Shown here: positions 1 through 64,000 of the stretch, one piece after another | Position numbering within the stretch: the stretch's first letter is position 1 | How the letters are laid out: the number at the start of each line of letters is the position of its first letter | Source: a bacterium | GTDB taxonomy: Bacteria; Hydrothermota; DG-26; JAUXAN01 | DNA length: 64,000 nucleotides | Direction of reading: 5' to 3' | Assembly (NCBI GenBank): GCA_030619885.1 | Contig: JAUXAN010000005.1 | Location: 1-64,000 of the forward strand | Position numbers and translations under genes: made by a program | Notes under the pieces: model-generated | What the model saw: only the letters and a program-made list of their open reading frames with translations | Database searches by the model: none | Told to the model about the DNA's origin: nothing

Positions 1-2
1 AT

Positions 3-239
3 TTTAATACTTACAAGAAAGCAGTTGCAGAGTTCAAAAGAGTCATAAAGAAGAAATGTGACATTGATTTAGAAGTAGAAAATGGGGGACTTGATGAGAA
101 CAGAAATAAAGGCGTTTGTTCGTTAATTCAATGCGTTCGAGTCGTGTCACAATGTCCCTCATTCACAAAAGACAGCTATTTCACAAATTCGAATTTCTGC
201 ACAAGTGATAGCTGTGGAGCAAAGTCTAATTTATCTTGA
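3..239 (+). CDS. Partial open frame at window edge, unknown
   Basis: An open frame enters from the left edge and ends at a TGA at 237-239. The first ~40 residues are Lys/Glu-rich and could be the end of a real protein (a short stretch resembles a TPR-type helix, KKAVAEFKRVIKKK). The rest is Ser/Cys/Thr-rich and looks untranslated. I recognise no family, and the frame may be fortuitous. Confidence 0.2.
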   Translation, partial: FNTYKKAVAEFKRVIKKKCDIDLEVENGGLDENRNKGVCSLIQCVRVVSQCPSFTKDSYFTNSNFCTSDSCGAKSNLS

Positions 240-372
240 AACTTTTCATTTTGGCAAAAATTAGCAACAGCGCCCATTTATTTGTATTAGAGTTTTTAGA
301 TTATTTAATCCATCTAAGAGAGAAAAAGTCAGGAAAATTTGGCTTGTTTAAGCCTTTTGTGGAATAAAAAAG
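240..372. other. Intergenic, repeat fragment
   Basis: No gene is seen here. The segment near 269-284 carries the string gcccatttatttgt, also found at 63522-63535 beside another decayed toxin-antitoxin locus. This suggests a shared dispersed REP-like sequence. Confidence 0.3.
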
Positions 373-617
373 TCACGAAGAGTGGCTTGATTCACTAGAA
401 ATCCTCTTCATTTCTTTGGCTCTTAAAAGAATACCCACAGTTCCAGTCACTTTAAAATGTTCTTCTTCAAGAACCTTAGGCAAGTCATAATCGTCGGCTA
501 TTACCCACTCTGTCTTTTCTTGATTTGCTAATACTACAACCGCAATATCAGAGGGAGTTAAACCTCATCAAGAAGAGATTCCCTTGCAAGGCTAATAAGT
601 GGACTGGAATTGGATAC
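373..617 (-). pseudogene. Decayed DUF3368 (PIN-like) toxin
   Basis: Read on the minus strand, 617 down to about 560 encodes VSNSSPLISLARESLLDEV, the typical N-terminus of DUF3368 VapC-like nucleases. The next frame encodes a typical C-terminal part (WVIADDYDLPKVLEEEHFKV, then GTVGILLRAKE) ending at a TGA at 373-375. The middle of the protein (normally ~60-80 residues) is deleted, the two pieces are in different frames, and no normal start codon is present. It lies directly downstream of a broken UPF0175 antitoxin, as in intact pairs of this family. Confidence 0.6.
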
Positions 618-625
618 GACTCTTC

Positions 626-883
626 TTATTTTTTCCTCTCCAGTTTTTTTAAAGCTTCTAATTCTCTGTCCAGGTCTTCTGGTGGATAATCAATTACTGG
701 TACGCCTCTTTCTGACATAAAATCTAAAAAGTCCCAATACTCCATTCCCAGGAGCTTAGCTCCTTGTCTGAAACTTATCTTATGCTTCCTTACTAAATCC
801 AAGACCAGAGATTCTTTGATCTTCTTCGTTAACTCCTTTTCCGACTTCCAGAGATTTACAAGAGATTCTGGGAGTTCTATACA
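626..883 (-). pseudogene. UPF0175-family antitoxin, start codon lost
   Basis: The minus strand encodes about 85 residues in one frame (ELPESLVNLW, then KIKESLVLDLVRKHKISFRQ, then LLGMEYWDFLDFMSERGVPV), ending at TAA 626-628. This is the pattern of UPF0175 antitoxins: a ribbon-like N-terminus and a helix-turn-helix with a G-x-A-x-LLGM segment. Upstream of the first recognisable codon the frame runs into TAG at about 898 without ATG, GTG or TTG, so the start is gone. It is paired with the decayed DUF3368 toxin on its downstream side. Confidence 0.6.
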
Positions 884-1104
884 TTGGTCACCACCCTACT
901 TTCTGTTATTCGATTAATTCATGTGATTCATGGTTCTTTTTTCTCTAATGAAAGTATAAACCATATTGGATTCCTCAATTTGTTGTCCACAGGATCTGTA
1001 TGGAAGGGTTACCCCGAACAAGTTCGGGACTACAAAGTTGTGTTTTTCTCTGTGAACTCTGTGTGTTCTCTGCGTTCTCTGTGTAATCTGTGGGCTCTTT
1101 TTTC
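884..1104. repeat. Intergenic repeat tract before tRNA promoter
   Basis: No gene. Contains a ggatctgtatggaagggtt unit near 991-1010 related to the other GGATC(C)GTATGG repeats, then a hairpin CCCGAACaaGTTCGGG near 1014-1030. Next is a run of tctgtg/tctctgcg units at about 1036-1090 leading directly into a TTGACA box. Similar runs precede TTGACA boxes at about 9713, 24595 and 54257. Confidence 0.5.
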
Positions 1105-1132
1105 TTGACACATAGTTATAGTTTTCTATGAT
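1105..1132 (+). promoter_or_regulatory. Sigma70-type promoter for tRNA-Arg / TPR gene
   Basis: TTGACA at 1105-1110, 16-nt spacer and TATGAT at 1127-1132. Initiation would fall near 1140, just before the tRNA at 1149, so tRNA-Arg and the downstream TPR gene are probably co-transcribed. Confidence 0.6.
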
Positions 1133-1148
1133 GCTAAGAGAAAAGAGT

Positions 1149-1222
1149 GCCCCTGTAGCTCAGTAGGATAGAGCGGCGGTTTCCTAAACCGCAGGTCGCA
1201 GGTTCGAATCTTGCCAGGGGCA
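1149..1222 (+). tRNA. tRNA-Arg (anticodon CCT)
   Basis: Complete 74-nt cloverleaf. The acceptor stem GCCCCTG pairs with CAGGGGC. The D arm is GCTC/GAGC. The anticodon stem GCGGT/ACCGC has loop TTCCTAA, so the anticodon is CCT, reading AGG. The T arm is GCAGG/CTTGC with loop TTCGAAT. The discriminator is A and CCA is not encoded. AGG and AGA are the common arginine codons in the surrounding genes. Confidence 0.95.
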
Positions 1223-1236
1223 GAAAAGGAGAGACT

Positions 1237-1920
1237 ATGGCTAAAAAGAGAATTACTAAGAGAGAACTGAAAAGAGATGAGTTCATCGAAATTGCTACTA
1301 AATTTATATTTTTTGCACGCAGACATAAGGAGATATTGATCGGTGCCGTTGTTGCAATACTTATTGGGATATTTGGAATCTCTTATCATCTCAAAGGTAA
1401 AAGAGGGGATGAGTTGAAAGCGGAATTTGAATTGACTGTAGCAAATAATCTATTTTTAAGAGGTGACTACGAGAACGCTTTTTCACAGTATCAGTTACTT
1501 ATAGATAGATATGGCGGAACAAGACCTGCAAAGAAAGCAATCTACTACCTTGCAAATACGGCGTTCACTGTTGGTAGTTATGAGGAAGCGATACGGAAAT
1601 ATGAGAGATTTCTCTCTGTAGAATCGAAAGATGAAATACTTTTACCATCTACCTTATTTGGAATTGCAGCATCTTATGAACAGTTGGGAGATTGGCTCGG
1701 AGCAGCAACTTATTATGAAAAAGTTAGCGAGAAGTTTCCGGATTCTTTTATTGCACCGAGAGCACTGCTGAATGCTGGAAGGTGTTATGAAAATATCTCA
1801 TTATTTGATGAGGCAGAGTCTGCTTATAGAAAAGTGAAGGAAAAATATGCCAACTCAATGGTCATTTTAGAAGCGGAGACAGCGTTAGCGTTTTTGAAAG
1901 GAAGAAGGGAAGCACACTAA
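1237..1920 (+). CDS. Membrane-anchored tetratricopeptide-repeat protein
   Basis: A 227-residue protein with a basic N-terminus, one membrane helix at about 30-50 (ILIGAVVAILIGIFGISYHL) and then a series of TPR helices to the end. This topology (anchor plus external TPR) is shared by YfgM/BamD/YbgF-type envelope scaffolds. Which one it corresponds to cannot be decided from sequence. The start has a good Shine-Dalgarno sequence (AAGGAG, 1226-1231). It follows tRNA-Arg by 14 nt and converges on the sprA homologue, with the two stop codons overlapping at 1917-1920. A role in envelope assembly is inference. Confidence 0.75.
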   Translation: MAKKRITKRELKRDEFIEIATKFIFFARRHKEILIGAVVAILIGIFGISYHLKGKRGDELKAEFELTVANNLFLRGDYENAFSQYQLLIDRYGGTRPAKKAIYYLANTAFTVGSYEEAIRKYERFLSVESKDEILLPSTLFGIAASYEQLGDWLGAATYYEKVSEKFPDSFIAPRALLNAGRCYENISLFDEAESAYRKVKEKYANSMVILEAETALAFLKGRREAH

Positions 1921-4900
1921 AATCTGAAGTCAACAGAGACATCCAGCCCTGTATCGAAATCTGTTCTACCCTGCAATTTATTCCTCGTTCTGCTGAATCT
2001 CCCATTCAACCCTCCGGTGACTGCTGAAGAGAACCGATAACTGAGAGAGAAATTTGTGTCAGTTCTGTTTGTATCTTTCCTCTTTACCATATCAGAACCA
2101 TAAAAACTGGATTCACTGAAGTTTTGTGAATAGGAGAAAGAGAAAGACATGCTGAGGGTACTCTTAAATTTAATTCTGCTCAGCAAAGGGAATTTTATCC
2201 CCGTAGGCGCCGAGAAACTGTAACCTACATTTAATCCAACCTTGTGCGATTTGTCATTTGCTTCAGTCTTTGCTTGATAATCCTCATTGTGTTTCCAATT
2301 ATATGTATAATGAATGTCAGTGTTTATTCCTATCTTCCATTTTATGTCGAGTGATGGTGAAATACTTGTAGCTTCAGAATTGGATTTGGCTTTCTCTTTG
2401 TCCATACCACCCCGTTTAGTCGTATTTATTGAGAACCCTGAGCCAAAATGAGAACTGGACCACACCCTCTTCACTAATGGTAATTTTTCAATAGATGAGA
2501 TACTTAAACTGAACTCTGGCCAGGTCTTTGAACTGCTCCAGCTATTATTACCGGGGTTACTGATATGTTCGGTTTCAGTTCTTGATAGTTGATAACTTCC
2601 ATTCAAATCAAATTTCCATATTTTGAAACTACTTGTTGCTCTATGGGATTTGGTGTTACCCTTTTTATCCTGTGAGGTTTTTATTGTATCATACGGGGTA
2701 TCTTCAATGCCAAGTTGGTATTTAAAAGCGGCTCTGTTAGGAGGTCTTCCATAATAAGCCGAGTTTCTTGCCCAGGAACCATTATAGTTGAGTGAAGGGA
2801 TATATTTCGATAAATCTTCGATTTTCATCAACATCCAATGTGGTGTCCACGATTTTGCCTGTTGGTCGTTTTTTTTATCTCTGATATGCGTCAATTTGGA
2901 TATGATATTACCAGGATTCAAAGGTAACTTTCCACTGATACTACTGTTGTTATTAAAGTTCAATATCTTGATAGAATCACCTGTCTCAGCGTCGAGAAAG
3001 AATTGATGAGTTTCGCTGTATTTTGCATTGCAGGAGATACCGGGATTTATGATATTCCAGAAATTTGGCGCGATACTTGCTGAAAAACTTTCCCCCATTC
3101 CAATGTCTTCACCTTTAGTGACATAATAGTCTGTATCCCCGATATAATATTTCTTTCCCCTACCAAAATCGGAACTCACACGGAAAGAAGCGGAAGTTCT
3201 CAGTGAAGTCTTCAACGCGGGGATGGAGATAGGATTGTAACTTGTCGATGCACCGAATCCTCCAGTCTGAGTAATTCTTTTGATGTAATTGTCCGTTGCT
3301 TTTGTATATTCTATACTTCGATTTTTGTTGTAGTTGCCACCAAAGCCGATACTACTTGGAAAATAGGAAAAAGAAAAGATGTTGAAGAAGTTGAGAGCTG
3401 GCAATTTTGGTGAGTAACCATATTTAAAAGATGCGCTAAGAGTTGTCACTGAATCTCTTCTCTGTGGAGAATCAAAGAACCTGTATGAACGACTCAGAGT
3501 CAAAGATGATAATGCATCGAGTGTTAACTTTAGGAGTGGATTGGTCGAACCAGTTTTTCTAAAGGAGATGGATTGGCTGTTCTTTCTGGATACCGTCTTC
3601 TCTCTCTTTTTCTCTTCTTCTGAAAGTTCTATATCATTTCCAGCACTGTATTTTGGAAGCGTCTTACCTTCATTTATCGAAGCGGTCACGGGTATGGAGA
3701 GACCCCATTTTTGGGGCAAGAATTTGTTCAAATCAGTGCTTCCACTTAGGCTGTAATTTTCTGTTGATGCACCCGACTTTCTTTCACCTGTTAGGTTTCT
3801 GAATTCACACCCTTCATTTCTATATGCTCCATTTATGGTCATCACATCCGCTATATTGAGCTTTATATTCATATTACCCGCAATACCGATGTTGCGTTTT
3901 GGTTTCGAGAGCCTCAATTCGTTGAACAGAACCCTGCCTTTCCAGGTATTTTCAGAACTGGTATTTACAACCCCTGCTCTCATCCATACGACCTGAGTGA
4001 TGGATGGAGAACCTTTGAAACTAATTTCTCCTTTCGTATAGACTACAGTATTCACATCCGTGGTTTCGTAAACTGCACGCTTGAATTCAGTGAAATCTTT
4101 TAATTTGAGCATTACCTCTCTCCATGGTGTTGCTGTAATCTCCGTTCTGTATTCGTAATAGTTAGATGAATCCCTGCCAAATTTTAGATAGAACTGAGGA
4201 TTATGCAAAGTCTCTCCAGTTTTCTTAATCCAGAATCGCATATCTTCGTAGCCTGCAAAATTCTGTTCTGTGGGGTCTGGTATCAACTTATAACAGGAAG
4301 CCTTATGTCTCGGACCAAGTTCATAGCGAAGTTCCAATGAAGATTCCTTCATAGGTTTTCCATATCGGTCAGTACCAGGGTCAAAGGGTGGGTAATAATC
4401 AGGATTGTCATGATTGTTAATTGTAGCTACAACGAACCCCTCATTGTCTTCTACTGGACCCACTGTTGTGTCCAGAATGGATACGCCCTCATTCTCCCAC
4501 CGATTTCCAACTACAGAAATTGAGTATATCTGTATAGTGGTTGTGGCATCAAAACCCGTAAGCCAAATTCTTGCAGATTCAATATATCGGAGATCGGGTT
4601 TTCCTACCGTGTCAGAATAGGCATACAGCGGTATTCTATAGAGTTTCCAGCCGTATTCATTGTATACAGTCAGTGTATCTGAAATGACTGTATCCGAGAT
4701 GTCTATCACATATTTAAAATAATCGTTGTAGAGGGTATTCCACACTGTATTTCCATTGATGTCTTCTGTGTCCAGTCTCTTATTATTTTCTGTTCCGGTG
4801 ACCTTTGAATAGTCATCGCTACCCGATTCATATTGATAGTCGTCATTGCCGTCATCTCCAGAGATATTCTGCCCATCGCTTCCTATTACCCCATCCAGGC

Positions 4901-7442
4901 CCGTATCTTCATCCTCATCAAGTATTCCATTTCGCTTACCATCCGCTTCAGGTTGATCTTCAGTATCAAATAAACTGTAGCCCTTTATCTGTCCGAATTT
5001 ATCCCTCCTTATCCCATCCTCGTCCATTCTTTTTGCCAGATCTATAACAAGCTTACCGCTCTCTCCTTTTACCCATACTTCGAGAAAACTGTATCTCGTA
5101 ATATCCCAATCGAATCCACCTGTAAAAATACTCGACCAGGAGGTCGTATCTTCAGGGGTGAAATTCAAATTCAGTACGGTCTCCTTTTTTTCCCTCTCCT
5201 CCGGCGAGAGTCCGGGATGGATATCACCCGCCCTCACCCCATCTTTGGGATTATACCAGAGCAGAGGTTTCTTTGCAAAATTCGATGTGTCCTTCCCAAC
5301 AGGTATACTTCCGTATATCCATGCCATGAAACCTATGGGGAGCGAGTTTGTCATTGTTGTGCCTTCCATATCGTCTATGTAGGCATCATTTTTTGTATTT
5401 GGGTTTGGAAATGAGGATGCCACTTCACCCGAAATGCTTATTTTGGATGCTGCCTCTGTCTCTATTAATGGAAGGAGGTCAACCGCTCTGGTTAGAAAAT
5501 CGGGATGAAATTCAACTCTTCCATCGAGTTCACCGAGCATCATCCTCGTTGGTTCCTCCCCGAGTCTGGGACGTTCTACAGGGTTTGCTACAGACCTGAA
5601 AAGGAATGAGGAACCCAGTTCGAAATTATCACTCAGTTTATACATACCCCTCAAACCTAAAAATGTTTTGGAAGATAGAGAGATAAATGGTGCCCACTCA
5701 TAATATATCTTTATCTCCGCATCCTCTGGAACAGATGTTTTGAATGTGACGATACCTATATCATAGTCCATATCGTAATCTTTATCTCTGGTCAACTCAA
5801 CCCCATTCATAAGAACTGTCTCGCTCCCCTCTATTATGTTTATATGTCCCAGATTAAAGGTGGGTTTCGATGTTCTGTATTTCACATCCAGATAATAGAA
5901 GAGTTCATTCTGTCTCGGATCTACTGAATCATATATCGCAGGATTACAATTTACTAATCTGAATGGTTCAAGATAAGGGAATATGAGGTATCCCCTTTCC
6001 CAATCTATATAATTCTCCTCAACGATTCCATCATCATTGGGATCAATTCCAAGTTGATAGAGATATGTTCCCGGACCATCGCCATCATGGTCTGCTTCCT
6101 CATTAACTGAGCCTGGTGTTTGTGCCTTTCTGATCTTTATCTTCAAAGTTGCCCTGTCTATTTCGGTTGAACCGATGTCGTAGATGTTCTTGGGTGGATA
6201 ATACCAAGTTATCGATTGGGGGTCTGGGACTGAGGGTTTAATCGTTTTCAGTTTTATCCTCGAGCCTGGGTCATTCGGGTCGTATGTAATATCTCCAACC
6301 CTTTCACCATCTTCGGTAACATAATAGACAGCCAGAATATGGTGTTCTCCGAGTGGTGAGAAGAATTCGATCACATTCTTGTATCCATATAGCTCGTTGT
6401 AGAAGGCATAGTCTTCACCAGAAGTCATCAAATCGAACATCCCATCTTCATATTCTGTTGATGTAAAATCTACATATGCTTGCCCTGGCAATGCCTTATC
6501 ATTATTGATGGGGTATCTGTCATCGACATAAACTCTGATAGTATCGATGGGTCCATCATCACCAATATGAAAAAATCTGTTTTTCAAATAGCGACCATCC
6601 CATATTTGAAATGATTCTACTTTTGTTTCACCTCTAAATTCTGCTGATGCCCCTTCACCCTGTTCCTTGGATGCTATTGCAATGAGGTCGAGTCCACCCA
6701 GTTTCGCATAACCCTTTATCCCGAACAGTCCTGTCCTCTTTGCGGTCATAGAGGCATAAGATGTTCTTGGCAGAGAGAGGTCTGTATCACCTGCTTCTAT
6801 CTTCTTGATTATCTCATCCTCTCTACCCGTATAAGTGAGTTTTATCTTGTTTTTTAATTCGCTCTCTGCTTGTGAATTGTGGTGAACATCCACATCTATC
6901 TTGTCACCCACCGTCCCTGTAAGGTCTACAAGGAGGCGTTGTTCCATCTGGAGATCAGGGAAGTATCGCATCCACCCCCTCTGTTGATCGATAGGTGAAG
7001 CTGGCTGTTCTTTCCATATATGCTTACTCCCACCGAACTTTATGCTCTGGCTCCCTCCAACCTTGAGTTTTCCACCTTCACCAAATATACTTGAGACAGG
7101 ACCAAGAGAGATTGGTATATCAAAATCGGGTATGAGTCCCTGACTGCCACTCTGCACCACAGATTTCTTCGTCTTCTCCATCCACAAGTTTTTTATTTCC
7201 TCTTTGGTGTTTTCTTCTATGAAACTCTCTATGGTATGAACCTCAGATACAGAAAGGAAGACCCCATTCTTTTCGTCTTCAAAAACCATCAGATCGCTCT
7301 CTGGAACCAGATAGTACCCCTCTTTGTAATACTGGAAATGCGGAACAGACAAGAGTTTTTTCTGGAGCGGATTTTCGAAGGTGACTGCAAATAGACTATT
7401 TAAAGATAAGCAAAATACTATAAATATAATCGTCTTTCTCAT
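1917..7442 (-). CDS. sprA: SprA-like outer-membrane translocon (type IX secretion)
   Basis: 1841 residues with an N-terminal signal peptide (~1-19, ending SLFA). The SprA family hallmark lies at about 190-260: strings such as LTGTVGDKIDVDVHHNSQAE and YTGREDEIIKKIEAGDTDLS followed by an alternating-strand barrel pattern. Acidic Asp/Gly loops (GLDGVIGSDGQNISGDDGND) also match SprA. The C-terminal third is Ser/Thr/Tyr-rich amphipathic strand and ends SVDFRF, typical of a beta-barrel. SprA forms the very large outer-membrane barrel through which type IX substrates leave the periplasm. At ~1840 residues this is shorter than the ~2400 usual in Bacteroidetes. It fits the window, where four genes carry type IX sorting domains. 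There is no Shine-Dalgarno before the ATG; a leaderless promoter is likely. Confidence 0.85.
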   Translation of the reverse strand: MRKTIIFIVFCLSLNSLFAVTFENPLQKKLLSVPHFQYYKEGYYLVPESDLMVFEDEKNGVFLSVSEVHTIESFIEENTKEEIKNLWMEKTKKSVVQSGSQGLIPDFDIPISLGPVSSIFGEGGKLKVGGSQSIKFGGSKHIWKEQPASPIDQQRGWMRYFPDLQMEQRLLVDLTGTVGDKIDVDVHHNSQAESELKNKIKLTYTGREDEIIKKIEAGDTDLSLPRTSYASMTAKRTGLFGIKGYAKLGGLDLIAIASKEQGEGASAEFRGETKVESFQIWDGRYLKNRFFHIGDDGPIDTIRVYVDDRYPINNDKALPGQAYVDFTSTEYEDGMFDLMTSGEDYAFYNELYGYKNVIEFFSPLGEHHILAVYYVTEDGERVGDITYDPNDPGSRIKLKTIKPSVPDPQSITWYYPPKNIYDIGSTEIDRATLKIKIRKAQTPGSVNEEADHDGDGPGTYLYQLGIDPNDDGIVEENYIDWERGYLIFPYLEPFRLVNCNPAIYDSVDPRQNELFYYLDVKYRTSKPTFNLGHINIIEGSETVLMNGVELTRDKDYDMDYDIGIVTFKTSVPEDAEIKIYYEWAPFISLSSKTFLGLRGMYKLSDNFELGSSFLFRSVANPVERPRLGEEPTRMMLGELDGRVEFHPDFLTRAVDLLPLIETEAASKISISGEVASSFPNPNTKNDAYIDDMEGTTMTNSLPIGFMAWIYGSIPVGKDTSNFAKKPLLWYNPKDGVRAGDIHPGLSPEEREKKETVLNLNFTPEDTTSWSSIFTGGFDWDITRYSFLEVWVKGESGKLVIDLAKRMDEDGIRRDKFGQIKGYSLFDTEDQPEADGKRNGILDEDEDTGLDGVIGSDGQNISGDDGNDDYQYESGSDDYSKVTGTENNKRLDTEDINGNTVWNTLYNDYFKYVIDISDTVISDTLTVYNEYGWKLYRIPLYAYSDTVGKPDLRYIESARIWLTGFDATTTIQIYSISVVGNRWENEGVSILDTTVGPVEDNEGFVVATINNHDNPDYYPPFDPGTDRYGKPMKESSLELRYELGPRHKASCYKLIPDPTEQNFAGYEDMRFWIKKTGETLHNPQFYLKFGRDSSNYYEYRTEITATPWREVMLKLKDFTEFKRAVYETTDVNTVVYTKGEISFKGSPSITQVVWMRAGVVNTSSENTWKGRVLFNELRLSKPKRNIGIAGNMNIKLNIADVMTINGAYRNEGCEFRNLTGERKSGASTENYSLSGSTDLNKFLPQKWGLSIPVTASINEGKTLPKYSAGNDIELSEEEKKREKTVSRKNSQSISFRKTGSTNPLLKLTLDALSSLTLSRSYRFFDSPQRRDSVTTLSASFKYGYSPKLPALNFFNIFSFSYFPSSIGFGGNYNKNRSIEYTKATDNYIKRITQTGGFGASTSYNPISIPALKTSLRTSASFRVSSDFGRGKKYYIGDTDYYVTKGEDIGMGESFSASIAPNFWNIINPGISCNAKYSETHQFFLDAETGDSIKILNFNNNSSISGKLPLNPGNIISKLTHIRDKKNDQQAKSWTPHWMLMKIEDLSKYIPSLNYNGSWARNSAYYGRPPNRAAFKYQLGIEDTPYDTIKTSQDKKGNTKSHRATSSFKIWKFDLNGSYQLSRTETEHISNPGNNSWSSSKTWPEFSLSISSIEKLPLVKRVWSSSHFGSGFSINTTKRGGMDKEKAKSNSEATSISPSLDIKWKIGINTDIHYTYNWKHNEDYQAKTEANDKSHKVGLNVGYSFSAPTGIKFPLLSRIKFKSTLSMSFSFSYSQNFSESSFYGSDMVKRKDTNRTDTNFSLSYRFSSAVTGGLNGRFSRTRNKLQGRTDFDTGLDVSVDFRF

Positions 7443-7449
7443 TATAAAT

Positions 7450-7478
7450 ATTATGTAAATTTTCTATAAAAAATGCAA
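7450..7478 (-). promoter_or_regulatory. Candidate leaderless promoter of sprA
   Basis: On the minus strand: TTGCAT (7473-7478), 17-nt spacer, CATAAT (7450-7455), 7 nt, ATG at 7442. The -35 match is weak, but the 7-nt gap to the start equals that of four other genes here, and no ribosome-binding sequence precedes the ATG. Confidence 0.45.
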
Positions 7479-7560
7479 GAGAAAAATGCATATTGAATCT
7501 TTCGGTGTGCAATCTGCATCAAATAGTATGAGCTATGATTCAGACAGTAGACACTGATTT

Positions 7561-7591
7561 ACCCCGTTAAATAGTAAACAACTAACGGGGT
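7561..7591. repeat. 31-nt palindromic element (ACCCCG...CGGGGT), intergenic copy
   Basis: Inverted repeat ACCCCGTTA/TAACGGGGT around a short loop. It is bounded on both sides by tt and then the direct repeat acactgat, which looks like a target-site duplication. The same 31-nt family lies inside the DUF177 gene at 41757-41787, and a longer relative lies at 11528-11637. Confidence 0.7.
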
Positions 7592-7644
7592 TTACACTGA
7601 TGGCCGCAGATTATAAGAAGAATATTCAATCAGTGAACATCTGT

Positions 7645-7698
7645 CCATTCCATACGGTCACAGACCCGTATGGAATGCTGCGCAACGGATCCAGAGAT
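7645..7698. repeat. Hairpin repeat nested in copy A
   Basis: Perfect 12-bp stem CATTCCATACGG/CCGTATGGAATG with loop tcacagac, followed by a ggatccagagat tail. It is absent from the 37-kb copy of the host repeat. A near-identical copy in the opposite orientation lies at 14607-14676. Confidence 0.7.
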
Positions 7699-7795
7699 GT
7701 TAATCTGTCATACGATCCCTACGGATCCGTATGGACCCGTATGGGCGTCTAAAAATAGCATCAGTGTCTGAATTGCAATAGTATGGGCTAACCTC

Positions 7796-7823
7796 TTGAC
7801 AAAAGGAAATTTTTAATTAAAAT
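7796..7823 (+). promoter_or_regulatory. Leaderless promoter of dnaJ
   Basis: TTGACA 7796-7801, 16-nt spacer, TAAAAT 7818-7823, then 7 nt to the GTG at 7831. The upstream ATG at 7822 overlaps the -10 box and could not be in this transcript. Confidence 0.6.
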
Positions 7824-7830
7824 GGGTGAT

Positions 7831-8988
7831 GTGAATAAGAGAGACTATTACGAAGTGTTGGGTATTTCGAGGAACGCAACTGAAGGCGACATCAAGAGTA
7901 CTTACAGAAGACTCGCTAAAAAATACCATCCCGATATGAATCGAGACAATCCAAAAGAAGCGACAGAAAAGTTCAAAGAGATGTCAGAGGCATACGAAGT
8001 TTTAGTAGATTCGAACAAAAGAGCACAATATGATAGATTTGGACATGCGGGGGTATCCGATGCATTTGGTAAAGGTGGTTTTGACTGGTCAAACTTTACA
8101 CATTTTTCAGATATAAGAGACATCTTCGGTGGGTTCGAAGATTTCTTCGAGACAGGCAGCATATTCGATATGTTCTTTGGCGGTCCGAGACGAAGACAGA
8201 GATATGGAAGACCCCATAGAATGAGCGGCCCGGATATAAAGATAAAGTTGAAACTGAACTTGAAAGAAATAGCAAAAGGTGTCGAAAAGAAGATAAAATA
8301 CAAAAGATTAGAAAGATGTCCGGACTGTGGTGGAAAAGGTGGAACATCAAAAGAGACCTGTCCTGTATGTAAGGGAACGGGTGAGATAAGACAGGCAAGA
8401 AGAAGTCTGTTCGGACAGATTGTGAATATTACTTCCTGCAGCAGGTGTAGGGGAGAGGGATCTGTAATTAAAAATCCCTGCCGCAGTTGTGGAGGGGATG
8501 GAAGGGTAAAGAAAACAGCAACACTAACAGTCAAGATTCCAGAAGGTGTAGCAACAGGAAACTACATTCCTATGAGAGGAGAAGGGAATGTGGGTCCTAA
8601 TGAGGGACCATCCGGAGACTTGATAGTATTGATAGAAGAAAAAGAAGATGATATTTTTGAAAGGAAGGGAAATGACCTATACTGTAGGGTTTCCATCTCT
8701 TTTTCCAAAGCAGCACTCGGTGGAGAAGTGGATGTGCCTACACTGGAGGGGAAAGTGAGGCTCAAAATTCCATCAGGAACCCAGTCAGGAAAGTTATTCA
8801 GACTCCGAGGAAAGGGTATGCCAAATCTGCAGGGCTATGGAAGTGGTGATGAGTATGTTGAAATAATTGTATGGACTCCAACAAAACTTTCGTCAGAAGA
8901 GAAGAGACTAATTGCAGAACTTTCTAAATATGAATCTGAACCTCCTACGCCAAAGAAAGGATTTTTCTCTAAAATATTTGGTCTGTAA
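7831..8988 (+). CDS. dnaJ: Chaperone DnaJ (Hsp40)
   Basis: Co-chaperone that stimulates DnaK ATPase and delivers unfolded clients. The J domain ([23 protein letters not shown] at about residues 33-35) is followed by a Gly/Phe-rich linker. A zinc-binding region has four CxxCxGxG motifs ([32 protein letters not shown]), then the C-terminal client-binding domains. Length (~385) is normal. I chose GTG 7831 because the in-frame ATG at 7822 lies inside the promoter -10 box and no Shine-Dalgarno is present; conventional annotation would start at 7822. The stop overlaps the rsmE start (TAATG), so the two are translationally coupled. No grpE or dnaK is adjacent. Confidence 0.93.
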
Positions 8989-9713
8989 TGTCCAACTTTT
9001 ATTCACCACCAGAGAATATATCAGAAGACAAGATACTAATAACCGATGAAGAGTCCTTCCATATCGCAAAGGTATTGAGGAAAGAAGCAGGAGAGATAAT
9101 AAAGGTTGTTGATGGGTTCGGAATGGAATACACAGGTAGAATCGAGACCGTTTCGGTTGAGAGGACTTTGGTGCGTATAGTATCAAAGAGAAGAAAACCG
9201 TGTGAACCTTTGCTTGAAGTTACATTAGCATGTGGAGTTCCAAGGGGCGATGGGATGGGTCTGGTAGTTGAAAAGTGTACCGAAATTGGTGTTTTTCGAA
9301 TAATACCACTTGTAACAAAAAATTCAGTGGCGTTCCCTGGTGTGAACAAGTTAGAAAGATGGAGAAATATTGCAGTCTCTGCAATGAAACAGTCAGGAAG
9401 GGCAATCCTTCCCGTTGTTGACGAATTGACAGAATTGTCGAGTGTTTCAATATTACTTAAAAATTACAAACTAAAACTTGTAGGATGGGAAAGGGAGGAG
9501 AAAAGAACTTTAGATGATATTCCACTGAAGGAAAATCAGAAAAGAGCGATCGTATTCATTGGACCAGAGGGCGGTTTCACAGAAAATGAGATAGAGGAAT
9601 TGGAAAAATTGGGTGTTATTCCTGTATCAGTTGGTCCCAGAAAATTGAAGACAGAGACCGCCTCTATTGTTCTTCTGGCTCTACTATTAAATAAATCCGG
9701 CGATCTGGGTTGA
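8988..9713 (+). CDS. rsmE: 16S rRNA (uracil-1498-N3)-methyltransferase RsmE
   Basis: SPOUT-class SAM-dependent methyltransferase that modifies U1498 of 16S rRNA. 241 residues: an N-terminal PUA-like domain (HIAKVLRKEAGEIIKVVDG) and a C-terminal knotted SPOUT domain with RGDGMGLVVEKCTEIGV and FIGPEGGFTENEIE, both family signatures, then LGPRILK-like VGPRKLKTETASIVLLALLL. It overlaps the dnaJ stop by one base; dnaJ-rsmE (often with prmA) is a common arrangement. Confidence 0.93.
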   Translation: MSNFYSPPENISEDKILITDEESFHIAKVLRKEAGEIIKVVDGFGMEYTGRIETVSVERTLVRIVSKRRKPCEPLLEVTLACGVPRGDGMGLVVEKCTEIGVFRIIPLVTKNSVAFPGVNKLERWRNIAVSAMKQSGRAILPVVDELTELSSVSILLKNYKLKLVGWEREEKRTLDDIPLKENQKRAIVFIGPEGGFTENEIEELEKLGVIPVSVGPRKLKTETASIVLLALLLNKSGDLG

Positions 9714-9792
9714 ATCTGTGACGCCTACTACTTGAGATTTCCTTTTTTTGTGTTTATCCGTGTCAGCATCAGTGGTGCTCCGTGTTTTTATC
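9714..9792. repeat. tctgtg-type repeat before the pnp promoter
   Basis: Short non-coding stretch (ttgaatctgtgacgcc..., then gtgtttatccgtgtcagcatcagtggtgctccgtg). It resembles the units preceding TTGACA boxes at 1105, 24621 and 54300. Confidence 0.4.
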
Positions 9793-9820
9793 TTGACATT
9801 TTTTTTAAGATTCGTAGAAA
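9793..9820 (+). promoter_or_regulatory. Leaderless promoter of pnp
   Basis: TTGACA 9793-9798, 16-nt spacer, TAGAAA 9815-9820, 7 nt, ATG 9828. The -10 box is a weak match, but the spacing equals the other leaderless candidates. Confidence 0.5.
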
Positions 9821-9827
9821 GGGATGT

Positions 9828-10649
9828 ATGGATGATTTGTTGACAAAAATCGAAGAGACAAAGAAGTATATTAGAAACAAGACAGAACTTGGACCTGAAA
9901 TTGGCATAATTCTCGGCACAGGACTCGGAAGACTGGCGAGTGATATAGAAAAAGAGACAGTCCTCTCTTATGATGAGATCCCGAATTTTGCTGTCTCTAC
10001 TGTGGAGACGCATGTAGGTAAGTTGATATTTGGCACACTCTCAAAAAAGAGGGTGGTTGCAATGCAGGGAAGGTTCCATTATTATGAGGGCTACACGATG
10101 GAGGATATAACATTTCCCGTGAAGGTTATGCGTGTCCTTGGTGCAAAGGTTCTGATAGTGTCTAACGCTTGTGGTGGTTTGAACCCTCAATTTAATAGAG
10201 GCGATATTATGGTCATCACAGACCATATAAATCTTCTTCCAGATAATCCCCTTAGAGGTAAGAACATAGATAAACTTGGAGCAAGATTTCCGGATATGTT
10301 TGAACCTTACGATAGAAAACTCATAAAATTGACGGAAGAGATTGCACTTACAGAGAAGATACCCATTAAAAAAGGCGTCTACATCATACTTCAGGGGCCT
10401 AACCTTGAGACTGCAGCCGAGTATAGATTTTTGAGAATAATCGGTGGTGATGTAGTCGGTATGTCAACGGTGCCAGAGGTTATCGTTGCAAGACATATGC
10501 GAATGAGGGTGGTTGGTTTTTCTATAATAACCGATATGGGACTTCCTAACGCCCTCAAACCTGTTAATCTGAAAGAGATAATTAAAACTGCAAACAGAGC
10601 TGAGCCATCCCTGACTACTCTCATACGAAAACTTGTGGCAAAGATATGA
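9828..10649 (+). CDS. Purine-nucleoside phosphorylase
   Basis: Class I PNP/MTAP-family enzyme: phosphorolysis of (deoxy)guanosine/inosine or methylthioadenosine to base and sugar-1-phosphate for purine salvage. 273 residues, the usual trimeric PNP size. Visible motifs: phosphate loop GIILGTGLG, FAVSTVETHVGKLIFG, the RFHYYEGY segment, SNACGGLNPQF, and DVVGMSTVPEVIVARH near the base-binding site with ITDMGLPN following. The frame is open further upstream to 9732, but that part is repeat and promoter; ATG 9828 sits 7 nt after the -10 box and matches the family N-terminus. ATGA overlap with the next gene. Confidence 0.92.
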   Translation: MDDLLTKIEETKKYIRNKTELGPEIGIILGTGLGRLASDIEKETVLSYDEIPNFAVSTVETHVGKLIFGTLSKKRVVAMQGRFHYYEGYTMEDITFPVKVMRVLGAKVLIVSNACGGLNPQFNRGDIMVITDHINLLPDNPLRGKNIDKLGARFPDMFEPYDRKLIKLTEEIALTEKIPIKKGVYIILQGPNLETAAEYRFLRIIGGDVVGMSTVPEVIVARHMRMRVVGFSIITDMGLPNALKPVNLKEIIKTANRAEPSLTTLIRKLVAKI

Positions 10650-11527
10650 AACGATACCTGATTCTCCTCTCCCTCTGCTTTTTTCTTGCCTGTATCCTTC
10701 AAACTAAAAGGAAGATAAAAGAAGCAGAGAGATACATTAAAAAGGGCGAATACAGGTCAGCTATACTCATCTTAGAGAATTTGGAGGAGAGGAATTCAAA
10801 AGTTAACTACCTGTTGGGTGTGTCATATCTCAATGTGAATCAATTCGAACCTGCCCACAAATATTTTACAAAATCTGTCAATGTAGACTCTACTTACGCA
10901 GACAGTATAATAAAAATTTACTCTGACCTTACTGGCGGGTATCTCAAAATGAGGATGGATGATATGGCGGCACATACTTTTGAGAGGATGCTGGAGATAA
11001 AAGATAATTACGACATTGGAGAAAATTTCTATCTGCTCGGTGATTACTATTATGACCATAAAAAGTTACTCAAGGCAAAGGAATATTACATCAAAGGACT
11101 CGAGTCGGTCTCCTCAGGCAAGTCATCAAAGGATGCGAAGATAAAAGTGGTGAAATCTCTATTAGAACTGGGAGAACTAACAGAATCTCTTGAATGGTGT
11201 GAAAAATTTTTAGAAGAGGAGACTACCGAAGACCTTTTATGGCATAAGGGAGAGATCGCATATAAACTTGCAGAAAAGAAATACAAGGAGAAAAATTATG
11301 GGGAATCGTTGGTATATGCCAGCAAGGTTATAGAAGCAGGTAGTCCCATACATCTACTCGACGATGCCAACTTTCTTCTTGGGGAGATAAACTTCTCACT
11401 TAAAAATTATATCAAAGCAAAAAAATTCTATCGAAATGTGTTGAAACTCAACCCATATAGACGGGGTATGCTTGTAAGTGAAGCGAAACGCAGGTTGAAG
11501 CAGATAAAATCTATAGAAGGAAAATGA
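10646..11527 (+). CDS. TPR lipoprotein
   Basis: 293 residues. A lipoprotein signal (MKRYLILLSLCFFLAC, lipobox FLAC, Cys16) is followed by successive TPR helices (GEYRSAILILENLEERN, NQFEPAHKYFTKSV, KKLLKAKEYYIKGLE, KNYIKAKKFYRNVLKLNPY). It starts inside the pnp stop codon and was probably once directly coupled to the BamD-like gene, from which it is now separated by a 110-nt palindromic element that begins right after its TGA. Likely an envelope scaffold; partner unknown. Confidence 0.8.
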   Translation: MKRYLILLSLCFFLACILQTKRKIKEAERYIKKGEYRSAILILENLEERNSKVNYLLGVSYLNVNQFEPAHKYFTKSVNVDSTYADSIIKIYSDLTGGYLKMRMDDMAAHTFERMLEIKDNYDIGENFYLLGDYYYDHKKLLKAKEYYIKGLESVSSGKSSKDAKIKVVKSLLELGELTESLEWCEKFLEEETTEDLLWHKGEIAYKLAEKKYKEKNYGESLVYASKVIEAGSPIHLLDDANFLLGEINFSLKNYIKAKKFYRNVLKLNPYRRGMLVSEAKRRLKQIKSIEGK

Positions 11528-11637
11528 ACCCCGATACAGCAACGAAGATTTGTAATGGATAAGTTCTACACTGTTCCGAATCTTTCTATAAGAGGACATT
11601 TTCTTAATCTCTACACAAGTTATCGCTGTATCGGGGT
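11528..11637. repeat. 110-nt palindromic element between two TPR lipoprotein genes
   Basis: Terminal inverted repeat ACCCCGATACAGC (11528-11540) / GCTGTATCGGGGT (11625-11637), 13 of 13 paired, with further pairing inside (gataagttctacac / tacacaagttatc). It starts on the base after the TGA of the upstream gene, and its last T forms part of the GTG start of the next. Its ACCCCG...CGGGGT ends match the 31-nt elements at 7561 and 41757. Confidence 0.75.
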
Positions 11638-12379
11638 GAAAATAATATATCCCACAGTTCTTCTATTTATGCTATTGGGGTGTGGAGGAGAGAGTTTCAG
11701 AGCTTCCCTCGATGCAGAGGACCAATTCATTGTCGCAAAAGCACATTTCAATAAGCGTAAATACGATAAAGCAAAAGAAGGTTTCCAGAGACTGCTCTTT
11801 GAACATCCTGGTTCGGATTATATTGATGATGCTCAATTTTATCTTGCTGAATGTTATTTTGAAAAAAGAAACTATCAGGAAGCACAATCCGAATATAAAT
11901 TTATGGTTGACAATTTCAGGGATAGCCCTTATGCTGATGACGCTCACTATAAACTCATGCTCAGTTATTACAAATTAACGAAACCATATTATCTGGACCA
12001 GGAATTAACAAATCAGACAATGGAAGAGATAGAACTATTTCTCTCAAAATATCCAGGCACCGAACTGAGAAAAGAGGTTATGGAGATACGAAATAAATGC
12101 AGGAATAAACTGGCGAGAAAAGAACTTGAGAACGGCAAGATGTATATGAAGATGGAAAAATATGAACCTGCCAGGATATACTTGAATGGAGTGCTTGAAG
12201 AATATGGAGATACCGAGATAAAAGATGAGGCCATCCTATTACTTGGAAAATGCTATGAAGAAGAACACAAGTTTGATGAGGCAAAGGAGGCTTACGAAAG
12301 AGTATTGAATGAGAGTGAAGATGAAAAGAGCAAAGAGGAGGCGAGAGAGAGAATTAGAAAACTGACCACCAGAAAATGA
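11636..12379 (+). CDS. bamD: BamD-like outer-membrane assembly lipoprotein
   Basis: About 247 residues from GTG 11636: a lipoprotein signal (VKIIYPTVLLFMLLGC, lipobox LLGC) then TPRs characteristic of BamD/YfiO (AKAHFNKRKYDKAKEGFQRL, LFEHPGSDYIDDAQFYLAEC, FRDSPYADDAHYKLMLSYYK, DQELTNQTMEEIELFLSKYP). BamD works with BamA to insert outer-membrane barrels, which suits a cell making SprA. Longer frames upstream lie in the palindromic element; I take GTG 11636, which restores a signal peptide. Comparison suggests the ancestral start was ATG overlapping the previous stop, changed to GTG by the insertion. The C-terminal TPRs overlap nadD by ATGA. Confidence 0.8.
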   Translation: MKIIYPTVLLFMLLGCGGESFRASLDAEDQFIVAKAHFNKRKYDKAKEGFQRLLFEHPGSDYIDDAQFYLAECYFEKRNYQEAQSEYKFMVDNFRDSPYADDAHYKLMLSYYKLTKPYYLDQELTNQTMEEIELFLSKYPGTELRKEVMEIRNKCRNKLARKELENGKMYMKMEKYEPARIYLNGVLEEYGDTEIKDEAILLLGKCYEEEHKFDEAKEAYERVLNESEDEKSKEEARERIRKLTTRK

Positions 12380-12960
12380 GGGGACTGGGACTGTTTGGCG
12401 GAACTTTCAATCCAATACATTCAGGACATCTAATTGTTGCAGAGGATGCGAGAGAATTACTCTGTTTAGAGAAAATTATCTTCATCCCCTCTTATATACC
12501 TCCTCATAAGAAACAAATCACCTCATCGAAACATCGCTACAGAATGGTAGGACTGGCGATAAAAAATAATCCCAATTTTGAAATATCCGATATCGAATTG
12601 AAAAGGAAGGGGAGATCTTATACTGTAGACACCCTTAGAGAATTTAAAAAGAGATACACCGATTTCGAGTTATACTTTTTAATGGGAGTAGACCAACTTT
12701 TGGAGATAGAAACATGGAAAACCCCAGACGAGGTATTTAGACTATGTAAGGTAGTTGTGCTCAGTAGACCGGGATATGAGATAAAAAATAGTCGTACAAC
12801 CCGTATGGGAGGATACGATTTGATGCCCATCGAGGTGACCTTGGTAGACATCTCCTCAACGGAGATTAAAAAGAGGGTTGCAGATGGGAGGTCGTTCAGA
12901 TACCTCGTACCCCAAGATGTTGAAGAATATATAAGAAAGAACAGACTCTATGTAAAATAG
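12376..12960 (+). CDS. nadD: Nicotinate-nucleotide adenylyltransferase
   Basis: NadD transfers AMP from ATP to nicotinate mononucleotide in NAD synthesis. 194 residues. The nucleotidyltransferase signature GLFGGTFNPIHSGHL is at 4-18, IPPHKK at about 41-46, the NaMN pocket segment FLMGVDQLLEIETW, and the C-terminal DISSTEIKKRV plus VEEYIRKNRLY. All catalytic motifs are present. The start overlaps the bamD stop. The segment around residues 138-147 (RTTRMGGYD, DNA acaacccgtatgggagga) resembles the local ACCCGTATGG repeats and may be another in-frame repeat. Confidence 0.93.
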   Translation: MRGLGLFGGTFNPIHSGHLIVAEDARELLCLEKIIFIPSYIPPHKKQITSSKHRYRMVGLAIKNNPNFEISDIELKRKGRSYTVDTLREFKKRYTDFELYFLMGVDQLLEIETWKTPDEVFRLCKVVVLSRPGYEIKNSRTTRMGGYDLMPIEVTLVDISSTEIKKRVADGRSFRYLVPQDVEEYIRKNRLYVK

Positions 12961-13119
12961 GTCATTCAGTTATTAAGTTATCAAGTTATTTTTGGAGTTT
13001 TGGAATCGACAGTGTAAAAGTCGATACGGATCCGTAGGGATATGCGTGGGAATCTGCGTCCTATTAAATAAAAATCCTGTTAATCCTGTCCATTCGGATC
13101 TTGAGATCAAATAACCTTT
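12961..13119. repeat. Intergenic repeats 3' of nadD
   Basis: Non-coding. Contains the 12-bp palindrome TACGGATCCGTA at about 13024-13035, and tctgcgtcctattaa / tcctgttaatcctgtcc repeat units similar to those near 24850. Confidence 0.45.
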
Positions 13120-13406
13120 AGTGCCGGCGTGCAGTTCATCTTCGACTCCGACTGAAAGGGTGAAAAAGCAGCCAGGCTCCAGCCAGGCTTACCCATGACA
13201 GTAGAAAGAACTACTTACCGCTGCTGCCTCCCGGCCCTCACGGGGTTTGTAGACTTCGGCTCCACAGGACCCAACTTTCAACACCTGCACCACCTATTTA
13301 CTTGTCTTTCAATCAAAAGCCTCGGACGAACCTTCGACCTCGCTGTAGCGGATTGCGAGCCCATAAGGGAGGGCACCGCTGGCTCCCCATCTAGCACGAC
13401 CGGCAA
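13120..13406 (-). ncRNA. ffs: Signal recognition particle RNA, large (Alu-containing) type
   Basis: The minus strand reads close to the Bacillus-type 6S-like SRP RNA. A 5' Alu domain (GCCGGTCGTGCTAGATGGGG, GCGGTGCCC, CGCAATCCGCT, AGGTTCGTCCGAGG) is followed by GGTGGTGCAGG and TTGGGTCCTG. Next is the S-domain helix 8 core GGGCCGGGAGGCAGCAGCGG (around 13222-13241), then a 3' arm ending GCACGCCGGCAC that pairs with the 5' GCCGG. The helix 8 tetraloop is GGGA rather than the usual GGAA. Length ~285 nt is as expected for Alu-type bacterial SRP RNA. It starts a few bases after the purN stop on the same strand, so it may be cut from the purN transcript or have its own promoter in the purN end. Confidence 0.9.
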
Positions 13407-13409
13407 CAT

Positions 13410-14027
13410 TCATACTACCCTTACTTTTCTTTCCTCTGTTTTTAATCTTCCTTCTGCATATAGCTGTATCGCCTCAGAGTAGATTCTATGCTCTTCTTTC
13501 AATATCCGTGCTGATAATGTTTCAACGGTATCATCCTCAAGTACAGGAACGGAAGCCTGGCAGATTATAGGACCATGGTCAACAGATTCATCGATGAAAT
13601 GAACTGTACATCCGGATACTTTTACCCCGTATTCAAATGCCTGGCGCTGTCCTTCGAGTCCTTTAAATGAAGGGAGGAGTGCTGGATGGATATTCATCAT
13701 CCTTCCCGAATACTCCTCAAAGAATCTTTTCTTTATTACCCTCATAAATCCTGCAAGTATTACGAGTTCCACACCATTTTCTTTCAGACATTTTACATAC
13801 TCTTTCTCCACTTCATCATCGAGGTAGGTCTTGTGAGTGCCAGGTGGTATATAGACGGCTTTGATATTATGTTTTCTTGCCCGTTCCAATGCTTTAGCAT
13901 CTTCATTGTCGCTTATGACAACTGCAATCTCTGCCGAGAGTTTACCCGCTTCTATATTATCTATAATCGACTGCAAGTTTGACCCTCTACCAGATGCCAA
14001 AACACCGAGGTTGACTTCCCTTGGCAT
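13410..14027 (-). CDS. purN: Phosphoribosylglycinamide formyltransferase
   Basis: Folate-dependent GAR transformylase, third step of purine synthesis. 205 residues: GVLASGRGSNLQSIID (phosphoribosyl loop), AVVISDN, VILAGFMRVIKKRFFEEY, catalytic Asn-His in MMNIHPALLPSFKGL, and the catalytic Asp in HFIDESVDHGPII. All key residues are present. It lies 20 nt downstream of the cNMP-binding gene on the minus strand and directly upstream of the SRP RNA. Shine-Dalgarno GGAGG precedes ATG 14027. Confidence 0.93.
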   Translation of the reverse strand: MPREVNLGVLASGRGSNLQSIIDNIEAGKLSAEIAVVISDNEDAKALERARKHNIKAVYIPPGTHKTYLDDEVEKEYVKCLKENGVELVILAGFMRVIKKRFFEEYSGRMMNIHPALLPSFKGLEGQRQAFEYGVKVSGCTVHFIDESVDHGPIICQASVPVLEDDTVETLSARILKEEHRIYSEAIQLYAEGRLKTEERKVRVV

Positions 14028-14047
14028 ATCTCCTCCAGTTTGTTATG

Positions 14048-14524
14048 TTAAACCCCTCTCATCCTGAAACTTCTTGATATGAAATCTCTCAACAAATCAT
14101 TGGTGTTTCTTATCCTTGCGGATAGGATTGAAGCTATATTCTTCATCACAATCATTCCAAGTTTTGAATTTTTCTGCGTCAAAGAATCGAATAGAGATTT
14201 CTTCACAAAGATAATTTTAGTATCTGTCAGACATTTAGCAGTTGCAGAGCGACAAAGTCCATCAACAAAGGAAAATTCCCCAAAGATTTCACCTGGTTGT
14301 ATTATATTTATTGAAACAGGATTCAATTGTGGAGATAATCTTATTTGAACATCCACCATACCTTCTACAACTAAAAATAGGTCCTTAGATTCGCTACCTT
14401 CAGTTAATATAATATCATCTTTTTTGAACTTCTGCTCTGTACATATATCTACTATCTTACTGAATTCACTGTCGTTCAGTCCTTTGAATATACTCAAATC
14501 TTCCAATAAATTTTTTGAAACCAT
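14048..14524 (-). CDS. Cyclic-nucleotide-binding domain protein
   Basis: 158 residues, essentially a single cNMP-binding (CAP_ED) domain: LEDLSIFKGLNDSEF, ILTEGSESKDLFLVVEGMVD and the phosphate-binding cassette PGEIFGEFSFVDGLCRSATA (with the Glu and Arg of the PBC). The C-terminus is helical and lacks the HTH of CRP/FNR regulators, so this is probably a stand-alone sensor or a regulatory subunit. Preceded by GGAGG. Stands alone upstream of purN; partner unknown. Confidence 0.85.
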   Translation of the reverse strand: MVSKNLLEDLSIFKGLNDSEFSKIVDICTEQKFKKDDIILTEGSESKDLFLVVEGMVDVQIRLSPQLNPVSINIIQPGEIFGEFSFVDGLCRSATAKCLTDTKIIFVKKSLFDSLTQKNSKLGMIVMKNIASILSARIRNTNDLLRDFISRSFRMRGV

Positions 14525-14766
14525 GTTTCCTCCTTATGTTAAAACCCCAGTTTAGTTTGAATAATTTCTATCATATTGTCAAGAAAAAAGAAACCACCTG
14601 GGAACCACAGATTAACATATCAGGATCCGTTGCACAGCATCCCATACGGGTCTGTGACCGTATGGAATGGACAGATTTTACAAACTAAAACACAGGGAAA
14701 AGGGAGAATTGAGAGAAAATGTTTTCTGAAATAGCCCGGAGGGACGCCATACACAGCGAAAGAATC
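14525..14766. repeat. Intergenic, inverted copy of the 7645 hairpin repeat
   Basis: No gene. Positions 14607-14676 are, on the opposite strand, nearly the same 70 nt as 7640-7708 (hairpin CATTCCATACGG/CCGTATGG plus the ggatcc tail and a ttaatctgt flank). The remainder is AT-rich spacer with a promoter at its right end. Confidence 0.65.
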
Positions 14767-14795
14767 TTGACAAAGAGTTTAAAATATGCAAAGAT
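14767..14795 (+). promoter_or_regulatory. Candidate promoter of the citrate/aconitase cluster
   Basis: TTGACA at 14767-14772 and a weak -10 (AAAGAT, 14790-14795) at 17-nt spacing, 20 nt before ATG 14816. Only the -35 box is convincing. Confidence 0.4.
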
Positions 14796-14815
14796 AATCC
14801 TGTATCTGGATTGAT

Positions 14816-16078
14816 ATGGGAAAGACGATTATCGAGAAGATTCTCTCAAAAGCATCCAAAAAGGATGTCTCTGCCTCCACGGACCGTATGGCTGGTGATA
14901 GGGTATGGGCAGATTTAGATCTTGTGGCGATGCGAGATTTTGGTGGACCAAATGCCATATTGGAGTATAAGAACTCCTTTGATGAGAGACCTGTCTTCGA
15001 TGGGAACAAGGTAGCGATAACTTTTGACCTACATATTCCTGCAAGGAATGAAAAAGTTGCCCAAAACCAAAAGATATGCAGGGATTTCTCAGCTAAAATG
15101 AAAACCCGACTCTTCGATGTGAATACGGGTATTGGCCAGCATATACTCTTCGAAAATGGACTGGTCAGACCCTGGGATGTGATTATCGGCACCGATTCGC
15201 ACATGAACCTTCTTGGTGCGTTTGGCTCATTTGCCTCAGGGGTAGGCACTACAGATATTACAGCAGCACTTACATACGGTAAACTCTGGTTCAAAGTTCC
15301 AGAAACGATAAAGATTGTGATTGATGGAAATTTAAATGAGAGTGTTTATCCGAAGGATATAATCTTACATATTCTCAAGAATATTAGAACAGATGGTGCC
15401 ATCTATAAGGCGGTGGAGTTTACAGGAGAAGCGGTCGAAAAAATGTCACTTGCAGGTAGAATCACATTGACGAGTATGGTGACCGAGCTATCGGGCAAGG
15501 TGGGGTTCATTGAACCAGATGATAAAATATTGAGATTTGTACACGAGCGGACGAATACTGACATAAAGGGGATAAATGCGGACTCAGATGCAAGATATGA
15601 AAAGGTATTCCATTACGATATTAGCGATTTAAAGCCACAGATCGCTTGCCCCCATTCGCCAGACAATGTTAAAGATGTAAAAGAAGTCGAGGGCAGACCG
15701 ATCGACCAGAGCTTCATAGGTTCCTGCACGAATGGAAGATATGAAGATTTAAAAATCGCTGCCGAGATATTGAGAGGGAAAAAGTCAAAGGTCAGATTGA
15801 TAATCGTTCCTGCTACAATGGAGGTAGCAAAAGAGGCATTGAAAAATGGATTATACGACATATTTCTGGATGCGGGTGGAGTAATAACGAATCCAGGTTG
15901 TGCACTCTGCACCACAGGTCATCCTGGAATCTTAGCACCAAGTGAAGTGATGGTCTCTACATCGAATCGAAATTTTATTGGAAAACTGGGCAAGGGAGCA
16001 GAGGTTTATCTTGCATCACCAGCAACGGCTGCAGCATCGGCAATAGAAGGGAGAATAACCAACCCAAGAGAGGTGTAA
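14816..16078 (+). CDS. Aconitase-family large subunit (LeuC/HacA type)
   Basis: 420 residues, the two-subunit 3-isopropylmalate dehydratase/homoaconitase large-subunit architecture. [4Fe-4S] ligands: Cys in FIGSCTNGRYEDL (~303) and two in NPGCALC (~361/364). Others: the FDLHIPARN His, GIGQHILFENGLVRPWDVII, IGTDSHMNLLGAFGSFASG and the C-terminal TSNRNFIGKLGKGAEVYLAS. The neighbours (SucC-like, SucD-like, citryl-CoA-lyase-like; no leuA or leuB) favour citrate as substrate, meaning this may be the cell's aconitase rather than a leucine enzyme. That is inference; the families overlap and substrate cannot be read from motifs. The small subunit follows after an inserted cassette. Confidence 0.85.
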   Translation: MGKTIIEKILSKASKKDVSASTDRMAGDRVWADLDLVAMRDFGGPNAILEYKNSFDERPVFDGNKVAITFDLHIPARNEKVAQNQKICRDFSAKMKTRLFDVNTGIGQHILFENGLVRPWDVIIGTDSHMNLLGAFGSFASGVGTTDITAALTYGKLWFKVPETIKIVIDGNLNESVYPKDIILHILKNIRTDGAIYKAVEFTGEAVEKMSLAGRITLTSMVTELSGKVGFIEPDDKILRFVHERTNTDIKGINADSDARYEKVFHYDISDLKPQIACPHSPDNVKDVKEVEGRPIDQSFIGSCTNGRYEDLKIAAEILRGKKSKVRLIIVPATMEVAKEALKNGLYDIFLDAGGVITNPGCALCTTGHPGILAPSEVMVSTSNRNFIGKLGKGAEVYLASPATAAASAIEGRITNPREV

Positions 16079-16085
16079 CTAAACG

Positions 16086-16508
16086 ATGTTCAAAAATGTA
16101 AATCCCAAATCCAAAAACTGCAAAATCCAAATTAAATCCCAATTCCAAAATCCCAATAAAGATAACAAGATCTATGATATTAAAGAACGAACATTTAATT
16201 TTGCAAAAAGAATATTAGAACTTGGCGGGAAACTGCCCAATAATCATGTTTGTCGAATACTATCTTCACAGTTAGTGCGTGCTGGAACTTCTATTGGAGC
16301 GAATGTAGAGGAGGCAGATGGTACTGTAACCAAGCGAGATTTAATAAACAAATTTGTAATTGCAAGGAAGGAAGCAAAAGAAACCAAATACTGGATCAGG
16401 TTGACAAGCGGCAAGTACTTACCGAATGAAGTTGTGTCTTCTGATTTGAAAGAGATAAATGAAATTATAAATGTATTAAGTGCAATAATCAATAAATTGA
16501 GAAAATGA
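16086..16508 (+). CDS. Four-helix-bundle (23S rRNA IVS-type) protein in a mobile cassette
   Basis: 140 residues. From about residue 34 it is a typical S23-ribosomal/four-helix-bundle protein: IKERTFNFAKRILELGGKLP, SSQLVRAGTSIGANVEEADG, IARKEAKETKYWIRL, EINEIINVLSAIINKLRK. Such proteins are found in 23S rRNA intervening sequences and as orphan cassettes; their biochemical role is unsettled. The first ~30 residues are translated low-complexity repeat (Asn/Lys/Gln-rich). No in-frame internal ATG exists, so the ATG inside the left repeat appears to be the start. The gene separates the two aconitase-family subunits, which are otherwise adjacent. Confidence 0.8.
   Translation: MFKNVNPKSKNCKIQIKSQFQNPNKDNKIYDIKERTFNFAKRILELGGKLPNNHVCRILSSQLVRAGTSIGANVEEADGTVTKRDLINKFVIARKEAKETKYWIRLTSGKYLPNEVVSSDLKEINEIINVLSAIINKLRK
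16095..16161. repeat. Left inverted repeat of four-helix cassette
   Basis: A/C-rich run of aaatcc units (aatcccaaatccaaaaactg, then aaatccaaattaaatccc). Its reverse complement closely matches 16521-16580 on the other side of the four-helix-bundle gene. Confidence 0.65.
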
Positions 16509-16520
16509 TTGCGAAAGACA

Positions 16521-16580
16521 ATTTTGGAATTGTGATTTTGGATTTAATTTGGTTTTTGGATTTTGAGGTTTGGATTTTTT
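16521..16580. repeat. Right inverted repeat of four-helix cassette
   Basis: T/G-rich run (ttggaattgtgattttgg, then atttaatttggtttttgg, attttgaggtttgg), the inverted counterpart of 16095-16161. It lies just before the Shine-Dalgarno of the small-subunit gene. Confidence 0.65.
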
Positions 16581-16590
16581 AGGAGGGCTT

Positions 16591-17088
16591 ATGGTTTTAA
16601 AAGGTAGGGTCTGGAAATTTGGTGATGACATAGACACAGACCAGATATATCCAGGCAAATATCTTCCACTGACCGATAAAGAAGAGATTGCACGACATGC
16701 GATGGAAGGCGTGCCAGAAGCAGAAGAGTTTATGAGAAATGTAAAGGACAGGGATATAATGGTTGCAGGTAAAAATTTTGGCTGTGGTTCTTCAAGAGAA
16801 CATGCACCAGTATCAATAAAAGGTAGAGGTATCGTTCTAATCATTGCAGAATCCTTTGCAAGGATATTTTACAGAAATTGCATAAATACAGCACTGTTCA
16901 TCTTAGAATGCGAGGATGCAAAGAAGATAAAACAGGGTGATGAAATAGAGGTAGATATAGAGACAGGGGAGATAAAAAATTTGACCACCAAAGAGAGATA
17001 CAAAGCCCAACCCATATCTGGCTTGGAGATGGAGATAATGAAATCTGGCGGACTGATAGAATACCTGAAAAAGAGGGAGGAGAAATGA
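16591..17088 (+). CDS. Aconitase-family small subunit (LeuD/HacB type)
   Basis: 165 residues from ATG 16591, preceded by AGGAGG at 16581-16586; an upstream ATG at 16570 lies in repeat sequence. The swivelling beta-domain has VWKFGDDIDTDQIYPGKYLP and GKNFGCGSSREHAPVSIKGR (the substrate-binding GCGSSREHA loop), followed by AESFARIFYRNCINTALFIL. It partners with the large subunit at 14816. Overlaps the HD gene by ATGA. Confidence 0.88.
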   Translation: MVLKGRVWKFGDDIDTDQIYPGKYLPLTDKEEIARHAMEGVPEAEEFMRNVKDRDIMVAGKNFGCGSSREHAPVSIKGRGIVLIIAESFARIFYRNCINTALFILECEDAKKIKQGDEIEVDIETGEIKNLTTKERYKAQPISGLEMEIMKSGGLIEYLKKREEK

Positions 17089-17594
17089 GGAAATATATAG
17101 AAAGTCTATTTCCTGAACTGAATGAGATTAAAGAGACTTCTATTAGAGAAGGGGTAGTCAAAGTCTGGTTTTTGGCAATGGGACGGGGCGGTTGGAAGAG
17201 GATAGATGATATACCCTTTACGATTCTCATCCCTACAAAGATTTCTTTAATAGAACATATTCGTAAAGTGACGCAGATGGCAATAGGAGTTGCAAGGGCA
17301 AGGGATGATTTGAATGTAGATTTCCTCATCGCTGGCGGATTGATCCACGATGTTGGCAAATTATTGGAATACGAAAAGAAAAAAGGAAAAATGGTAAAGA
17401 GCAAATTCGGTAAATTTGTACGACATCCTATATCGGGTTATGCACTCGCATTGGAGGCAGGACTCCCATGGGAGGTAGCACACATAGTTCTGGCTCATTC
17501 TGAAGATGTAATGAAGATTTCAAGAACTAAAGAAGCAACGGTTATCTATCACTGTGATTTCATCGAATTCGAGATAGAAAAAGAAAGGATTTAG
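17085..17594 (+). CDS. HD-domain phosphohydrolase-like protein
   Basis: 169 residues. The HD domain has His in SLIEHIRKVTQMA, the HD pair in GGLIHDVGKLLEY, a further His in FVRHPISGYALALEAG, a His in HIVLAHSED and the final Asp in YHCDFIEFE, so a metal site is complete. Substrate unknown; HD proteins of this size hydrolyse nucleotides or act as regulators. Tightly coupled to the small dehydratase subunit and 8 nt before the SucC-like gene, so it is part of the citrate operon. Confidence 0.8.
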   Translation: MRKYIESLFPELNEIKETSIREGVVKVWFLAMGRGGWKRIDDIPFTILIPTKISLIEHIRKVTQMAIGVARARDDLNVDFLIAGGLIHDVGKLLEYEKKKGKMVKSKFGKFVRHPISGYALALEAGLPWEVAHIVLAHSEDVMKISRTKEATVIYHCDFIEFEIEKERI

Positions 17595-17602
17595 GGAGTT
17601 TT

Positions 17603-18769
17603 ATGCGCCTTTATGAATATGAAGGGAAACAACTTTTTAAAAGATATAATATCCCTACACCCAACAGTGTCGTTGTTGGCGACTTCAGTGAACTGGATAA
17701 GGTGGTCTATCCGGTAGTCCTCAAAGGACAGGTCTTTATTGGAAGAAGAGGAAAGGCGGGTGCTATTCAATTTGCCAATTCAAAAAAAGAAGCAGAGACC
17801 AAGATAAAGGAATTGCTCGGTCGTGTCATACACGGTTATGAAGTGACAAAGGTTTTGGTCGAAGAAAAGGTCGAGATCGATAGAGAATTCTATCTGAGTG
17901 CAACCATAGACAGGACAAAACATAAACCGTTGCTGATTGTATCCTCTGAAGGTGGTATGGAAATAGAGGAGATTGCAAAAAAGCCAGATGCAATAATTAA
18001 ACATTATTTGGAAATTGGAGAAAGGGTTGAGCCATACCTGGGAAGGTCCATCGCCAGGAAGATGGAATTTAAAGGTGATGCGATGCTGAAAGTAGGTAAT
18101 ATTATAGTTGCACTCTATAATCTATTTTTAGATTACGACTGTAAACTTGTAGAGATTAATCCACTCGTTCTCACCGCTGATGGAAAAATCATTGCACTGG
18201 ATTCGAAGGTGGATTTAGATGAGGATGCGATGTATCGCCATAAAGAACTCATGCAGATGGGGATAGAGGCGAGGCATGAGATTGGAGAACTTACGAAACG
18301 GGAGAAGATTGCCAAAAAAGCGGGTATACCCTATGTTGACTTGGATGGTGATATAGGCGTATTCCCTGGGGGTGCAGGGTTTGGAATAGCTTCCATCGAT
18401 TTGATAAAGCACTTCGGCGGAAATCCTGCAAATTTCATGGATTCTGGTGGTGCTCCGACGCAGGAAAGATTGAGACTTATGATAGGATTGTTGATGGATA
18501 ATCCAAAGGTTAAAGTCATATTTGGTGCTCGATTCGGAGGTATCTCTCGCTGTGACGACTGGGCAAAAGCAGTGGTTCAATATGTATTAGAAAACAGACC
18601 ACAAAAGCCTATGATAATGAGGATGGCTGGGAATATGGAGGAAGAGGGGAGAAAAATTTTCGAAGAGGCAATAAAAGAACATTCCGAACTATTTAAAAAT
18701 ATAAAAGTGTATAAATTCGATACACCGATTGAAGAGGTCATAAAAGAAGCAATAAAAGAGAGCATTTAG
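17603..18769 (+). CDS. SucC-like ATP-grasp subunit (citryl-CoA or succinyl-CoA synthetase beta)
   Basis: 388 residues. N-terminal ATP-grasp domain (MRLYEYEGKQLFKRYNIPTP, GQVFIGRRGKAGAIQF, LVEINPLVL as the metal-binding ENP motif), then the CoA-ligase domain (VDLDGDIGVFPGGAGFGIAS, ANFMDSGGAPTQERLRLMIG, FGARFGGISRCDDWA). The GFG/FPGGAGFGIAS loop and SGGAPTQERL depart from ordinary SucC (NGAGLAMATMD, VGGGAT) and resemble citrate-utilising relatives. With the SucD-like gene and a 255-residue lyase next to it, the arrangement parallels the CcsA-CcsB-Ccl trio of Hydrogenobacter. Succinyl-CoA synthetase remains possible. Confidence 0.85.
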   Translation: MRLYEYEGKQLFKRYNIPTPNSVVVGDFSELDKVVYPVVLKGQVFIGRRGKAGAIQFANSKKEAETKIKELLGRVIHGYEVTKVLVEEKVEIDREFYLSATIDRTKHKPLLIVSSEGGMEIEEIAKKPDAIIKHYLEIGERVEPYLGRSIARKMEFKGDAMLKVGNIIVALYNLFLDYDCKLVEINPLVLTADGKIIALDSKVDLDEDAMYRHKELMQMGIEARHEIGELTKREKIAKKAGIPYVDLDGDIGVFPGGAGFGIASIDLIKHFGGNPANFMDSGGAPTQERLRLMIGLLMDNPKVKVIFGARFGGISRCDDWAKAVVQYVLENRPQKPMIMRMAGNMEEEGRKIFEEAIKEHSELFKNIKVYKFDTPIEEVIKEAIKESI

Positions 18770-18815
18770 TAGTTAGCATTTAGTATTTAGTTTCTAAGAG
18801 GATCTGGAGGGATTT

Positions 18816-19697
18816 ATGTCTATTATAATTGACGAAAATGTCCAAGTCATCGTTCAGGGAATAACGGGCAGGAATGCGTCGCTCCATACGAAGTTTATGC
18901 TTGACTATGGAACAAAGGTCGTTGGTGGAGTAACACCTGGAAAGGGTGGTGAAAAGATACACGATCTCCCTGTGTATGATACGGTCGCAGAGTGCTTGAA
19001 AGAACACCCAGCCGCTGCGGTTTCAAGCGTATGGGTGCCTCCAAGGTTTGCTAAAGATGCGATTTTAGAAGCTATAGATGCGGGCATAAAGACGGTTGTT
19101 GTAATCACAGAGAGAATCCCTGTCCACGATATGCTCTTTGTACGTAAAAGAGCGAAAGAAAAAGATGCGCTCGTAATAGGTGGAAACACACCTGGACTAA
19201 TATCACCAGGGAAATCGCTTGTAGGCATGCTGCCAAAAATAGCCTTTTCAGGCGGAAGGGTTGGAACAGTGGCAAGAAGCGGGGCGATAACCTATTACCT
19301 TGCCAACTCCCTCAATCTTGCAGGTATGGGGGAATCTACATCTGTTGGCCTTGGCGGAGACCCTATACTCGGTGCCAATTTTGAGGATGTGCTGAGATTA
19401 TTTGAGGAAGACCCAGAAACCGATGCGGTAGTTATGGCTGGTGAGATAGGAGGGGTATACGAAGAACTCGCTGCACCCTACATCAAGACTATAAAAAAAC
19501 CTGTAGTCGCATTTATAGCAGGCAAAGCAGCACCAAAGGGGAAAAGACTTGGTCATGCAGGTGCAATAATTGAGGGGAATATGGGGACTGCGGAGAGTAA
19601 GGTAGAAGCATTAAAAGAAAATGGTGCAATCATCGCAGAGACTTTGAGCGAGATACCAGAACTGGTGAAGGAGGCATTATGTGGAAAACAGCAATAA
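18816..19697 (+). CDS. SucD-like CoA-binding subunit (citryl-CoA or succinyl-CoA synthetase alpha)
   Basis: 293 residues. CoA-binding Rossmann domain ([28 protein letters not shown]), ligase domain ([55 protein letters not shown]) and the phospho-histidine loop [13 protein letters not shown] (His at about 247). All catalytic residues are present. It partners with the SucC-like subunit 46 nt upstream and overlaps the lyase gene by 19 nt. Preceded by GGAGG. Confidence 0.87.
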
Positions 19698-20446
19698 CAA
19701 AAGTAGAACCAAACCATATTGTAACAAGAGGGTATAGACAGGAAGATTTAATCGGGACTATCCCTTTCTCTTCCGTTGTATTTCTTCTATGGAAAGGAAG
19801 GATGCCAAACGAATCTGAGAATAAGATGATAGACGCAATTTTAACTTCCTCTATTGACCACGGTGCTACACCCCCTACCTGTGTTGCATCACGGACGGTT
19901 GCTTCAGCAGGTGTGCCCCTTCCTACAGCAGTGGCAGCAGGAATACTCGCAGTCGGTGATGTGCATGGAGGCGCGATTGAGAACTGTGCAAAGATTTTGC
20001 AGAGATGGGTAAAGAAAACAAAAGAAGAGGGAAAAACCATTGAAGAAATGGCATCTATGTTATTTTCTGAATTGAATAGAAAAAAAGAGAGGATGCCTGG
20101 AATTGGGCATCGTTTGCATACCAAAGACCCAAGAACAAAAAGACTCTTCGATTTAGCAGATGAACTCAAAATTGCAGGGGAACATATCAAATTTATGAAA
20201 GCACTCGAGTCTGAATTCAATAAAGGAAGAAAGAAACCACTGCCTGTAAATGTGGATGGGGCAATCGCTGCGGTAATCTCTGATATGGGTTTCGATTATC
20301 GTCTTGGCAAGGCATTCTTTCTGTTAGGAAGGACAGCAGGACTCGTTGCCCATGTATATGAAGAACAGACGAGGGAAAAACCGATGAGAAAACTGGGTGA
20401 AATCGAAACAGAATACGACGGACCATGGGAAAGAAACTTGACATAA
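19679..20446 (+). CDS. Citryl-CoA lyase / short citrate-synthase-family protein
   Basis: 255 residues, the size of citryl-CoA lyases and much shorter than citrate synthase (~370-430). Citrate-synthase-family motifs: VTRGYRQEDLIGTIPFSSVV, SSIDHGATPPTCVASRTVAS (His/Asp region), AVGDVHGGAIENCAKIL, MPGIGHRLHTKDPRTKRL (GHR) and VNVDGAIAAVISDMGF (Asp). In the citryl-CoA route citrate is first activated by the SucCD-like synthetase, then cleaved here to acetyl-CoA and oxaloacetate. Run in reverse, the set could make citrate. Direction and flux cannot be told from this window. Strong GGAGG at the start; translationally coupled to the SucD-like gene. Confidence 0.82.
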   Translation: MWKTAITKVEPNHIVTRGYRQEDLIGTIPFSSVVFLLWKGRMPNESENKMIDAILTSSIDHGATPPTCVASRTVASAGVPLPTAVAAGILAVGDVHGGAIENCAKILQRWVKKTKEEGKTIEEMASMLFSELNRKKERMPGIGHRLHTKDPRTKRLFDLADELKIAGEHIKFMKALESEFNKGRKKPLPVNVDGAIAAVISDMGFDYRLGKAFFLLGRTAGLVAHVYEEQTREKPMRKLGEIETEYDGPWERNLT

Positions 20447-20510
20447 TCACATTTTTATATAAAACTGTATACCGGTATCTACAAAAAGTTAAATCAATTA
20501 ACGGCGAAAG

Positions 20511-21590
20511 ATGAAATCTGTGGCTATACTCGTATCAAACGAAAAGAGACTCAAATTGAAATATAAAAAAGAGGCGGATGCTATATTGAAAAAACTTGAA
20601 AAGTATAAGACCTTCTTAACTGATGAAGCCATCGAGACCAGGATACTTCTCACTAAAAAGATAGAACCCTCTGATATTAGAGAGGAATTCTCCTCTTTTG
20701 AGAAAAAATATCTGAACAGAAAGGAAGTTTATTTCCTCATCATTGGAGGAGACGATATTGTTCCATTTTTTAAACTGGATAATCCAACCGATGATGAAGA
20801 CGATTTCATCTACTCGGATAGTCCTTATGCATCGAGGGATGAAGAATACTCCATTCCTGAAAGGATAGTCGGAAGGCTTCCTGACATCAATGACTCGGAA
20901 GGTAGTGACTCGAAATTTTTCTTATCCGTTCTGGATAATTTCATATTTAAACACAAACTTAAAAGGGATGGAAGTAAGAGTTTTGGATATACAGCGAGTG
21001 TATGGAAAAAGACATCGAAGGCTGTATACAGGGTCATTAAAAATGGAGAAAAACTGATCATAACCCCACCGGTCACAAAAGACAATTTCGAAAAGGAATG
21101 GATTGCTAAAAAAAGATACCTCTACTTCAATTTGCATGGCTCTAAAGAGACAAACTGCTGGTATGGTCAGCGGGGGTTCGGTGACCCGGAAGAATATCCA
21201 TATTTCCCTGTTGCTTTCATCCCGGAATTGGTCAAAGATGTTGGCTCTTCGGTTGTATTTTCAGAGGCATGTTATGGAGGATACATCTTTGGTAAGACGG
21301 ATTCTACAGCAATCTCACTAAAATTCCTGACAGAAAATTCAGACCTGTTTATTGGTTCTTCCGCTATCGCTTACGGTCCCATTGAACCACCATCAACAGA
21401 AGCAGACCTGTTGTGCAAATATTTTTTCCAGTATGTGAACAAAGGTCTTACTTACGGCAGTGCTTTTTTAAATGCGAAAATAGATTTTGCTAAAAAGATG
21501 ATTAGAACACAGGGTTTTCTCGATGAAGATGACATAAAGACGCTCATAGAGTTCAACTTCTTCGGTGACCCAACTCTCAGAATTGTATGA
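20511..21590 (+). CDS. Cytoplasmic caspase-fold peptidase (C25/gingipain-like)
   Basis: 359 residues without signal peptide. Clan CD features: VYFLIIGGDDIVPF, IPERIVGRLPD (also seen in gingipain catalytic domains), catalytic His in YLYFNLHGSKETNCWYGQRG, catalytic Cys in VVFSEACYGGYIFGKTDSTA, then SAIAYGPIEPP and EFNFFGDPTLRIV at the C-terminus. Gingipains are secreted; this one appears intracellular. Substrate and activation unknown. It stands alone after the citrate operon. Confidence 0.8.
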   Translation: MKSVAILVSNEKRLKLKYKKEADAILKKLEKYKTFLTDEAIETRILLTKKIEPSDIREEFSSFEKKYLNRKEVYFLIIGGDDIVPFFKLDNPTDDEDDFIYSDSPYASRDEEYSIPERIVGRLPDINDSEGSDSKFFLSVLDNFIFKHKLKRDGSKSFGYTASVWKKTSKAVYRVIKNGEKLIITPPVTKDNFEKEWIAKKRYLYFNLHGSKETNCWYGQRGFGDPEEYPYFPVAFIPELVKDVGSSVVFSEACYGGYIFGKTDSTAISLKFLTENSDLFIGSSAIAYGPIEPPSTEADLLCKYFFQYVNKGLTYGSAFLNAKIDFAKKMIRTQGFLDEDDIKTLIEFNFFGDPTLRIV

Positions 21591-21627
21591 AGTTATACGA
21601 CCCGTCCGTATGGATATGGGAGGTTAT

Positions 21628-21915
21628 ATGGAACTATCAAAAAAAATAGTTGAGAATGTGAAAAAGGAGATTATAAAAAAATTTCCTGAAATGGCTCAAG
21701 TTGAGCCGACCTGTGTGAGTAAAACAAAAAAAGTATCACCAGAGTTATTGAGTAAATTAAAGGTATCATTTCCAAAGGCTGTAGTGGGTGAAGAGGTGTT
21801 TGTCTTGAGTTTCAGAAAAATGTTTTCTACCACTGATGGATTTAAGATTACGAAGATAGTAAAGGCAACTGTTGATAGACACGGAAAGTTGCTCAAAACT
21901 ATAGTATCAAAATAG
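21628..21915 (+). CDS. Conserved small protein, unknown
   Basis: 95 residues, Lys-rich, no membrane helix: an amphipathic N-terminal helix (MELSKKIVENVKKEIIKKFP) and then likely beta-strands (EVFVLSFRKMFSTTDGFKIT, KIVKATVDRHGKLLKTIVSK). No family recognised. GGGAGG lies 4 nt before ATG 21628; longer upstream frames overlap the caspase-like gene and a hairpin (ATACG...CGTAT near 21596-21612). It is 4 nt from coaX, so co-transcribed with it. Confidence 0.7.
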   Translation: MELSKKIVENVKKEIIKKFPEMAQVEPTCVSKTKKVSPELLSKLKVSFPKAVVGEEVFVLSFRKMFSTTDGFKITKIVKATVDRHGKLLKTIVSK

Positions 21916-21919
21916 GAAG

Positions 21920-22696
21920 ATGCTCTTGGCAATAGATATAGGTAATACCAGTACGCATCTTGGACTTTATAGAAATAAAAAACTGAAGGGAACGAGACGA
22001 GTTTCCACGAGGGAAAATTTGACTGTTGATGAGTATTGGTTTCTCCTCAAATCTATTCTACAGGACTTGAAAGTAGATAGGGATAAGATTTCTGCAATCG
22101 CACTCTCTTCTGTAGTTCCTTCACTTACCCCGGTAATTGATGGTGTTTCAAAAAAATACTTTAACATCGAACCATTGATAGTAGACCACAATTTGAATTT
22201 AGGCATTAAAATTGATTATTACGACCCATCACAGGTGGGAGCGGATAGGATATGTAATGTTGTTGCTGCGTACACAGACTATGGCGGTCCAACGGTAGTT
22301 ATAGATTTTGGGACTGCTACTACTTTCGACTTTATATCAGAGGATGGTTCTTATCCAGGAGGGATCATAGTTCCAGGTATCCTTATAAGCCTTACTGAAC
22401 TCCAGCGAAGGGCAGCCCGACTGCCAAAAATAGAGGTGAGAAAACCGCTCGCTCTGATAGGCAGAAGTACGGAAGAATCTATGAGAGCAGGTGTCTACTA
22501 TGGACTGATTGGTGAAGTGAATGAAATAATCAAAAGGATGAAGGAGGAAATTGGAGACAATTTAAAAATCATCGTTACAGGCGGACTATTCGAGTTAATT
22601 ATCGAGGATATTGAATTCGATGCGGTTGAGCCAGATTTGACATTGAAAGGTTTGAGAATCATATATGAGAGAAATAAGACTAAAAACCCGCTCTGA
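21920..22696 (+). CDS. coaX: Type III pantothenate kinase
   Basis: CoaX phosphorylates pantothenate, first step of coenzyme A synthesis. 258 residues, ASKHA fold: LLAIDIGNTSTHLGLY (phosphate 1, Asp), SSVVPSLT, VGADRICNVVAAY, VVIDFGTATTFDFIS (phosphate 2), PGGIIVPGILISL and VTGGLFELI (adenosine). Complete. Overlaps tsaE by 32 nt. Confidence 0.94.
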   Translation: MLLAIDIGNTSTHLGLYRNKKLKGTRRVSTRENLTVDEYWFLLKSILQDLKVDRDKISAIALSSVVPSLTPVIDGVSKKYFNIEPLIVDHNLNLGIKIDYYDPSQVGADRICNVVAAYTDYGGPTVVIDFGTATTFDFISEDGSYPGGIIVPGILISLTELQRRAARLPKIEVRKPLALIGRSTEESMRAGVYYGLIGEVNEIIKRMKEEIGDNLKIIVTGGLFELIIEDIEFDAVEPDLTLKGLRIIYERNKTKNPL

Positions 22697-23123
22697 AACC
22701 CAGACGATAAAATTTGGTCAACTCTTGGCAGGACAACTTGTTGCAAAGGATGTGGTCGCTCTCTTCGGAGATTTGGGGAGTGGAAAGACCGTTCTCGTCA
22801 AAGGTATAGGAAAGGGGCTCGGGATTACAGAGGAGATAACGAGCCCGAGTTTCACAATCATATCCGAGTATACAGGTAGGATTCCTCTATTTCATTTCGA
22901 CCTCTACAGGATAGAGAATGTAGCCGAGTTCTTCGATTTGGATTATGAAAACTATTTCTTCGGAAATGGCGTGAGTGTAATAGAGTGGGCTGACAAGATA
23001 GAACCTTATCTACCAGATATGCGAATTGACATAAAAATCAAAAGGGTCGATAGAAATAGGAGAGAGATACTATTGATTACACACAAAAGAAAGTTGGACC
23101 TGCAAATGCCATCTCTTGATTAA
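22665..23123 (+). CDS. tsaE: tRNA t6A biosynthesis ATPase TsaE
   Basis: 152 residues. P-loop ATPase that cycles the TsaB-TsaD complex making N6-threonylcarbamoyl-adenosine in tRNA. Walker A GDLGSGKTVLVKGIGKGLG, SPSFTIISEY, FHFDLYRIE (the D-LYR motif) and VIEWADKIEPYLP. The start codon lies inside coaX. The C-terminus has an extra KRKLDLQMPSLD tail. tsaB and tsaD are not in the window. Confidence 0.93.
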   Translation: MREIRLKTRSETQTIKFGQLLAGQLVAKDVVALFGDLGSGKTVLVKGIGKGLGITEEITSPSFTIISEYTGRIPLFHFDLYRIENVAEFFDLDYENYFFGNGVSVIEWADKIEPYLPDMRIDIKIKRVDRNRREILLITHKRKLDLQMPSLD

Positions 23124-23191
23124 ACGAAAGTAAATTTAATCCCGACGGATCCGTATGGAAAGGTTTGACCTTATCGTTGCTGATTCACACG
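23124..23191. repeat. GGATCCGTATGGAAAGGTTTGA repeat between tsaE and tautomerase
   Basis: Non-coding. The gacggatccgtatggaaagg unit at about 23144-23163, followed by tttgaccttatcgttg and a gctatctg motif, resembles 59392-59472 (ctacggatccgtatggaaaa...gttatctg). A shorter relative is at 24562-24583. Confidence 0.6.
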
Positions 23192-23392
23192 CTATCTGTT
23201 AGAGCTTTGCTTGTGCCGGTCGATGATCAATTGCCCCTCTACACCGACATTCTCAGGAGCGTTTTCCCGAATGAGTACGGTGATGTGCTTGATTCCGTAT
23301 ATTTCAACTGCTACATCGGTGAGCTTTTTCACCAGCTGTCTCTTTCGTTCAATTTCCTTAATCGGCGGTCCTTCTACCATAATCGTTGGCAT
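23192..23392 (-). CDS. 4-oxalocrotonate tautomerase family protein (DmpI-like)
   Basis: 66 residues. The Met-Pro start supplies the catalytic N-terminal proline (MPTIMVEGPPIKEIERKRQL), then LTDVAVEIYGI, ITVLIRENAPENVGVEGQLI. Matches the DmpI/4-OT single-domain tautomerases that interconvert enol and keto acids; natural substrate unknown. AAAGGAGG precedes the ATG. A lone gene with GGATCC-type repeat DNA on its 3' side, similar to the small cassette at 59497. Confidence 0.85.
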   Translation of the reverse strand: MPTIMVEGPPIKEIERKRQLVKKLTDVAVEIYGIKHITVLIRENAPENVGVEGQLIIDRHKQSSNR

Positions 23393-23486
23393 TGCAATTC
23401 ACCTCCTTTCTTCATTTTTATAAGACATAGGCTTAAACTAGAAGATAATTAGTTTGAAGATAAATCCATGAAACGAAAACTTTTAA

Positions 23487-24452
23487 CTAAATAGGTTCAA
23501 TAGTTGATGGCGGTTTTTTCGTTATGTTGTAAGTAACACTTACAACACCTGCAACTTCTATAGTTATCCTTTTTGCCAATTTGTCTAAAATATCATACGC
23601 AAGTCTCGTTGGTGAACCTATTTTTGCATCCTTGCTTTCCCAACACCGTATCTCTATCTGCAACCCATAATCTCTTTTTCCTTCTCTTATTCCGGTGACT
23701 TTATCTTCATGCAAAATCGCTAAATACTGAAATGCATCGGTATTACATAATTCTTCTTCTACAATTTTTGTAGCTTTTTTTACTGTTTCTACTCTTTCTG
23801 GCGTGACTTCTCCTATTATCCTCGCCGCTAAGGCAGGACCAGGAAAGGGTGGCCTCTTATATATTTCCTCTGATAATCCCAGAGCTTTTGCCACTTTTCT
23901 TATTCCTGATTTTCTAAGTTGGATTAAAGGCTCTATGACTTTGTATCCATAGCTCTCTTCTGTATCTATCCCAAGCTGCGCTAAGATATTGTGCTGTCTT
24001 TTAATTCCTGCAACAGTTTCCTCTACATCAGTATAATTTGTACCTTGTAAAAGATATTTCGCACCACTTTCTTTTACCAACTTACCAAAAACATCTCTGT
24101 AAAATACTCGGGTAATAGCTTCCCTTTTTTCTTCAGGATCTGTTAAACCCTTCAGGGCACTAAAGAACTGTTTTTTAGCATCAACTATTTCTACAGATAC
24201 ACCTAATTTTTCAAATAATGAAACAACCCTTTGTGGTTCACCCTCTCTCATTAAGCCATTTTCAATGAAATATGTTTTAAGTCCATCACCTAAAGCCCTG
24301 TGTCCCAACATAGTAACAGTCGAGGAGTCAACACCGCCAGACAGGGCATTGATAGCCAACTCACTCCCAACAGTGGAAGAAATCTCTTCTACTTTTTGTT
24401 TTATAAATTCTTCAGGATTTAATTCTTCTATTTTTATTTCGTTAATTTCCAT
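23487..24452 (-). CDS. Stand-alone GMP-synthase-type ATP-pyrophosphatase
   Basis: 321 residues. The PP-loop SGGVDSSTVTMLGHRALGD is followed by FIENGLMREGEPQRVVSLFE, KGLTDPEEKREAITRVFY and KYLLQGTNYTDVEE. PPFPGPALAARIIGEVTPER is the counterpart of HPFPGPGLAVRILGE in GuaA. The C-terminal dimerisation domain ends VVSVTYNITKKPPSTIEPI, close to the GuaA xanthosine-binding tail. No glutamine amidotransferase domain is fused or adjacent, so it resembles the archaeal two-subunit enzyme (GuaAb) or an ammonia-using relative. Sequence is divergent at FIENGL (usually FVDHGLLR), so another substrate is possible. Confidence 0.75.
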   Translation of the reverse strand: MEINEIKIEELNPEEFIKQKVEEISSTVGSELAINALSGGVDSSTVTMLGHRALGDGLKTYFIENGLMREGEPQRVVSLFEKLGVSVEIVDAKKQFFSALKGLTDPEEKREAITRVFYRDVFGKLVKESGAKYLLQGTNYTDVEETVAGIKRQHNILAQLGIDTEESYGYKVIEPLIQLRKSGIRKVAKALGLSEEIYKRPPFPGPALAARIIGEVTPERVETVKKATKIVEEELCNTDAFQYLAILHEDKVTGIREGKRDYGLQIEIRCWESKDAKIGSPTRLAYDILDKLAKRITIEVAGVVSVTYNITKKPPSTIEPI

Positions 24453-24744
24453 TTTATTCCCTCCTTTTTAAGAGATAACTAACATAATTTCCCTATCGTG
24501 TCAATATATTTTGGGTTTTTTTTTTGAAGTGGGTATGTGAGCTATACTTAAATTGCAGATTCCCGTATGGAAAGGTTTGACCTCATCGTTCACTCCGTGG
24601 TCTCTGCGGTTAGTTTTTTCTTGACAATGGTTTTATTTTTTTCAAAATAGAATCTGCGGCATAAAAATATGGACGCAGATGAACGCAGATTTTGAGGATT
24701 TTAAATATAAAAATATAACCGATAGATAAGGAAATTGAAAGGTT
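24453..24744. repeat. Repeat-rich intergenic region with a TTGACA box
   Basis: No gene. Contains a cccgtatggaaaggtttgacc unit (24562-24582), a gtggtctctgcggttag run, TTGACA at 24621-24626 with only a weak -10, and a gacgcagatgaacgcagatt unit. These are the same kinds of units as in other gaps. Confidence 0.5.
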
Positions 24745-24864
24745 ATGAAGATTGAAAGATTTGAAGATTTGGAATCACTTACTCGATTTATAAAATATCT
24801 CGAATCTTATAATCATGGATTCTCATCAATCTGTGGTAATCTGTGGAAATCAGCGTCCTATTAA
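24745..24864 (+). pseudogene. Remnant of a second four-helix-bundle gene
   Basis: A 39-codon frame starts MKIERFEDLESL, which matches the usual N-terminus of S23/four-helix-bundle proteins, then becomes unrelated sequence built from ctgtggtaatctgtgg repeats before TAA 24862-24864. Only ~10 family residues survive. Confidence 0.4.
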
Positions 24865-24881
24865 AATGTTTTTGAATAAAG

Positions 24882-26174
24882 ATGAAAAGGATATTGTTTT
24901 TTATTTTACTCCTCGCACCATCCGTGTTGTTTTCTGGGTGGATGGTGCAGTCGAGCGGGGTTAGCAACCATTTGAACGGCATCTTCTTTTATGATGCGAA
25001 TAACGGATATGTTTGCGGTAATAATGGGATAATACTCCGCACAACAAATGGCGGTGCACACTGGGATACTGTCCATACCGGCATATATGACCCACACCTC
25101 AACGACATCTTTTTTGCAACTGTCAATGAGGGTTGGGCAGTGGGAAACAGTGGGAAAATCCTTCACTCGACGGATGGAGGTCAAATTTGGAAAGACCAGG
25201 ACAGCGGTGGAAGTTTCTGGATAACTTCTGCTTGGTTTGTCGATGAGGATGTTGGCAGGTGTGTAACAAAAGGTGGACGATACATACATACATCTAATGG
25301 CGGTTCGAACTGGATTACTGACGTTGTGACCGGTAACGATCTTTATGGTGTCTATTTCTACGATGCGAATAAGGGATGGATTTGTGGGACTTCGGGGTAT
25401 ATTGGCAAAACTACGAATGGGGGTTCGAGCTGGACTGATCAACGTCTAACCCCACAAACACTCCATTCCCTTTCTTTCACCGATGCGGCACATGGGTGGA
25501 CCTGCGGAACATTTGGAACGATTTTTCATACCACTGATGGTGATACATGGATTTCCCAGACCAGTAATGTTTCCAATGATTTATACGGGATCGCATTCGT
25601 TGATACTAATAATGGCTGGGCAGTTGGAAGCTTCGGTAAGATAATACATACAACCGACGGCGGTGCAAACTGGTTTTCAGATACAAGCGGTGTGGAAGTT
25701 CACCTCAACGATGTATGTTTTGTAGATGCTAATAATGGATGGGCATGCGGCAATGGGGGAACTATTTTACGCTACACCTCTGTGGGTATAGAAGAAACAG
25801 AGAGTTTAAAGTTTAAAGTTGAAAGTTTAAAATTATATCCCTGCTACCCGAATCCATTTCATTCGTTCACCGTTATTCGTTATTCGTTATTCGATAATCG
25901 CACACCGATAACCGACGATCAGTCCAACGGATCCTGTGGACACGCAGTGCTCAAGATTTTTGATATATCTGGACGCCTTGTTCGTACATTACCGATAACC
26001 AAAAACCGACAACCGATTACCGAAGTTATATGGGATGGGAAAGACAGCGATGGAAAATCTCTGCCATCAGGTATCTATTTCCATACGATACACACTGATG
26101 CACAGTTGTCTGCCATACGACCCGTAGGAGCGAATAATTTTCAAATGAGAGGGAAAGTGGTCTTGCTTCGCTGA
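24882..26174 (+). CDS. Secreted YCF48-like beta-propeller with type IX sorting domain
   Basis: 430 residues. A signal peptide (MKRILFFILLLAPSVLFSG) precedes seven YCF48/BNR-type repeats of ~40 residues (for example NEGWAVGNSGKILHSTDGG, NNGWAVGSFGKIIHTTDGG), which should form a propeller, at about 22-305. The C-terminal sorting domain follows: YPCYPNPFHSFTVIRYSLFD, LKIFDISGRLVRTLP, WDGKDSDGKSLPSGIYFH, ending KVVLLR. The linker and sorting domain hold translated simple repeats (accgataaccgac-type) and two GGATCC/ACCCGTA-type insertions (SNGSCGHAV; SAIRPVGANNF). Probably exported through the SprA system and anchored or released at the surface. Ligand unknown. Confidence 0.85.
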   Translation: MKRILFFILLLAPSVLFSGWMVQSSGVSNHLNGIFFYDANNGYVCGNNGIILRTTNGGAHWDTVHTGIYDPHLNDIFFATVNEGWAVGNSGKILHSTDGGQIWKDQDSGGSFWITSAWFVDEDVGRCVTKGGRYIHTSNGGSNWITDVVTGNDLYGVYFYDANKGWICGTSGYIGKTTNGGSSWTDQRLTPQTLHSLSFTDAAHGWTCGTFGTIFHTTDGDTWISQTSNVSNDLYGIAFVDTNNGWAVGSFGKIIHTTDGGANWFSDTSGVEVHLNDVCFVDANNGWACGNGGTILRYTSVGIEETESLKFKVESLKLYPCYPNPFHSFTVIRYSLFDNRTPITDDQSNGSCGHAVLKIFDISGRLVRTLPITKNRQPITEVIWDGKDSDGKSLPSGIYFHTIHTDAQLSAIRPVGANNFQMRGKVVLLR

Positions 26175-26229
26175 TATCATAATCCACTCTAAAGAGTGGA
26201 CTCCCTTCAAAAACGATTCAGGTGTAAAT

Positions 26230-27732
26230 ATGCAAAGAATCATAGGAACTTTTTTAGAATTGAAGAAACTGTGTGAGAAAAGAGATCCCCACGGTTTCTC
26301 AACTATCAAGGTGCTTGCTAAGATAAAGATAGAAGGAAAAGCAGCCAAGAATTTCAAACTCCCAAAAGGAATAAAGGGAAGGGTATATTGGGTAGTTCGC
26401 AGTTACATTCACCCACGGAAGATGAAAAAAGGTGATAAGATTATTCTGAACCCGAAAGAGTCGAGGGATTTAATCTCCCCCCTCTATATTGAGCCGCCAA
26501 TAATACGTCCTGAAGATAAGAAGATAAAATTTACACTGAATTTTTATAACCCTCTAAAAAAAGATTTAAACTGGGAGATAAATTTCTTAAAAGAGAGAAT
26601 AAGCGGCAACTTCAATGGGAATGAGAGCGTCTCTTTGGACCTTCGAATTCCGAATCTGCCAGATGGTGCATATCCTGTCAGAGTAAAAGCGGCTGGTTTT
26701 TCTTCCTCTGCCATCGTTCCTGTATGTTCTGAAGGTGCGGTCATCTCGTATAGATTGGATGTGAACAGAGATGGTTTTGAGGAATGTATAATTGAGAACA
26801 ATTATCTAAGGGTCGTCATCCTCCCTCATCTCGGCGCAAGGATAGGAGAACTACATTATAAACCGTCAGGACATAATAAATTTGCACCAAGTTTAGAATA
26901 CAAAAAAGATGAGTATATTGAGTTCGGCGGCAGTGATGACCGTATAGGGGATAAATCACCCGAAATGTGGAACGGAGAGTTTAAAAAGAAGAAAGAAACC
27001 CCTGCCTCTTTTGTCTATACTTATGAATCAAAAGGTATGAAGGTAACAAAAGAGGTGAAACTTTTCTCGTCTATGCCGATAGTCTATCAGAGATTGACTT
27101 TCGATGTCAAAAAGAAAAAGGAGATACTCTATTATCACAGATTACCCCTCTTGGTTGGTGAACGTCCATCTATGAACAGACTGTATATACCTACCAATGA
27201 AAAACTCGAAACGGTCAGGCATACTGAACCCTATGGTTCACCATTCTTTTTTGATATCCCCAAAGAGTATTATGGGCTTGAAACGGGATGGTTTTTAGTT
27301 GATAATGAAGATATCAAAGAGCAGTTTGCCTATGTAACGAATCCGCAGACCATAACTCTTACGAGAGTCAGATTCGAACCAGGATTTCTTATCATAGAAC
27401 CGCAGAGAAAAAGGGTAGAATTGAAAAAAGATAAAAGGGTTTCCTATAGTTCAATCTATGTGCTTGGAAGCGGATACTTTGTGCAGAATGGGGTTTTAGG
27501 AATTATAGCAAAATCCAGAGGAAGGATATATGTATTCATTAAATCTTCGAGGGGATATAGTTCATCCTCTGTAGGACTCTGTTGTAAAGGAAAAAAGAGA
27601 AGGATCGAACTCCACTCGGAAGATATTAAAGGTGTAGGAACAATATATACGGCACAGGCAGATATAGACGAAAAGGAAGAAATGTATGTGGATGTTGTTT
27701 TGGATGGTAAAAAATATCATTTCAAGGAGTGA
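26230..27732 (+). CDS. Unknown protein with possible galactose-mutarotase-like domain
   Basis: 500 residues, no signal peptide or membrane helix. The first ~180 residues are beta-rich. From about 180 the pattern YRLDVNRDGFEECIIENNYL, VVILPHLGARIGELHYKPSG, EYIEFGGSDDRIGD, VTKEVKLFSSMPIVYQRLTF and PYGSPFFFDIPKEYYGLETG resembles mutarotase-like sugar-binding beta-sandwiches found in glycoside-processing proteins, but I cannot assign a family. It lies 4 nt upstream of a GCS2-family ligase and is probably co-transcribed. Function not assigned. Confidence 0.65.
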   Translation: MQRIIGTFLELKKLCEKRDPHGFSTIKVLAKIKIEGKAAKNFKLPKGIKGRVYWVVRSYIHPRKMKKGDKIILNPKESRDLISPLYIEPPIIRPEDKKIKFTLNFYNPLKKDLNWEINFLKERISGNFNGNESVSLDLRIPNLPDGAYPVRVKAAGFSSSAIVPVCSEGAVISYRLDVNRDGFEECIIENNYLRVVILPHLGARIGELHYKPSGHNKFAPSLEYKKDEYIEFGGSDDRIGDKSPEMWNGEFKKKKETPASFVYTYESKGMKVTKEVKLFSSMPIVYQRLTFDVKKKKEILYYHRLPLLVGERPSMNRLYIPTNEKLETVRHTEPYGSPFFFDIPKEYYGLETGWFLVDNEDIKEQFAYVTNPQTITLTRVRFEPGFLIIEPQRKRVELKKDKRVSYSSIYVLGSGYFVQNGVLGIIAKSRGRIYVFIKSSRGYSSSSVGLCCKGKKRRIELHSEDIKGVGTIYTAQADIDEKEEMYVDVVLDGKKYHFKE

Positions 27733-27735
27733 GTG

Positions 27736-28947
27736 ATGTTTGAACCCCTGACTTTTGGTTATGAATGGGAAACTTTGTTACTAAAGCCAAATATGATGCC
27801 TCTTGAGAACAAAGAGGTGAAGGATACGGCATCTCTTTTAAGAAACCGGCTTCCGTGGTGTAGAACAGGGCTCGATATTATCCCCTATTTTGGTGTAACA
27901 CTTTTAGAATTGAAAAGTGGCATATTGGAGGGATGGGATGAGTTAGTTGAAAGGACTGAAAGTTTGATAGAAGAGGTTACAAAAATATGCAAGAAAAAAA
28001 ACTGGGTATTTTTGCCAGGAGGAACTCATCCTGCATATGGGGGTGCTCTTGGTCTGCATACCCATATCGGTAGTGTTCACAACTACAGTGATGCTACTTT
28101 CCTTGCAAATGCTATGACCCCATATATCCCTGCCCTTGCCGCTCTGATGGCAAACAGTCCTGTATGGGCAAGTCTTGGTGACGAATATAAAAGTTACAGG
28201 ATATTGAGACACGCTGATAGATGTTCTGTCCCCAGAAGAATCTCTGACCCGGATTTTGCTTATGGAAGCTGGGGTGATGATACTTCTGTAAAGATAGGGT
28301 CGAAACCGACAATAGAATTGAGGATTGCTGATGGAAGTTCATTCCCATCCATCGCCTGCGAGTATATCGCTTTCTCCTCCAGTTTCTTATTCGGACTTGC
28401 AGAGACCAAGGTGAAATTACCAACAAAAGAAGATTATATAGAGAGTAATTTAAACAGATGGCGAGCAGCAAAGGATGGACTCCAATCTACATTCATTTTT
28501 AAAGGAAGAAGGGAATCAGTTTGTGACATATTAGGTGATATGTTAAAGATAGCCCAACCAAATCTGGCTCGCATAGGATGTAGGGAACTGAAACTGATAC
28601 CGATGATGATTGAAAAACGCCAGGCCCAGGCAGATATGCAAAGTCTGATATTTAAACAGACCGAAGACAGTCACAGTTTTTCATGTCAGATGGCTAACAT
28701 ACTAAAGGATGTCACCGCTTTTGCAAAATATCTAAAAATGGCTCCAGTATTAGAGCCATTGGAACTGCTCAATATCGAGGAATTCATACTTTCAAAAATA
28801 GGAATTGAGACCCCTTATAAGGAACTATACGACCTTCTGAGGTTACCCCACAACATCCTTCAGGATAGATTGAATCTGCTTGAAAAGAAGGGGAGGATTA
28901 AAATTGAGATGACTCCTGAAAAGGGTGAACTATATACCCGCAAATAA
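27736..28947 (+). CDS. GCS2-family carboxylate-amine ligase
   Basis: 403 residues. Glutamate-cysteine-ligase-2 fold: LTFGYEWETLLLKP (catalytic Glu), LDIIPYFGVTLLELKSG, GGTHPAYGGALGLHTHIGSV (the ATP/metal HTHIG motif), YIPALAALMANSPVW and IELRIADGSSF. The last ~60 residues look like a small winged helix (YDLLRLPHNILQDRLNLLEK). Members form gamma-glutamyl or other peptide-like bonds; YbdK-type activity on glutamate and cysteine is possible but not provable here. ATG 27736 sits 6 nt after AAGGAG. Confidence 0.8.
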   Translation: MFEPLTFGYEWETLLLKPNMMPLENKEVKDTASLLRNRLPWCRTGLDIIPYFGVTLLELKSGILEGWDELVERTESLIEEVTKICKKKNWVFLPGGTHPAYGGALGLHTHIGSVHNYSDATFLANAMTPYIPALAALMANSPVWASLGDEYKSYRILRHADRCSVPRRISDPDFAYGSWGDDTSVKIGSKPTIELRIADGSSFPSIACEYIAFSSSFLFGLAETKVKLPTKEDYIESNLNRWRAAKDGLQSTFIFKGRRESVCDILGDMLKIAQPNLARIGCRELKLIPMMIEKRQAQADMQSLIFKQTEDSHSFSCQMANILKDVTAFAKYLKMAPVLEPLELLNIEEFILSKIGIETPYKELYDLLRLPHNILQDRLNLLEKKGRIKIEMTPEKGELYTRK

Positions 28948-28949
28948 AT

Positions 28950-29104
28950 GGGGACGGTTCTCTTTTTTTCTTGAAAGGACTCTTCTATGGATCCGATAAA
29001 TTCATAGATGAGATGGAGAGAAAATATGGAGTCAAGAGATTCCATACCAAACGAGGCAGATCCAAAAAGACATGAAAAGGCAAACCAAAAAGAGAACCGT
29101 CCCC
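28950..29104 (+). mobile_element. RAYT/IS200-derived mini-element with 18-bp terminal inverted repeats
   Basis: Perfect inverted repeats GGGGACGGTTCTCTTTTT (28950-28967) and its complement (29087-29104). The interior plus strand encodes FYGSDKFIDEMERKYGVKRF then HTKRGRSKKT and a stop, the typical C-terminus of REP-associated Y1 transposases (G-x-EF...RGRP-K). The catalytic part is missing, so it is non-autonomous. The right end supplies the last codons and stop of the prolyl oligopeptidase gene. Confidence 0.75.
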
Positions 29105-31296
29105 TATTTTTTCTGAAAATCCTCGATGTCAAACTGCCACAACAAAAAAGACCATTCATCAGCCAATTTCTCAAGATATTGGGACTTTTTTGAACCGATC
29201 CCATGGCCGGAACCATAGTCGACTCGGAAAAGGATGGGTTTTCCACTTTCAGTGGCAGTCTGTAATCGTGCTGTCATTTTCGCTGAGTGCCAAGGATCTA
29301 CCCTGGGGTCATTCATGCCACAGGTAAGCAGTACAGCAGGATATTTCACCCCGTCTCTTACATGATGATACGAACTCATAGCATAAAGGCCCTTGAAGCC
29401 TTCTTTTGTTTTAACCGTTCCAAATTCTTGAATGTTTGGAACACCATTAGCTGTAGTCTCCATACGGATCGCATCCAAAGTTCCTACATTTATAATAGCA
29501 GCCGCGAAAAGATCGGGCCGCTCTGTGATCGCTCTACCAATTAAGATGCCACCAGCACTTCCACCTCTTCCGGCAAGCCTTTCATTAGATGTATATTTAT
29601 TCTCAATAAGATATTCGGCACAGGCGATAAAATCTTTCCAGGTATTGGGTTTCGTCAGCATTCGCCCAGCGAAATGCCACTCTTTGCCATATTCACCTCC
29701 TCCGCGCACATGGGCAATTGCAAGCACGCCACCATGTTCTAGCCAGGCGATATTTAAGGGATTAAAAGATACATAATAAGTGGAGCCATAAGCACCATAG
29801 CCATTCAGAAGTGTGGGATTATTACCATCCAAAGTGATGTCACTCTTGTAAATAATGGAAAGTGGAACCATCACACCATCATAGCCTTCCACTTTAACTT
29901 CCACTGATTCAAGGCCGGGCAGATCGTCAAATTCGCCCTTGGGCTGCAATCCGGAATCTTTAAATTTGTTTGAGTAGGGATTGTAAGTGTAAATCACGCT
30001 CCCTTTCGTCCAGGAATTGGTGTAAACCAAAACGCCATCAACTCTGGAACTTGCGGATATGACATATCCCGACGAGCGATTGGGTAGTTCAAGTGCTTTG
30101 AATTCACTGTCTTTATCAAAACCCATTCGAAGAATACGTTTAAATCCATCATCAATAACGCCAGTATACAGACCGTCTTTAGCTACGGCAATATAATCAA
30201 TGACCACCTCACTTTCAGGAATGATCATTTCAGCTTTCGAAATGTTGGGTTTGGCAAAGGAAGTACGAATAACTTTATATCGAAATGCATCTTTATAGGT
30301 CATCAAATAGAGATCATCATGATGTACCGCAAAAAGCGTGACCGCGTCATCCACATCACAAATTTTTTCCCAGGGTGTTTTTGATTTCCAAATACTTTTT
30401 ACAGGTGCAGCGTATAAGGTGAGTTCATCTGTATCACCATGTTTAATCTTACCAATCGCATATTTTGACCCATATGGAATGTATACGCTCGGGAAATCGA
30501 CGTCTTCCATCTTTACTGCTGGCGATAGATCCATTGCAAATACTGGTTTATCTTTTTCTGGATCAGATCCAAGTATATGCAAATAAGTTTTCGTCTTTTT
30601 GTACCTTTCTGTTGCTGGTGCGTTTACCGGAAGCTTCTGGCGATGGCAATAAACAAATGCATGTCCGTCAGGAAGCCAATTGGGGGTATTATAAGCGGTT
30701 TCGATGCGGTCAATTGTTTCTTCCAAATCCTTTCCAGTGGATACATCGAGAATGTGAAGAACCGATTCCTCTGACCCCCCTTTGGAAAGACCATACACCA
30801 CATACCTGCCATCAGCTGAAGGATTATAGAAATCCATGGAATAATGCTGTTCATCTGACGATTCGTACTTTCCTGGGTCAATCAGTATTTTTTCTTGTGC
30901 CGTTTTCCCATCGCGCCAATAAAGTTTTGCCACTTCATCTGTAGCCATTAGTTTCATATAGAAAAGATCCCCATTAAGTTGGCGTCGAATTCTAAAGATT
31001 CTGAAAGGTTTTCCTCTATCCAAAGTCTGCAATCGTTCAAAAAGTACATCTCGACCGGGAATACTTTTAAGTACTTTAGCTGAGTAATCGGCCTGCGCTT
31101 CAATCCATGCCTGTACTTTTTCATCTTTCAGGTCTTCCATATAACGGTAGGGATCAGTAACTTTTATCCCGTGATATTCATAAACCACTTCACGAACAGG
31201 TGCGACTGGGGGTGTTTGTGCGTTTGACCGTGATGAGGTCAAAATAAGTATTGCTATAGATATAACTATTTTTGCAATTGTATTTTCCTTTTTCAT
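29104..31296 (-). CDS. Prolyl oligopeptidase family serine peptidase (S9A)
   Basis: 730 residues with a signal peptide (MKKENTIAKIVISIAILILT...SNA), so exported. An N-terminal propeller of ~400 residues opens with VREVVYEYHGIKVTDPYRYM, the S9A signature. The catalytic alpha/beta hydrolase domain has nucleophile Ser in RGGSAGGILIGRAI, Asp in GMNDPRVDPWHSAKM and His in YGSGHGIGSKKSQYLE. Cleaves after proline in short peptides. Start preceded by GGAGG. The end is altered by the adjacent mini-element. Confidence 0.93.
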   Translation of the reverse strand: MKKENTIAKIVISIAILILTSSRSNAQTPPVAPVREVVYEYHGIKVTDPYRYMEDLKDEKVQAWIEAQADYSAKVLKSIPGRDVLFERLQTLDRGKPFRIFRIRRQLNGDLFYMKLMATDEVAKLYWRDGKTAQEKILIDPGKYESSDEQHYSMDFYNPSADGRYVVYGLSKGGSEESVLHILDVSTGKDLEETIDRIETAYNTPNWLPDGHAFVYCHRQKLPVNAPATERYKKTKTYLHILGSDPEKDKPVFAMDLSPAVKMEDVDFPSVYIPYGSKYAIGKIKHGDTDELTLYAAPVKSIWKSKTPWEKICDVDDAVTLFAVHHDDLYLMTYKDAFRYKVIRTSFAKPNISKAEMIIPESEVVIDYIAVAKDGLYTGVIDDGFKRILRMGFDKDSEFKALELPNRSSGYVISASSRVDGVLVYTNSWTKGSVIYTYNPYSNKFKDSGLQPKGEFDDLPGLESVEVKVEGYDGVMVPLSIIYKSDITLDGNNPTLLNGYGAYGSTYYVSFNPLNIAWLEHGGVLAIAHVRGGGEYGKEWHFAGRMLTKPNTWKDFIACAEYLIENKYTSNERLAGRGGSAGGILIGRAITERPDLFAAAIINVGTLDAIRMETTANGVPNIQEFGTVKTKEGFKGLYAMSSYHHVRDGVKYPAVLLTCGMNDPRVDPWHSAKMTARLQTATESGKPILFRVDYGSGHGIGSKKSQYLEKLADEWSFLLWQFDIEDFQKK

Positions 31297-31326
31297 GGCT
31301 TACCTCCATTTTTAAAAGTTCAATAA

Positions 31327-31416
31327 TTATAACATCAATTGATGTTGACCTTCTTCGCAAGCCAACATGAGTTTATCTGTACTAATAAAATTACAATCAC
31401 GGCTATTTTTAACCAT
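31327..31416 (-). pseudogene. Remnant of a lipoprotein gene
   Basis: AGGAGG lies 6 nt before an ATG at 31416 whose frame runs only 29 codons. Shifting one base gives LKIAVIVILLVQINSCW, a convincing lipoprotein signal ending in a lipobox Cys, which then stops. This looks like a frameshifted, truncated lipoprotein gene just upstream of the S9A gene. The wider gap 31297-31626 otherwise holds only the attC-like hairpin. Confidence 0.35.
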
Positions 31417-31527
31417 ATAAACCTCCTTTTTTATTTATTTTTTGTTCACTTATTCACTTTATTTATAAGTACTTGGATAAAAAATCTAATAAACTCACAC
31501 ATTCTTCCTCAAAACCGCATGATTTTT

Positions 31528-31605
31528 CATATAACGGTTTGCGTGTTTGCGAAGTGCAAAAGGCATTTGGGAGAGAGTAGCGAACTGCAAACACGCTGTT
31601 ATATG
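31528..31605. repeat. attC-like imperfect palindrome
   Basis: CATATAAC (31528-31535) pairs with GTTATATG (31598-31605). Inside, after an asymmetric unpaired ggttt/t bulge, GCGTGTTTGC pairs perfectly with GCAAACACGC, around a ~35-nt apex. The layout (terminal AAC/GTT boxes, bulge, inner arms) recalls integron attC sites, though the outer boxes do not match RYYYAAC/GTTRRRY exactly. It lies just 3' of the restriction gene. Confidence 0.5.
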
Positions 31606-31621
31606 AAGTTCGGCTTGGCAG
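31601..31621. repeat. Left boundary repeat of restriction-modification cassette
   Basis: atatgaagttcggcttggca plus g; inverted counterpart at 33408-33428 with 19 of 21 positions matching. Confidence 0.65.
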
Positions 31622-31626
31622 TGAAT

Positions 31627-32334
31627 TCATTCTCTCTTACCTTTCTTAAGAACTATCTTCCCAAGTTTATGTGGTTCCACTCTGTAAACATCAAATTCAA
31701 AAATATTTTTGTGTGTTATTCCTATTTGGTATTCTATTCCTCCTCTATGTTGAGGACTATAGTATTTATTTTCCTTAACTTCTTTGCTTGACATAACCCA
31801 ATACACCATCTTATCAATCCAGATTCCGATAAAGATAAAAACGTCAGCCATCTCCACTTTAATCTGCTGAAAATTCATCCAAAATGGTTCATCTGATTTA
31901 TACTGCAACGCTTTTGAAACCAGACTCCCTTTCTTTTTTGTATTTATCGCTCGGCAAGATTTGACTTCGACTCTGACACCATTTATCCATAAGTCGTATT
32001 GTCCATCATAATCTTGATCGAGATTTTTGTCAGGCTTCTTAAATCTACTGTCTAAATCCATAATATGTTGATGCCACATCTCGCCAAATATTCGGGGAGC
32101 ATATTCAAAAAAGTTCCTATATCGGTTAGATGAAACATAATCTTTTCTCAATTTTTCGTATTGTTTGAAAGTAATAGCCTTCCTATCAAGTAAAAACATT
32201 AACATGTACTCATATTTGTTAAAAGGGAAAGCCTCGGCCAAACTTTTTATTCTCCCCATTAATAGCTGTTGATTTTTTGCATTCAAAGATAAATTTAGTA
32301 CTTCTAAACGTTGTTTCAGATGGTTTAAGTCCAT
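31627..32334 (-). CDS. Probable type II restriction endonuclease
   Basis: 235 residues. A helical N-terminal half is followed by a PD-(D/E)xK nuclease core: DLWINGVRVEVKSCRAINTK gives D...EVK at about residues 118-128, and a Gln/Lys-rich stretch follows. I do not recognise the specificity. It overlaps the methyltransferase gene by 10 nt in a convincing R-M arrangement (M then R), between inverted repeats. Confidence 0.75.
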   Translation of the reverse strand: MDLNHLKQRLEVLNLSLNAKNQQLLMGRIKSLAEAFPFNKYEYMLMFLLDRKAITFKQYEKLRKDYVSSNRYRNFFEYAPRIFGEMWHQHIMDLDSRFKKPDKNLDQDYDGQYDLWINGVRVEVKSCRAINTKKKGSLVSKALQYKSDEPFWMNFQQIKVEMADVFIFIGIWIDKMVYWVMSSKEVKENKYYSPQHRGGIEYQIGITHKNIFEFDVYRVEPHKLGKIVLKKGKRE

Positions 32335-33377
32335 CTTATTCTCTCCTTTTTATCTTCTATTTCAGGAAATGGATTTCTCCATTGCCATCCCGTCTTTTCA
32401 GTTTTTCTAAAATGTTCTAACCTCCTTATTGTAATCTCAGCAAATATTGGGTCAATATCAAATGTATAAGCCTTTCTTTTTAATCTTTCTCCAGCAATTA
32501 AAGTTGTCCCTGAGTGAGCGAAAAAGTCTACCACTATGTCTTTTTCACTTGTTGCTGATGAAATTATTCTTTCTATTGCCTTTAAAGGTTTTTGGGCATA
32601 GCACCCAGGGACATTTTCTTCCATTCTATAAAATACTTGCTGAATATCTACCCACACATTTCCGGCTCTTATATACTTTGATTTGCTCCGTTCCAAGTTT
32701 TCTGTAATTCTGCCATTCACTTCTTTGTAATATCCTCTCAATATCTTAGGAATGTCTGTATACTCAGCTTCCACATTAAATTCTGGATTTCCTTTAATAT
32801 AATATAAGAGTTCCTGTCTAACCCACATCCAGTTTTTCTGTGTTCCATAACCTCTCTGATTTCTTAATGTAATAATATTTCTAGGTTTTAGTTCCTTAAA
32901 TGTTCTCATCATAATAATAAAATCTGGAAGAGGTTGAAGATTGTCTTTGTAATCCGCACCTAACCATATGTATATATGGGCATTTTTATCCATCGCTAAA
33001 ATCGCATTTCGCATCCATTTCTCTGAAAACTCCAAATATTTTTCTATGTCTATCTTAAAGAGCGCGTTTGTGTTTGCATTTCCCACTGGCACATTATAAG
33101 GTGGGTCATTTACAACTAATTTTGCTTTTTCCACACCCATTATTTTTTTTACATCTTCCAGTTTTGTTGCATCTAATACGCCTACCTTGTGTCCATTAAC
33201 TGGGTCCTCCCATATATCTCTATACTTTAACCTGCATAATGGTAATATCTTTTTTTGTGATTTTCCATGAAGGTCTAAGCGCTCAAGTTCCTCAGTAGTT
33301 CTACCTTTCTTCTCTACGCCTTTCTTAGTCAACAATTCACTACCAAATAAACTCAAGGTTTCTGTCTTATTTCGCAT
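32325..33377 (-). CDS. DNA methyltransferase (N4-cytosine / N6-adenine, beta class)
   Basis: 350 residues. Catalytic motif IV KLVVNDPPYNVPVG (DPPY) precedes the SAM-binding motif VVDFFAHSGTTLIAGERLKR (FxGxG-type, here FAHSG), followed by AYTFDIDPIFAEITIRRLE. The order IV before I marks the beta class. An N-terminal ~70 residues may contact DNA. Protects host DNA from the overlapping nuclease. Target sequence unknown. Confidence 0.85.
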   Translation of the reverse strand: MRNKTETLSLFGSELLTKKGVEKKGRTTEELERLDLHGKSQKKILPLCRLKYRDIWEDPVNGHKVGVLDATKLEDVKKIMGVEKAKLVVNDPPYNVPVGNANTNALFKIDIEKYLEFSEKWMRNAILAMDKNAHIYIWLGADYKDNLQPLPDFIIMMRTFKELKPRNIITLRNQRGYGTQKNWMWVRQELLYYIKGNPEFNVEAEYTDIPKILRGYYKEVNGRITENLERSKSKYIRAGNVWVDIQQVFYRMEENVPGCYAQKPLKAIERIISSATSEKDIVVDFFAHSGTTLIAGERLKRKAYTFDIDPIFAEITIRRLEHFRKTEKTGWQWRNPFPEIEDKKERIRWT

Positions 33378-33407
33378 AATCTATCTCCCAAAATACATTT
33401 ATAAAAT

Positions 33408-33458
33408 CTGCCAAGCCGAATGTCATATAATTTGTTTGTATACGACATAGTGTCGTAT
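33408..33458. repeat. Right boundary of restriction-modification cassette
   Basis: 33408-33428 is the inverted copy of 31601-31621. It is followed by the palindrome TATACGACatagtGTCGTATA and atacccccctat. A related tatacgaacc...atataccttcctat string lies at 59949-59980 beside another small cassette. Confidence 0.55.
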
Positions 33459-33623
33459 ATACCCCCCTATGGATGATACCTGCCTCCCAATATGGAAGAG
33501 CGACTGTAATCTTTCTCGGTTGTTCAGGTTCTATTCTGATTCTATTTGTTTCCGTCCCTCTCATTTATATCAATTATATATGTCCCACTCGGTTTTTGTC
33601 AAGGAAAATATTGCAACTACAAT
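33429..33623. other. Non-coding spacer
   Basis: Apart from the boundary palindrome I see no gene. On the minus strand a ttgacaaaaaccgagtgggac string (33582-33602) could hold a promoter facing the R-M genes. Confidence 0.25.
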
Positions 33624-34304
33624 TTAGGTGTTTTTTACAAATTCGACAAAGAGTTCTTTGAATAGAGGAATGGATTCCCAGAGGTGTTCGATATGGAACT
33701 GGACACCTACGACGAATTTATGGTTTTTGCTCTCTATCCCCTCTATCACCCCGTCTTTTGCCTTAGCAGAGGCTATGAATCCAGTCCCAAGAGCACGAAC
33801 GGACTGATGATGAAATGTGTTCACTCTGAGTTTTTTGCTTTTTAATAGATTGAATAGTATAGTTCCCTTTTTGATTTCAATCTCATGAGTTGGGTATTCG
33901 ACAGGAGCACTCTGCCAGTGTTTCAGCCCCTGGATATGCTGATTTAATGTTCCACCTGTTGCCACATTGAGCACTTGACACCCCCGGCATATCGCAAGAA
34001 TCGGAATATCTTTGCGCAGTGCAAGTTTGGTTATTTGCAACTCTGAAAAATCCCTGCCAGGGTCTATTCTCCTCACCCCTGTCGGCTCTTCGCCATAGAG
34101 TATGGGGTCGAGGTCTCTGCCACCTGCGAGGAGAAGTCCATCTACTGCATTTAATATCCGTGTAAAATTGTCTTTCAGTTCCAAGGGTGGAACCAAAAGC
34201 GGCGTTCCCTCTGCCTTCTCGATTGCACGAACATAGGGGGTTGGAAGGTAATATTTCTCACCGTCAACGGTCGTTCCACAGGTTATTCCGATGATGTGCT
34301 CCAT
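33624..34304 (-). CDS. Class I glutamine amidotransferase-like hydrolase (peptidase C26, PuuD-like)
   Basis: 226 residues from ATG 34304 (IIGITCG, the family N-terminus). The frame is open further upstream, over the end of comFB, but that part has no homology-like features. Motifs: DGLLLAGGRDLDPILYGEEP, nucleophile Cys in LAICRGCQVLNVATGG, GGTLNQHIQGL, NTFHHQSVRALG and VVGVQFHIEHLWES (His). The usual HPE triad reads HIE here. Family members hydrolyse gamma-glutamyl amides; the GCS2 ligase in the window could in principle make such bonds, but the genes are not adjacent. Confidence 0.85.
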   Translation of the reverse strand: MEHIIGITCGTTVDGEKYYLPTPYVRAIEKAEGTPLLVPPLELKDNFTRILNAVDGLLLAGGRDLDPILYGEEPTGVRRIDPGRDFSELQITKLALRKDIPILAICRGCQVLNVATGGTLNQHIQGLKHWQSAPVEYPTHEIEIKKGTILFNLLKSKKLRVNTFHHQSVRALGTGFIASAKAKDGVIEGIESKNHKFVVGVQFHIEHLWESIPLFKELFVEFVKNT

Positions 34305-34335
34305 ACTGAATGTCTTTTCCACAGGATCGTTCGGA

Positions 34336-34614
34336 CTATTTCTTCTTCTTTTCATGGTATGGAGTCTTCTTAACGGTTTCAATCGCATCGAGGATTTCGA
34401 CGGTTACCTGTGCACGGAGTTGGTCCTTCGTTAGATGAAACTTCGTTACCACCGTCCCCAAATCACTTATCGCATATTTCGTCGGAAGTCTGTTCAATGT
34501 ATGGGTAACCATATCTTTATAGCAGTTCTTGCACTTGCAAACATCATCCCGTTCTGCGAGTAGACGGTTGAGTTCCTCCCTCACCATATCTTCAAGAAAA
34601 TTTTTTACTCTCAT
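34336..34614 (-). CDS. ComFB-family protein
   Basis: 92 residues. Late-competence ComFB domain: VKNFLEDMVREELNRLL, the metal-binding CKCKNCYKDMVTHTLNRLP, TKYAISDLG, VTVEILDAIETVKK. ComFB-domain proteins in cyanobacteria bind cyclic dinucleotides; whether this one does is unknown. It is 12 nt downstream of gcvPB and shares its strand. Confidence 0.85.
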   Translation of the reverse strand: MRVKNFLEDMVREELNRLLAERDDVCKCKNCYKDMVTHTLNRLPTKYAISDLGTVVTKFHLTKDQLRAQVTVEILDAIETVKKTPYHEKKKK

Positions 34615-34626
34615 AATTCTAACCTC

Positions 34627-36051
34627 TTAATATTTTACCTTCAAATCCTTTGCAGCCTTGACCTCATCCAACCTCTTTACAACTGTTGAATGGGGCGCAC
34701 CTTTTACAACATCAGTGGGTTCTTTCGCTATCTTTATCATAGCATCGATGAACTGATCGCACGACTCCTTGCTCTCTGTCTCGGTTGGTTCTATCATCAA
34801 CGCTTCGGGAACTATCAACGGAAAGTATATCGTCGGTGCATGGACACCAAAATCCAAAAGCCTTTTAGCGATGTCGAGGGCACGAATACCCTTCTCTTTC
34901 TGGTTTCGTCCAGAAAATACACATTCGTGCATACAGTGCTGTGTATAGGGCAAAAAATACAGGTTCTCAAGTGATTTCTTTATATAGTTGGCATTGAGGA
35001 TTGCACATTCACTCATCTCTTTTAAACCTTCTTCACCCATCATTCTCAAATAGGCGTAAGCTTTCACCATCACACCGAAGTTTCCAAAAAACGAGTGAAT
35101 TTTACCTATAGAGTCCTTCCTGTCATAAACAAGAGAATACTTCCCGTTATCTTTTCTTACAAGAGGTAGGGGCAAAAACTGGGCGAGTTCTTTTTTTACA
35201 CCCAAAGGCCCTGAGCCAGGTCCACCCCCACCATGAGGCGTAGAAAAAGTTTTGTGCAGGTTAAAATGGACGATATCAAAGCCCACATCTCCAGGTCTCG
35301 ATATACCGCATAGCGCATTTAAATTGGCGCCATCCATATACATAAGTCCACCTTTTTCGTGAACGATATTACATATCTCAACAACATTCGTTTCGAATAG
35401 CCCTAATGTGTTCGGGTTTGTTAACATCATTCCCGCTACATCTTCGTCCATAGCCTTTTTCAATTCCACTAAATCGACAAGACCATTCTCATCGGATTTT
35501 ATCTGAACAGTTTTATATCCGGATAGGGTGACACTCGCTGGATTGGTTCCGTGGGATGAATCGGGAATTAAAATTTTCGAGCGGGAATGGCCCTTCTTCT
35601 TATGGTATACCCGTATTATCATAACTCCGGTCAATTCTCCATGCGCCCCTGCTGCTGGCTGTAAGGTAATCTCATCGAGACCCGCTATTTCGCATAATAG
35701 TTCTCCAAGTTCATACATAAGTTGTAAACTGCCCTGTACAGTCTCTTCTAATTGGTGAGGATGGACTGCGGTAAAACCCGAAAGTCTCGACAATTTCTCA
35801 TTGATTTTAGGATTGTATTTCATAGTACACGAACCGAGAGGATAGAACCCAAAGTCAACATGGTAATTCAATAAAGACAGCTTTGTAAAATGGCGCACCA
35901 CATCAACCTCACTGACCTCAGGTAGAGATGGTTCACTATCCCTTTTGTATTTATCAGGTATTAAAGACTCTTTTGTTGGTACATCTATTTCTGGCAGAGA
36001 AAAACCACACCGTCCTTCCTTAGATAACTCAAATATCAACTTTTCTGACAC
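34627..36051 (-). CDS. gcvPB: Glycine dehydrogenase (decarboxylating) subunit 2
   Basis: 474 residues. PLP-dependent C-terminal half of the glycine cleavage P protein. [58 protein letters not shown] and the Schiff-base Lys in [20 protein letters not shown], then [20 protein letters not shown]. Subunit 1 and the H and T proteins are not in the window. No glycine riboswitch is visible in the short upstream region. Confidence 0.94.
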
Positions 36052-36094
36052 AATTTTCTTTTACAAAAAAGAGGGAAAAAAGTCAATAAAAATA

Positions 36095-36122
36095 TTGACA
36101 AAAAAATTTCATTTAGTATAAT
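36095..36122 (+). promoter_or_regulatory. Leaderless promoter of the zinc-ribbon gene
   Basis: TTGACA 36095-36100, 16-nt spacer, perfect TATAAT 36117-36122, then 7 nt to GTG 36130. The strongest of the leaderless candidates. Confidence 0.75.
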
Positions 36123-36129
36123 TATTTTA

Positions 36130-36843
36130 GTGATAGAGGAGTTAAAGCAGCTCTTTTGCCTTCAAAAGATAGACGATACGCTCTTTGACATAGAGAAATT
36201 GAAGAAGGAAATACCTGAAAAATCTGTACATATTGATGCGGAAATTAGAAAGAGAGAAAAAGATTTCTTAAATATAGAAAAGGAACTCAACGATACGATA
36301 AAGAAAAGGAGACGTTTAGAAGGAAACCTCGATACTGAAAATGAAAAATTGAAAAGGTATCAGAAACAACTCTTTGAAGTCAAAACGAATAAAGAATACA
36401 CTGCGATGTTAAGTGAGATAGAAAATGCGAAGGCAAAGATATCGGAACTCGAGGAAGAGATATTAATCTTGTTCGATAAAACAGACCACCTTGTGAAAGA
36501 AGTGGAAGTTTTGAGGAAGAAGTTGGAAGATGAGAAACAAAAATTGTTGAAAGAGAAAGAATTCCTATCTGAAAAGATGAAAAGTCTGGCTCAAGATCTT
36601 CTCATAAAGAAAGACGAAAGAACGAGACTCATTGTAGGGATGAAACCAGAACTGCTCAAGAATTACGAGCGGATAAGAAAAGGCAGAAATGGTTCTGCCG
36701 TAGTTCAGATAAAAAAAGGGTTCTGTTCGGGATGTTTCACCTCACTCCCAGCACAATTCATTCATGACCTGAAAAAGAGAGATAAGATTTATACCTGTGA
36801 GCAATGTGGAAGAATCCTCGTGTGGGATGAAAGAAATGAATAA
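36130..36843 (+). CDS. C4-type zinc-ribbon coiled-coil protein
   Basis: 237 residues with GTG start. A long coiled coil (about 8-165, Lys/Glu-rich heptads) and a C-terminal zinc ribbon with CSGCFTSLPAQ and CEQCGRILVWDE, the CdsZ/zf-RING_7 family. Members are widespread and often next to RNase H or nif3-type genes; proposed roles are in nucleic-acid binding, not established. Overlaps rnhA. No Shine-Dalgarno, consistent with a leaderless mRNA. Confidence 0.88.
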   Translation: MIEELKQLFCLQKIDDTLFDIEKLKKEIPEKSVHIDAEIRKREKDFLNIEKELNDTIKKRRRLEGNLDTENEKLKRYQKQLFEVKTNKEYTAMLSEIENAKAKISELEEEILILFDKTDHLVKEVEVLRKKLEDEKQKLLKEKEFLSEKMKSLAQDLLIKKDERTRLIVGMKPELLKNYERIRKGRNGSAVVQIKKGFCSGCFTSLPAQFIHDLKKRDKIYTCEQCGRILVWDERNE

Positions 36844-37261
36844 AGCCAGTATCCTTTACATAGACGGGTCGGTGAAAGGAAATCCAGGTGATGCTGGCAT
36901 AGGGGGAGTTATTTTGAGCCATGAGGAGAAGGTTTTATCAGAATTCTCAAAATATATAGGAATTACTACAAACAATGTGGCAGAATACAAGGCTTTGATC
37001 TATGGGTTGGGTGTATGTAAAAAGTTGGGAATCGAAAGAGTAGAAATAAGAACAGACTCAAATCTCTTAATAAATCAGATAGAGGGCAAATTCAGAATCA
37101 GGAATTCTAAATTGATAAAGTTAGCGATAGAAGCAAGAAGGTCTTTGCGAGATTTTAAAGAGTGGAAGTTGGTATCGGTAAATCGCAAAGATAACAAAAT
37201 TGCGGATTCTCTTGCCAATTTGGCAATGAGAAGATGTGATTCAGAAAGTAGACACTGGTGA
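36836..37261 (+). CDS. Ribonuclease HI family protein
   Basis: 141 residues. Catalytic acids in LYIDGSVKGNPGDAGIGG (Asp), NNVAEYKALIYGL (Glu), EIRTDSNLLINQIEG (Asp) and DNKIADSLANLAM (Asp). This is the short reverse-transcriptase-H-like subtype that cleaves RNA in RNA-DNA hybrids. ATG 36836 is inside the end of the zinc-ribbon gene; an in-frame ATG at 36827 is an alternative. The last residues (DSESRHW) are encoded by the 5' end of dispersed repeat copy B, which also supplies the stop. Confidence 0.88.
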   Translation: MNKASILYIDGSVKGNPGDAGIGGVILSHEEKVLSEFSKYIGITTNNVAEYKALIYGLGVCKKLGIERVEIRTDSNLLINQIEGKFRIRNSKLIKLAIEARRSLRDFKEWKLVSVNRKDNKIADSLANLAMRRCDSESRHW

Positions 37262-37379
37262 ACACAGATTATAAAAAGAATATTGAACCAGTGAACATCT
37301 GTGTTAATCTGTCATACGATCTCTACGGGTCCGTATGGGCCCGTAGGGGCGTCTAAAAATAGTATCAGTGTCTGAATTG
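37238..37379. repeat. Long dispersed repeat, copy B
   Basis: 142 nt matching 7537-7775 but lacking the two nested palindromes. It begins inside the rnhA 3' end and stops 15 nt before the RNase P RNA. Contains a CTACGGG...CCCGTAG hairpin at about 37322-37346. Confidence 0.75.
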
Positions 37380-37435
37380 TAGGGTAAGAAAAAGGATGGA
37401 GGAGATCGGGTGATCGCCCCGCACATAAGTTGCCT

Positions 37436-37828
37436 ATGTATTACGTTTACTTACTCAAAAGCATGAAAAGTGGAAGACTGTATATAGGTTGCACGGCCAA
37501 CTTAGAGAAACGCCTTTATCAACATAATGAAGGAAAGTCTGCTGCTACAAAGTCAGAAGCTCCGTTTGAATTGATCTACTTTGAGGGTTACAAGTCCAAG
37601 AAAGATGCCATATTACGCGAAAGGAGATTAAAGCACCATGGTCAAGGTATTAGAAGATTGAGAGAGCGTCTTAAGGAGAGCATCAAGTTAGGCAACTTAT
37701 GTGCGGGGAGGAAAGTCCGGGCTCCACAGGGCAGGGTGCCTTCTAACGGAAGGATTTCGATGTGCAGTCGGAATGGAAAGTGCCACAGAAACGAGACGTC
37801 CCTATTCGGGGTCAAGGTGAAACAGTGA
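37436..37828 (+). CDS. GIY-YIG nuclease encoded in the P3 loop of RNase P RNA
   Basis: 130 residues from ATG 37436. Residues 1-84 are a complete small GIY-YIG domain of the COG2827/YhbQ type: YVYLLKS (GIY strand), GRLYIGCTANLEKRLYQHNE (YIG, Arg26, His30), PFELIYFEGYKSKKDAILRE (Glu62), RRLKHHGQGIRRLRERLKES. The catalytic Tyr, Arg and Glu are intact. The A of the ATG is the last base of the P3 5' strand. No stop codon occurs before the loop closes, so the frame runs ~45 more codons through conserved RNase P RNA sequence to TGA 37826-37828; that tail is surely not under protein selection. No Shine-Dalgarno is seen, and the start region would be base-paired in the folded RNA. Confidence 0.85.
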   Translation: MYYVYLLKSMKSGRLYIGCTANLEKRLYQHNEGKSAATKSEAPFELIYFEGYKSKKDAILRERRLKHHGQGIRRLRERLKESIKLGNLCAGRKVRAPQGRVPSNGRISMCSRNGKCHRNETSLFGVKVKQ

Positions 37829-37980
37829 GGTAAGAGCTCACTTTTATCTCTGGTAACAGGGATAGAGGTAAACCCCACCCGGAGCAAGACCAAATAGAGG
37901 ACATAGGTTGCCCGCCTCAATGGTCCTCAGGTAGGTCGCACGATCTCACTGGTGACAGTGGGACAAGATTAATGATCACC

Positions 37981-38008
37981 ATCCCGCACATAAATTTATG
38001 TGTGGGAT
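37981..38008. repeat. Extra hairpin near rnpB 3' end echoing the P3 stem
   Basis: A 28-nt hairpin (ATCCCGCACATAAA paired with TTTATGTGTGGGAT, one G-U) whose CCCGCACATAA is identical to 37418-37428 in the P3 5' strand. Typical type A RNAs have only a few single-stranded bases here. Confidence 0.7.
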
Positions 38009-38038
38009 ACAGAACCCGGCTTACAGGTCTTCTCCATC

Positions 38039-38110
38039 TATTCTTTATCCGCGGTACTCGGTGTCCGCATCCGTCCATGCGGATCCAGAGATGGTATTCA
38101 GTGTTTTTCC
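38039..38110. repeat. Hairpin repeat 3' of rnpB
   Basis: CCGCAT/ATGCGG hairpin at about 38062-38079 followed by ggatccagagatg, the same tail as in the repeat at 7687-7699. It could also help end rnpB transcription, though there is no T-tract. Confidence 0.4.
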
Positions 38111-38139
38111 TTGACAATCTCTTTCAAAATTTATATAAT
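38111..38139 (+). promoter_or_regulatory. Sigma70-type promoter of clpC
   Basis: TTGACA 38111-38116, 17-nt spacer and perfect TATAAT 38134-38139. AGGAGG at 38152-38157 shows that this gene, unlike the leaderless ones, has a leader of ~16 nt with a Shine-Dalgarno. Confidence 0.8.
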
Positions 38140-38162
38140 AAATCGTTGATTAGGAGGTATGT

Positions 38163-40616
38163 ATGAATGACAGATTTACTGAAAGAGTAAGAAAAGTCCT
38201 TCACCTCGCGAGAGAGGAGTCTGCAAGACTTCACCATGATTATATAGGAACTGAACATATTCTTCTTGGCTTAATAAGAGAGGGTGAGGGGGTGGCTGCA
38301 ATAGTAATGACAAATCTCGGATTGGATTTGGAAACTTTGCGACAGGCGGTAGAAGATGCCGTAATTGTAGGTGGGGGAACGATGACCGTCGGCGAGATAC
38401 CCCTAAACCAGAGTGCCAAGAATGCCCTTGAACTTTCGATTCGACAAGCAAAGAAATTTGGGCACAACTATGTAGGAACTGAACATCTGCTATTAGGACT
38501 TCTCCAAGAAACCAAAGGTGTAGCAGCGAGGGTATTAACAAGTCTTGGTCTCGATATAGAGATGGTGGAACGCGAAATTTTGAGACTTTTGGGTGGAGAG
38601 GACCAACTCTATAAAAAGAAAGGTAAGAAGAAATCGAAGACCCCAGCACTCGATACCTTTTGTAGAGACCTTACACAATTTGCAAAGGAAGGGAAACTCG
38701 ACCCAATAGTTGGAAGAGGGAAGGAGATGGAGAGAGTAATTCAAATCCTTTCCAGAAGGAAGAAGAACAATCCTGTCTTAATAGGTGAGCCGGGGACTGG
38801 AAAGACTGCTATCGTCGAAGGTCTTGCCCAGAAAGTAGTGGAAGGAAAGGTTCCCTTCGTATTGAGAAATAAACGAATATTACAATTAGATATGGCTGCT
38901 ATAGTCGCAGGCACAAAATATAGAGGTCAGTTTGAAGAGAGGTTGAAATCGGTAATAAATGAGATCAGAAAAAGTACAAATGTTGTCATATTTATGGACG
39001 AACTCCATACCATTGTTGGGGCTGGTGCAGCTGAAGGAGCGATAGATGCATCGAATATGTTAAAACCTGCTCTCGCAAGAGGCGAACTCCAATGCATCGG
39101 CGCAACTACACTCGAGGAGCATCGCAAGTATATCGAAAAGGATGGAGCCCTCGAGAGAAGGTTTCAGACGATAATCATAGATCCACCATCGGTCGCAGAA
39201 ACTATAAAGATATTGAAAGGGTTAAAAGAAAAATACGAACTTCATCATAGAGTTAAATATACAAATGATGCACTTATCGCTGCATCAAAACTCTCCAATA
39301 GATATATATCGGATAGATACTTACCTGATAAGGCGATAGATGTTATAGATGAAGCAGGTGCGAGGGTGAAACTTTCCATGATGCCAGAGTCTCCTGATAT
39401 TAAGAAAGCCGAGAACGAATTGAAAAAGATAATCGAACAAAAGGAAAAAGCGGTTAAGGAACAGAATTTCGAGCAGGCAGCAAAATTGAGAGATAGACAG
39501 AAAGAAGTAGAAAATGAGATAGAAAAAGTTCAAAAAGAATGGGAAGAGAAGAGCGCGAAGATCGTTGGCGAGGTTACTGAGGAAGATATCTCATATGTGA
39601 TATCAAGATGGACAGGGGTTCCTCTTATCAAGTTAGAAGAGAAAGAACAGACAAGACTCCTGAAGATGGAAGAAGAATTGATGAAGGATGTAGTAGGACA
39701 GAATGAGGCGATTCAGGTGATTTCTAAGGCAATAAGAAGGTCAAGAGCAGGACTGAAGGATCCCAGAAGACCTATAGGCTCTTTCATCTTCTTAGGTCCC
39801 ACAGGCGTAGGAAAGACCTATCTGGCAAGGATGCTTGCAAAATTTTTGTTTGATGATGAGGATGCCCTTGTCAGAATAGATATGTCCGAATATATGGAGA
39901 AATTTTCTGTCTCTCGACTGGTAGGTGCACCTCCTGGATATGTAGGTTACGAAGAAGGTGGACAACTTACAGAGAAAGTAAGAAGGAAACCATACTCCGT
40001 GGTTCTACTCGACGAGATTGAAAAGGCACATCCAGATGTCTTCAATATACTCCTTCAGGTTTTAGAAGACGGTCTTCTGACCGATAGCTTTGGAAGGAAA
40101 GTGAATTTCAAAAACACTGTGCTTGTGATAACCTCTAATATCGGTACCCGTGACATAAAGAAAGGTGTTTATTTAGGGTTTCATAAGGTTTCAGAAGATG
40201 GAAGTTATGAGAAGATGAAAGAAAATCTTCTCAACCAGTTAAAGAACACCTTCAACCCTGAATTTTTAAACAGGATTGACGAAGCCTTAGTATTCAAACC
40301 ACTGGGGGAAGTTGAAATGGAAAAAATCGTAGATATAATCTTCAGTGAAGTTGCGGAGAGGATGAAGGATAAAGGAATAAGACTCTCTATAACAAAAGAT
40401 GTTAAAAAACTTCTGGTGAAAGAGGGGTTCGACCCAAACTTTGGTGCACGCCCGTTGAAACGAGCCATTCAGCGGTTGATTGAAGACCCATTGTCAGAAG
40501 AACTGCTCTCAGGCAAGTTTGCAGAAACTAACAAGATAAAACTGGATACAGAAGAGAACAAAATCATATTCATCGAAGAAAAGAAAAAAACGCTCGCCAG
40601 TCCTGGCCAAAAATGA
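38163..40616 (+). CDS. clpC: ATP-dependent Clp protease ATP-binding subunit ClpC
   Basis: Hsp100 unfoldase that feeds substrates to ClpP. 817 residues. Double Clp-N repeat ([31 protein letters not shown] twice). AAA1 has Walker A GEPGTGKT (~208) and Walker [20 protein letters not shown]. The UVR motif [20 protein letters not shown] marks ClpC rather than ClpA or ClpB. AAA2 has GPTGVGKT (~545), [20 protein letters not shown] and [20 protein letters not shown]. No mcsA, mcsB or ctsR is present nearby. Overlaps ribF by ATGA. Confidence 0.95.
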
Positions 40617-41530
40617 GAGTTGGAAGAAATTTTAAAAATTTACCAAAGGACTCAGTTATCACCATGGGTTCTTTTGATGGGTGCCATTTAGGTCATCGGA
40701 AAATCGTATCCCAACTCGTCTCTGAAGCTAAAAAGAAAAATCGACAGAGCCTGATCCTAACCTTCGACCCACCGCCACAATTTTTCTTGAAAAAGAGTAA
40801 GATTTTAACCCTTGTTGAGGAGAAAAAACAGATATTTGAAAAGTTGAGACTGGACAATCTGTTGGTCATTAAATTTGATTCAAAAATTGCATCTAAAACA
40901 GCGGAAGAGTTTATTAGAGAAATCCTTGTTGACAAGTTATCCATATCTGATATTTTAGTAGGCTACGACCACAAATTTGGTAAAGAAAGAAAAGGAGACT
41001 TTTCACTTCTTAAAAAGTTAGGCAAGAAATACAACTTTGGTGTCAGTGCTGTTTCACCACAAAATCATAATGGTTCACCCATATCGAGCACAAGAATAAG
41101 AGATGCAATCCTCAAAGGGAAGATCGAAGAAGCGAACTCTCTACTTGGCAGACCTTACTCATTTCGAGGAAGGGTCTTCAAAGACAGAGAGAGGGGAAGA
41201 AAACTTCTCTATCCTACCTGCAATTTGAAAGTGAATGAAAAGAAATTGATACCCTGTATGGGTGTGTATGTTGTGTATGTTATTTGGAAAGGGAAAAGAT
41301 TTGGTGGTATTATGAATATAGGGACAAGACCGACTTTTTCTAAATTGGGTAAGGTTTCGGTAGAGGTTCATATCTTCGATTTCAAAGAGAGATTATATGG
41401 AGAGACGATCGATGTTGAATGTGTTAAAAAAATAAGAGAAGAGCGAACATTCAAAGATGAACAATCGTTAAGACGCCAGATTGAAAAGGATGAAAAGATA
41501 GCAAGGGCAAGTATCGAGGTCGGCTCTTAG
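40613..41530 (+). CDS. ribF: Bifunctional riboflavin kinase / FAD synthetase
   Basis: 305 residues. N-terminal FAD synthetase (nucleotidyltransferase): ITMGSFDGCHLGHRKIV, LTFDPPPQFFL, ISSTRIRDAILKGKIEEAN. C-terminal riboflavin kinase: YSFRGRVFKDRERGRKLLYP (RGR..G.P.AN-type, here P-TCNL), YVVYVIWKGKRFGGIMNIGT, RPTF and VEVHIFDFKERLYGETIDVE. Makes FMN and FAD. Directly coupled to clpC. Confidence 0.93.
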   Translation: MRVGRNFKNLPKDSVITMGSFDGCHLGHRKIVSQLVSEAKKKNRQSLILTFDPPPQFFLKKSKILTLVEEKKQIFEKLRLDNLLVIKFDSKIASKTAEEFIREILVDKLSISDILVGYDHKFGKERKGDFSLLKKLGKKYNFGVSAVSPQNHNGSPISSTRIRDAILKGKIEEANSLLGRPYSFRGRVFKDRERGRKLLYPTCNLKVNEKKLIPCMGVYVVYVIWKGKRFGGIMNIGTRPTFSKLGKVSVEVHIFDFKERLYGETIDVECVKKIREERTFKDEQSLRRQIEKDEKIARASIEVGS

Positions 41531-41540
41531 AATCATTAAT

Positions 41541-41654
41541 ATGAAAATTATGAAAGAGATAGAAATTGAAGGCAAAAAGGCGATTGCATTATTTGATACT
41601 TATGTAATCCCCATTGATGATTTGGGAAGTATAGATGGAAAAGTCATTATTTAA
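41541..41654 (+). CDS. Short ORF, possible truncated aspartyl-protease-like remnant
   Basis: 37 codons: MKIMKEIEIEGKKAIALFDT, then YVIPIDDLGSIDGKVII and a stop. The EIEGKKAIALFDT segment resembles the start of retropepsin-like clan AA proteins (usually DTG), so this could be a truncated relic. It could also be a genuine small protein. No Shine-Dalgarno. It sits in the ribF-DUF177 gap. Confidence 0.3.
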   Translation: MKIMKEIEIEGKKAIALFDTYVIPIDDLGSIDGKVII

Positions 41655-41662
41655 TTTGGGTT

Positions 41663-42166
41663 ATGAAAAAGATAAATGTTAGTGAACTTTTAGATGGCGA
41701 AAATAGATTGGACTTTTCTCTGCAACCTTGTATAGATGGAATAGTTGACGAGGTTCACCCCGTTAGATGTTCACTATCTAACGGGGTAAAAGTAAACCTC
41801 TTGTTAACAAAGGCAGGCAAATCAATTCATACCAGAGGAGATGTATGTTTCACCACTGAACTGGAATGTGCAAGATGCCTCAAAAAATTTGAAAAAGACT
41901 TTTCTGACTATATAGATATACGCTTTTTACCTTTCACGGAGGGCAAAGACGAGGTGAATGCCGAACTCACCGAAGAGGGTATGGGTGTAGCGTTTTACGA
42001 AGGCGATGAGATAGACCTGGAAAAGATAGTAGTGGATACGGTCTTCCTCTCAATTCCTATGAAATCTCTGTGCAAAGTAGATTGCAAAGGATTGTGTCCA
42101 AAGTGTGGCAAGGATTTGAATGAAGGGGATTGCGACTGCACAGAAGGAAATACCGACTCGAGATGA
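41663..42166 (+). CDS. DUF177 (YceD) family protein carrying a palindromic in-frame insertion
   Basis: 167 residues. YceD-type: a beta-rich N-terminal half, the RGDVCFTTELECARCLKKFE core (ELxCxRC), an acidic middle and the C-terminal LCKVDCKGLCPKCGKDLNEG Cys cluster. YceD is linked to 23S rRNA/ribosome assembly and normally precedes rpmF; no rpmF follows here. Residues 32-42 (HPVRCSLSNGV) are encoded by a 31-nt palindrome at 41757-41787. Removing it would join IVDE/V to KVNLLLTKAG, the usual strand pattern. Confidence 0.85.
   Translation: MKKINVSELLDGENRLDFSLQPCIDGIVDEVHPVRCSLSNGVKVNLLLTKAGKSIHTRGDVCFTTELECARCLKKFEKDFSDYIDIRFLPFTEGKDEVNAELTEEGMGVAFYEGDEIDLEKIVVDTVFLSIPMKSLCKVDCKGLCPKCGKDLNEGDCDCTEGNTDSR
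41757..41787. repeat. 31-nt palindromic element inside the DUF177 gene
   Basis: ACCCCGTTAGAT / ATCTAACGGGGT stem around gttcact. Same length, ends and inner CGTTA/TAACG as the intergenic element at 7561-7591, while the central bases differ with pairing kept. Confidence 0.8.
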
Positions 42167-42732
42167 GGGAAAGATTGCCGAAAAAGTTTTTTTCCACAAT
42201 TGTCATTGCGAGTAGGGAACAGGTATGCCTGTTCCCTACAATCCTATTGCTCATGCTTGTAAGTTTGAATCTACATTCGGATGTGGGTGGTGGGGGTTCG
42301 CTCTCCTACTTCTCATTCGTGGGTGATTGTGGAAGAGATGTAACCGGTGGCATCTATCCAGAACTGTGTGGAAAGAAAAGTTTTTCTCCCAGCGAGTCTC
42401 TCGAACTCAAAATAGGCGCTACAAAACTGCGGGGCAGAGAGAATGAACATTATGCCCTTGTCCTTACTTCCTGCAAAGCCAATTTAATCCTCTCACCATT
42501 AGACAAATCCTACTTCATAAGATATGGAATATCTGTTTTCAACATTGACAGAGGAATATCTGACCACAGGGAGAAAGGAGTGAGTGGTGGATTTGTTTTC
42601 GGGTTGGGATACTCAATCCTAAAGAAGGAAAATTTTAAACTCAATCTTTCCATCAATTACTTCAAACTAATAGGAAAAGGAGGGTCTGCGGATGCCATAT
42701 CGCTGGAACAGAGTATTATATATCTTCATTAG
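42163..42732 (+). CDS. Putative outer-membrane beta-barrel protein, unknown
   Basis: 189 residues from ATG 42163, overlapping the DUF177 stop. The N-terminus has an odd signal region: MRERLPKKFFSTIVIAS, then REQVCLFPT encoded by a palindromic repeat, then ILLLMLVSLNLHS with a likely cleavage after LHS. The mature part alternates hydrophobic and polar residues (SLSYFSFVGDCGRDV, YALVLTSCKANLILSPLDKS, FVFGLGYSILKKENFKLNLS), a barrel or lipocalin-like pattern. No family recognised. Overlaps the following lipoprotein gene by 41 nt. Confidence 0.6.
   Translation: MRERLPKKFFSTIVIASREQVCLFPTILLLMLVSLNLHSDVGGGGSLSYFSFVGDCGRDVTGGIYPELCGKKSFSPSESLELKIGATKLRGRENEHYALVLTSCKANLILSPLDKSYFIRYGISVFNIDRGISDHREKGVSGGFVFGLGYSILKKENFKLNLSINYFKLIGKGGSADAISLEQSIIYLH
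42213..42238. repeat. 26-nt palindrome inside a signal-peptide coding region
   Basis: TAGGGAACAGG-tatg-CCTGTTCCCTA, fully self-complementary arms. Repeated at 50381-50406 in a non-coding position. Confidence 0.8.
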
Positions 42733-43345
42733 TATTGGCTTCATTTCAGGATGCAGTAGAAATCCTCTGGTGTATAGAACTGGTGCAAACTACCTTCCAA
42801 TTGAAAACGCAGGTTCGAAGTGGATATTCGAAACCGAAGATGGAAGGATACTAACTATGGAAACAGGAGGAAAAACTACAAAGGACGACCGTGACTGTTA
42901 TATTATAGAAAATAATTACCGCACAGAATACTGGTATAAAACGACAGGCGAACTGTCAAAATATGTTACCCATACCATCCAATATGGGGGAGAAGATTTT
43001 CTACTAACAGAGAGATGGATGAAACATTTAGAACTGCCCCTCATCCTCGGAAATTGTTGGGAAGATAGTTTTGAAATAGAAAAAACTATTCTTGGCGAAA
43101 AGATAAGACGAACGCTAAAGAGTAGAGGTGAAATTGAGGAGATAGAAGATTTGGTCGTCCCTGCAGGTAGATTTATGGAATGTTATAAAGTAAAAACAGA
43201 GATAATAATTGCAGATTCATCAGAATTTTTCCCAAGTTTTTCTGATACATCAATTGTTTATGAATGGTATGGACCGAACATAGGAATTGTCAAAAAAATA
43301 GAAGATGGAGAAACGCAAAATCTAATTGAATTTGAGATAAAGTAG
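42692..43345 (+). CDS. Lipoprotein, unknown
   Basis: 217 residues. Lipoprotein signal (RVLYIFISIGFISGC, lipobox ISGC) and a beta-rich body: NYLPIENAGSKWIFETEDG, YRTEYWYKTTGELSKYV, GNCWEDSFEI, VPAGRFMECYKVKTEIII, YEWYGPNIGIVKKIEDG. The last two segments are typical of small bacterial lipoproteins that measure as DUF3108-like beta-sandwiches. AGGAGG lies ~8 nt before ATG 42692. Probably co-transcribed with the barrel-like gene it overlaps. Confidence 0.7.
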   Translation: MPYRWNRVLYIFISIGFISGCSRNPLVYRTGANYLPIENAGSKWIFETEDGRILTMETGGKTTKDDRDCYIIENNYRTEYWYKTTGELSKYVTHTIQYGGEDFLLTERWMKHLELPLILGNCWEDSFEIEKTILGEKIRRTLKSRGEIEEIEDLVVPAGRFMECYKVKTEIIIADSSEFFPSFSDTSIVYEWYGPNIGIVKKIEDGETQNLIEFEIK

Positions 43346-43785
43346 AAGCAACCTAAAGGACAGACACAAGACTTGCCCCTGCGTGGTTGTCCAAAACAAA
43401 AATGGGTCCGAGTTTTTTTTGACGGATAGTGACCACAACGATTTTTCTTTACCAAAAATTCACATTTCCTTTATACTCAGTTTATAATATATATATAAAA
43501 AAAGTAGAGATGGGAAAAGGTAAATTACCTTACATTTTTTTTCTTGAAAAGTTTTTTGAAAACTTTAAAATAATAAGGAATTTATAAGTTTAGATGTTTT
43601 TGTATAGTATCCCCTTCCATATGAGTAGGGCAAGGCTAAAGCCTTGCCCTATTTACTCAAATGTTTTTAAGGGATTATAAAATCTTTAAAAAGGGGGTGA
43701 GAGATAGTAGTTAGTATTTAGGGTAGATTACCTCACATTTTTTCATTGACAAGTTTTTTGAAAACCTTAAAATAATGCGGTGTCA
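43346..43785. repeat. Repeat-rich non-coding region, gutted copy of the following small gene
   Basis: Contains caacctaaagg/cctgcg-type hairpin DNA at 43349-43390, a long T/A run, and agtagagatgggaaaaggta (also at 54205-54224). A ttttttcttgaaaagttttttgaaaactttaaaat block at about 43538-43571 matches 43738-43772. A perfect palindrome TAGGGCAAGGCTAAAGCCTTGCCCTA is at about 43625-43650, and ttataaaatctttaaaaagggggtga at 43676-43701 matches 44016-44041. The two flanking matches suggest a tandem duplicate whose middle is lost. Confidence 0.55.
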
Positions 43786-44041
43786 ATGAGTTCGTTCACT
43801 CAAATATTTTTTATGGTGTTAGGAGCATTCCTAATCAGTTGTTCTGACAAAGTTCCTTATACAGAATGTGAAGACTATAAAAGAGTTGGGAGAGAGAATG
43901 GGTGAGGGGTTTAAACTGATGAGAGAGGAAATGGATACAGGATTTAAACTGATGGACGAAAGGACAACGAAGATTGCCGAACTCATAGTTTCAGAAGGGG
44001 ATAAGACAAGGGAGATTATAAAATTTTTAAAAAGGGGGTGA
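43786..44041 (+). pseudogene. Frameshifted small lipoprotein gene
   Basis: ATG 43786 opens a lipoprotein-like frame (FFMVLGAFLISCSDKVPYTE, lipobox LISC) that stops at 43905. From 43868 a second frame continues with an amphipathic helix (GFKLMREEMDTGFKLMDERT, KIAELIVSEGDKTREIIKFL) to TGA 44041. One +1 shift would join them into a ~85-residue lipoprotein with a coiled-coil tail. Confidence 0.4.
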
Positions 44042-44083
44042 GAGAATAGTAGGCAGTAAGAAGTAGGCAATAAAAAACTAAAC

Positions 44084-44132
44084 AAGGATCCAGGCTCAAG
44101 TATCCCATACGGGTTGTGAAACCAGGATCCAG
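44084..44132. repeat. GGATCC...CCCATACGGG element, copy 1 (upstream of secreted gene)
   Basis: aaggatccaggctcaagt, then atcccatacgggttgtgaaa and ccaggatccag. The last ~32 nt are identical to copies at 46804-46852 and 48312-48360. All three end 6-18 nt before the Shine-Dalgarno of a secreted-protein gene. Terminal CTGGATCC/GGATCCAG can pair. Confidence 0.75.
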
Positions 44133-44147
44133 TTGAAGGGAGGTAAA

Positions 44148-46793
44148 ATGAGAAAAATTTTGTTTCTGTTTATTTTATTAAACCTGATAACAGCTGCGAA
44201 CGGGGATAGTTTCTTTTTGGGCACCGAGTTCCCTTTCGATACGACCGCTTACTACATGCCGGAGACACATACCCAACAATACCCTGAGGTTGCTTTCGAC
44301 GGAACAAACTACTTCGTTGTCTGGCATGACTACCGAAACGGCAGCGACTATGACATCTACGGTGCAAGAATAGATACTACAGGTGAAGTGCTTGACCTTG
44401 TAGGAATTCCTATCTGCACAGAAGTTCAATCACAATACTATCCTACAGTTGCCTTCGATGGCACTAACTTTTTTGTAGTATGGCGGGATAGACGCATTGG
44501 ACAGGACTACAAGGTGTATGGAGCAAGGGTTAGTCCCTCAGGCATAGTTTTAGACATTGATGGTATCCCTATCTGTACTACTCCCGATGACAAATACTAT
44601 CCCAAGGTTGGTTTTAACGGAACTTGCTACTTAGTGGCATGGTATGAATGGTATAGTGATTCCTACTATGACATATACGGAGCAAGAGTATCTCCAGACG
44701 GAACTCTGTTGGACACTGACCCCATCCCTATCTGCACTGCACCGAGCTATCAATACCGACCTTCGGTCAGTTCTGATGGAACGAATTTTCTTGTAACCTG
44801 GTACGACCAGAGAACTGGTAATTTGGACATATACGGAGCAAGAGTTGACAATGATGGGATGGTTTTGGATACAGCAGGAATAGTTATCTCTGATGCGACT
44901 AATTCTCAATACTACCCGAGGGTTGCCTTCGATGGAACAAACTATTTTGTTGTCTGGTATGACTATAGAAGCGTTAGTAGCTACGACATCTACGGTGCGA
45001 GGGTAGATACAGCAGGAACCCTGCTCGACAGTACTGGTATTGCTATTAACACCTCAGCAGGTCATCAATACCGACCAACCATTGCATTCGATGGTAATAA
45101 CTACTTTGTGGCATGGTATTACAATAACGATATTTATGGGACGAGGGTGGATACATCCGGAACAGTGCTTGACCCTGCTGGCGACACTATCTCCACTGCT
45201 CCTAACAACCAGCAGTGTCCAACAGTTGCTGGATGTGGTGAGAACTGGCTTTCAGTGTGGTATGACTACCGCAATGGCAACTGGGACATCTATGGTGCGA
45301 GGGTGGATACAGCAGGAGTGCTTTTAGATTCAACCGGGATTTCAGTCTCTACGGTTGGTAATACACAGTCACTTGCTGGTGTGGGTTTCGATGGGCTAAA
45401 CTATCTTGCAGTGTGGCAGGATAACCGAGATGGTAATAATGACCATAATATCTATGGTGCGAGGGCAGATACATCGGGAACAGTATTGGATTTCACTGCA
45501 ATCCCAATTTGCACAACTGCTAATCATCAGTATTCACCTGCAGTTGGATTCGATGGAACCAACTATTTAGTGGTCTGGTATGGGTATCCGAGTGTGGTTT
45601 CGGACTATGAGATATGGGGAAGGAGAGTGGACAAATCTGGAGTGGTGGTAGATACCATCGATATCGAAATCTGTGCGGCAAATAACTACCAGCGATACCC
45701 GAAAGTTGGATTTGATGGAAATAACTATTTGGTTGCATGGGAAGATGAGAGGTCAGGAGAATATGATATCTACGGTTCAAGGGTGGATACTTCTGGTACG
45801 GTTCTCGATACGATTGTTATATGTGACCAAATATATGACCAGTATAACCCTGCAATCTATTTTGATGGAGAAGACTATCTGATTGTCTGGACTGACTACC
45901 GAAACGGAACTGACAAAGGAGACATCTATGGAGCGTTGATAGATACTGCAGGAACAGTTCTTGGAGAGATTGAAATATCCTGTGCTGTTATGGACCAGAG
46001 GGACCCAGAACTCGCATTCGATGGGGAAAATTACTTTATTGTATGGGAAGACTGGCGTGAAGGGGTTTGGTCTGTTTATGGGACTCGTGTGAGTAAGACG
46101 GGCGTGGTGCTTGATGGCGAAGGGATTCCGATAGCAAATCTGCCAAACAGCGGTCAATCGAATCCTGCCGTCGTTTTCGATGGGACGGACTATATCGTAT
46201 TTTGGCAGGACCTTCGCAGTTTCACCTACTACGATGTCTATGCCGCAAGGGTTGATACTGCTGGAGTCGTGCATACCCCTGATGGTGTGATCTTCACCGA
46301 CAGTTTATCCCATCAGCACTCACCCCTACTTGTGCAGGGTTCTGACGGACAGTTACTTGCGGTCTATCAGAATTTCGATGCAGATTATAGTTCCTACAGA
46401 ATATATGGAGAGTTATTCAGAGGGAGTGATATACCAATAACAGGGGTGGAAACGGATAGAGTAGTTGAAGGTTCAAGGTTAAAAGTAGTAAAATTGATGC
46501 AGAACTATCCAAATCCGTTCAATTCAACTACAGTTATCAAATACATTGTCCCAGGAGTCGAGGAGTCAAAGAGTCAAGGAGTCGAGAAATCCTCAAATCT
46601 TTCCCTCAAGATTTATGATACGAGTGGAAGAGTTGTCCGTACTTTCCCGATAACCGATAACCGACAACCGATTACCGAAATGGTCTGGAATGGGTGTGCC
46701 GATTCAGGAGATAAACTGCCGAACGGGATTTATTTTTATAGAATAGAGATGGGAAAATATTCAGCGACAAGAAAGATGATTCTAATAAGATGA
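44148..46793 (+). CDS. Large secreted repeat protein with type IX sorting domain
   Basis: 881 residues from ATG 44148 (GGGAGG upstream; an in-frame TTG at 44133 lies before the Shine-Dalgarno). Signal peptide MRKILFLFILLNLITAANG. About fourteen ~50-residue repeats with core FDGTNYFVVWxDYRxG, DIYGARVDTxGxVLD and IxICT, likely propeller blades with Asp-rich turns. The C-terminal sorting domain LMQNYPNPFNSTTVIKYIVP, LKIYDTSGRVVRTFP, LPNGIYFYRIE ends MILIR. The linker encodes simple repeats (gagtcgaggagtcaaagagt; accgataaccgac). Predicted surface or extracellular protein exported via SprA; function unknown. Confidence 0.88.
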   Translation: MRKILFLFILLNLITAANGDSFFLGTEFPFDTTAYYMPETHTQQYPEVAFDGTNYFVVWHDYRNGSDYDIYGARIDTTGEVLDLVGIPICTEVQSQYYPTVAFDGTNFFVVWRDRRIGQDYKVYGARVSPSGIVLDIDGIPICTTPDDKYYPKVGFNGTCYLVAWYEWYSDSYYDIYGARVSPDGTLLDTDPIPICTAPSYQYRPSVSSDGTNFLVTWYDQRTGNLDIYGARVDNDGMVLDTAGIVISDATNSQYYPRVAFDGTNYFVVWYDYRSVSSYDIYGARVDTAGTLLDSTGIAINTSAGHQYRPTIAFDGNNYFVAWYYNNDIYGTRVDTSGTVLDPAGDTISTAPNNQQCPTVAGCGENWLSVWYDYRNGNWDIYGARVDTAGVLLDSTGISVSTVGNTQSLAGVGFDGLNYLAVWQDNRDGNNDHNIYGARADTSGTVLDFTAIPICTTANHQYSPAVGFDGTNYLVVWYGYPSVVSDYEIWGRRVDKSGVVVDTIDIEICAANNYQRYPKVGFDGNNYLVAWEDERSGEYDIYGSRVDTSGTVLDTIVICDQIYDQYNPAIYFDGEDYLIVWTDYRNGTDKGDIYGALIDTAGTVLGEIEISCAVMDQRDPELAFDGENYFIVWEDWREGVWSVYGTRVSKTGVVLDGEGIPIANLPNSGQSNPAVVFDGTDYIVFWQDLRSFTYYDVYAARVDTAGVVHTPDGVIFTDSLSHQHSPLLVQGSDGQLLAVYQNFDADYSSYRIYGELFRGSDIPITGVETDRVVEGSRLKVVKLMQNYPNPFNSTTVIKYIVPGVEESKSQGVEKSSNLSLKIYDTSGRVVRTFPITDNRQPITEMVWNGCADSGDKLPNGIYFYRIEMGKYSATRKMILIR

Positions 46794-46803
46794 AAAATCA
46801 AAC

Positions 46804-46852
46804 CAGCATCCTGGATCCAGCATCCCATACGGGTTGTGAAACCAGGATCCAG
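46804..46852. repeat. GGATCC...CCCATACGGG element, copy 2
   Basis: Starts cagcatcctggatccag; then identical to copies 1 and 3 from catcccatacgggttgtg to ccaggatccag. Directly upstream of GGAGG and ATG 46868. Confidence 0.75.
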
Positions 46853-46867
46853 AGAAGGAGGTAAAAA

Positions 46868-48220
46868 ATGAAGAAGAAAATTTTAATATTCTCTGTCTCA
46901 ATTTTGACACTAATAGTTGCCCTCTCCTTTGCAGTTGAAAAGAGAACAGGGAAGGGACCACAGGGGAGACACCGTGAGCAGAGAGGATACAAGGCAAAGG
47001 AGAAAAAACCTGTTAGGGGAGAGGTCGTTTTAACAGAAAAGGGGAAACAGATTCAGTCGATAGCGAGATTGAGGGTCCTGGTTTCGAGCGATGAATCACC
47101 AGATTGGCCGATATGGAGTCCTGATGGGGAGTGGGTCGTGTTTATGTCTTATGCATATGATGACTATGAGATTTGCAAGATCAGGGTTGATGGTACTGGA
47201 TTCGTCCGGCTGACAGAGTATTTATACTGCTCTGCACAACCTCAGTTCAGTTCGGATGGGTCGAAGATAGTCTATATACAGAGGGTGGATGGAGATGGTG
47301 ATGGAGACCCATGGGATCATCCTACCGATGGGGCACGAATATGGATAATGGATGCTGACGGCTCAAACCAGCGTCAGATTACACCCCATCCACTTTACTG
47401 CTCACACTTTCCGGAGTTCAGTCCTGATGGAAGTAAGGTCGCCTATAGGCGTGATGACACCTACGATTTATGGATGATGAACAGTGATGGGACGGACCCT
47501 GTAAAACTAACAACTTTAAGCACGAAACCACACCGTTACCACTGGAGCCCTGACGGGAATAAGATTGCTTTCGATATGAGTAAAGAATCCCCTTTCACCT
47601 CCTACGAGGGTGCTATCGGTGTGGTCGATGTGACTACCACAGAGACGATATTTCTTTCAGACATTACCGACTCGATGTGTCAGAAAAAACCGCACTGGAA
47701 TGCAGATGGCACAAAGATCATATATCTGGACGATGTTGACCGAACAGGTAATATATGGGTGATGAATCCCGATGGTTCAGGCAAGACACCTCTCACAGAT
47801 GCGGCGAGTCATGAATACTGCTGCTATGCAAAATTTTCTTTCAGCGAAGATGGAAGATACATCGTCTTTAGAAGTGATGAAAATTATGAAGATATCCCTG
47901 GTGGAGGCGACTATAAGATATGGGTAATGACAGAGGACGGAAAATGGCGACTGCCTTTAACATTAGACGGACAACTGGATGGCAGTGATCCTTACCATAT
48001 CAGTGCTAACTACAATATGAGCAGGATTCTCTTTCATACTAATGATATCTATGTGATTGACCTGGATATACGAGACAGCGACAGCGATGGACTTTTAAAC
48101 TGGGAAGAGGTCTTGTATAGAACGAAGATGGACAATCTAGATACAGACGGCGGAGGCGAATCAGATGGCTCAGAAGTTGAAAATGGCAGAGATCCATTAG
48201 ACCCGAATGATGATGTATAA
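46868..48220 (+). CDS. Exported TolB-like propeller with calcium-binding tail
   Basis: 450 residues. Signal peptide at ~1-23 (KILIFSVSILTLIVALSFA). PD40/TolB-type repeats: WPIWSPDGEWVVFMSYAYDD, PQFSSDGSKIVYI, PEFSPDGSKVAYRR, YHWSPDGNKIAFD and PHWNADGTKIIYLDD form a ~6-blade propeller. The C-terminus is thrombospondin-3-like: RDSDSDGLLNWEEV, DNLDTDGGGESDGSEVENG, RDPLDPNDD, a likely Ca2+ site. No type IX sorting domain, unlike its neighbours, so it is probably periplasmic or otherwise retained. Confidence 0.82.
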   Translation: MKKKILIFSVSILTLIVALSFAVEKRTGKGPQGRHREQRGYKAKEKKPVRGEVVLTEKGKQIQSIARLRVLVSSDESPDWPIWSPDGEWVVFMSYAYDDYEICKIRVDGTGFVRLTEYLYCSAQPQFSSDGSKIVYIQRVDGDGDGDPWDHPTDGARIWIMDADGSNQRQITPHPLYCSHFPEFSPDGSKVAYRRDDTYDLWMMNSDGTDPVKLTTLSTKPHRYHWSPDGNKIAFDMSKESPFTSYEGAIGVVDVTTTETIFLSDITDSMCQKKPHWNADGTKIIYLDDVDRTGNIWVMNPDGSGKTPLTDAASHEYCCYAKFSFSEDGRYIVFRSDENYEDIPGGGDYKIWVMTEDGKWRLPLTLDGQLDGSDPYHISANYNMSRILFHTNDIYVIDLDIRDSDSDGLLNWEEVLYRTKMDNLDTDGGGESDGSEVENGRDPLDPNDDV

Positions 48221-48311
48221 AAATAGAGTATCAGAGTATCAGGACATCAGAGGTAGTGAACGGTCTTTAGACCGTTCATCAAAGCTAAAGACCCTGCTCT
48301 ACAATCTAAAC

Positions 48312-48360
48312 AAGGATCCAGGATCAGGCATCCCATACGGGTTGTGAAACCAGGATCCAG
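48312..48360. repeat. GGATCC...CCCATACGGG element, copy 3
   Basis: aaggatccaggatcaggc, then atcccatacgggttgtgaaa and ccaggatccag, just before AAGGAGG and ATG 48379. The preceding gap (48221-48311) has a GAACGGTC/GACCGTTC palindrome near 48258-48277. Confidence 0.75.
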
Positions 48361-48378
48361 TTAAGAAGGAGGTATGAG

Positions 48379-50310
48379 ATGAAGAAAATTTTATTTAGTG
48401 CGTTAATCATCACTCTCACAACTGGACTGCTCTGGGCAACTACAAAGACAGCTCCAGGTGAGCCATTCTGGAAATTTGAAATAGCCCGCTGGGAGGACCA
48501 GCCACTCGGACTCACCTTCGATGGAACCTATCTGTGGATGTCCGGTTCAGGGAGTGGAACAGGAGCGAACTATATCTACAAGTTCGATTTGAACGGTAAT
48601 TTAGTCGCGTCCTTTAAACAGCCTGGAGTTCCAGTGTCCTGGGGATTCAGAGACCTCGCATTTGATGGAACGCATCTCTATGGTAGCGTAGATGACGATA
48701 TAGTCGTTTTTGATACATTAGGGAATCTAGTTAGAACATTCAGCGGACCACTTGGTCCAAATCGTGCACTCGCCTGGGACCCAGATAGTTTTTGGTTGTG
48801 GGTGACGGACTGGAGTTCAGACATCTATGCGATCGATGCTACTGGTGGTGTGATTGCAAACTATGGAAATCCAAGAGATATCTATGGACTCGCCTGGGAC
48901 CCAGACCCATCAGGTCCATATCTGTGGGCTACTGCGTATGAGGGCGAGAATTTCAATTACATCTATCAACTCGACCCAAGAGATAACTGTAATGTGCTCG
49001 ATTCATTCCCTGGTTATGGTAATATTGCAGGGGGATGTGCGTTCATTCCACCCAACACTGTGGTTGAAGTTGAGCAAGCGAATAACATTATCTGGGGTAT
49101 CAAGGCTTATGCGTTTGCTAACGAGCCAGGAGCACCTGTGAGTCTGACCGCTTACAGTGACACTACGATGAGAGAAGCGATAGAGTTGGAATTCGATGAA
49201 CCTGATACCAATGTAGATGGAACATCCTTGACCAACCTTGTATACCTGCGAATATATAGAGACGATGTGTTAATCGACTCCATTGCTGCTACCGGTGTTA
49301 CTGGCGGTGGGCATCAGGTATATACAGATAGCGGATTGACTTTCCTTGCACATCACATCTATTCCGTTTCAGCGGTAAATAACCTGGGTTACGAAGGTGC
49401 ATCGAGTGAAGAGGCATTTTCCTTTATAGGCGCAAATGTAATCTACAGTGAGGACTTTGATAGTACCGACGGTGGATTTACCTCTATACCGAGTGGTTAT
49501 GGATGGGAATGGGGAGAGCCGACTTATGGTCCTTCTTCTGCTTACTCAGACTCTTTCTGTTGGGGCACCGACCTTGGCTCTGATTACTTCGACTGTGTGA
49601 GTTGGAAATTGACCAGCCCATACATAGACCTATCCAGTTATGACTATGCTAAAGTTGCCTTCTATCACTGGTATGAATTTGAATGGCTTAACGACGGTAG
49701 TAATTTGAAAATTTCGACCGATAATGGGAGTTCCTGGGATATACTGGTTCCTTATGGAGGCTATCCATTGGAGAGTGTTAAGAACACCAATTTCGGAATT
49801 GGAGATGAACCTGCCTATTCTGACACCGTATGCGAATGGGATATTGCCGTCTTCAACCTATCTAACTGTACTGGATACGATAGTGTCCTAATCAGATGGC
49901 ATCTTGGCTCTGATTTTGAGAATACTTATGCTGGATGGTATATAGATGATGTGGTTATAGCGATAGGAAAAGAACTCGTCAAAATTGAAGAAGAAAGGGT
50001 CAGTCGTGAATCGGGAATCAATTACCTCTTCCAGAACTATCCAAATCCATTCAGTGCGTCCACCGTTATCAGTTATACCCTTGCGGGCACAGGTTCGTTA
50101 TCCGAACCCAACCATACCACTTTGAAAATTTACGATGCGAGTGGAAGATTGGTAAAGACATTAATGAACAGGGATGAGAAATCTGGCTACTACACCGTAA
50201 GATGGGATGGTCGAGACGATGGTGGACACAAAGCTGCTAATGGTATTTACTTCTATACCTTAGAGAACGGAGACTACAGCGCAGTGAAGAAGATCATTAT
50301 GCTGAAGTAG
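48379..50310 (+). CDS. Secreted propeller/MAM-like protein with type IX sorting domain
   Basis: 643 residues. Signal peptide MKKILFSALIITLTTGLLWA. N-terminal propeller (~20-245; TFDGTYLWMSGSGSGTGANY, GLAWDPDPSGPYLWATAYEG). Then a fibronectin-III-like segment (~250-345) and a MAM/immune-inhibitor-like sandwich (~355-535; YSEDFDSTDGGF, WKLTSPYIDLSSYDYAKVAF, IRWHLGSDFENTYAGWYIDD). The sorting domain is YLFQNYPNPFSASTVISYTL, LKIYDASGRLVKTL, AANGIYFYTLENGDYSAVKK. Its middle domain is paralogous to the one in the gene at 54336. Confidence 0.87.
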   Translation: MKKILFSALIITLTTGLLWATTKTAPGEPFWKFEIARWEDQPLGLTFDGTYLWMSGSGSGTGANYIYKFDLNGNLVASFKQPGVPVSWGFRDLAFDGTHLYGSVDDDIVVFDTLGNLVRTFSGPLGPNRALAWDPDSFWLWVTDWSSDIYAIDATGGVIANYGNPRDIYGLAWDPDPSGPYLWATAYEGENFNYIYQLDPRDNCNVLDSFPGYGNIAGGCAFIPPNTVVEVEQANNIIWGIKAYAFANEPGAPVSLTAYSDTTMREAIELEFDEPDTNVDGTSLTNLVYLRIYRDDVLIDSIAATGVTGGGHQVYTDSGLTFLAHHIYSVSAVNNLGYEGASSEEAFSFIGANVIYSEDFDSTDGGFTSIPSGYGWEWGEPTYGPSSAYSDSFCWGTDLGSDYFDCVSWKLTSPYIDLSSYDYAKVAFYHWYEFEWLNDGSNLKISTDNGSSWDILVPYGGYPLESVKNTNFGIGDEPAYSDTVCEWDIAVFNLSNCTGYDSVLIRWHLGSDFENTYAGWYIDDVVIAIGKELVKIEEERVSRESGINYLFQNYPNPFSASTVISYTLAGTGSLSEPNHTTLKIYDASGRLVKTLMNRDEKSGYYTVRWDGRDDGGHKAANGIYFYTLENGDYSAVKKIIMLK

Positions 50311-50443
50311 GAGGGACAACCCTCGTGGTTGCCCTAAAAGGGGCAGGCACAAGGGGCCTGCCTCTACATGGATTCTTCTGTAGGGAACAGGCATGCCTGT
50401 TCCCTACTTAAATAAATGGGCGTCCTATAAAATCTTTATTAAG
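50311..50443. repeat. Palindromic repeats before HEAT-ArsP gene
   Basis: ggggcaggcacaaggggcctgcc hairpin (about 50339-50361) and TAGGGAACAGGCATGCCTGTTCCCTA (50381-50406), the latter also inside the gene at 42163. Confidence 0.7.
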
Positions 50444-53400
50444 ATGAGAAACTTGATTTTTATCCTTCTGTTCTTCTTTAGTTCTTCATACGCATCAGAG
50501 GTAGATAGCCTGCTGTTTCATCTAAAAAATGGAGACGAACTTCAAAGGATGCGTGCGGCTGAACGACTGGGTAGACTGAAAGAGAAAACTGCAGTGGATG
50601 TTTTAATCAATACCCTTAAAGATGAATCTGATGGTGTGAAGAAGTATGCCTGTTTTGCTCTGGGTGAAATAGGTAGCCCGGAGGCGATCAAGCCCTTGAT
50701 TGCTCTATTCTCTGACCCCAACAAGTATGTTAGAGGATATGCAAAGACAGCGCTGCTCAAAATAGGCGAACCGGCGAGTGAGCCTTTAGCCCGCTTACTC
50801 AATAATATAGATAAAAATGTTAGATGGAAGTCTGCAGTAGTCCTTGGCAGGATGGGAGATAGAAGGGCAGTAAAACCGCTGATGGAGGCATTGGAATATG
50901 GTGGCAAGGAGTATAGAAAAGAGGCTGCTCTACTGCTATCACAGTTGAAAGAGAAGAAGGCAATAAGACTTCTGATTCGTGCACTCGGTGACGATGAAAA
51001 ACATGTGGTCAAAGCTGCAAAAGTTGGAATTATCGAATGGGGGAAGGAAGATGAAGAGGTGGTCATACAACTAATCACAGCACTGAAAGATGAAGATATG
51101 CCTCGTGCAAATATATGCGGTGCTCTATCTGCAATTGGAGATAGTTTAGCCGTGGAACCTATAATTGATGCTGCTTACTCTACAGACGATACATTGAGGG
51201 CTGCGGCTGCCCTTGCACTGGGTGATTTTATGAGCGGTGAGGTCTCTCAAACGGTCTTCGGAGCAGATGGAGTTGAAGTAGAAGGAGAGGGGATGGGAGT
51301 GGAAGGGGTGGAAATTGAAAATGTCCCAATTCAAGATGAACGAATTCCTGAGGTACTTCTCACCCTCCTTGGCGATGAGCGTAGTATAGTCCGCAAATAT
51401 GCCTCAGAAGCAGTGGGAAAGATAAAAGAAGGGAGAGCAATACCGCTTCTCATCGAGTTATTAGATGATAAAGATATTTCAGTGAGATTCTCTGCTTGTG
51501 CATCTCTCGCAAAGATAGGAAAACCGTCTATTGATAAACTCGCGGATGCATTGAAGAATGGGAGCATACAGGTAAGGAAGTATGCTGCAATTGCCTTAGG
51601 AAAAATCGGAGATGAAGAAACAATTTCTGTGCTTCTCAATGGAATCAAAGATGAAAACTGGCAAGTAAGGGAGGCGGCTGTTCAGGCGCTCGGACAACTT
51701 AGAACAGAAAAAGCCCTTAAAGGGATTATATCAATATTTGGTGACGATGATATTCGGGTGAGAGAATCTGCATCGAGAGCCGCATCGCAGTTCGGTGATG
51801 CGGCGATAAGACGAGTTAAGAAAATGCTTGTTTCGAAAGATGAAAAGGTGAGGGCAACCTGCATTCAAACACTCGGAAGGGTTGGAGATGAAAGTTCCTA
51901 CCCGCTGATAGTTAAATCCTTAAAAGACCCTGCGTTGGAAGTAAAAAAAGAGGCGGTTACAGCACTTGGAAAATTTGGACAGAAAGCAATAGAACCACTT
52001 TTGAGAATTTTTAGCGATGAAAATGATATAGTAACAAGAAGAGCAATAATAAATTCATTAAAAAGGATTCAAGGCTCTGAAAAATATATCCTTAATGCAT
52101 TGAGAAGTAAGGATAAGAAAGTTAAATCAGCATCCGCTTTAGTATCTGGTGAGTTGAGACTCAAAGAAGCAGTACCCGATTTGTTACACCTTTTAAATGA
52201 CAGAAATCCATCGGTGAAAGAAAACGCCACATCTGCTCTTGGAAAATTGCGCTCCTTTGAAGCAGTTGAGCCAATAATGAAGCGGATATCCAAGGAGAGA
52301 AATCTTGAAGTAAAAAGGGAGTTAGTTTATGCACTTGGTGAAATAGGCGATAAAAAGGCGACTCCATTTCTGATAAACCTATTAAAAGATACCGAAATGC
52401 GGTCGTCAGTCATACTTGCACTTGGAGAACTTGGTGATAAAAGTGCGATTCCATATTTATTCACTCTGTTGAATTCTCGACAGGGTATACACGAAATAAT
52501 TAGTTCTTTAACCAAACTGATAGACAGACCACAGGATTTAGAAACCATAACCGAAGAAGACATCAAAAATTTCGTTGGACTACTCAAATCAGATGATGAA
52601 TTTGTGAGGATTAAGACGAAATATCTTTTGAGCAAGGTGGGAAAAAGGGCTACTCAGCCGCTTCTTGAAGTAATTACATACGGGAAAAAACGGGAAAAAA
52701 TCCTTGCCATCACGGCGTTAGGAGAAATCAAAGACCCTGAATCTACACCTGTATTGAGGAAACTCTTGAACTCGGAAGATGCTAATATCGTGAGGGCGGC
52801 TATAATACCTCTTGGAAAACTGTGTGATGAGAAGTCGCTTGGAAGGATGATAGAACTTTTAAAAAGCGAGGATTTCAGAACGAGATATAATGCCATCTAC
52901 GCCATAGTGAGGATTGGTGAGCCAACTTCTGCCATCCCTCTCGCACTCCTATTCGATGACCCGGTCTACAAGGTGAGGAAATCTGCACATGCAGCGATTG
53001 AAGAACTCACAGGAGGTCAATGCAGAATTTTGGGCAGATTTACACCTATTTCGAATATAGATGTCATCTGGTTTGGTGTGCTCGCCTTCGTTATAGCAGT
53101 GCCTTATGCAAATAAATGGATTCCTAATTTTAGGAATTCCCTTGTAAAAATTGGGCGCAGGTTGGTAATTTCCGATAGAGTAAAATGGTGGATTGCCTTC
53201 GTTCTTGGGATAGGGGCGATTGGACTCTATGTTTACTGTCAGATATGTAATGTTGGGGACCCGAGCGGACTCGGACTGACCCAGATGAGTTTTTTTCAGG
53301 CTATTATGGTGTTCACCATAAAAGTATTTCCTTTCTTCATTGGAGGATGTCTGGCAGCAGGATTCATCCTTCGATATTTTTCCTTCTTTCAAAAAAATCT

Positions 53401-54136
53401 TCCATCGAGTATGCTCGGCTCTACCAGCCTCGGCGCTGTCCTTCCACTCTGTTCATGTGCGGTAGTGCCCATTTCAAGGGGGATGCTCTCGGTGAACATT
53501 CCCCGCCGTGCGGTCATATCCTTTTTGATGGTGACACCCGTGCTCAATCCATTCGTAATCATTCTATCCTATGGTGTCATAGGTCTCGAGTTCACCCTTG
53601 CCCGAATTTTTTCTATCTTTATCCTTGCTATTGCAAGTGGCATTTTGATTGAGAAACTGATAAGTGAAGAGGAAATAGACCCTGATAGTGGACTCTGTAA
53701 GTTGTGCAGTGAGTGTGCTGGTGCGAGTCTTACTCAATCTTCTTCAGCATTCATCGCCGGGTGGCGAATGATGGGTTTTTTGCTGAGATATATGGTCATT
53801 GGAATATTTTTGGGTGCAATCGTATCCATCTATCTACCGCCCATAGTTGTAGTCAAGTATTTGAGTTCAAACATTCTGGGACTGTTAGCAGCAGTCACTG
53901 TAGGACTGCCAATGTATCTCTGCACTGGGGAAGAGGTCTTATTTTTAAAACCACTTATGGATATGGGTCTTCCCTTAGGACATGCGATTGCATTCACACT
54001 TGCCGCAAACGGTATCTGTCTCTCCTCGATTGCGCTCTTAGTAGGGGTAATAGGGAAGAAGACCACTATACTCATATCTGCTGCCTTTTTAATTGGTCCT
54101 TTCATTCTCGGCTATGCAATAAATATCTTTCTATAA
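50444..54136 (+). CDS. HEAT-repeat / ArsP-type permease fusion
   Basis: 1230 residues from ATG 50444; an upstream in-frame extension (MPVPYLNK...) is translated palindrome, and starting at 50444 gives a clean signal peptide (MRNLIFILLFFFSSSYA). Residues ~20-855 are ~25 PBS-lyase-type HEAT repeats (KYACFALGEIGSPEAIKPLI, RKYAAIALGKIGDEETISVL, VKKEAVTALGKFGQKAIEPL). A membrane domain follows from ~870 with about nine helices: PLCSCAVVPISRGML (~1000) and FLMVTPVLNPFVIIL, the signature of the PF03773 (ArsP/DUF318) permeases, then YLCTGEEVLFLKPLMDMGLP. The HEAT part should face the periplasm. ArsP exports trivalent organoarsenicals; the substrate here is unknown. Confidence 0.85.
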   Translation: MRNLIFILLFFFSSSYASEVDSLLFHLKNGDELQRMRAAERLGRLKEKTAVDVLINTLKDESDGVKKYACFALGEIGSPEAIKPLIALFSDPNKYVRGYAKTALLKIGEPASEPLARLLNNIDKNVRWKSAVVLGRMGDRRAVKPLMEALEYGGKEYRKEAALLLSQLKEKKAIRLLIRALGDDEKHVVKAAKVGIIEWGKEDEEVVIQLITALKDEDMPRANICGALSAIGDSLAVEPIIDAAYSTDDTLRAAAALALGDFMSGEVSQTVFGADGVEVEGEGMGVEGVEIENVPIQDERIPEVLLTLLGDERSIVRKYASEAVGKIKEGRAIPLLIELLDDKDISVRFSACASLAKIGKPSIDKLADALKNGSIQVRKYAAIALGKIGDEETISVLLNGIKDENWQVREAAVQALGQLRTEKALKGIISIFGDDDIRVRESASRAASQFGDAAIRRVKKMLVSKDEKVRATCIQTLGRVGDESSYPLIVKSLKDPALEVKKEAVTALGKFGQKAIEPLLRIFSDENDIVTRRAIINSLKRIQGSEKYILNALRSKDKKVKSASALVSGELRLKEAVPDLLHLLNDRNPSVKENATSALGKLRSFEAVEPIMKRISKERNLEVKRELVYALGEIGDKKATPFLINLLKDTEMRSSVILALGELGDKSAIPYLFTLLNSRQGIHEIISSLTKLIDRPQDLETITEEDIKNFVGLLKSDDEFVRIKTKYLLSKVGKRATQPLLEVITYGKKREKILAITALGEIKDPESTPVLRKLLNSEDANIVRAAIIPLGKLCDEKSLGRMIELLKSEDFRTRYNAIYAIVRIGEPTSAIPLALLFDDPVYKVRKSAHAAIEELTGGQCRILGRFTPISNIDVIWFGVLAFVIAVPYANKWIPNFRNSLVKIGRRLVISDRVKWWIAFVLGIGAIGLYVYCQICNVGDPSGLGLTQMSFFQAIMVFTIKVFPFFIGGCLAAGFILRYFSFFQKNLPSSMLGSTSLGAVLPLCSCAVVPISRGMLSVNIPRRAVISFLMVTPVLNPFVIILSYGVIGLEFTLARIFSIFILAIASGILIEKLISEEEIDPDSGLCKLCSECAGASLTQSSSAFIAGWRMMGFLLRYMVIGIFLGAIVSIYLPPIVVVKYLSSNILGLLAAVTVGLPMYLCTGEEVLFLKPLMDMGLPLGHAIAFTLAANGICLSSIALLVGVIGKKTTILISAAFLIGPFILGYAINIFL

Positions 54137-54299
54137 GCAGATCGTAGGAACAACCTAAAGGACAGGCACAAGGCCTGCCCCTGCGTATACATATTTAAAA
54201 AAGTAGAGATGGGAAAAGGTAAATTACCTCTTTCTGGCTTTATGGCATATTCAACCTGATTACTCGTGTAATTCGTACAATTCGTGGTTTCTTTTTTTC
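54137..54299. repeat. Palindromic and simple repeats
   Basis: caacctaaaggacaggcaca/aggcctgcccctgcg hairpin (54151-54185), agtagagatgggaaaaggta (54205-54224, shared with 43504-43523), and a cgtgtaattcgtacaattcgtgg run leading to TTGACA. Confidence 0.6.
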
Positions 54300-54328
54300 T
54301 TGACACAATGCTTATTTTTCTATATATT
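54300..54328 (+). promoter_or_regulatory. Leaderless promoter of the 54-kb cargo gene
   Basis: TTGACA 54300-54305, 17-nt spacer, TATATT 54323-54328, 7 nt, ATG 54336. The TTG of the -35 box is in frame with the gene and would be mistaken for a start codon. Confidence 0.7.
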
Positions 54329-54335
54329 AAATCTG

Positions 54336-56786
54336 ATGATAGAGAGACTCATATTTGAAATCATTCTGCTGGTTACTTTTCAAGGACAGGCGCGAGACCT
54401 GCCCCTACAAATGGTTTTAAAGCAGAATGCTCTACCTCTTCAATGGCAGGTACAAGGCATGCCACTACAAATCGATTCACTTTGCATCAATATACCCCGA
54501 CCCCATGGTGGGCTCGGTTTCGATGGAAATTATCTGTGGTGCGTTAGTAATGGAGATAGTCTGAGTATTTTCTATAGGATTGACCCCACAAATGGAAAGG
54601 TTAAAAATTTTTTCTATGCACCCTATCAAGGTTATACGAAAGGATTAACAAGCGATGGGATGAATGTTTATGCAGTTAATCATTCTGATAACGCTATCTA
54701 TAAATTGACCTTCGATGGAGCCATCGTTAATAAACTTTCGCCTCCAGGTATACTCCCGAATGGAATTACTTTTGATGGTGTAAATCTATGGGTTACAGAT
54801 TACTCTACCCAGAATTTGATAAAGCTCGATACTCTGGGTGCCATACTCAACTCATATACAAAAGCAGAAGGTATTATATTGTTAGAAGACCTTGCTTTTT
54901 GTCAAGATAGACTCTGGGCAGTAGATATAGGTGGTATTTATGAAATTTACACCTATGGTTCATACTATTATATCAGGAAAGAACTTTCTTTGCCCGGAAA
55001 ATATTTCTTTCCACAGGGTCTTGCATCTGATGGTGCATTTCTCTATTACTGTAGTGAAGCGGATTGTTATATCTACAAACTTGATATGAGGGAAGATTTT
55101 GAAACCGATGATGGAGAGTTTATATCCGATCCCGACTTTATAGCATTCGAGTGGGGGATACCAACTTATGGTCCTGTGAGTGGATATTCTAAAACGCATT
55201 GCTGGGCAACCCGTCTCGATGCCACTTATTCTGATTCAGTAGATTGGAAACTCACTTCACCTCCGATAGATTTATCCTGGTTTAATTTTACAAAGCCGTG
55301 TCTGTACTTCTACCATTGGTATGATATAGAAGATAATTGGGACGGTGGAAATGTTAAACTCTCAACAGATAGTACAAATTGGAGTATTATAATGCCTCTG
55401 TCTGGTTATGATGACCAGATCAATAACGAAAATGCAGGCATACCAAACGAGTGGGGATTCACAGACTCGGCTAAATATTGGCACAGAGTGATTTTCGACC
55501 TCACCCCTTATGCCGATTCTACAGTCTGGATTAGATGGCATTTTGGTTCCGATGGCGAGGGAGTCGGGACTGGATGGTATATAGATGATGTTGGCTTTTC
55601 AAACTTGATACACGATTTGACCGTTAAATTAATTTTAACACCAGAAAGGGTAGTCAAGCCTGCTCAACCGATAATACCGGAAATTATGATAAAAAATATC
55701 GGCGTATATACAGAGAACAACTTCAATGTGACCTGTAAGATAGATGGAGAATATTCCGATGCTTTTCCTGTTGACAGCCTTCTACCAGATTCCTCTATAA
55801 TCATTTCTTTTAAATCGTGGGAGCCAGTATCAGGAGACCATACAGTTAGTACATATATTTCATCCACAGATGATGAGAATAAGGCAAACGATACCCTATC
55901 CTTGATGGTGAAGGCTTTGGAGATAGTAGATATGACCTCCACTCAGCCAGCTACACCAGTTGTGATTGACGGAAATCTGAACGAGTGGGATTTATCAAAA
56001 GGGATAGATGTCTCGGATATAGTCGGGGGATATGATGCGGCAAATCCCTGCAGTTCTGCTATCATTTACTTTATGAACGATGCGGATTATCTCTATATAG
56101 GATGTGACTTTCTTGCAGATGAGAGTATAGAACCCCTCGACCAGATAGGTATCTATATTGATGAGAATGGAAATGGAGAGTGGGATGGATGGGATGAAGA
56201 GGGCATTTACCTTCTTCTATCTGATACAATCATATACTATGGACAACCGAGCGGCAACCCTTACCCCATACCTGATGCAGATGCGAGTTCAAGTTTAGAT
56301 GGCAATCTGAAATATGAGGTGAAGCTCCCTTTCGGAGATAATTGCTGGGAGATAAATAGTTTTGACTTGGAAATTTTTATCTATGCATATGATGGGAGGA
56401 ATCATCAATTTTTTGGCTGGTATCCACAAAATCTGTTGGGTATGAACTGGACTGACCCTCACTATTATGGTAGACTGGCACTTGCCACTGTAAGTACTCT
56501 GGAAGTAGGGGAGAGGAGAGAGTATAAGAAAGTTGGATTTTCTTTTTCCCCGAATCCTGTATTTGAAGAAGCGAATATTATACTATATCTGCCTGAGAAT
56601 AGGGACTTTTCTCTCACCCTCTATGACCCATCAGGCAGAGTTGTGAAACGGTTGTATGAGGGAAAGAGTGGTGGAAGAGTTTTTAGACTAAGATGGGACG
56701 GGATAGAAATTCCATCTGGAGTCTATTTCTTTCTCCTGGCGATGGGAGATACGAAAATCGTTAAAAAAATGATTCTTTTAAGGTGA
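54336..56786 (+). CDS. Large secreted protein with type IX sorting domain and repeat-encoded N-terminus
   Basis: 816 residues from ATG 54336. Signal peptide MIERLIFEIILLVTFQGQA. Two palindromic repeats (54383-54407 and 54444-54468) encode QGQARDLPLQ and WQVQGMPLQ around the cleavage region. Propeller (~45-255; FDGNYLWCVSNGDSLSIFYR, ITFDGVNLWVTDYSTQNLIK); MAM-like sandwich (~258-425) paralogous to that of the gene at 48379; CARDB-like domain (~430-530). A DOMON/CBM9-like domain (~545-715; VVIDGNLNEWDLSKGIDVSD, IGIYIDENGNGEWDGWDEEG) precedes the sorting domain FSFSPNPVFEEANIILYL, LTLYDPSGRVVKRLYEG, IPSGVYFFLLAMGDTKIVKK. Probably a surface glycan-related protein, but this is inference. Confidence 0.87.
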   Translation: MIERLIFEIILLVTFQGQARDLPLQMVLKQNALPLQWQVQGMPLQIDSLCINIPRPHGGLGFDGNYLWCVSNGDSLSIFYRIDPTNGKVKNFFYAPYQGYTKGLTSDGMNVYAVNHSDNAIYKLTFDGAIVNKLSPPGILPNGITFDGVNLWVTDYSTQNLIKLDTLGAILNSYTKAEGIILLEDLAFCQDRLWAVDIGGIYEIYTYGSYYYIRKELSLPGKYFFPQGLASDGAFLYYCSEADCYIYKLDMREDFETDDGEFISDPDFIAFEWGIPTYGPVSGYSKTHCWATRLDATYSDSVDWKLTSPPIDLSWFNFTKPCLYFYHWYDIEDNWDGGNVKLSTDSTNWSIIMPLSGYDDQINNENAGIPNEWGFTDSAKYWHRVIFDLTPYADSTVWIRWHFGSDGEGVGTGWYIDDVGFSNLIHDLTVKLILTPERVVKPAQPIIPEIMIKNIGVYTENNFNVTCKIDGEYSDAFPVDSLLPDSSIIISFKSWEPVSGDHTVSTYISSTDDENKANDTLSLMVKALEIVDMTSTQPATPVVIDGNLNEWDLSKGIDVSDIVGGYDAANPCSSAIIYFMNDADYLYIGCDFLADESIEPLDQIGIYIDENGNGEWDGWDEEGIYLLLSDTIIYYGQPSGNPYPIPDADASSSLDGNLKYEVKLPFGDNCWEINSFDLEIFIYAYDGRNHQFFGWYPQNLLGMNWTDPHYYGRLALATVSTLEVGERREYKKVGFSFSPNPVFEEANIILYLPENRDFSLTLYDPSGRVVKRLYEGKSGGRVFRLRWDGIEIPSGVYFFLLAMGDTKIVKKMILLR

Positions 56787-56791
56787 GGAAC

Positions 56792-56842
56792 ATGAAGGAA
56801 AGAGCACCACGAATCACATTCGTGTTTATACTTTCAATCTGA
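56792..56842 (+). other. 16-codon leader-like ORF before ftsH
   Basis: GGTGAGGAAC precedes an ATG that opens MKERAPRITFVFILSI and stops 1 nt before the ftsH ATG. The DNA contains the hairpin CACGAATcacATTCGTG. Could couple translation into ftsH, which lacks its own Shine-Dalgarno; could equally be chance. Confidence 0.25.
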
Positions 56843-56843
56843 T

Positions 56844-58736
56844 ATGAACGAAAAAAAGAAAAAGAAGGACAAAGAGAGGTCAAAAAAGATCAGAACTATG
56901 ACTTTCTGGGTCATATTATTTCTGTCTATTTTAGTAATATTCAATTTGATTGTAGGAAGAAAAAAACACGGGCAGGAAATTTCGTATTCAGAGTTCAAAG
57001 AACAGTTGAAATCCGGAAACATCGCATCCGTAACTGTGGATAAAAAAGAGATAAAGGGAAAATTAAAAACAGAGTCCTCATTGTTCATTCCTGCAATGGA
57101 GAAAACTATCACTTTTAAGAATTTCAAAACCTACATACCTTTTGAGGACCAAGACCTGGCAGACGAACTTGTTGAAAAGGGTATTGAAGTGAATGCGAAA
57201 CCTGCTTTCTCCTTGTGGGGAACGATTGGTCCTTACATACCTCTCATTCTTCTGCTTCTCTTCTGGTTCATTCTTCTTGGAAGAATGCAGACAGGTCCCA
57301 CAAAGGCATTCACTTTTGGCAGGAGTAAGGCGAAGGTAGTCTCTGAGGATAAACCAAAGGTAACATTTAAAGATGTGGCTGGAATTGAAGAGGCAAAACA
57401 AGAACTCTATGAGGTGATTGGATTTTTAAAAAATCCTCTAAAGTTTAGAAGATTGGGGGCGAGAATCCCCAAGGGTGTTTTATTACTTGGTGCTCCAGGA
57501 ACAGGCAAAACCCTTTTAGCAAAGGCGGTGGCTGGTGAAGCCCAAGTCCCTTTCTTTTCAATAAGTGGTTCTGACTTCGTGGAGATGTTCGTAGGTGTTG
57601 GTGCATCTCGAGTGAGAGACCTGTTTGAACAGGGGAAGAAGAGCGCACCATGCATAATTTTTATAGATGAGATAGATGCGGTAGGAAGGTTGAGGGGAGC
57701 AGGTATAGGCGGGGGTCATGATGAGCGCGAACAGACGCTAAATCAGTTGCTGGTAAGTATGGACGGCTTCGACACACAGGACGGAGTTATTATACTTGCT
57801 GCTACCAACAGACCGGATATATTGGACCCTGCCTTACTTCGTCCGGGTAGATTCGACCGACAGGTGATCATCGATAGACCCGATTTGAAGGGACGGGAAG
57901 GTATTTTTAAAGTACATACTAAAAAGAAACCCCTTGCAGAAGATGTCGATCTGAAGGTCCTGGCAAGAGGGACACCTGGTTTTTCAGGGGCTGATATAGC
58001 GAATATGGTAAATGAGGCGGTAATACTCGCTGCAAGACACAACAGAAAAAAGGTCACCAGGATAGATTTTGACGAGGCGAGAGACAAGATACTCATGGGT
58101 ATGGAACGAAAGAGCATGATCATCTCCAGTAGTGAGAAAAGAAACGCAGCATATCACGAGGCAGGGCATGTCCTCGTATCAAAGATGATCGAAGGGATGG
58201 ACCCTATTCACAAGGTAACCATTATCCCGAGAGGAAGGGCACTGGGTGTAACCCAACAGCTGCCAATAGACGAGCGCCATAATCTTTCGAGGACCTACTG
58301 TATGAATCAGCTCGCATTCACCCTTGGAGGCAGGGCTGCAGAGAAAATAGTCCTCCACGATGTGACAACAGGTTCAGGTAACGACATAGAACAGGTTACA
58401 GGGATAGCACGGAAGATGGTTTGTGAATGGGGGATGAGCGATAGTTTGGGTCCACTCACCTTCGGGAAAAAAGAAGAAGAGGTATTTCTTGGAAGAGAGA
58501 TAGCAACCCATAGGGACTATTCAGAGGAGACAGCAAAGATTATCGATAAAGAGGTTAGAAAGATTGTGGAAGAAGCACAAAAGAGGGCAGAAGATATAAT
58601 ATTGAAAAATCTCCCTAAACTCCATGCCATTGCAAATGCACTTTTAGAGAAGGAATTGTTAGATGGAGATGAAGTAGATGAAATTATTAAAGGAGTGGCG
58701 GATGGACAAAAAAAAGATAAAAAAAGCGGTAGTTGA
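56844..58736 (+). CDS. ftsH: ATP-dependent zinc metalloprotease FtsH
   Basis: Membrane AAA+ protease that degrades membrane and short-lived proteins. 630 residues. Membrane helix 1 (~20-37), small external domain, helix 2 (~127-147, [13 protein letters not shown]). AAA domain with [18 protein letters not shown] (~216), [13 protein letters not shown] and the second region of homology [20 protein letters not shown]. Zinc protease motif HEAGH (~437) and the third ligand Asp in [11 protein letters not shown]. Complete. Overlaps folE. Confidence 0.95.
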
Positions 58737-59256
58737 TTTCCTATCTGCAATTGGAGAGGACCCCACACGGGAAGGGTTGAAAGATACACCACAGAGGATT
58801 GCAAATATGTTAGAAGAAATCTTCTCCGGTGTAGGTAAGGATGTGGAAACGGAGATAAAACTGTATCACACAAAGAATGAGGATGAGATGATATTGATTA
58901 AAAATATTCCATTCTATTCTATGTGTGAGCATCATCTACTACCGTTTTTCGGAAAGGCACACATAGCATACATCCCAAAAGATAACAAAATTCCGGGTTT
59001 TTCAGGATTGGTAAGGGCAATAGATATGATGGCAAAACGACCACAATTGCAGGAGAGACTGACCACCGAGATTGCCGATTTATTTGTGCGCATTTTGAAA
59101 CCAATGGGTGTTTTAGTCGTAATTGAGGCAGAACATCTATGCCTGACGATGAGAGGCGTAAAAAAGCCTGGTTCTTTAACAATAACATCCGCTATGAGAG
59201 GGGTAATGAGAAAACAGCCCACCAGAGCCGAAGCCTTCTCATTGTTAAAGGGGTAA
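58702..59256 (+). CDS. folE: GTP cyclohydrolase I
   Basis: 184 residues. FolE converts GTP to dihydroneopterin triphosphate for folate/pterin synthesis. Signatures: [20 protein letters not shown]; zinc Cys/His in [40 protein letters not shown]; the second zinc Cys in [25 protein letters not shown] lies shortly before ATG 58702, inside the ftsH end; an upstream in-frame start at 58678 lacks that support. Pairing with ftsH is also seen in other genomes. Confidence 0.94.
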
Positions 59257-59496
59257 ATAAATTAAAGGATTTTCTTACAAAAAGGAAATAAGTCTTTTTG
59301 CTTCAAGAACTTCAAGAGGGCTCCAGTGTCAAGTCTTGACATAGGACTTTCATATTGCCAAGCACCCTCCTCGAATTTAAAAAGTACATTTTATCCCTAC
59401 GGATCCGTATGGAAAAGTTTGATTCCATTGTTGTGACTCAATCAGCATGTTATCTGCCAGTTGCGGGCTTGTCCGAGTGTGATGCGACAGTTATGC
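59257..59496. repeat. Repeat-bearing gap, left boundary of a small cassette
   Basis: tccctacggatccgtatgga unit at about 59393-59412 (cf. 23140), gttatctgccagttgcgggcttgtccg at 59449-59475. Within it GTTGCGGGCTTGT (59460-59472) is perfectly inverted at 59917-59929. Confidence 0.6.
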
Positions 59497-59865
59497 TTAC
59501 GCAGCCTTGGGCCGAGAAACTATAAAAAGAATTAACAAAACCAGATCTGCGATCATGTGAATCCACCAAAAAGTAGCAAGCGAACCTAACATAGCAAGCG
59601 TGATAAAGTATGAAACGAGCGCCAAGGCATATCGAAGGATCCCCATGTTTATGACGAATTTGTACTTCACGGGATCTTTAGATGCAATGAAAAACATCAC
59701 CCCAAAGACCAGCATAAGCGCACCAAAGGGGTGAATATAAACCAAAGCCTCCTCAATGTACTCAAGTCCAAAAAGGTTTGAAATCGCTTTGCTGCCAAAA
59801 AAAGCAGGGAGCCCGCGGAATACAAATTCCACGATGGCTGCGATAATCAAAATAACTTTAGCCAT
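59497..59865 (-). CDS. Small four-helix membrane protein in a repeat-bounded cassette
   Basis: 122 residues with four predicted membrane helices (VILIIAAIVEFVFRG, IHPFGALMLVFGVMFFIAS, GILRYALALVSYFITLAML, WIHMIADLVLLILFIV). No catalytic motif; resembles small uncharacterised DUF-type membrane proteins. AAGGAGG before the ATG. It stands alone between 13-bp inverted repeats (59460-59472, 59917-59929), which suggests that it moves as a cassette. Confidence 0.7.
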   Translation of the reverse strand: MAKVILIIAAIVEFVFRGLPAFFGSKAISNLFGLEYIEEALVYIHPFGALMLVFGVMFFIASKDPVKYKFVINMGILRYALALVSYFITLAMLGSLATFWWIHMIADLVLLILFIVSRPKAA

Positions 59866-60179
59866 TTTATCCTCCTTTTGTTTCTAAATTCTCAGAATTT
59901 AGATTAATTTTATTAAACAAGCCCGCAACCCGCAAATAATGTGTTTATATACGAACCAGGTTCATATATACCTTCCTATAAATGTCTTAATTCTCCGATA
60001 CCACCCCCTTTTTGATACATGCTGTCAAGTCTTGAAGAGCTCTTTATATAAAATAGAATGTATTATTATAAATTGTCAAGTAAAAAAACACTGAATTTGC
60101 AAAAAATTTATTAAAAATACTTCCAAATAAAATTCCACATTATGAGCTTCTCCGTTATGTCATAGATTTTGTTAACTCA
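59866..60179. other. Gap with right cassette boundary and AT-rich tail
   Basis: Holds the right inverted repeat (59917-59929), a tatacgaacc/ggttcatata palindrome (59949-59969) followed by tataccttcctat as at 33455-33470, and an AT-rich stretch without recognisable genes. tgtcaagtcttga occurs here (60028) and at 59328. Confidence 0.45.
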
Positions 60180-63100
60180 CTACTTGAGCAATTTATTATG
60201 CCAATAAATAGAAATTAGGACTATCAAGATAATTGCTAAAATAGCACCGGGAATAGCTGAAGGATGGGCATTCAATATGCCTTGCTTCAGCTCACCGAGG
60301 ACAGCAACAGACCCCAACGCCAGAGGAACGAGTGCCAACTGAAAACGAAACACGAACAGGTAAGCCAAGAGATAAATAATGCCTGTAAGCAGACCCGAGA
60401 ATAACCAGAAACGTAAGCTGTTTACGGAGGCTCCAGTAATGATAAATATCAATAAAATAAGCAATATAGAGAAAAGAATTTTCCTTTGGGTCCAACCTTT
60501 TGAGAAACGAGCTATCGCTGTAAAAATAAGTAAAAACAATGTCGTTCCTATGATGTAACCCGTAAGAGGATTAAACCCGACGCCTAATATAGGTATAAAG
60601 CTACTCAAGGCGCTATATTTGGCCCAAAAAGGTTCCAGTGATGGCTCAAACAGCGCGGAAATACATGCTGATAGGCCAGCAATCAAAGCTCCCAAAGAAA
60701 AACCCAACCAGATAGAGTTCATATGAGACCGTAGAGTCTTCCAAGTCTGAATGAACCCTAAAACGAGCGCCGGACCGGCGGAGATAAATAGTATCCCCAC
60801 AATAGGAAAAGCGATAGCTGCAAAAATTTGATTCAACAGAGGTTCAGTAGTGGAAAATTTAGCTATTGTAGAAGGCCATTTATTAATTAAGTTTATGATT
60901 CCCAGACCGAACAATAATGCAAAGAAGCTAAGAAAGACCGAAACAGAAAACTTTTTACGACTCCAACTAATAATAGCTCCTATAACTCCAGCCAGAAATA
61001 TTAGGAACATTATTGTGCCACTGAAGACTTGAAATACTCTGATCAGATTCCTTTGATTGCGCTCTTGTCGAGCCCATTCCTCTGGAACATGAATGTAACG
61101 ATAGGAATCCACCACTTTATCGCCAGAAATTTGCACTGCAATACGGGCTTCGCCTTCTTTCAATGGATAATTCAATGTGTCTGCAAATGTGAAAAGCCAA
61201 TCTTTACGTTCAGGAAGCTTTGAAGGCTCAGCCGAAACTTCTTTCATCTTTGAAGGGTCAAGTTGATACTTTTCTGAAAGAACCGAATGTGCTATCTCAC
61301 GTGCTTCATCTTCTGCTAAGCTGGCGCCGGCTCTTGCCTCAGGCAATTTATGTCGAAATCTTAAAACTTCACCTTCTTTTGCAATAAAAACCTGATACTC
61401 TTCGGCACGTTCAGCTACATCACCTTCAAACTGTACAAAACGAATTTTCCAGTGAGGGGATAATAAATAACTGCCAATTAAAACCTTATATTTTTCTCTA
61501 CCACCTGTTTGCCAGATAAAGCGATCATCTTGTTCTAAAGGAGTCTCGACACAACTAAGAAGTTTCCAGGAATCTGACAGTTCAATACCATGTTCAGTCA
61601 GTGTATTTCGCGCAAGCTTTTTAACATCGTTGCGTCCTATGGTCAGGGAAAGTGCATAATTCTGGAAATTCGTAGCAAAGAACCAGATGACCAAGCCCAA
61701 TATTCCTCCAACAAGCAGCAAACGACTTGTTCTTGAACTGAATGCAGGAATTTCTGCAACTTTGATTTCTTTCGGTTCAGGCTCTACTTCTGCTTTTTCA
61801 GGGGGGTACCAGGAACGGTTGTAGTGTTCTTCTTTTACCTCACGCCATTGTTTGGTACGAAGCCTTGCCCAGACTATTACCCAAAGAGGAACAAGTGTCA
61901 GGATAATGACCAGTGCCTGGTTAACCCAGATACCCGGAGCAGAAGAGACGAATAAGGGCAGCGCAATCCAGACCACATCAACTGCAAAATGTAAAACAAT
62001 TGCTGGTAAAAGACCAAAATAAAGGTAGATTAGTCCAAAAGCCAATGATGGAATAATCAACTCCACCACACGGGCATAGGCTGGTTGTTGTGGATAATTT
62101 GCATGACCTGCGCCGAAGATTAGGGCCTGAATAATGAAAGCAGAAATGATCCAGGTTCGGCGGTGACCAAACCTTTGACCGAGAAGAGCAGCTCCTGCAA
62201 TGGGAATGGCACGGAACAGACACTCTTCCATAAACCCGGCTCGAAGGGAAATTGCTATCGAGGTGAGCCAGGGGAAATATGTCGCCAGTACATCAGGTTC
62301 AAATAGCGCCTCTGAGGGAGTCCACCATCCTAACACCTTAGTTGCAAAAAAATACAGTGCGATATCAAAGGCAAAAAAGAGACTTACTGCCAGATAGCCA
62401 CTAATGGTTCTTCCAAGAATAGCCGGGGAGCTTGCCACATCAGATGACCACAAACGCCACATTTGAACATGATGCGGAAAGGCCTTACGGGTAAGACTCT
62501 CTGCCGCCATAAATGAAACAGTAAGCAAGAGGCCAAAGCCCACAAAGATTAGAAGCAATTGCATAATTTGTTGTAACAGAAACCCCTGAGCAGATAGCGC
62601 AGTGTCATAATCCATCCAGGCTAATGGCCAGTGGTTGATACTTGCCAGAACTTGAATAAAGGCGACGAAAAGTCCCCAGAAAAGCGGCTTACGCCAGATA
62701 ACCCAATGCTGGCGAAGTAGAAAGAACAATCCAACGATGCATCCTCCAATAATATACAAAACGACCCCTGCGATTATGGCAGTATTAGCAATCGTATTAT
62801 TGGCAGAGCGCATCTCTTCATAGCGACGTAAAAATGCTTCCGGTATTTTTATAAAATGAACAAGTTCTGTGAGTTTATCACCTCCTACAACTAAAGAAAG
62901 GCGGTAGCGTCCTTCACCGATTTGCACATCAAGTCGCTCGTAAACAAATGTGTGATCTGTTCGCCCACCTGGACGGACTTCCTGTGATTGTTCAACCAAC
63001 TCGTAAGCAGTCAAATCAATCTTCCATTTTTCTTCAGTAGTTGTTTCAGCAATTACCTGTGCAGAATCAGCAGTTAGACTTGCACCTGGTTCATCTTCAG

Positions 63101-63497
63101 GGAGCTTTTCAACAAAGCCGTAAGGTTGACCGCTGGGGGTGAAGCGAATAAGTGTCTCGTTTGTTTCACCCTCATTGAAATGGCGAACACGCCAGGTATA
63201 AGGAGAATACAGTCCTTCTTCCAACATTTTAGCAAAAGCTTCAGTTCCACCTGACTCAAGTTCTACAAAATTTTGCACCATTCGATCAAGTTTAAATGAC
63301 GCAGCCTGTTTAAAATCTTCTGGTTCCCAATCGTGTTTGTTTGCTAAATCCTGCGCAGATTGAAGAGCCGTCTGTCGATCCATTTTAAGATCAAGGGTTA
63401 CTATAGGATATGCGCTTGAAAAATACTTGAAAGTGAAAATCACGCTTCCAATAAATATTAAGGTAAATACGATCCAAAAAATTGGTTTTTTAAACAT
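60180..63497 (-). CDS. Giant CPBP-family intramembrane metalloprotease with duplicated external domains
   Basis: 1105 residues from ATG 63497, with AGGAGG at 63501-63506; an upstream frame to 63527 is REP-like repeat. Signal/anchor helix at ~7-27, a first external domain (~30-240), membrane helices and a CPBP core: EE-x3-R in AGFMEECLFRAIP (~420), FGAGHANYP and LHFAVDVVW. Then come a cytosolic linker, a second external domain (~640-870) and ~8 more helices. The two external domains are paralogous (GASLTADSAQVIAE and GASLAEDEAREIAH; VVGGDKLTELVHFIKIPEAF and QISGDKVVDSYRYIHVPEEW). CPBP enzymes are usually ~250-300 residues. Substrate unknown. Confidence 0.85.
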   Translation of the reverse strand: MFKKPIFWIVFTLIFIGSVIFTFKYFSSAYPIVTLDLKMDRQTALQSAQDLANKHDWEPEDFKQAASFKLDRMVQNFVELESGGTEAFAKMLEEGLYSPYTWRVRHFNEGETNETLIRFTPSGQPYGFVEKLPEDEPGASLTADSAQVIAETTTEEKWKIDLTAYELVEQSQEVRPGGRTDHTFVYERLDVQIGEGRYRLSLVVGGDKLTELVHFIKIPEAFLRRYEEMRSANNTIANTAIIAGVVLYIIGGCIVGLFFLLRQHWVIWRKPLFWGLFVAFIQVLASINHWPLAWMDYDTALSAQGFLLQQIMQLLLIFVGFGLLLTVSFMAAESLTRKAFPHHVQMWRLWSSDVASSPAILGRTISGYLAVSLFFAFDIALYFFATKVLGWWTPSEALFEPDVLATYFPWLTSIAISLRAGFMEECLFRAIPIAGAALLGQRFGHRRTWIISAFIIQALIFGAGHANYPQQPAYARVVELIIPSLAFGLIYLYFGLLPAIVLHFAVDVVWIALPLFVSSAPGIWVNQALVIILTLVPLWVIVWARLRTKQWREVKEEHYNRSWYPPEKAEVEPEPKEIKVAEIPAFSSRTSRLLLVGGILGLVIWFFATNFQNYALSLTIGRNDVKKLARNTLTEHGIELSDSWKLLSCVETPLEQDDRFIWQTGGREKYKVLIGSYLLSPHWKIRFVQFEGDVAERAEEYQVFIAKEGEVLRFRHKLPEARAGASLAEDEAREIAHSVLSEKYQLDPSKMKEVSAEPSKLPERKDWLFTFADTLNYPLKEGEARIAVQISGDKVVDSYRYIHVPEEWARQERNQRNLIRVFQVFSGTIMFLIFLAGVIGAIISWSRKKFSVSVFLSFFALLFGLGIINLINKWPSTIAKFSTTEPLLNQIFAAIAFPIVGILFISAGPALVLGFIQTWKTLRSHMNSIWLGFSLGALIAGLSACISALFEPSLEPFWAKYSALSSFIPILGVGFNPLTGYIIGTTLFLLIFTAIARFSKGWTQRKILFSILLILLIFIITGASVNSLRFWLFSGLLTGIIYLLAYLFVFRFQLALVPLALGSVAVLGELKQGILNAHPSAIPGAILAIILIVLISIYWHNKLLK

Positions 63498-63506
63498 AGT
63501 ACCTCC

Positions 63507-63540
63507 TAAAATAGGGACAGTGCCCATTTATTTGTTCCGT
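63507..63540. repeat. Solo REP-like hairpin
   Basis: aaaatagggacagtgcccatttatttgt: GGGAC/GTGCCC with outer AAATA/TTATTT arms. The arms resemble the ends of the RAYT mini-element at 28950 (aaataaatggggacgg) and the fragment near 270. Confidence 0.5.
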
Positions 63541-63709
63541 CCCTTACCTTCTAAACTGTTTTCTTCATTCTCAAACGGAAGGTCTATTTTCTCCAACACA
63601 AATCTTTCAATTTTATCTACTGCCTCAATAGCCTTCTTTGGCTGAGGTTTTCCCGGGCAAATCTTAACCAACCTTTGACCAATTTGATTTCTTCTTCATT
63701 CTTTTTCAA
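63528..63709 (-). pseudogene. Decayed HEPN-domain toxin gene
   Basis: From TTG 63709 the minus strand encodes KKNEEEIKLVKGWLRFAREN L, typical of a HEPN first helix, then stops. A neighbouring frame encodes the typical last helix KAIEAVDKIERFVLEKIDLP. The central ~70 residues, including the RxxxH site, are deleted. Downstream of and overlapping an MNT-type nucleotidyltransferase gene, as in intact MNT/HEPN pairs. Confidence 0.55.
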
Positions 63710-63999
63710 AGTATTTTCCCATCCTTAAAGATATGGTATAGATAAAACGGGTTTTTGGCTCTGAAATTCCACGCCACTTCCTCCGGTTTTCGTACCAACA
63801 AATCTACCGCGAACTTTCGTCCCCGTAATAATGCATCTACCTTTCGCCTTATCACTTTGCTGGATTCTTTACCATCTTTGATTATAAACAGGTCTAGATC
63901 ACTATCTTGGTTAAAATCACCTCTGGCATACGAGCCAAACAGGATGATTTTTTCTGGTTGAATTTCTCGAACAATTTTTTCAACTATATAGTTTATTAA
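63706..63999 (-). CDS. MNT-type minimal nucleotidyltransferase (antitoxin-like), partial at window edge
   Basis: About 97 residues; the start lies beyond position 64000. Motif IILFGSYARGDFNQDSDLDL (GSxxxGxxxxxSDxD), then a further Asp in KFAVDLLVRKPEEVAW and NPFYLYHIFKDGKIL at the end. In MNT/HEPN systems this enzyme AMPylates and neutralises the HEPN RNase. Its partner here is a pseudogene. Confidence 0.8.
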   Translation of the reverse strand, partial: LINYIVEKIVREIQPEKIILFGSYARGDFNQDSDLDLFIIKDGKESSKVIRRKVDALLRGRKFAVDLLVRKPEEVAWNFRAKNPFYLYHIFKDGKIL

Positions 64000-64000
64000 C

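Follow-up and report, generated by a model that had tools for sequence, protein, structure and literature searches.

The class A RNase P RNA gene at positions 37394-38039 (+ strand) of the window, by which we mean the whole 64,000-nucleotide stretch of DNA analysed here, has a P3 helix whose long loop encodes a GIY-YIG nuclease domain. Genes of the same protein lineage occupy the same hairpin in a second phylum, sister genomes differ by the presence or absence of the insert, and more distant relatives are found in other RNA helices and in other genes. The P3 hairpin is probably a copy of a mobile hairpin cassette.

A sequence-only reading of this DNA had described a complete type A RNase P RNA with a perfect 20-bp P3 stem around a 252-nt loop, and that description held up. 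RF00010 matches the gene at 230.6 bits against a gathering score of 100, and this match, together with the pairing of P1 to P3, places the gene among the class A RNase P RNAs. The Rfam alignment puts the 5′ end at 37650, inside the insert; P1, P2 and P3 were set by direct pairing. P1 joins 37395-37407 to 38026-38038 (13/13 pairs, two of them G-U), P2 joins 37409-37415 to 37974-37980 (7/7 pairs), and P3 joins 37417-37436 to 37689-37708 (20/20 pairs, all Watson-Crick), with every strand lying on the + strand of the window. The two P3 strands are also the 5′ and 3′ arms of the hairpin cassette. Between them lies the 252-nt loop (37437-37688), and the remaining class A RNA with its conserved blocks, which carries the RF00010 match, occupies 37708-38039 (+). 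When the whole gene is folded, the minimum-energy structure retains all 13 P1 pairs and all 20 P3 pairs, and base-pair probabilities in P3 range from 0.73 to 1.0. Helices are named here from the Rfam structure line, to which we take the standard RNase P names (P3, P9, P12 and so on) to apply.

The Rfam scan gave no other RNase P match within the window. The sequence-only reading had left room for a second intact rnpB, and an RF00010 search of the genome from which the window comes (G000, 97% complete) found none. An assembly chimera is unlikely because seven genomes from two phyla share this P3 arrangement. Elsewhere the window also holds a bacterial large SRP RNA gene (13127-13399, - strand; RF01854, 127.8 bits).

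The open reading frame begins with an ATG at 37436, the final base of the P3 5′ arm, as had been noted from the sequence, and extends for 130 codons to a stop at 37826-37828. Its first 84 codons (37436-37687, +) lie in the P3 loop and encode the GIY-YIG nuclease domain (PF01541, E 1.5e-17). The YVY, YIG, R26 and E62 positions are all kept, in agreement with the earlier reading. The protein belongs to the GIY-YIG superfamily by its PF01541 domain and by R26 and E62, which are invariant across the 35 rows of alignment A2; Y16 and G18 are likewise identical in 35/35 rows, and the invariance of the N-terminal MYYVYLL in the same alignment is partly due to the use of MYYVYLL as a search pattern. 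The rest of the frame (37688-37828, +) reads on in frame across the 3′ arm and enters the RNase P core. The claim that the frame continues into the RNA core is correct for the window copy but does not extend to the other P3 copies read (G031, G147, G150, G152, G153 and G178), in which the ORF stops near the 3′ arm. The run-on, restricted to the window copy among those compared, could mark the onset of decay.

Compared with its nearest relative, the window ORF has 17, 17 and 38 differences at codon positions 1, 2 and 3, and dN is 0.19; dS is saturated, hence no dN/dS value is given. From this comparison the codons look to be under constraint. A chance ORF was rejected because of the Pfam E value of 1.5e-17 and the codon-position bias. 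An AlphaFold2 model of the domain, made from an alignment of 35 sequences, has a mean pLDDT of 91.6. The nearest solved proteins by sequence (hmmsearch) are UPF0213 (1zg2, E 2.3e-13) and SLX1 (7cq2, E 1.8e-8), with I-TevI a weak match (E 1.1e-3). A Foldseek search with the predicted model also had SLX1 as its top match (E 8.6e-4), and I-TevI was again weak (E 0.47). A group I or group II intron with a homing endonuclease was considered and rejected, as no intron RNA family surrounds the ORF: none of the three Rfam matches in the window is a group I or group II intron, and Rfam matched no intron family in the 40 related loci scanned.

The same protein lineage is found in P3 of other genomes. 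P3 of G031 (JAGMCI010000008.1; WOR-3, the phylum to which the window's genome is assigned by inference, but another family) encodes a protein 67% identical to that of the window, and P3 of the Balneolales genome G147 (MAG.339, JAKSCW010000032.1), whose contig starts inside the P3 5′ arm, encodes one that is 61% identical. A search of 128 Balneolales genomes added the P3 carriers G150, G152, G153 and G178, with protein scores of 132.7-136.9 bits; the next-best Balneolales match scored 85. Among 395 genomes of the wider phylum there were four matches above 100 bits, all of them Balneolales carriers found previously. In a tree of 106 relatives whose forks are mostly weak, the proteins of the window, G031 and G147 group together with support 99/94, and this is the sole clade relied upon. 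That tree holds 106 of 111 loci, five with fewer than 70 residues having been dropped, over 86 columns, and the proteins of G150, G152, G153 and G178 stand outside it. The P3 stems of these genomes differ in sequence and remain paired, and G000, G031 and the five Balneolales carriers have one rnpB match each. Because related genes occupy the same hairpin in another phylum, the insert is likely a mobile element. Counting all helices, rnpB-resident ORFs occur in 6 of 147 WOR-3 genomes (121 with an rnpB match) and 5 of 128 Balneolales genomes, or 12 rnpB insertions in 11 of 275 genomes, lower-scoring GIY places having been checked against the rnpB positions by reading the tables alone. ORF and rnpB share a strand in 12/12 insertions.

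Most of the relatives examined have a short P3, which answers the concern that all of them might share the long form. The distance from P1 to the core has a median of 39 nt in the WOR-3 loci (P1 placed in 43 of 46) and is 313 in the window. P1 was also placed in 14 of 19 further WOR-3 loci and in 52 of 54 Balneolales loci, a non-random set made up of the 30 best RF00010 matches, 20 low or odd picks and 4 carriers. Long distances in L029, L271, L287 and L288 most likely reflect a misplaced P1 and were excluded as insertions.

The sequence-only reading had called for a comparison with related rnpB genes that have an empty P3, and the Balneolales provide it. The rnpB genes of G153 and G154 are identical at 424 of 436 core positions and at 57 of 59 positions immediately upstream, yet P3 differs: G153 has a segment of 305 nt that holds the cassette, and G154 has one of 21 nt with a plain 20-nt hairpin. 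The pair provides an empty and an occupied allele that share one background, as a homing gene would have. G150 and G151 show a like contrast, with cores identical at 427 of 436 positions and upstream flanks that diverge (35/59). The cassette substitutes for the P3 hairpin and does not split it at one point; either state may be the earlier one. The sister alleles, the P3 lineage in two phyla, its patchiness, and the single rnpB match in each genome carrying it give good support to the proposal that a homing-type insertion has lengthened a peripheral helix. The sequence-only reading had added that the loop may be cut out by an RNase III-like enzyme and that translation may compete with RNA folding.

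P3 also holds inserts of another kind, in G182 and G204. In G170 (L280) and G177 (L279) the P3 loop is ORF-less, about 127 nt long, and inverted between the two genomes: the cores are identical at 298 of 300 positions, and the loops match in 107 of 128 columns as reverse complements and in 59 of 137 in the same orientation. Judged from these alignments, an inversion between the P3 arms has occurred. With the inserts in G182, G204 and G170/G177, P3 emerges as a landing site of a more general kind.

The insertion in RNase P is real, but the earlier description understated its reach, since the wider cassette family also occupies P9, P12, 16S and 23S, as well as positions next to tRNAs and within certain protein genes. 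Within the WOR-3 family f10, the ORF lies in P9 in G111 and in P12 in G103, is truncated in P12 of G105, and has been decayed by a stop in P9 of G107 (contig C150), where the conserved blocks of rnpB are kept. A second rnpB of G107, on contig C16, has the ORF in P3, and there the P3 3′ arm is followed directly by the post-P12 segment, with a core block missing. The two rnpB copies (L186 and L200) of this genome, which is 86% complete with 7% contamination, therefore comprise one with decayed and ORF-less cassettes in P9 and P12 and another with an ORF-bearing P3. In rRNA, L068 lies inside 23S by Rfam scan, and L069 overlaps a 16S match, with 16S-like sequence on both flanks by eye. The P9, P12, 23S and 16S entries (G111, G103, L068, L069) are other, more distant branches of the protein.

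To describe the family we used a sample of 111 loci (3 from the window's genome, 80 named contigs and 28 WOR-3 loci; L144 was left out as a duplicate of L064), which is biased toward the loci that match the window and G031 proteins best, found in part via the pattern MYYVYLL. A flanking inverted repeat with a score of at least 12, near both ends of the ORF, is present in 33 of the 109 loci with enough flank and in 0 of 458 other similar-sized ORFs of the same loci. The stem bases are similar within groups, such as CCC(C/A)GCAC, CCCCACAC and CCCAGCCC, and more distant groups have CCCCGTTAGA and CCCCGTGAGA. A tRNA or tmRNA gene lies within 150 nt on the same strand at 52 of 111 loci, compared with 540 of 15633 random placements (3.5%); on the opposite strand the counts are 0 of 111 and 105 of 15481. 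Frequently, a partial tRNA copy with a palindrome is followed by the ORF and then by a complete tRNA. A hairpin, a neighboring tRNA/tmRNA, or residence in rnpB or rRNA accounts together for 83/111 loci.

Several individual loci have unusual layouts. L316 (G388:C1:1384200-1386000) consists of three tandem units with a period of 323 nt, ending in tRNA-Ser; each unit has the 5′ part of tRNA-Ser, holding palindromes, and a GIY-YIG ORF. In the window's own genome, L052 (4450-4972; G000:C57) has a GIY-YIG ORF amid broken tRNA-Pro copies and TCCGTACGGA-type palindromes, with an intact tRNA-Pro downstream. L323 and L328 are GIY-YIG hairpin cassettes with CCCCGTGTAATA-type arms beside or inside what looks by eye like a four-helix-bundle (23S-IVP-like) ORF, and in L221, L223, L225 and L314 GIY-YIG hairpin cassettes with CCCCGTTAGA or CCCGTGAGA arms split, again by eye, the 3′ part of a tyrosine-recombinase gene.

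Forms without the ORF also occur. The rnpB genes of f10 have ORF-less inserts with like stem ends in P9, P12 and the P16/P17 arm, and very short palindromes in the same helices (G105, G107, G116, G119, G120). In G059 the P3 arms resemble those of G031 and enclose no ORF, and P3 of G020 and G159 holds a palindrome alone. In the rnpB of the window, the P19 region contains the short palindrome CCCGCACATAAATTTATGTGTGGG (37983-38006, +), which shares a motif with the P3 arm; CCGCACATAA has 9 + 10 copies in the window's genome, against 0 + 0 for the reversed control. The palindrome GCACATA..TATGTGC has 47 copies in G031 (reversed control 0) and 6 in G000 (reversed control 1). Other WOR-3 counts are 5 in G059, 5 in G020 and 3 in G056, and the Balneolales counts are 6 in G175, 5 in G178, 3 in G189 and 3 in G152, where one of the three sits in the genome's own rnpB P12. 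At least three copies are found in 4 of 7 P3-lineage carriers and in 5 of 264 other genomes, among which P9/P12 carriers are counted (Fisher p 1.9e-5, with relatedness ignored). The palindrome is absent from the P3 carriers G147, G150 and G153, and was rejected as a strict mark of P3 carriage for that reason. A different repeat family in RNase P RNA is seen in L281-L284 (Balneolales), which have long ORF-less P12 inserts with CCAGCGC..GCGTTGG-type ends.

The cassette is predicted to be mobile. In the mechanism we favor as probable, the nuclease would cut a recipient RNA gene at a place able to form a hairpin, and the cassette would be copied into that gene as the break is repaired. The arms would have two roles: as inverted repeats in DNA they would delimit the element and resemble its target, and as RNA they would rebuild an extended helix, so that the ribozyme core would be kept and the host would survive. 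If the ORF were lost, short palindromes would remain. Branched or cruciform DNA is the substrate of SLX1 and ANKLE1 (PMC8287910, PMC10287932), and with SLX1 as its nearest fold the nuclease may read hairpin or branched DNA and not a long sequence. Such reading would explain the presence of one family in RNase P, rRNA and tRNA genes. More tentatively, and with some doubt on our part, the hairpin-homing cassette could be a new class of mobile element, in which an SLX1-like nuclease of about 84 residues targets the hairpin itself, swaps the tip of an RNA helix (RNase P P3, P9 and P12; rRNA; tRNA), does no harm because its arms refold as a longer RNA helix, and leaves REP-like palindromes once the gene is gone.

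Some of the data sit less easily with this mechanism. The P3 lineage is faithful to one site, which fits plain sequence-specific homing too: a defined sequence in an empty P3 would be cut, gene conversion would copy the cassette, and hairpins would simply be tolerated sites. A single protein clade that keeps to P3 across two phyla and sister alleles that are empty and occupied are what such homing would produce. Against it, the sequences of empty P3 hairpins vary widely, and the family occupies many unrelated host genes linked by flanking hairpins and not by a common target sequence, and we regard it as unlikely. Inserts without a GIY-YIG ORF in P3 or P12 (G182, G204, G170/G177 and several Balneolales P12) also count against the cassette mechanism, since tolerant sites may therefore collect anything, as do the five genomes that lack a P3 ORF and have at least three palindromes, the three carriers with none, and the 28 of 111 loci with no score-12 hairpin, nearby tRNA/tmRNA, or rnpB/rRNA residence.

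The P3 inserts in G182, G204, G170 and G177, which lack this ORF, and the long P12 inserts in several Balneolales could mean that P3, P9 and P12 merely tolerate insertion, that assorted repeats pile up there, and that the ORF is a passenger with no role in movement. Yet the ORF is enclosed by hairpins outside RNA genes as well (33/109 overall, 0/458 in controls), its codon pattern is constrained, and the P3 copies form a separate lineage, which together make a passive hot spot improbable. Retained catalytic residues and an ORF on the rnpB strand in every insertion would also suit a domesticated gene whose protein serves the host, for example as a trimming or regulatory factor for the RNase P RNA that encodes it. 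We give this idea very little credence, as the gene is patchy (6/147 WOR-3 and 5/128 Balneolales genomes), has one decayed and one truncated copy, and is missing from sister species. A mobile hairpin cassette remains the explanation we prefer.

There are several known systems with which the cassette can be compared. Intervening sequences of 23S rRNA have a four-helix-bundle ORF in a loop that caps an extended RNA helix, and this loop is removed from the RNA with no ligation; they share with the window an ORF in such a position, and differ in having an unrelated protein and another RNA. In REP/RAYT systems, short palindromes across the genome are tied to a small nuclease-like protein, and the RAYTs are tyrosine transposases with a fold unlike GIY-YIG. 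A likeness may lie in the short palindromes, which reach three or more copies in 4 of 7 P3 carriers and are absent from three, but the window protein is a GIY-YIG nuclease, not a RAYT, and its gene lies inside the hairpin. Intron-borne homing endonucleases like I-TevI share the superfamily of the catalytic domain, residence in conserved genes, and occupied and empty alleles, and differ by their intron: the window site has no intron family match and I-TevI is a weak match. Nucleases of the SLX1/UPF0213/ANKLE1 type are the nearest solved relatives by sequence and fold. They are repair or uncharacterised host proteins, whereas the window gene is embedded in an RNA helix.

The closest precedent comes from CPR bacteria, in which GIY-YIG ORFs lie in rRNA insertions that resemble neither group I nor group II introns (Tsurumaki et al. 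2024, PMC11270868). Most of those insertions are at the top or base of a stem-loop, and the authors regard the GIY-YIG as outside spread by homing, according to the accessible part of that paper, which mentions neither RNase P nor tRNA. The two cases share a GIY-YIG ORF in a non-intron insertion within a structural RNA gene and differ in the host, which in the window is RNase P RNA and not rRNA. Our L068 and L069 look like members of the CPR type as described there. To that part of the paper the present analysis adds the arms of the cassette, the forms that lack an ORF, the palindromes, the sites at tRNAs, and the empty and occupied alleles. In the open literature other than preprints, none of the matches listed reported a protein gene inside a bacterial RNase P RNA, or a GIY-YIG protein in association with palindromes, hairpins or tRNA genes.

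A protein gene inside RNase P RNA is of interest because this ribozyme is essential. The cassettes are a natural experiment on how far the peripheral helices of a ribozyme can be rewritten. They would unite rRNA insertions, tRNA-adjacent GIY-YIG genes and palindromic repeats in one testable system, and the close empty and occupied alleles permit a test of whether the nuclease homes by the shape of DNA and not by its sequence.
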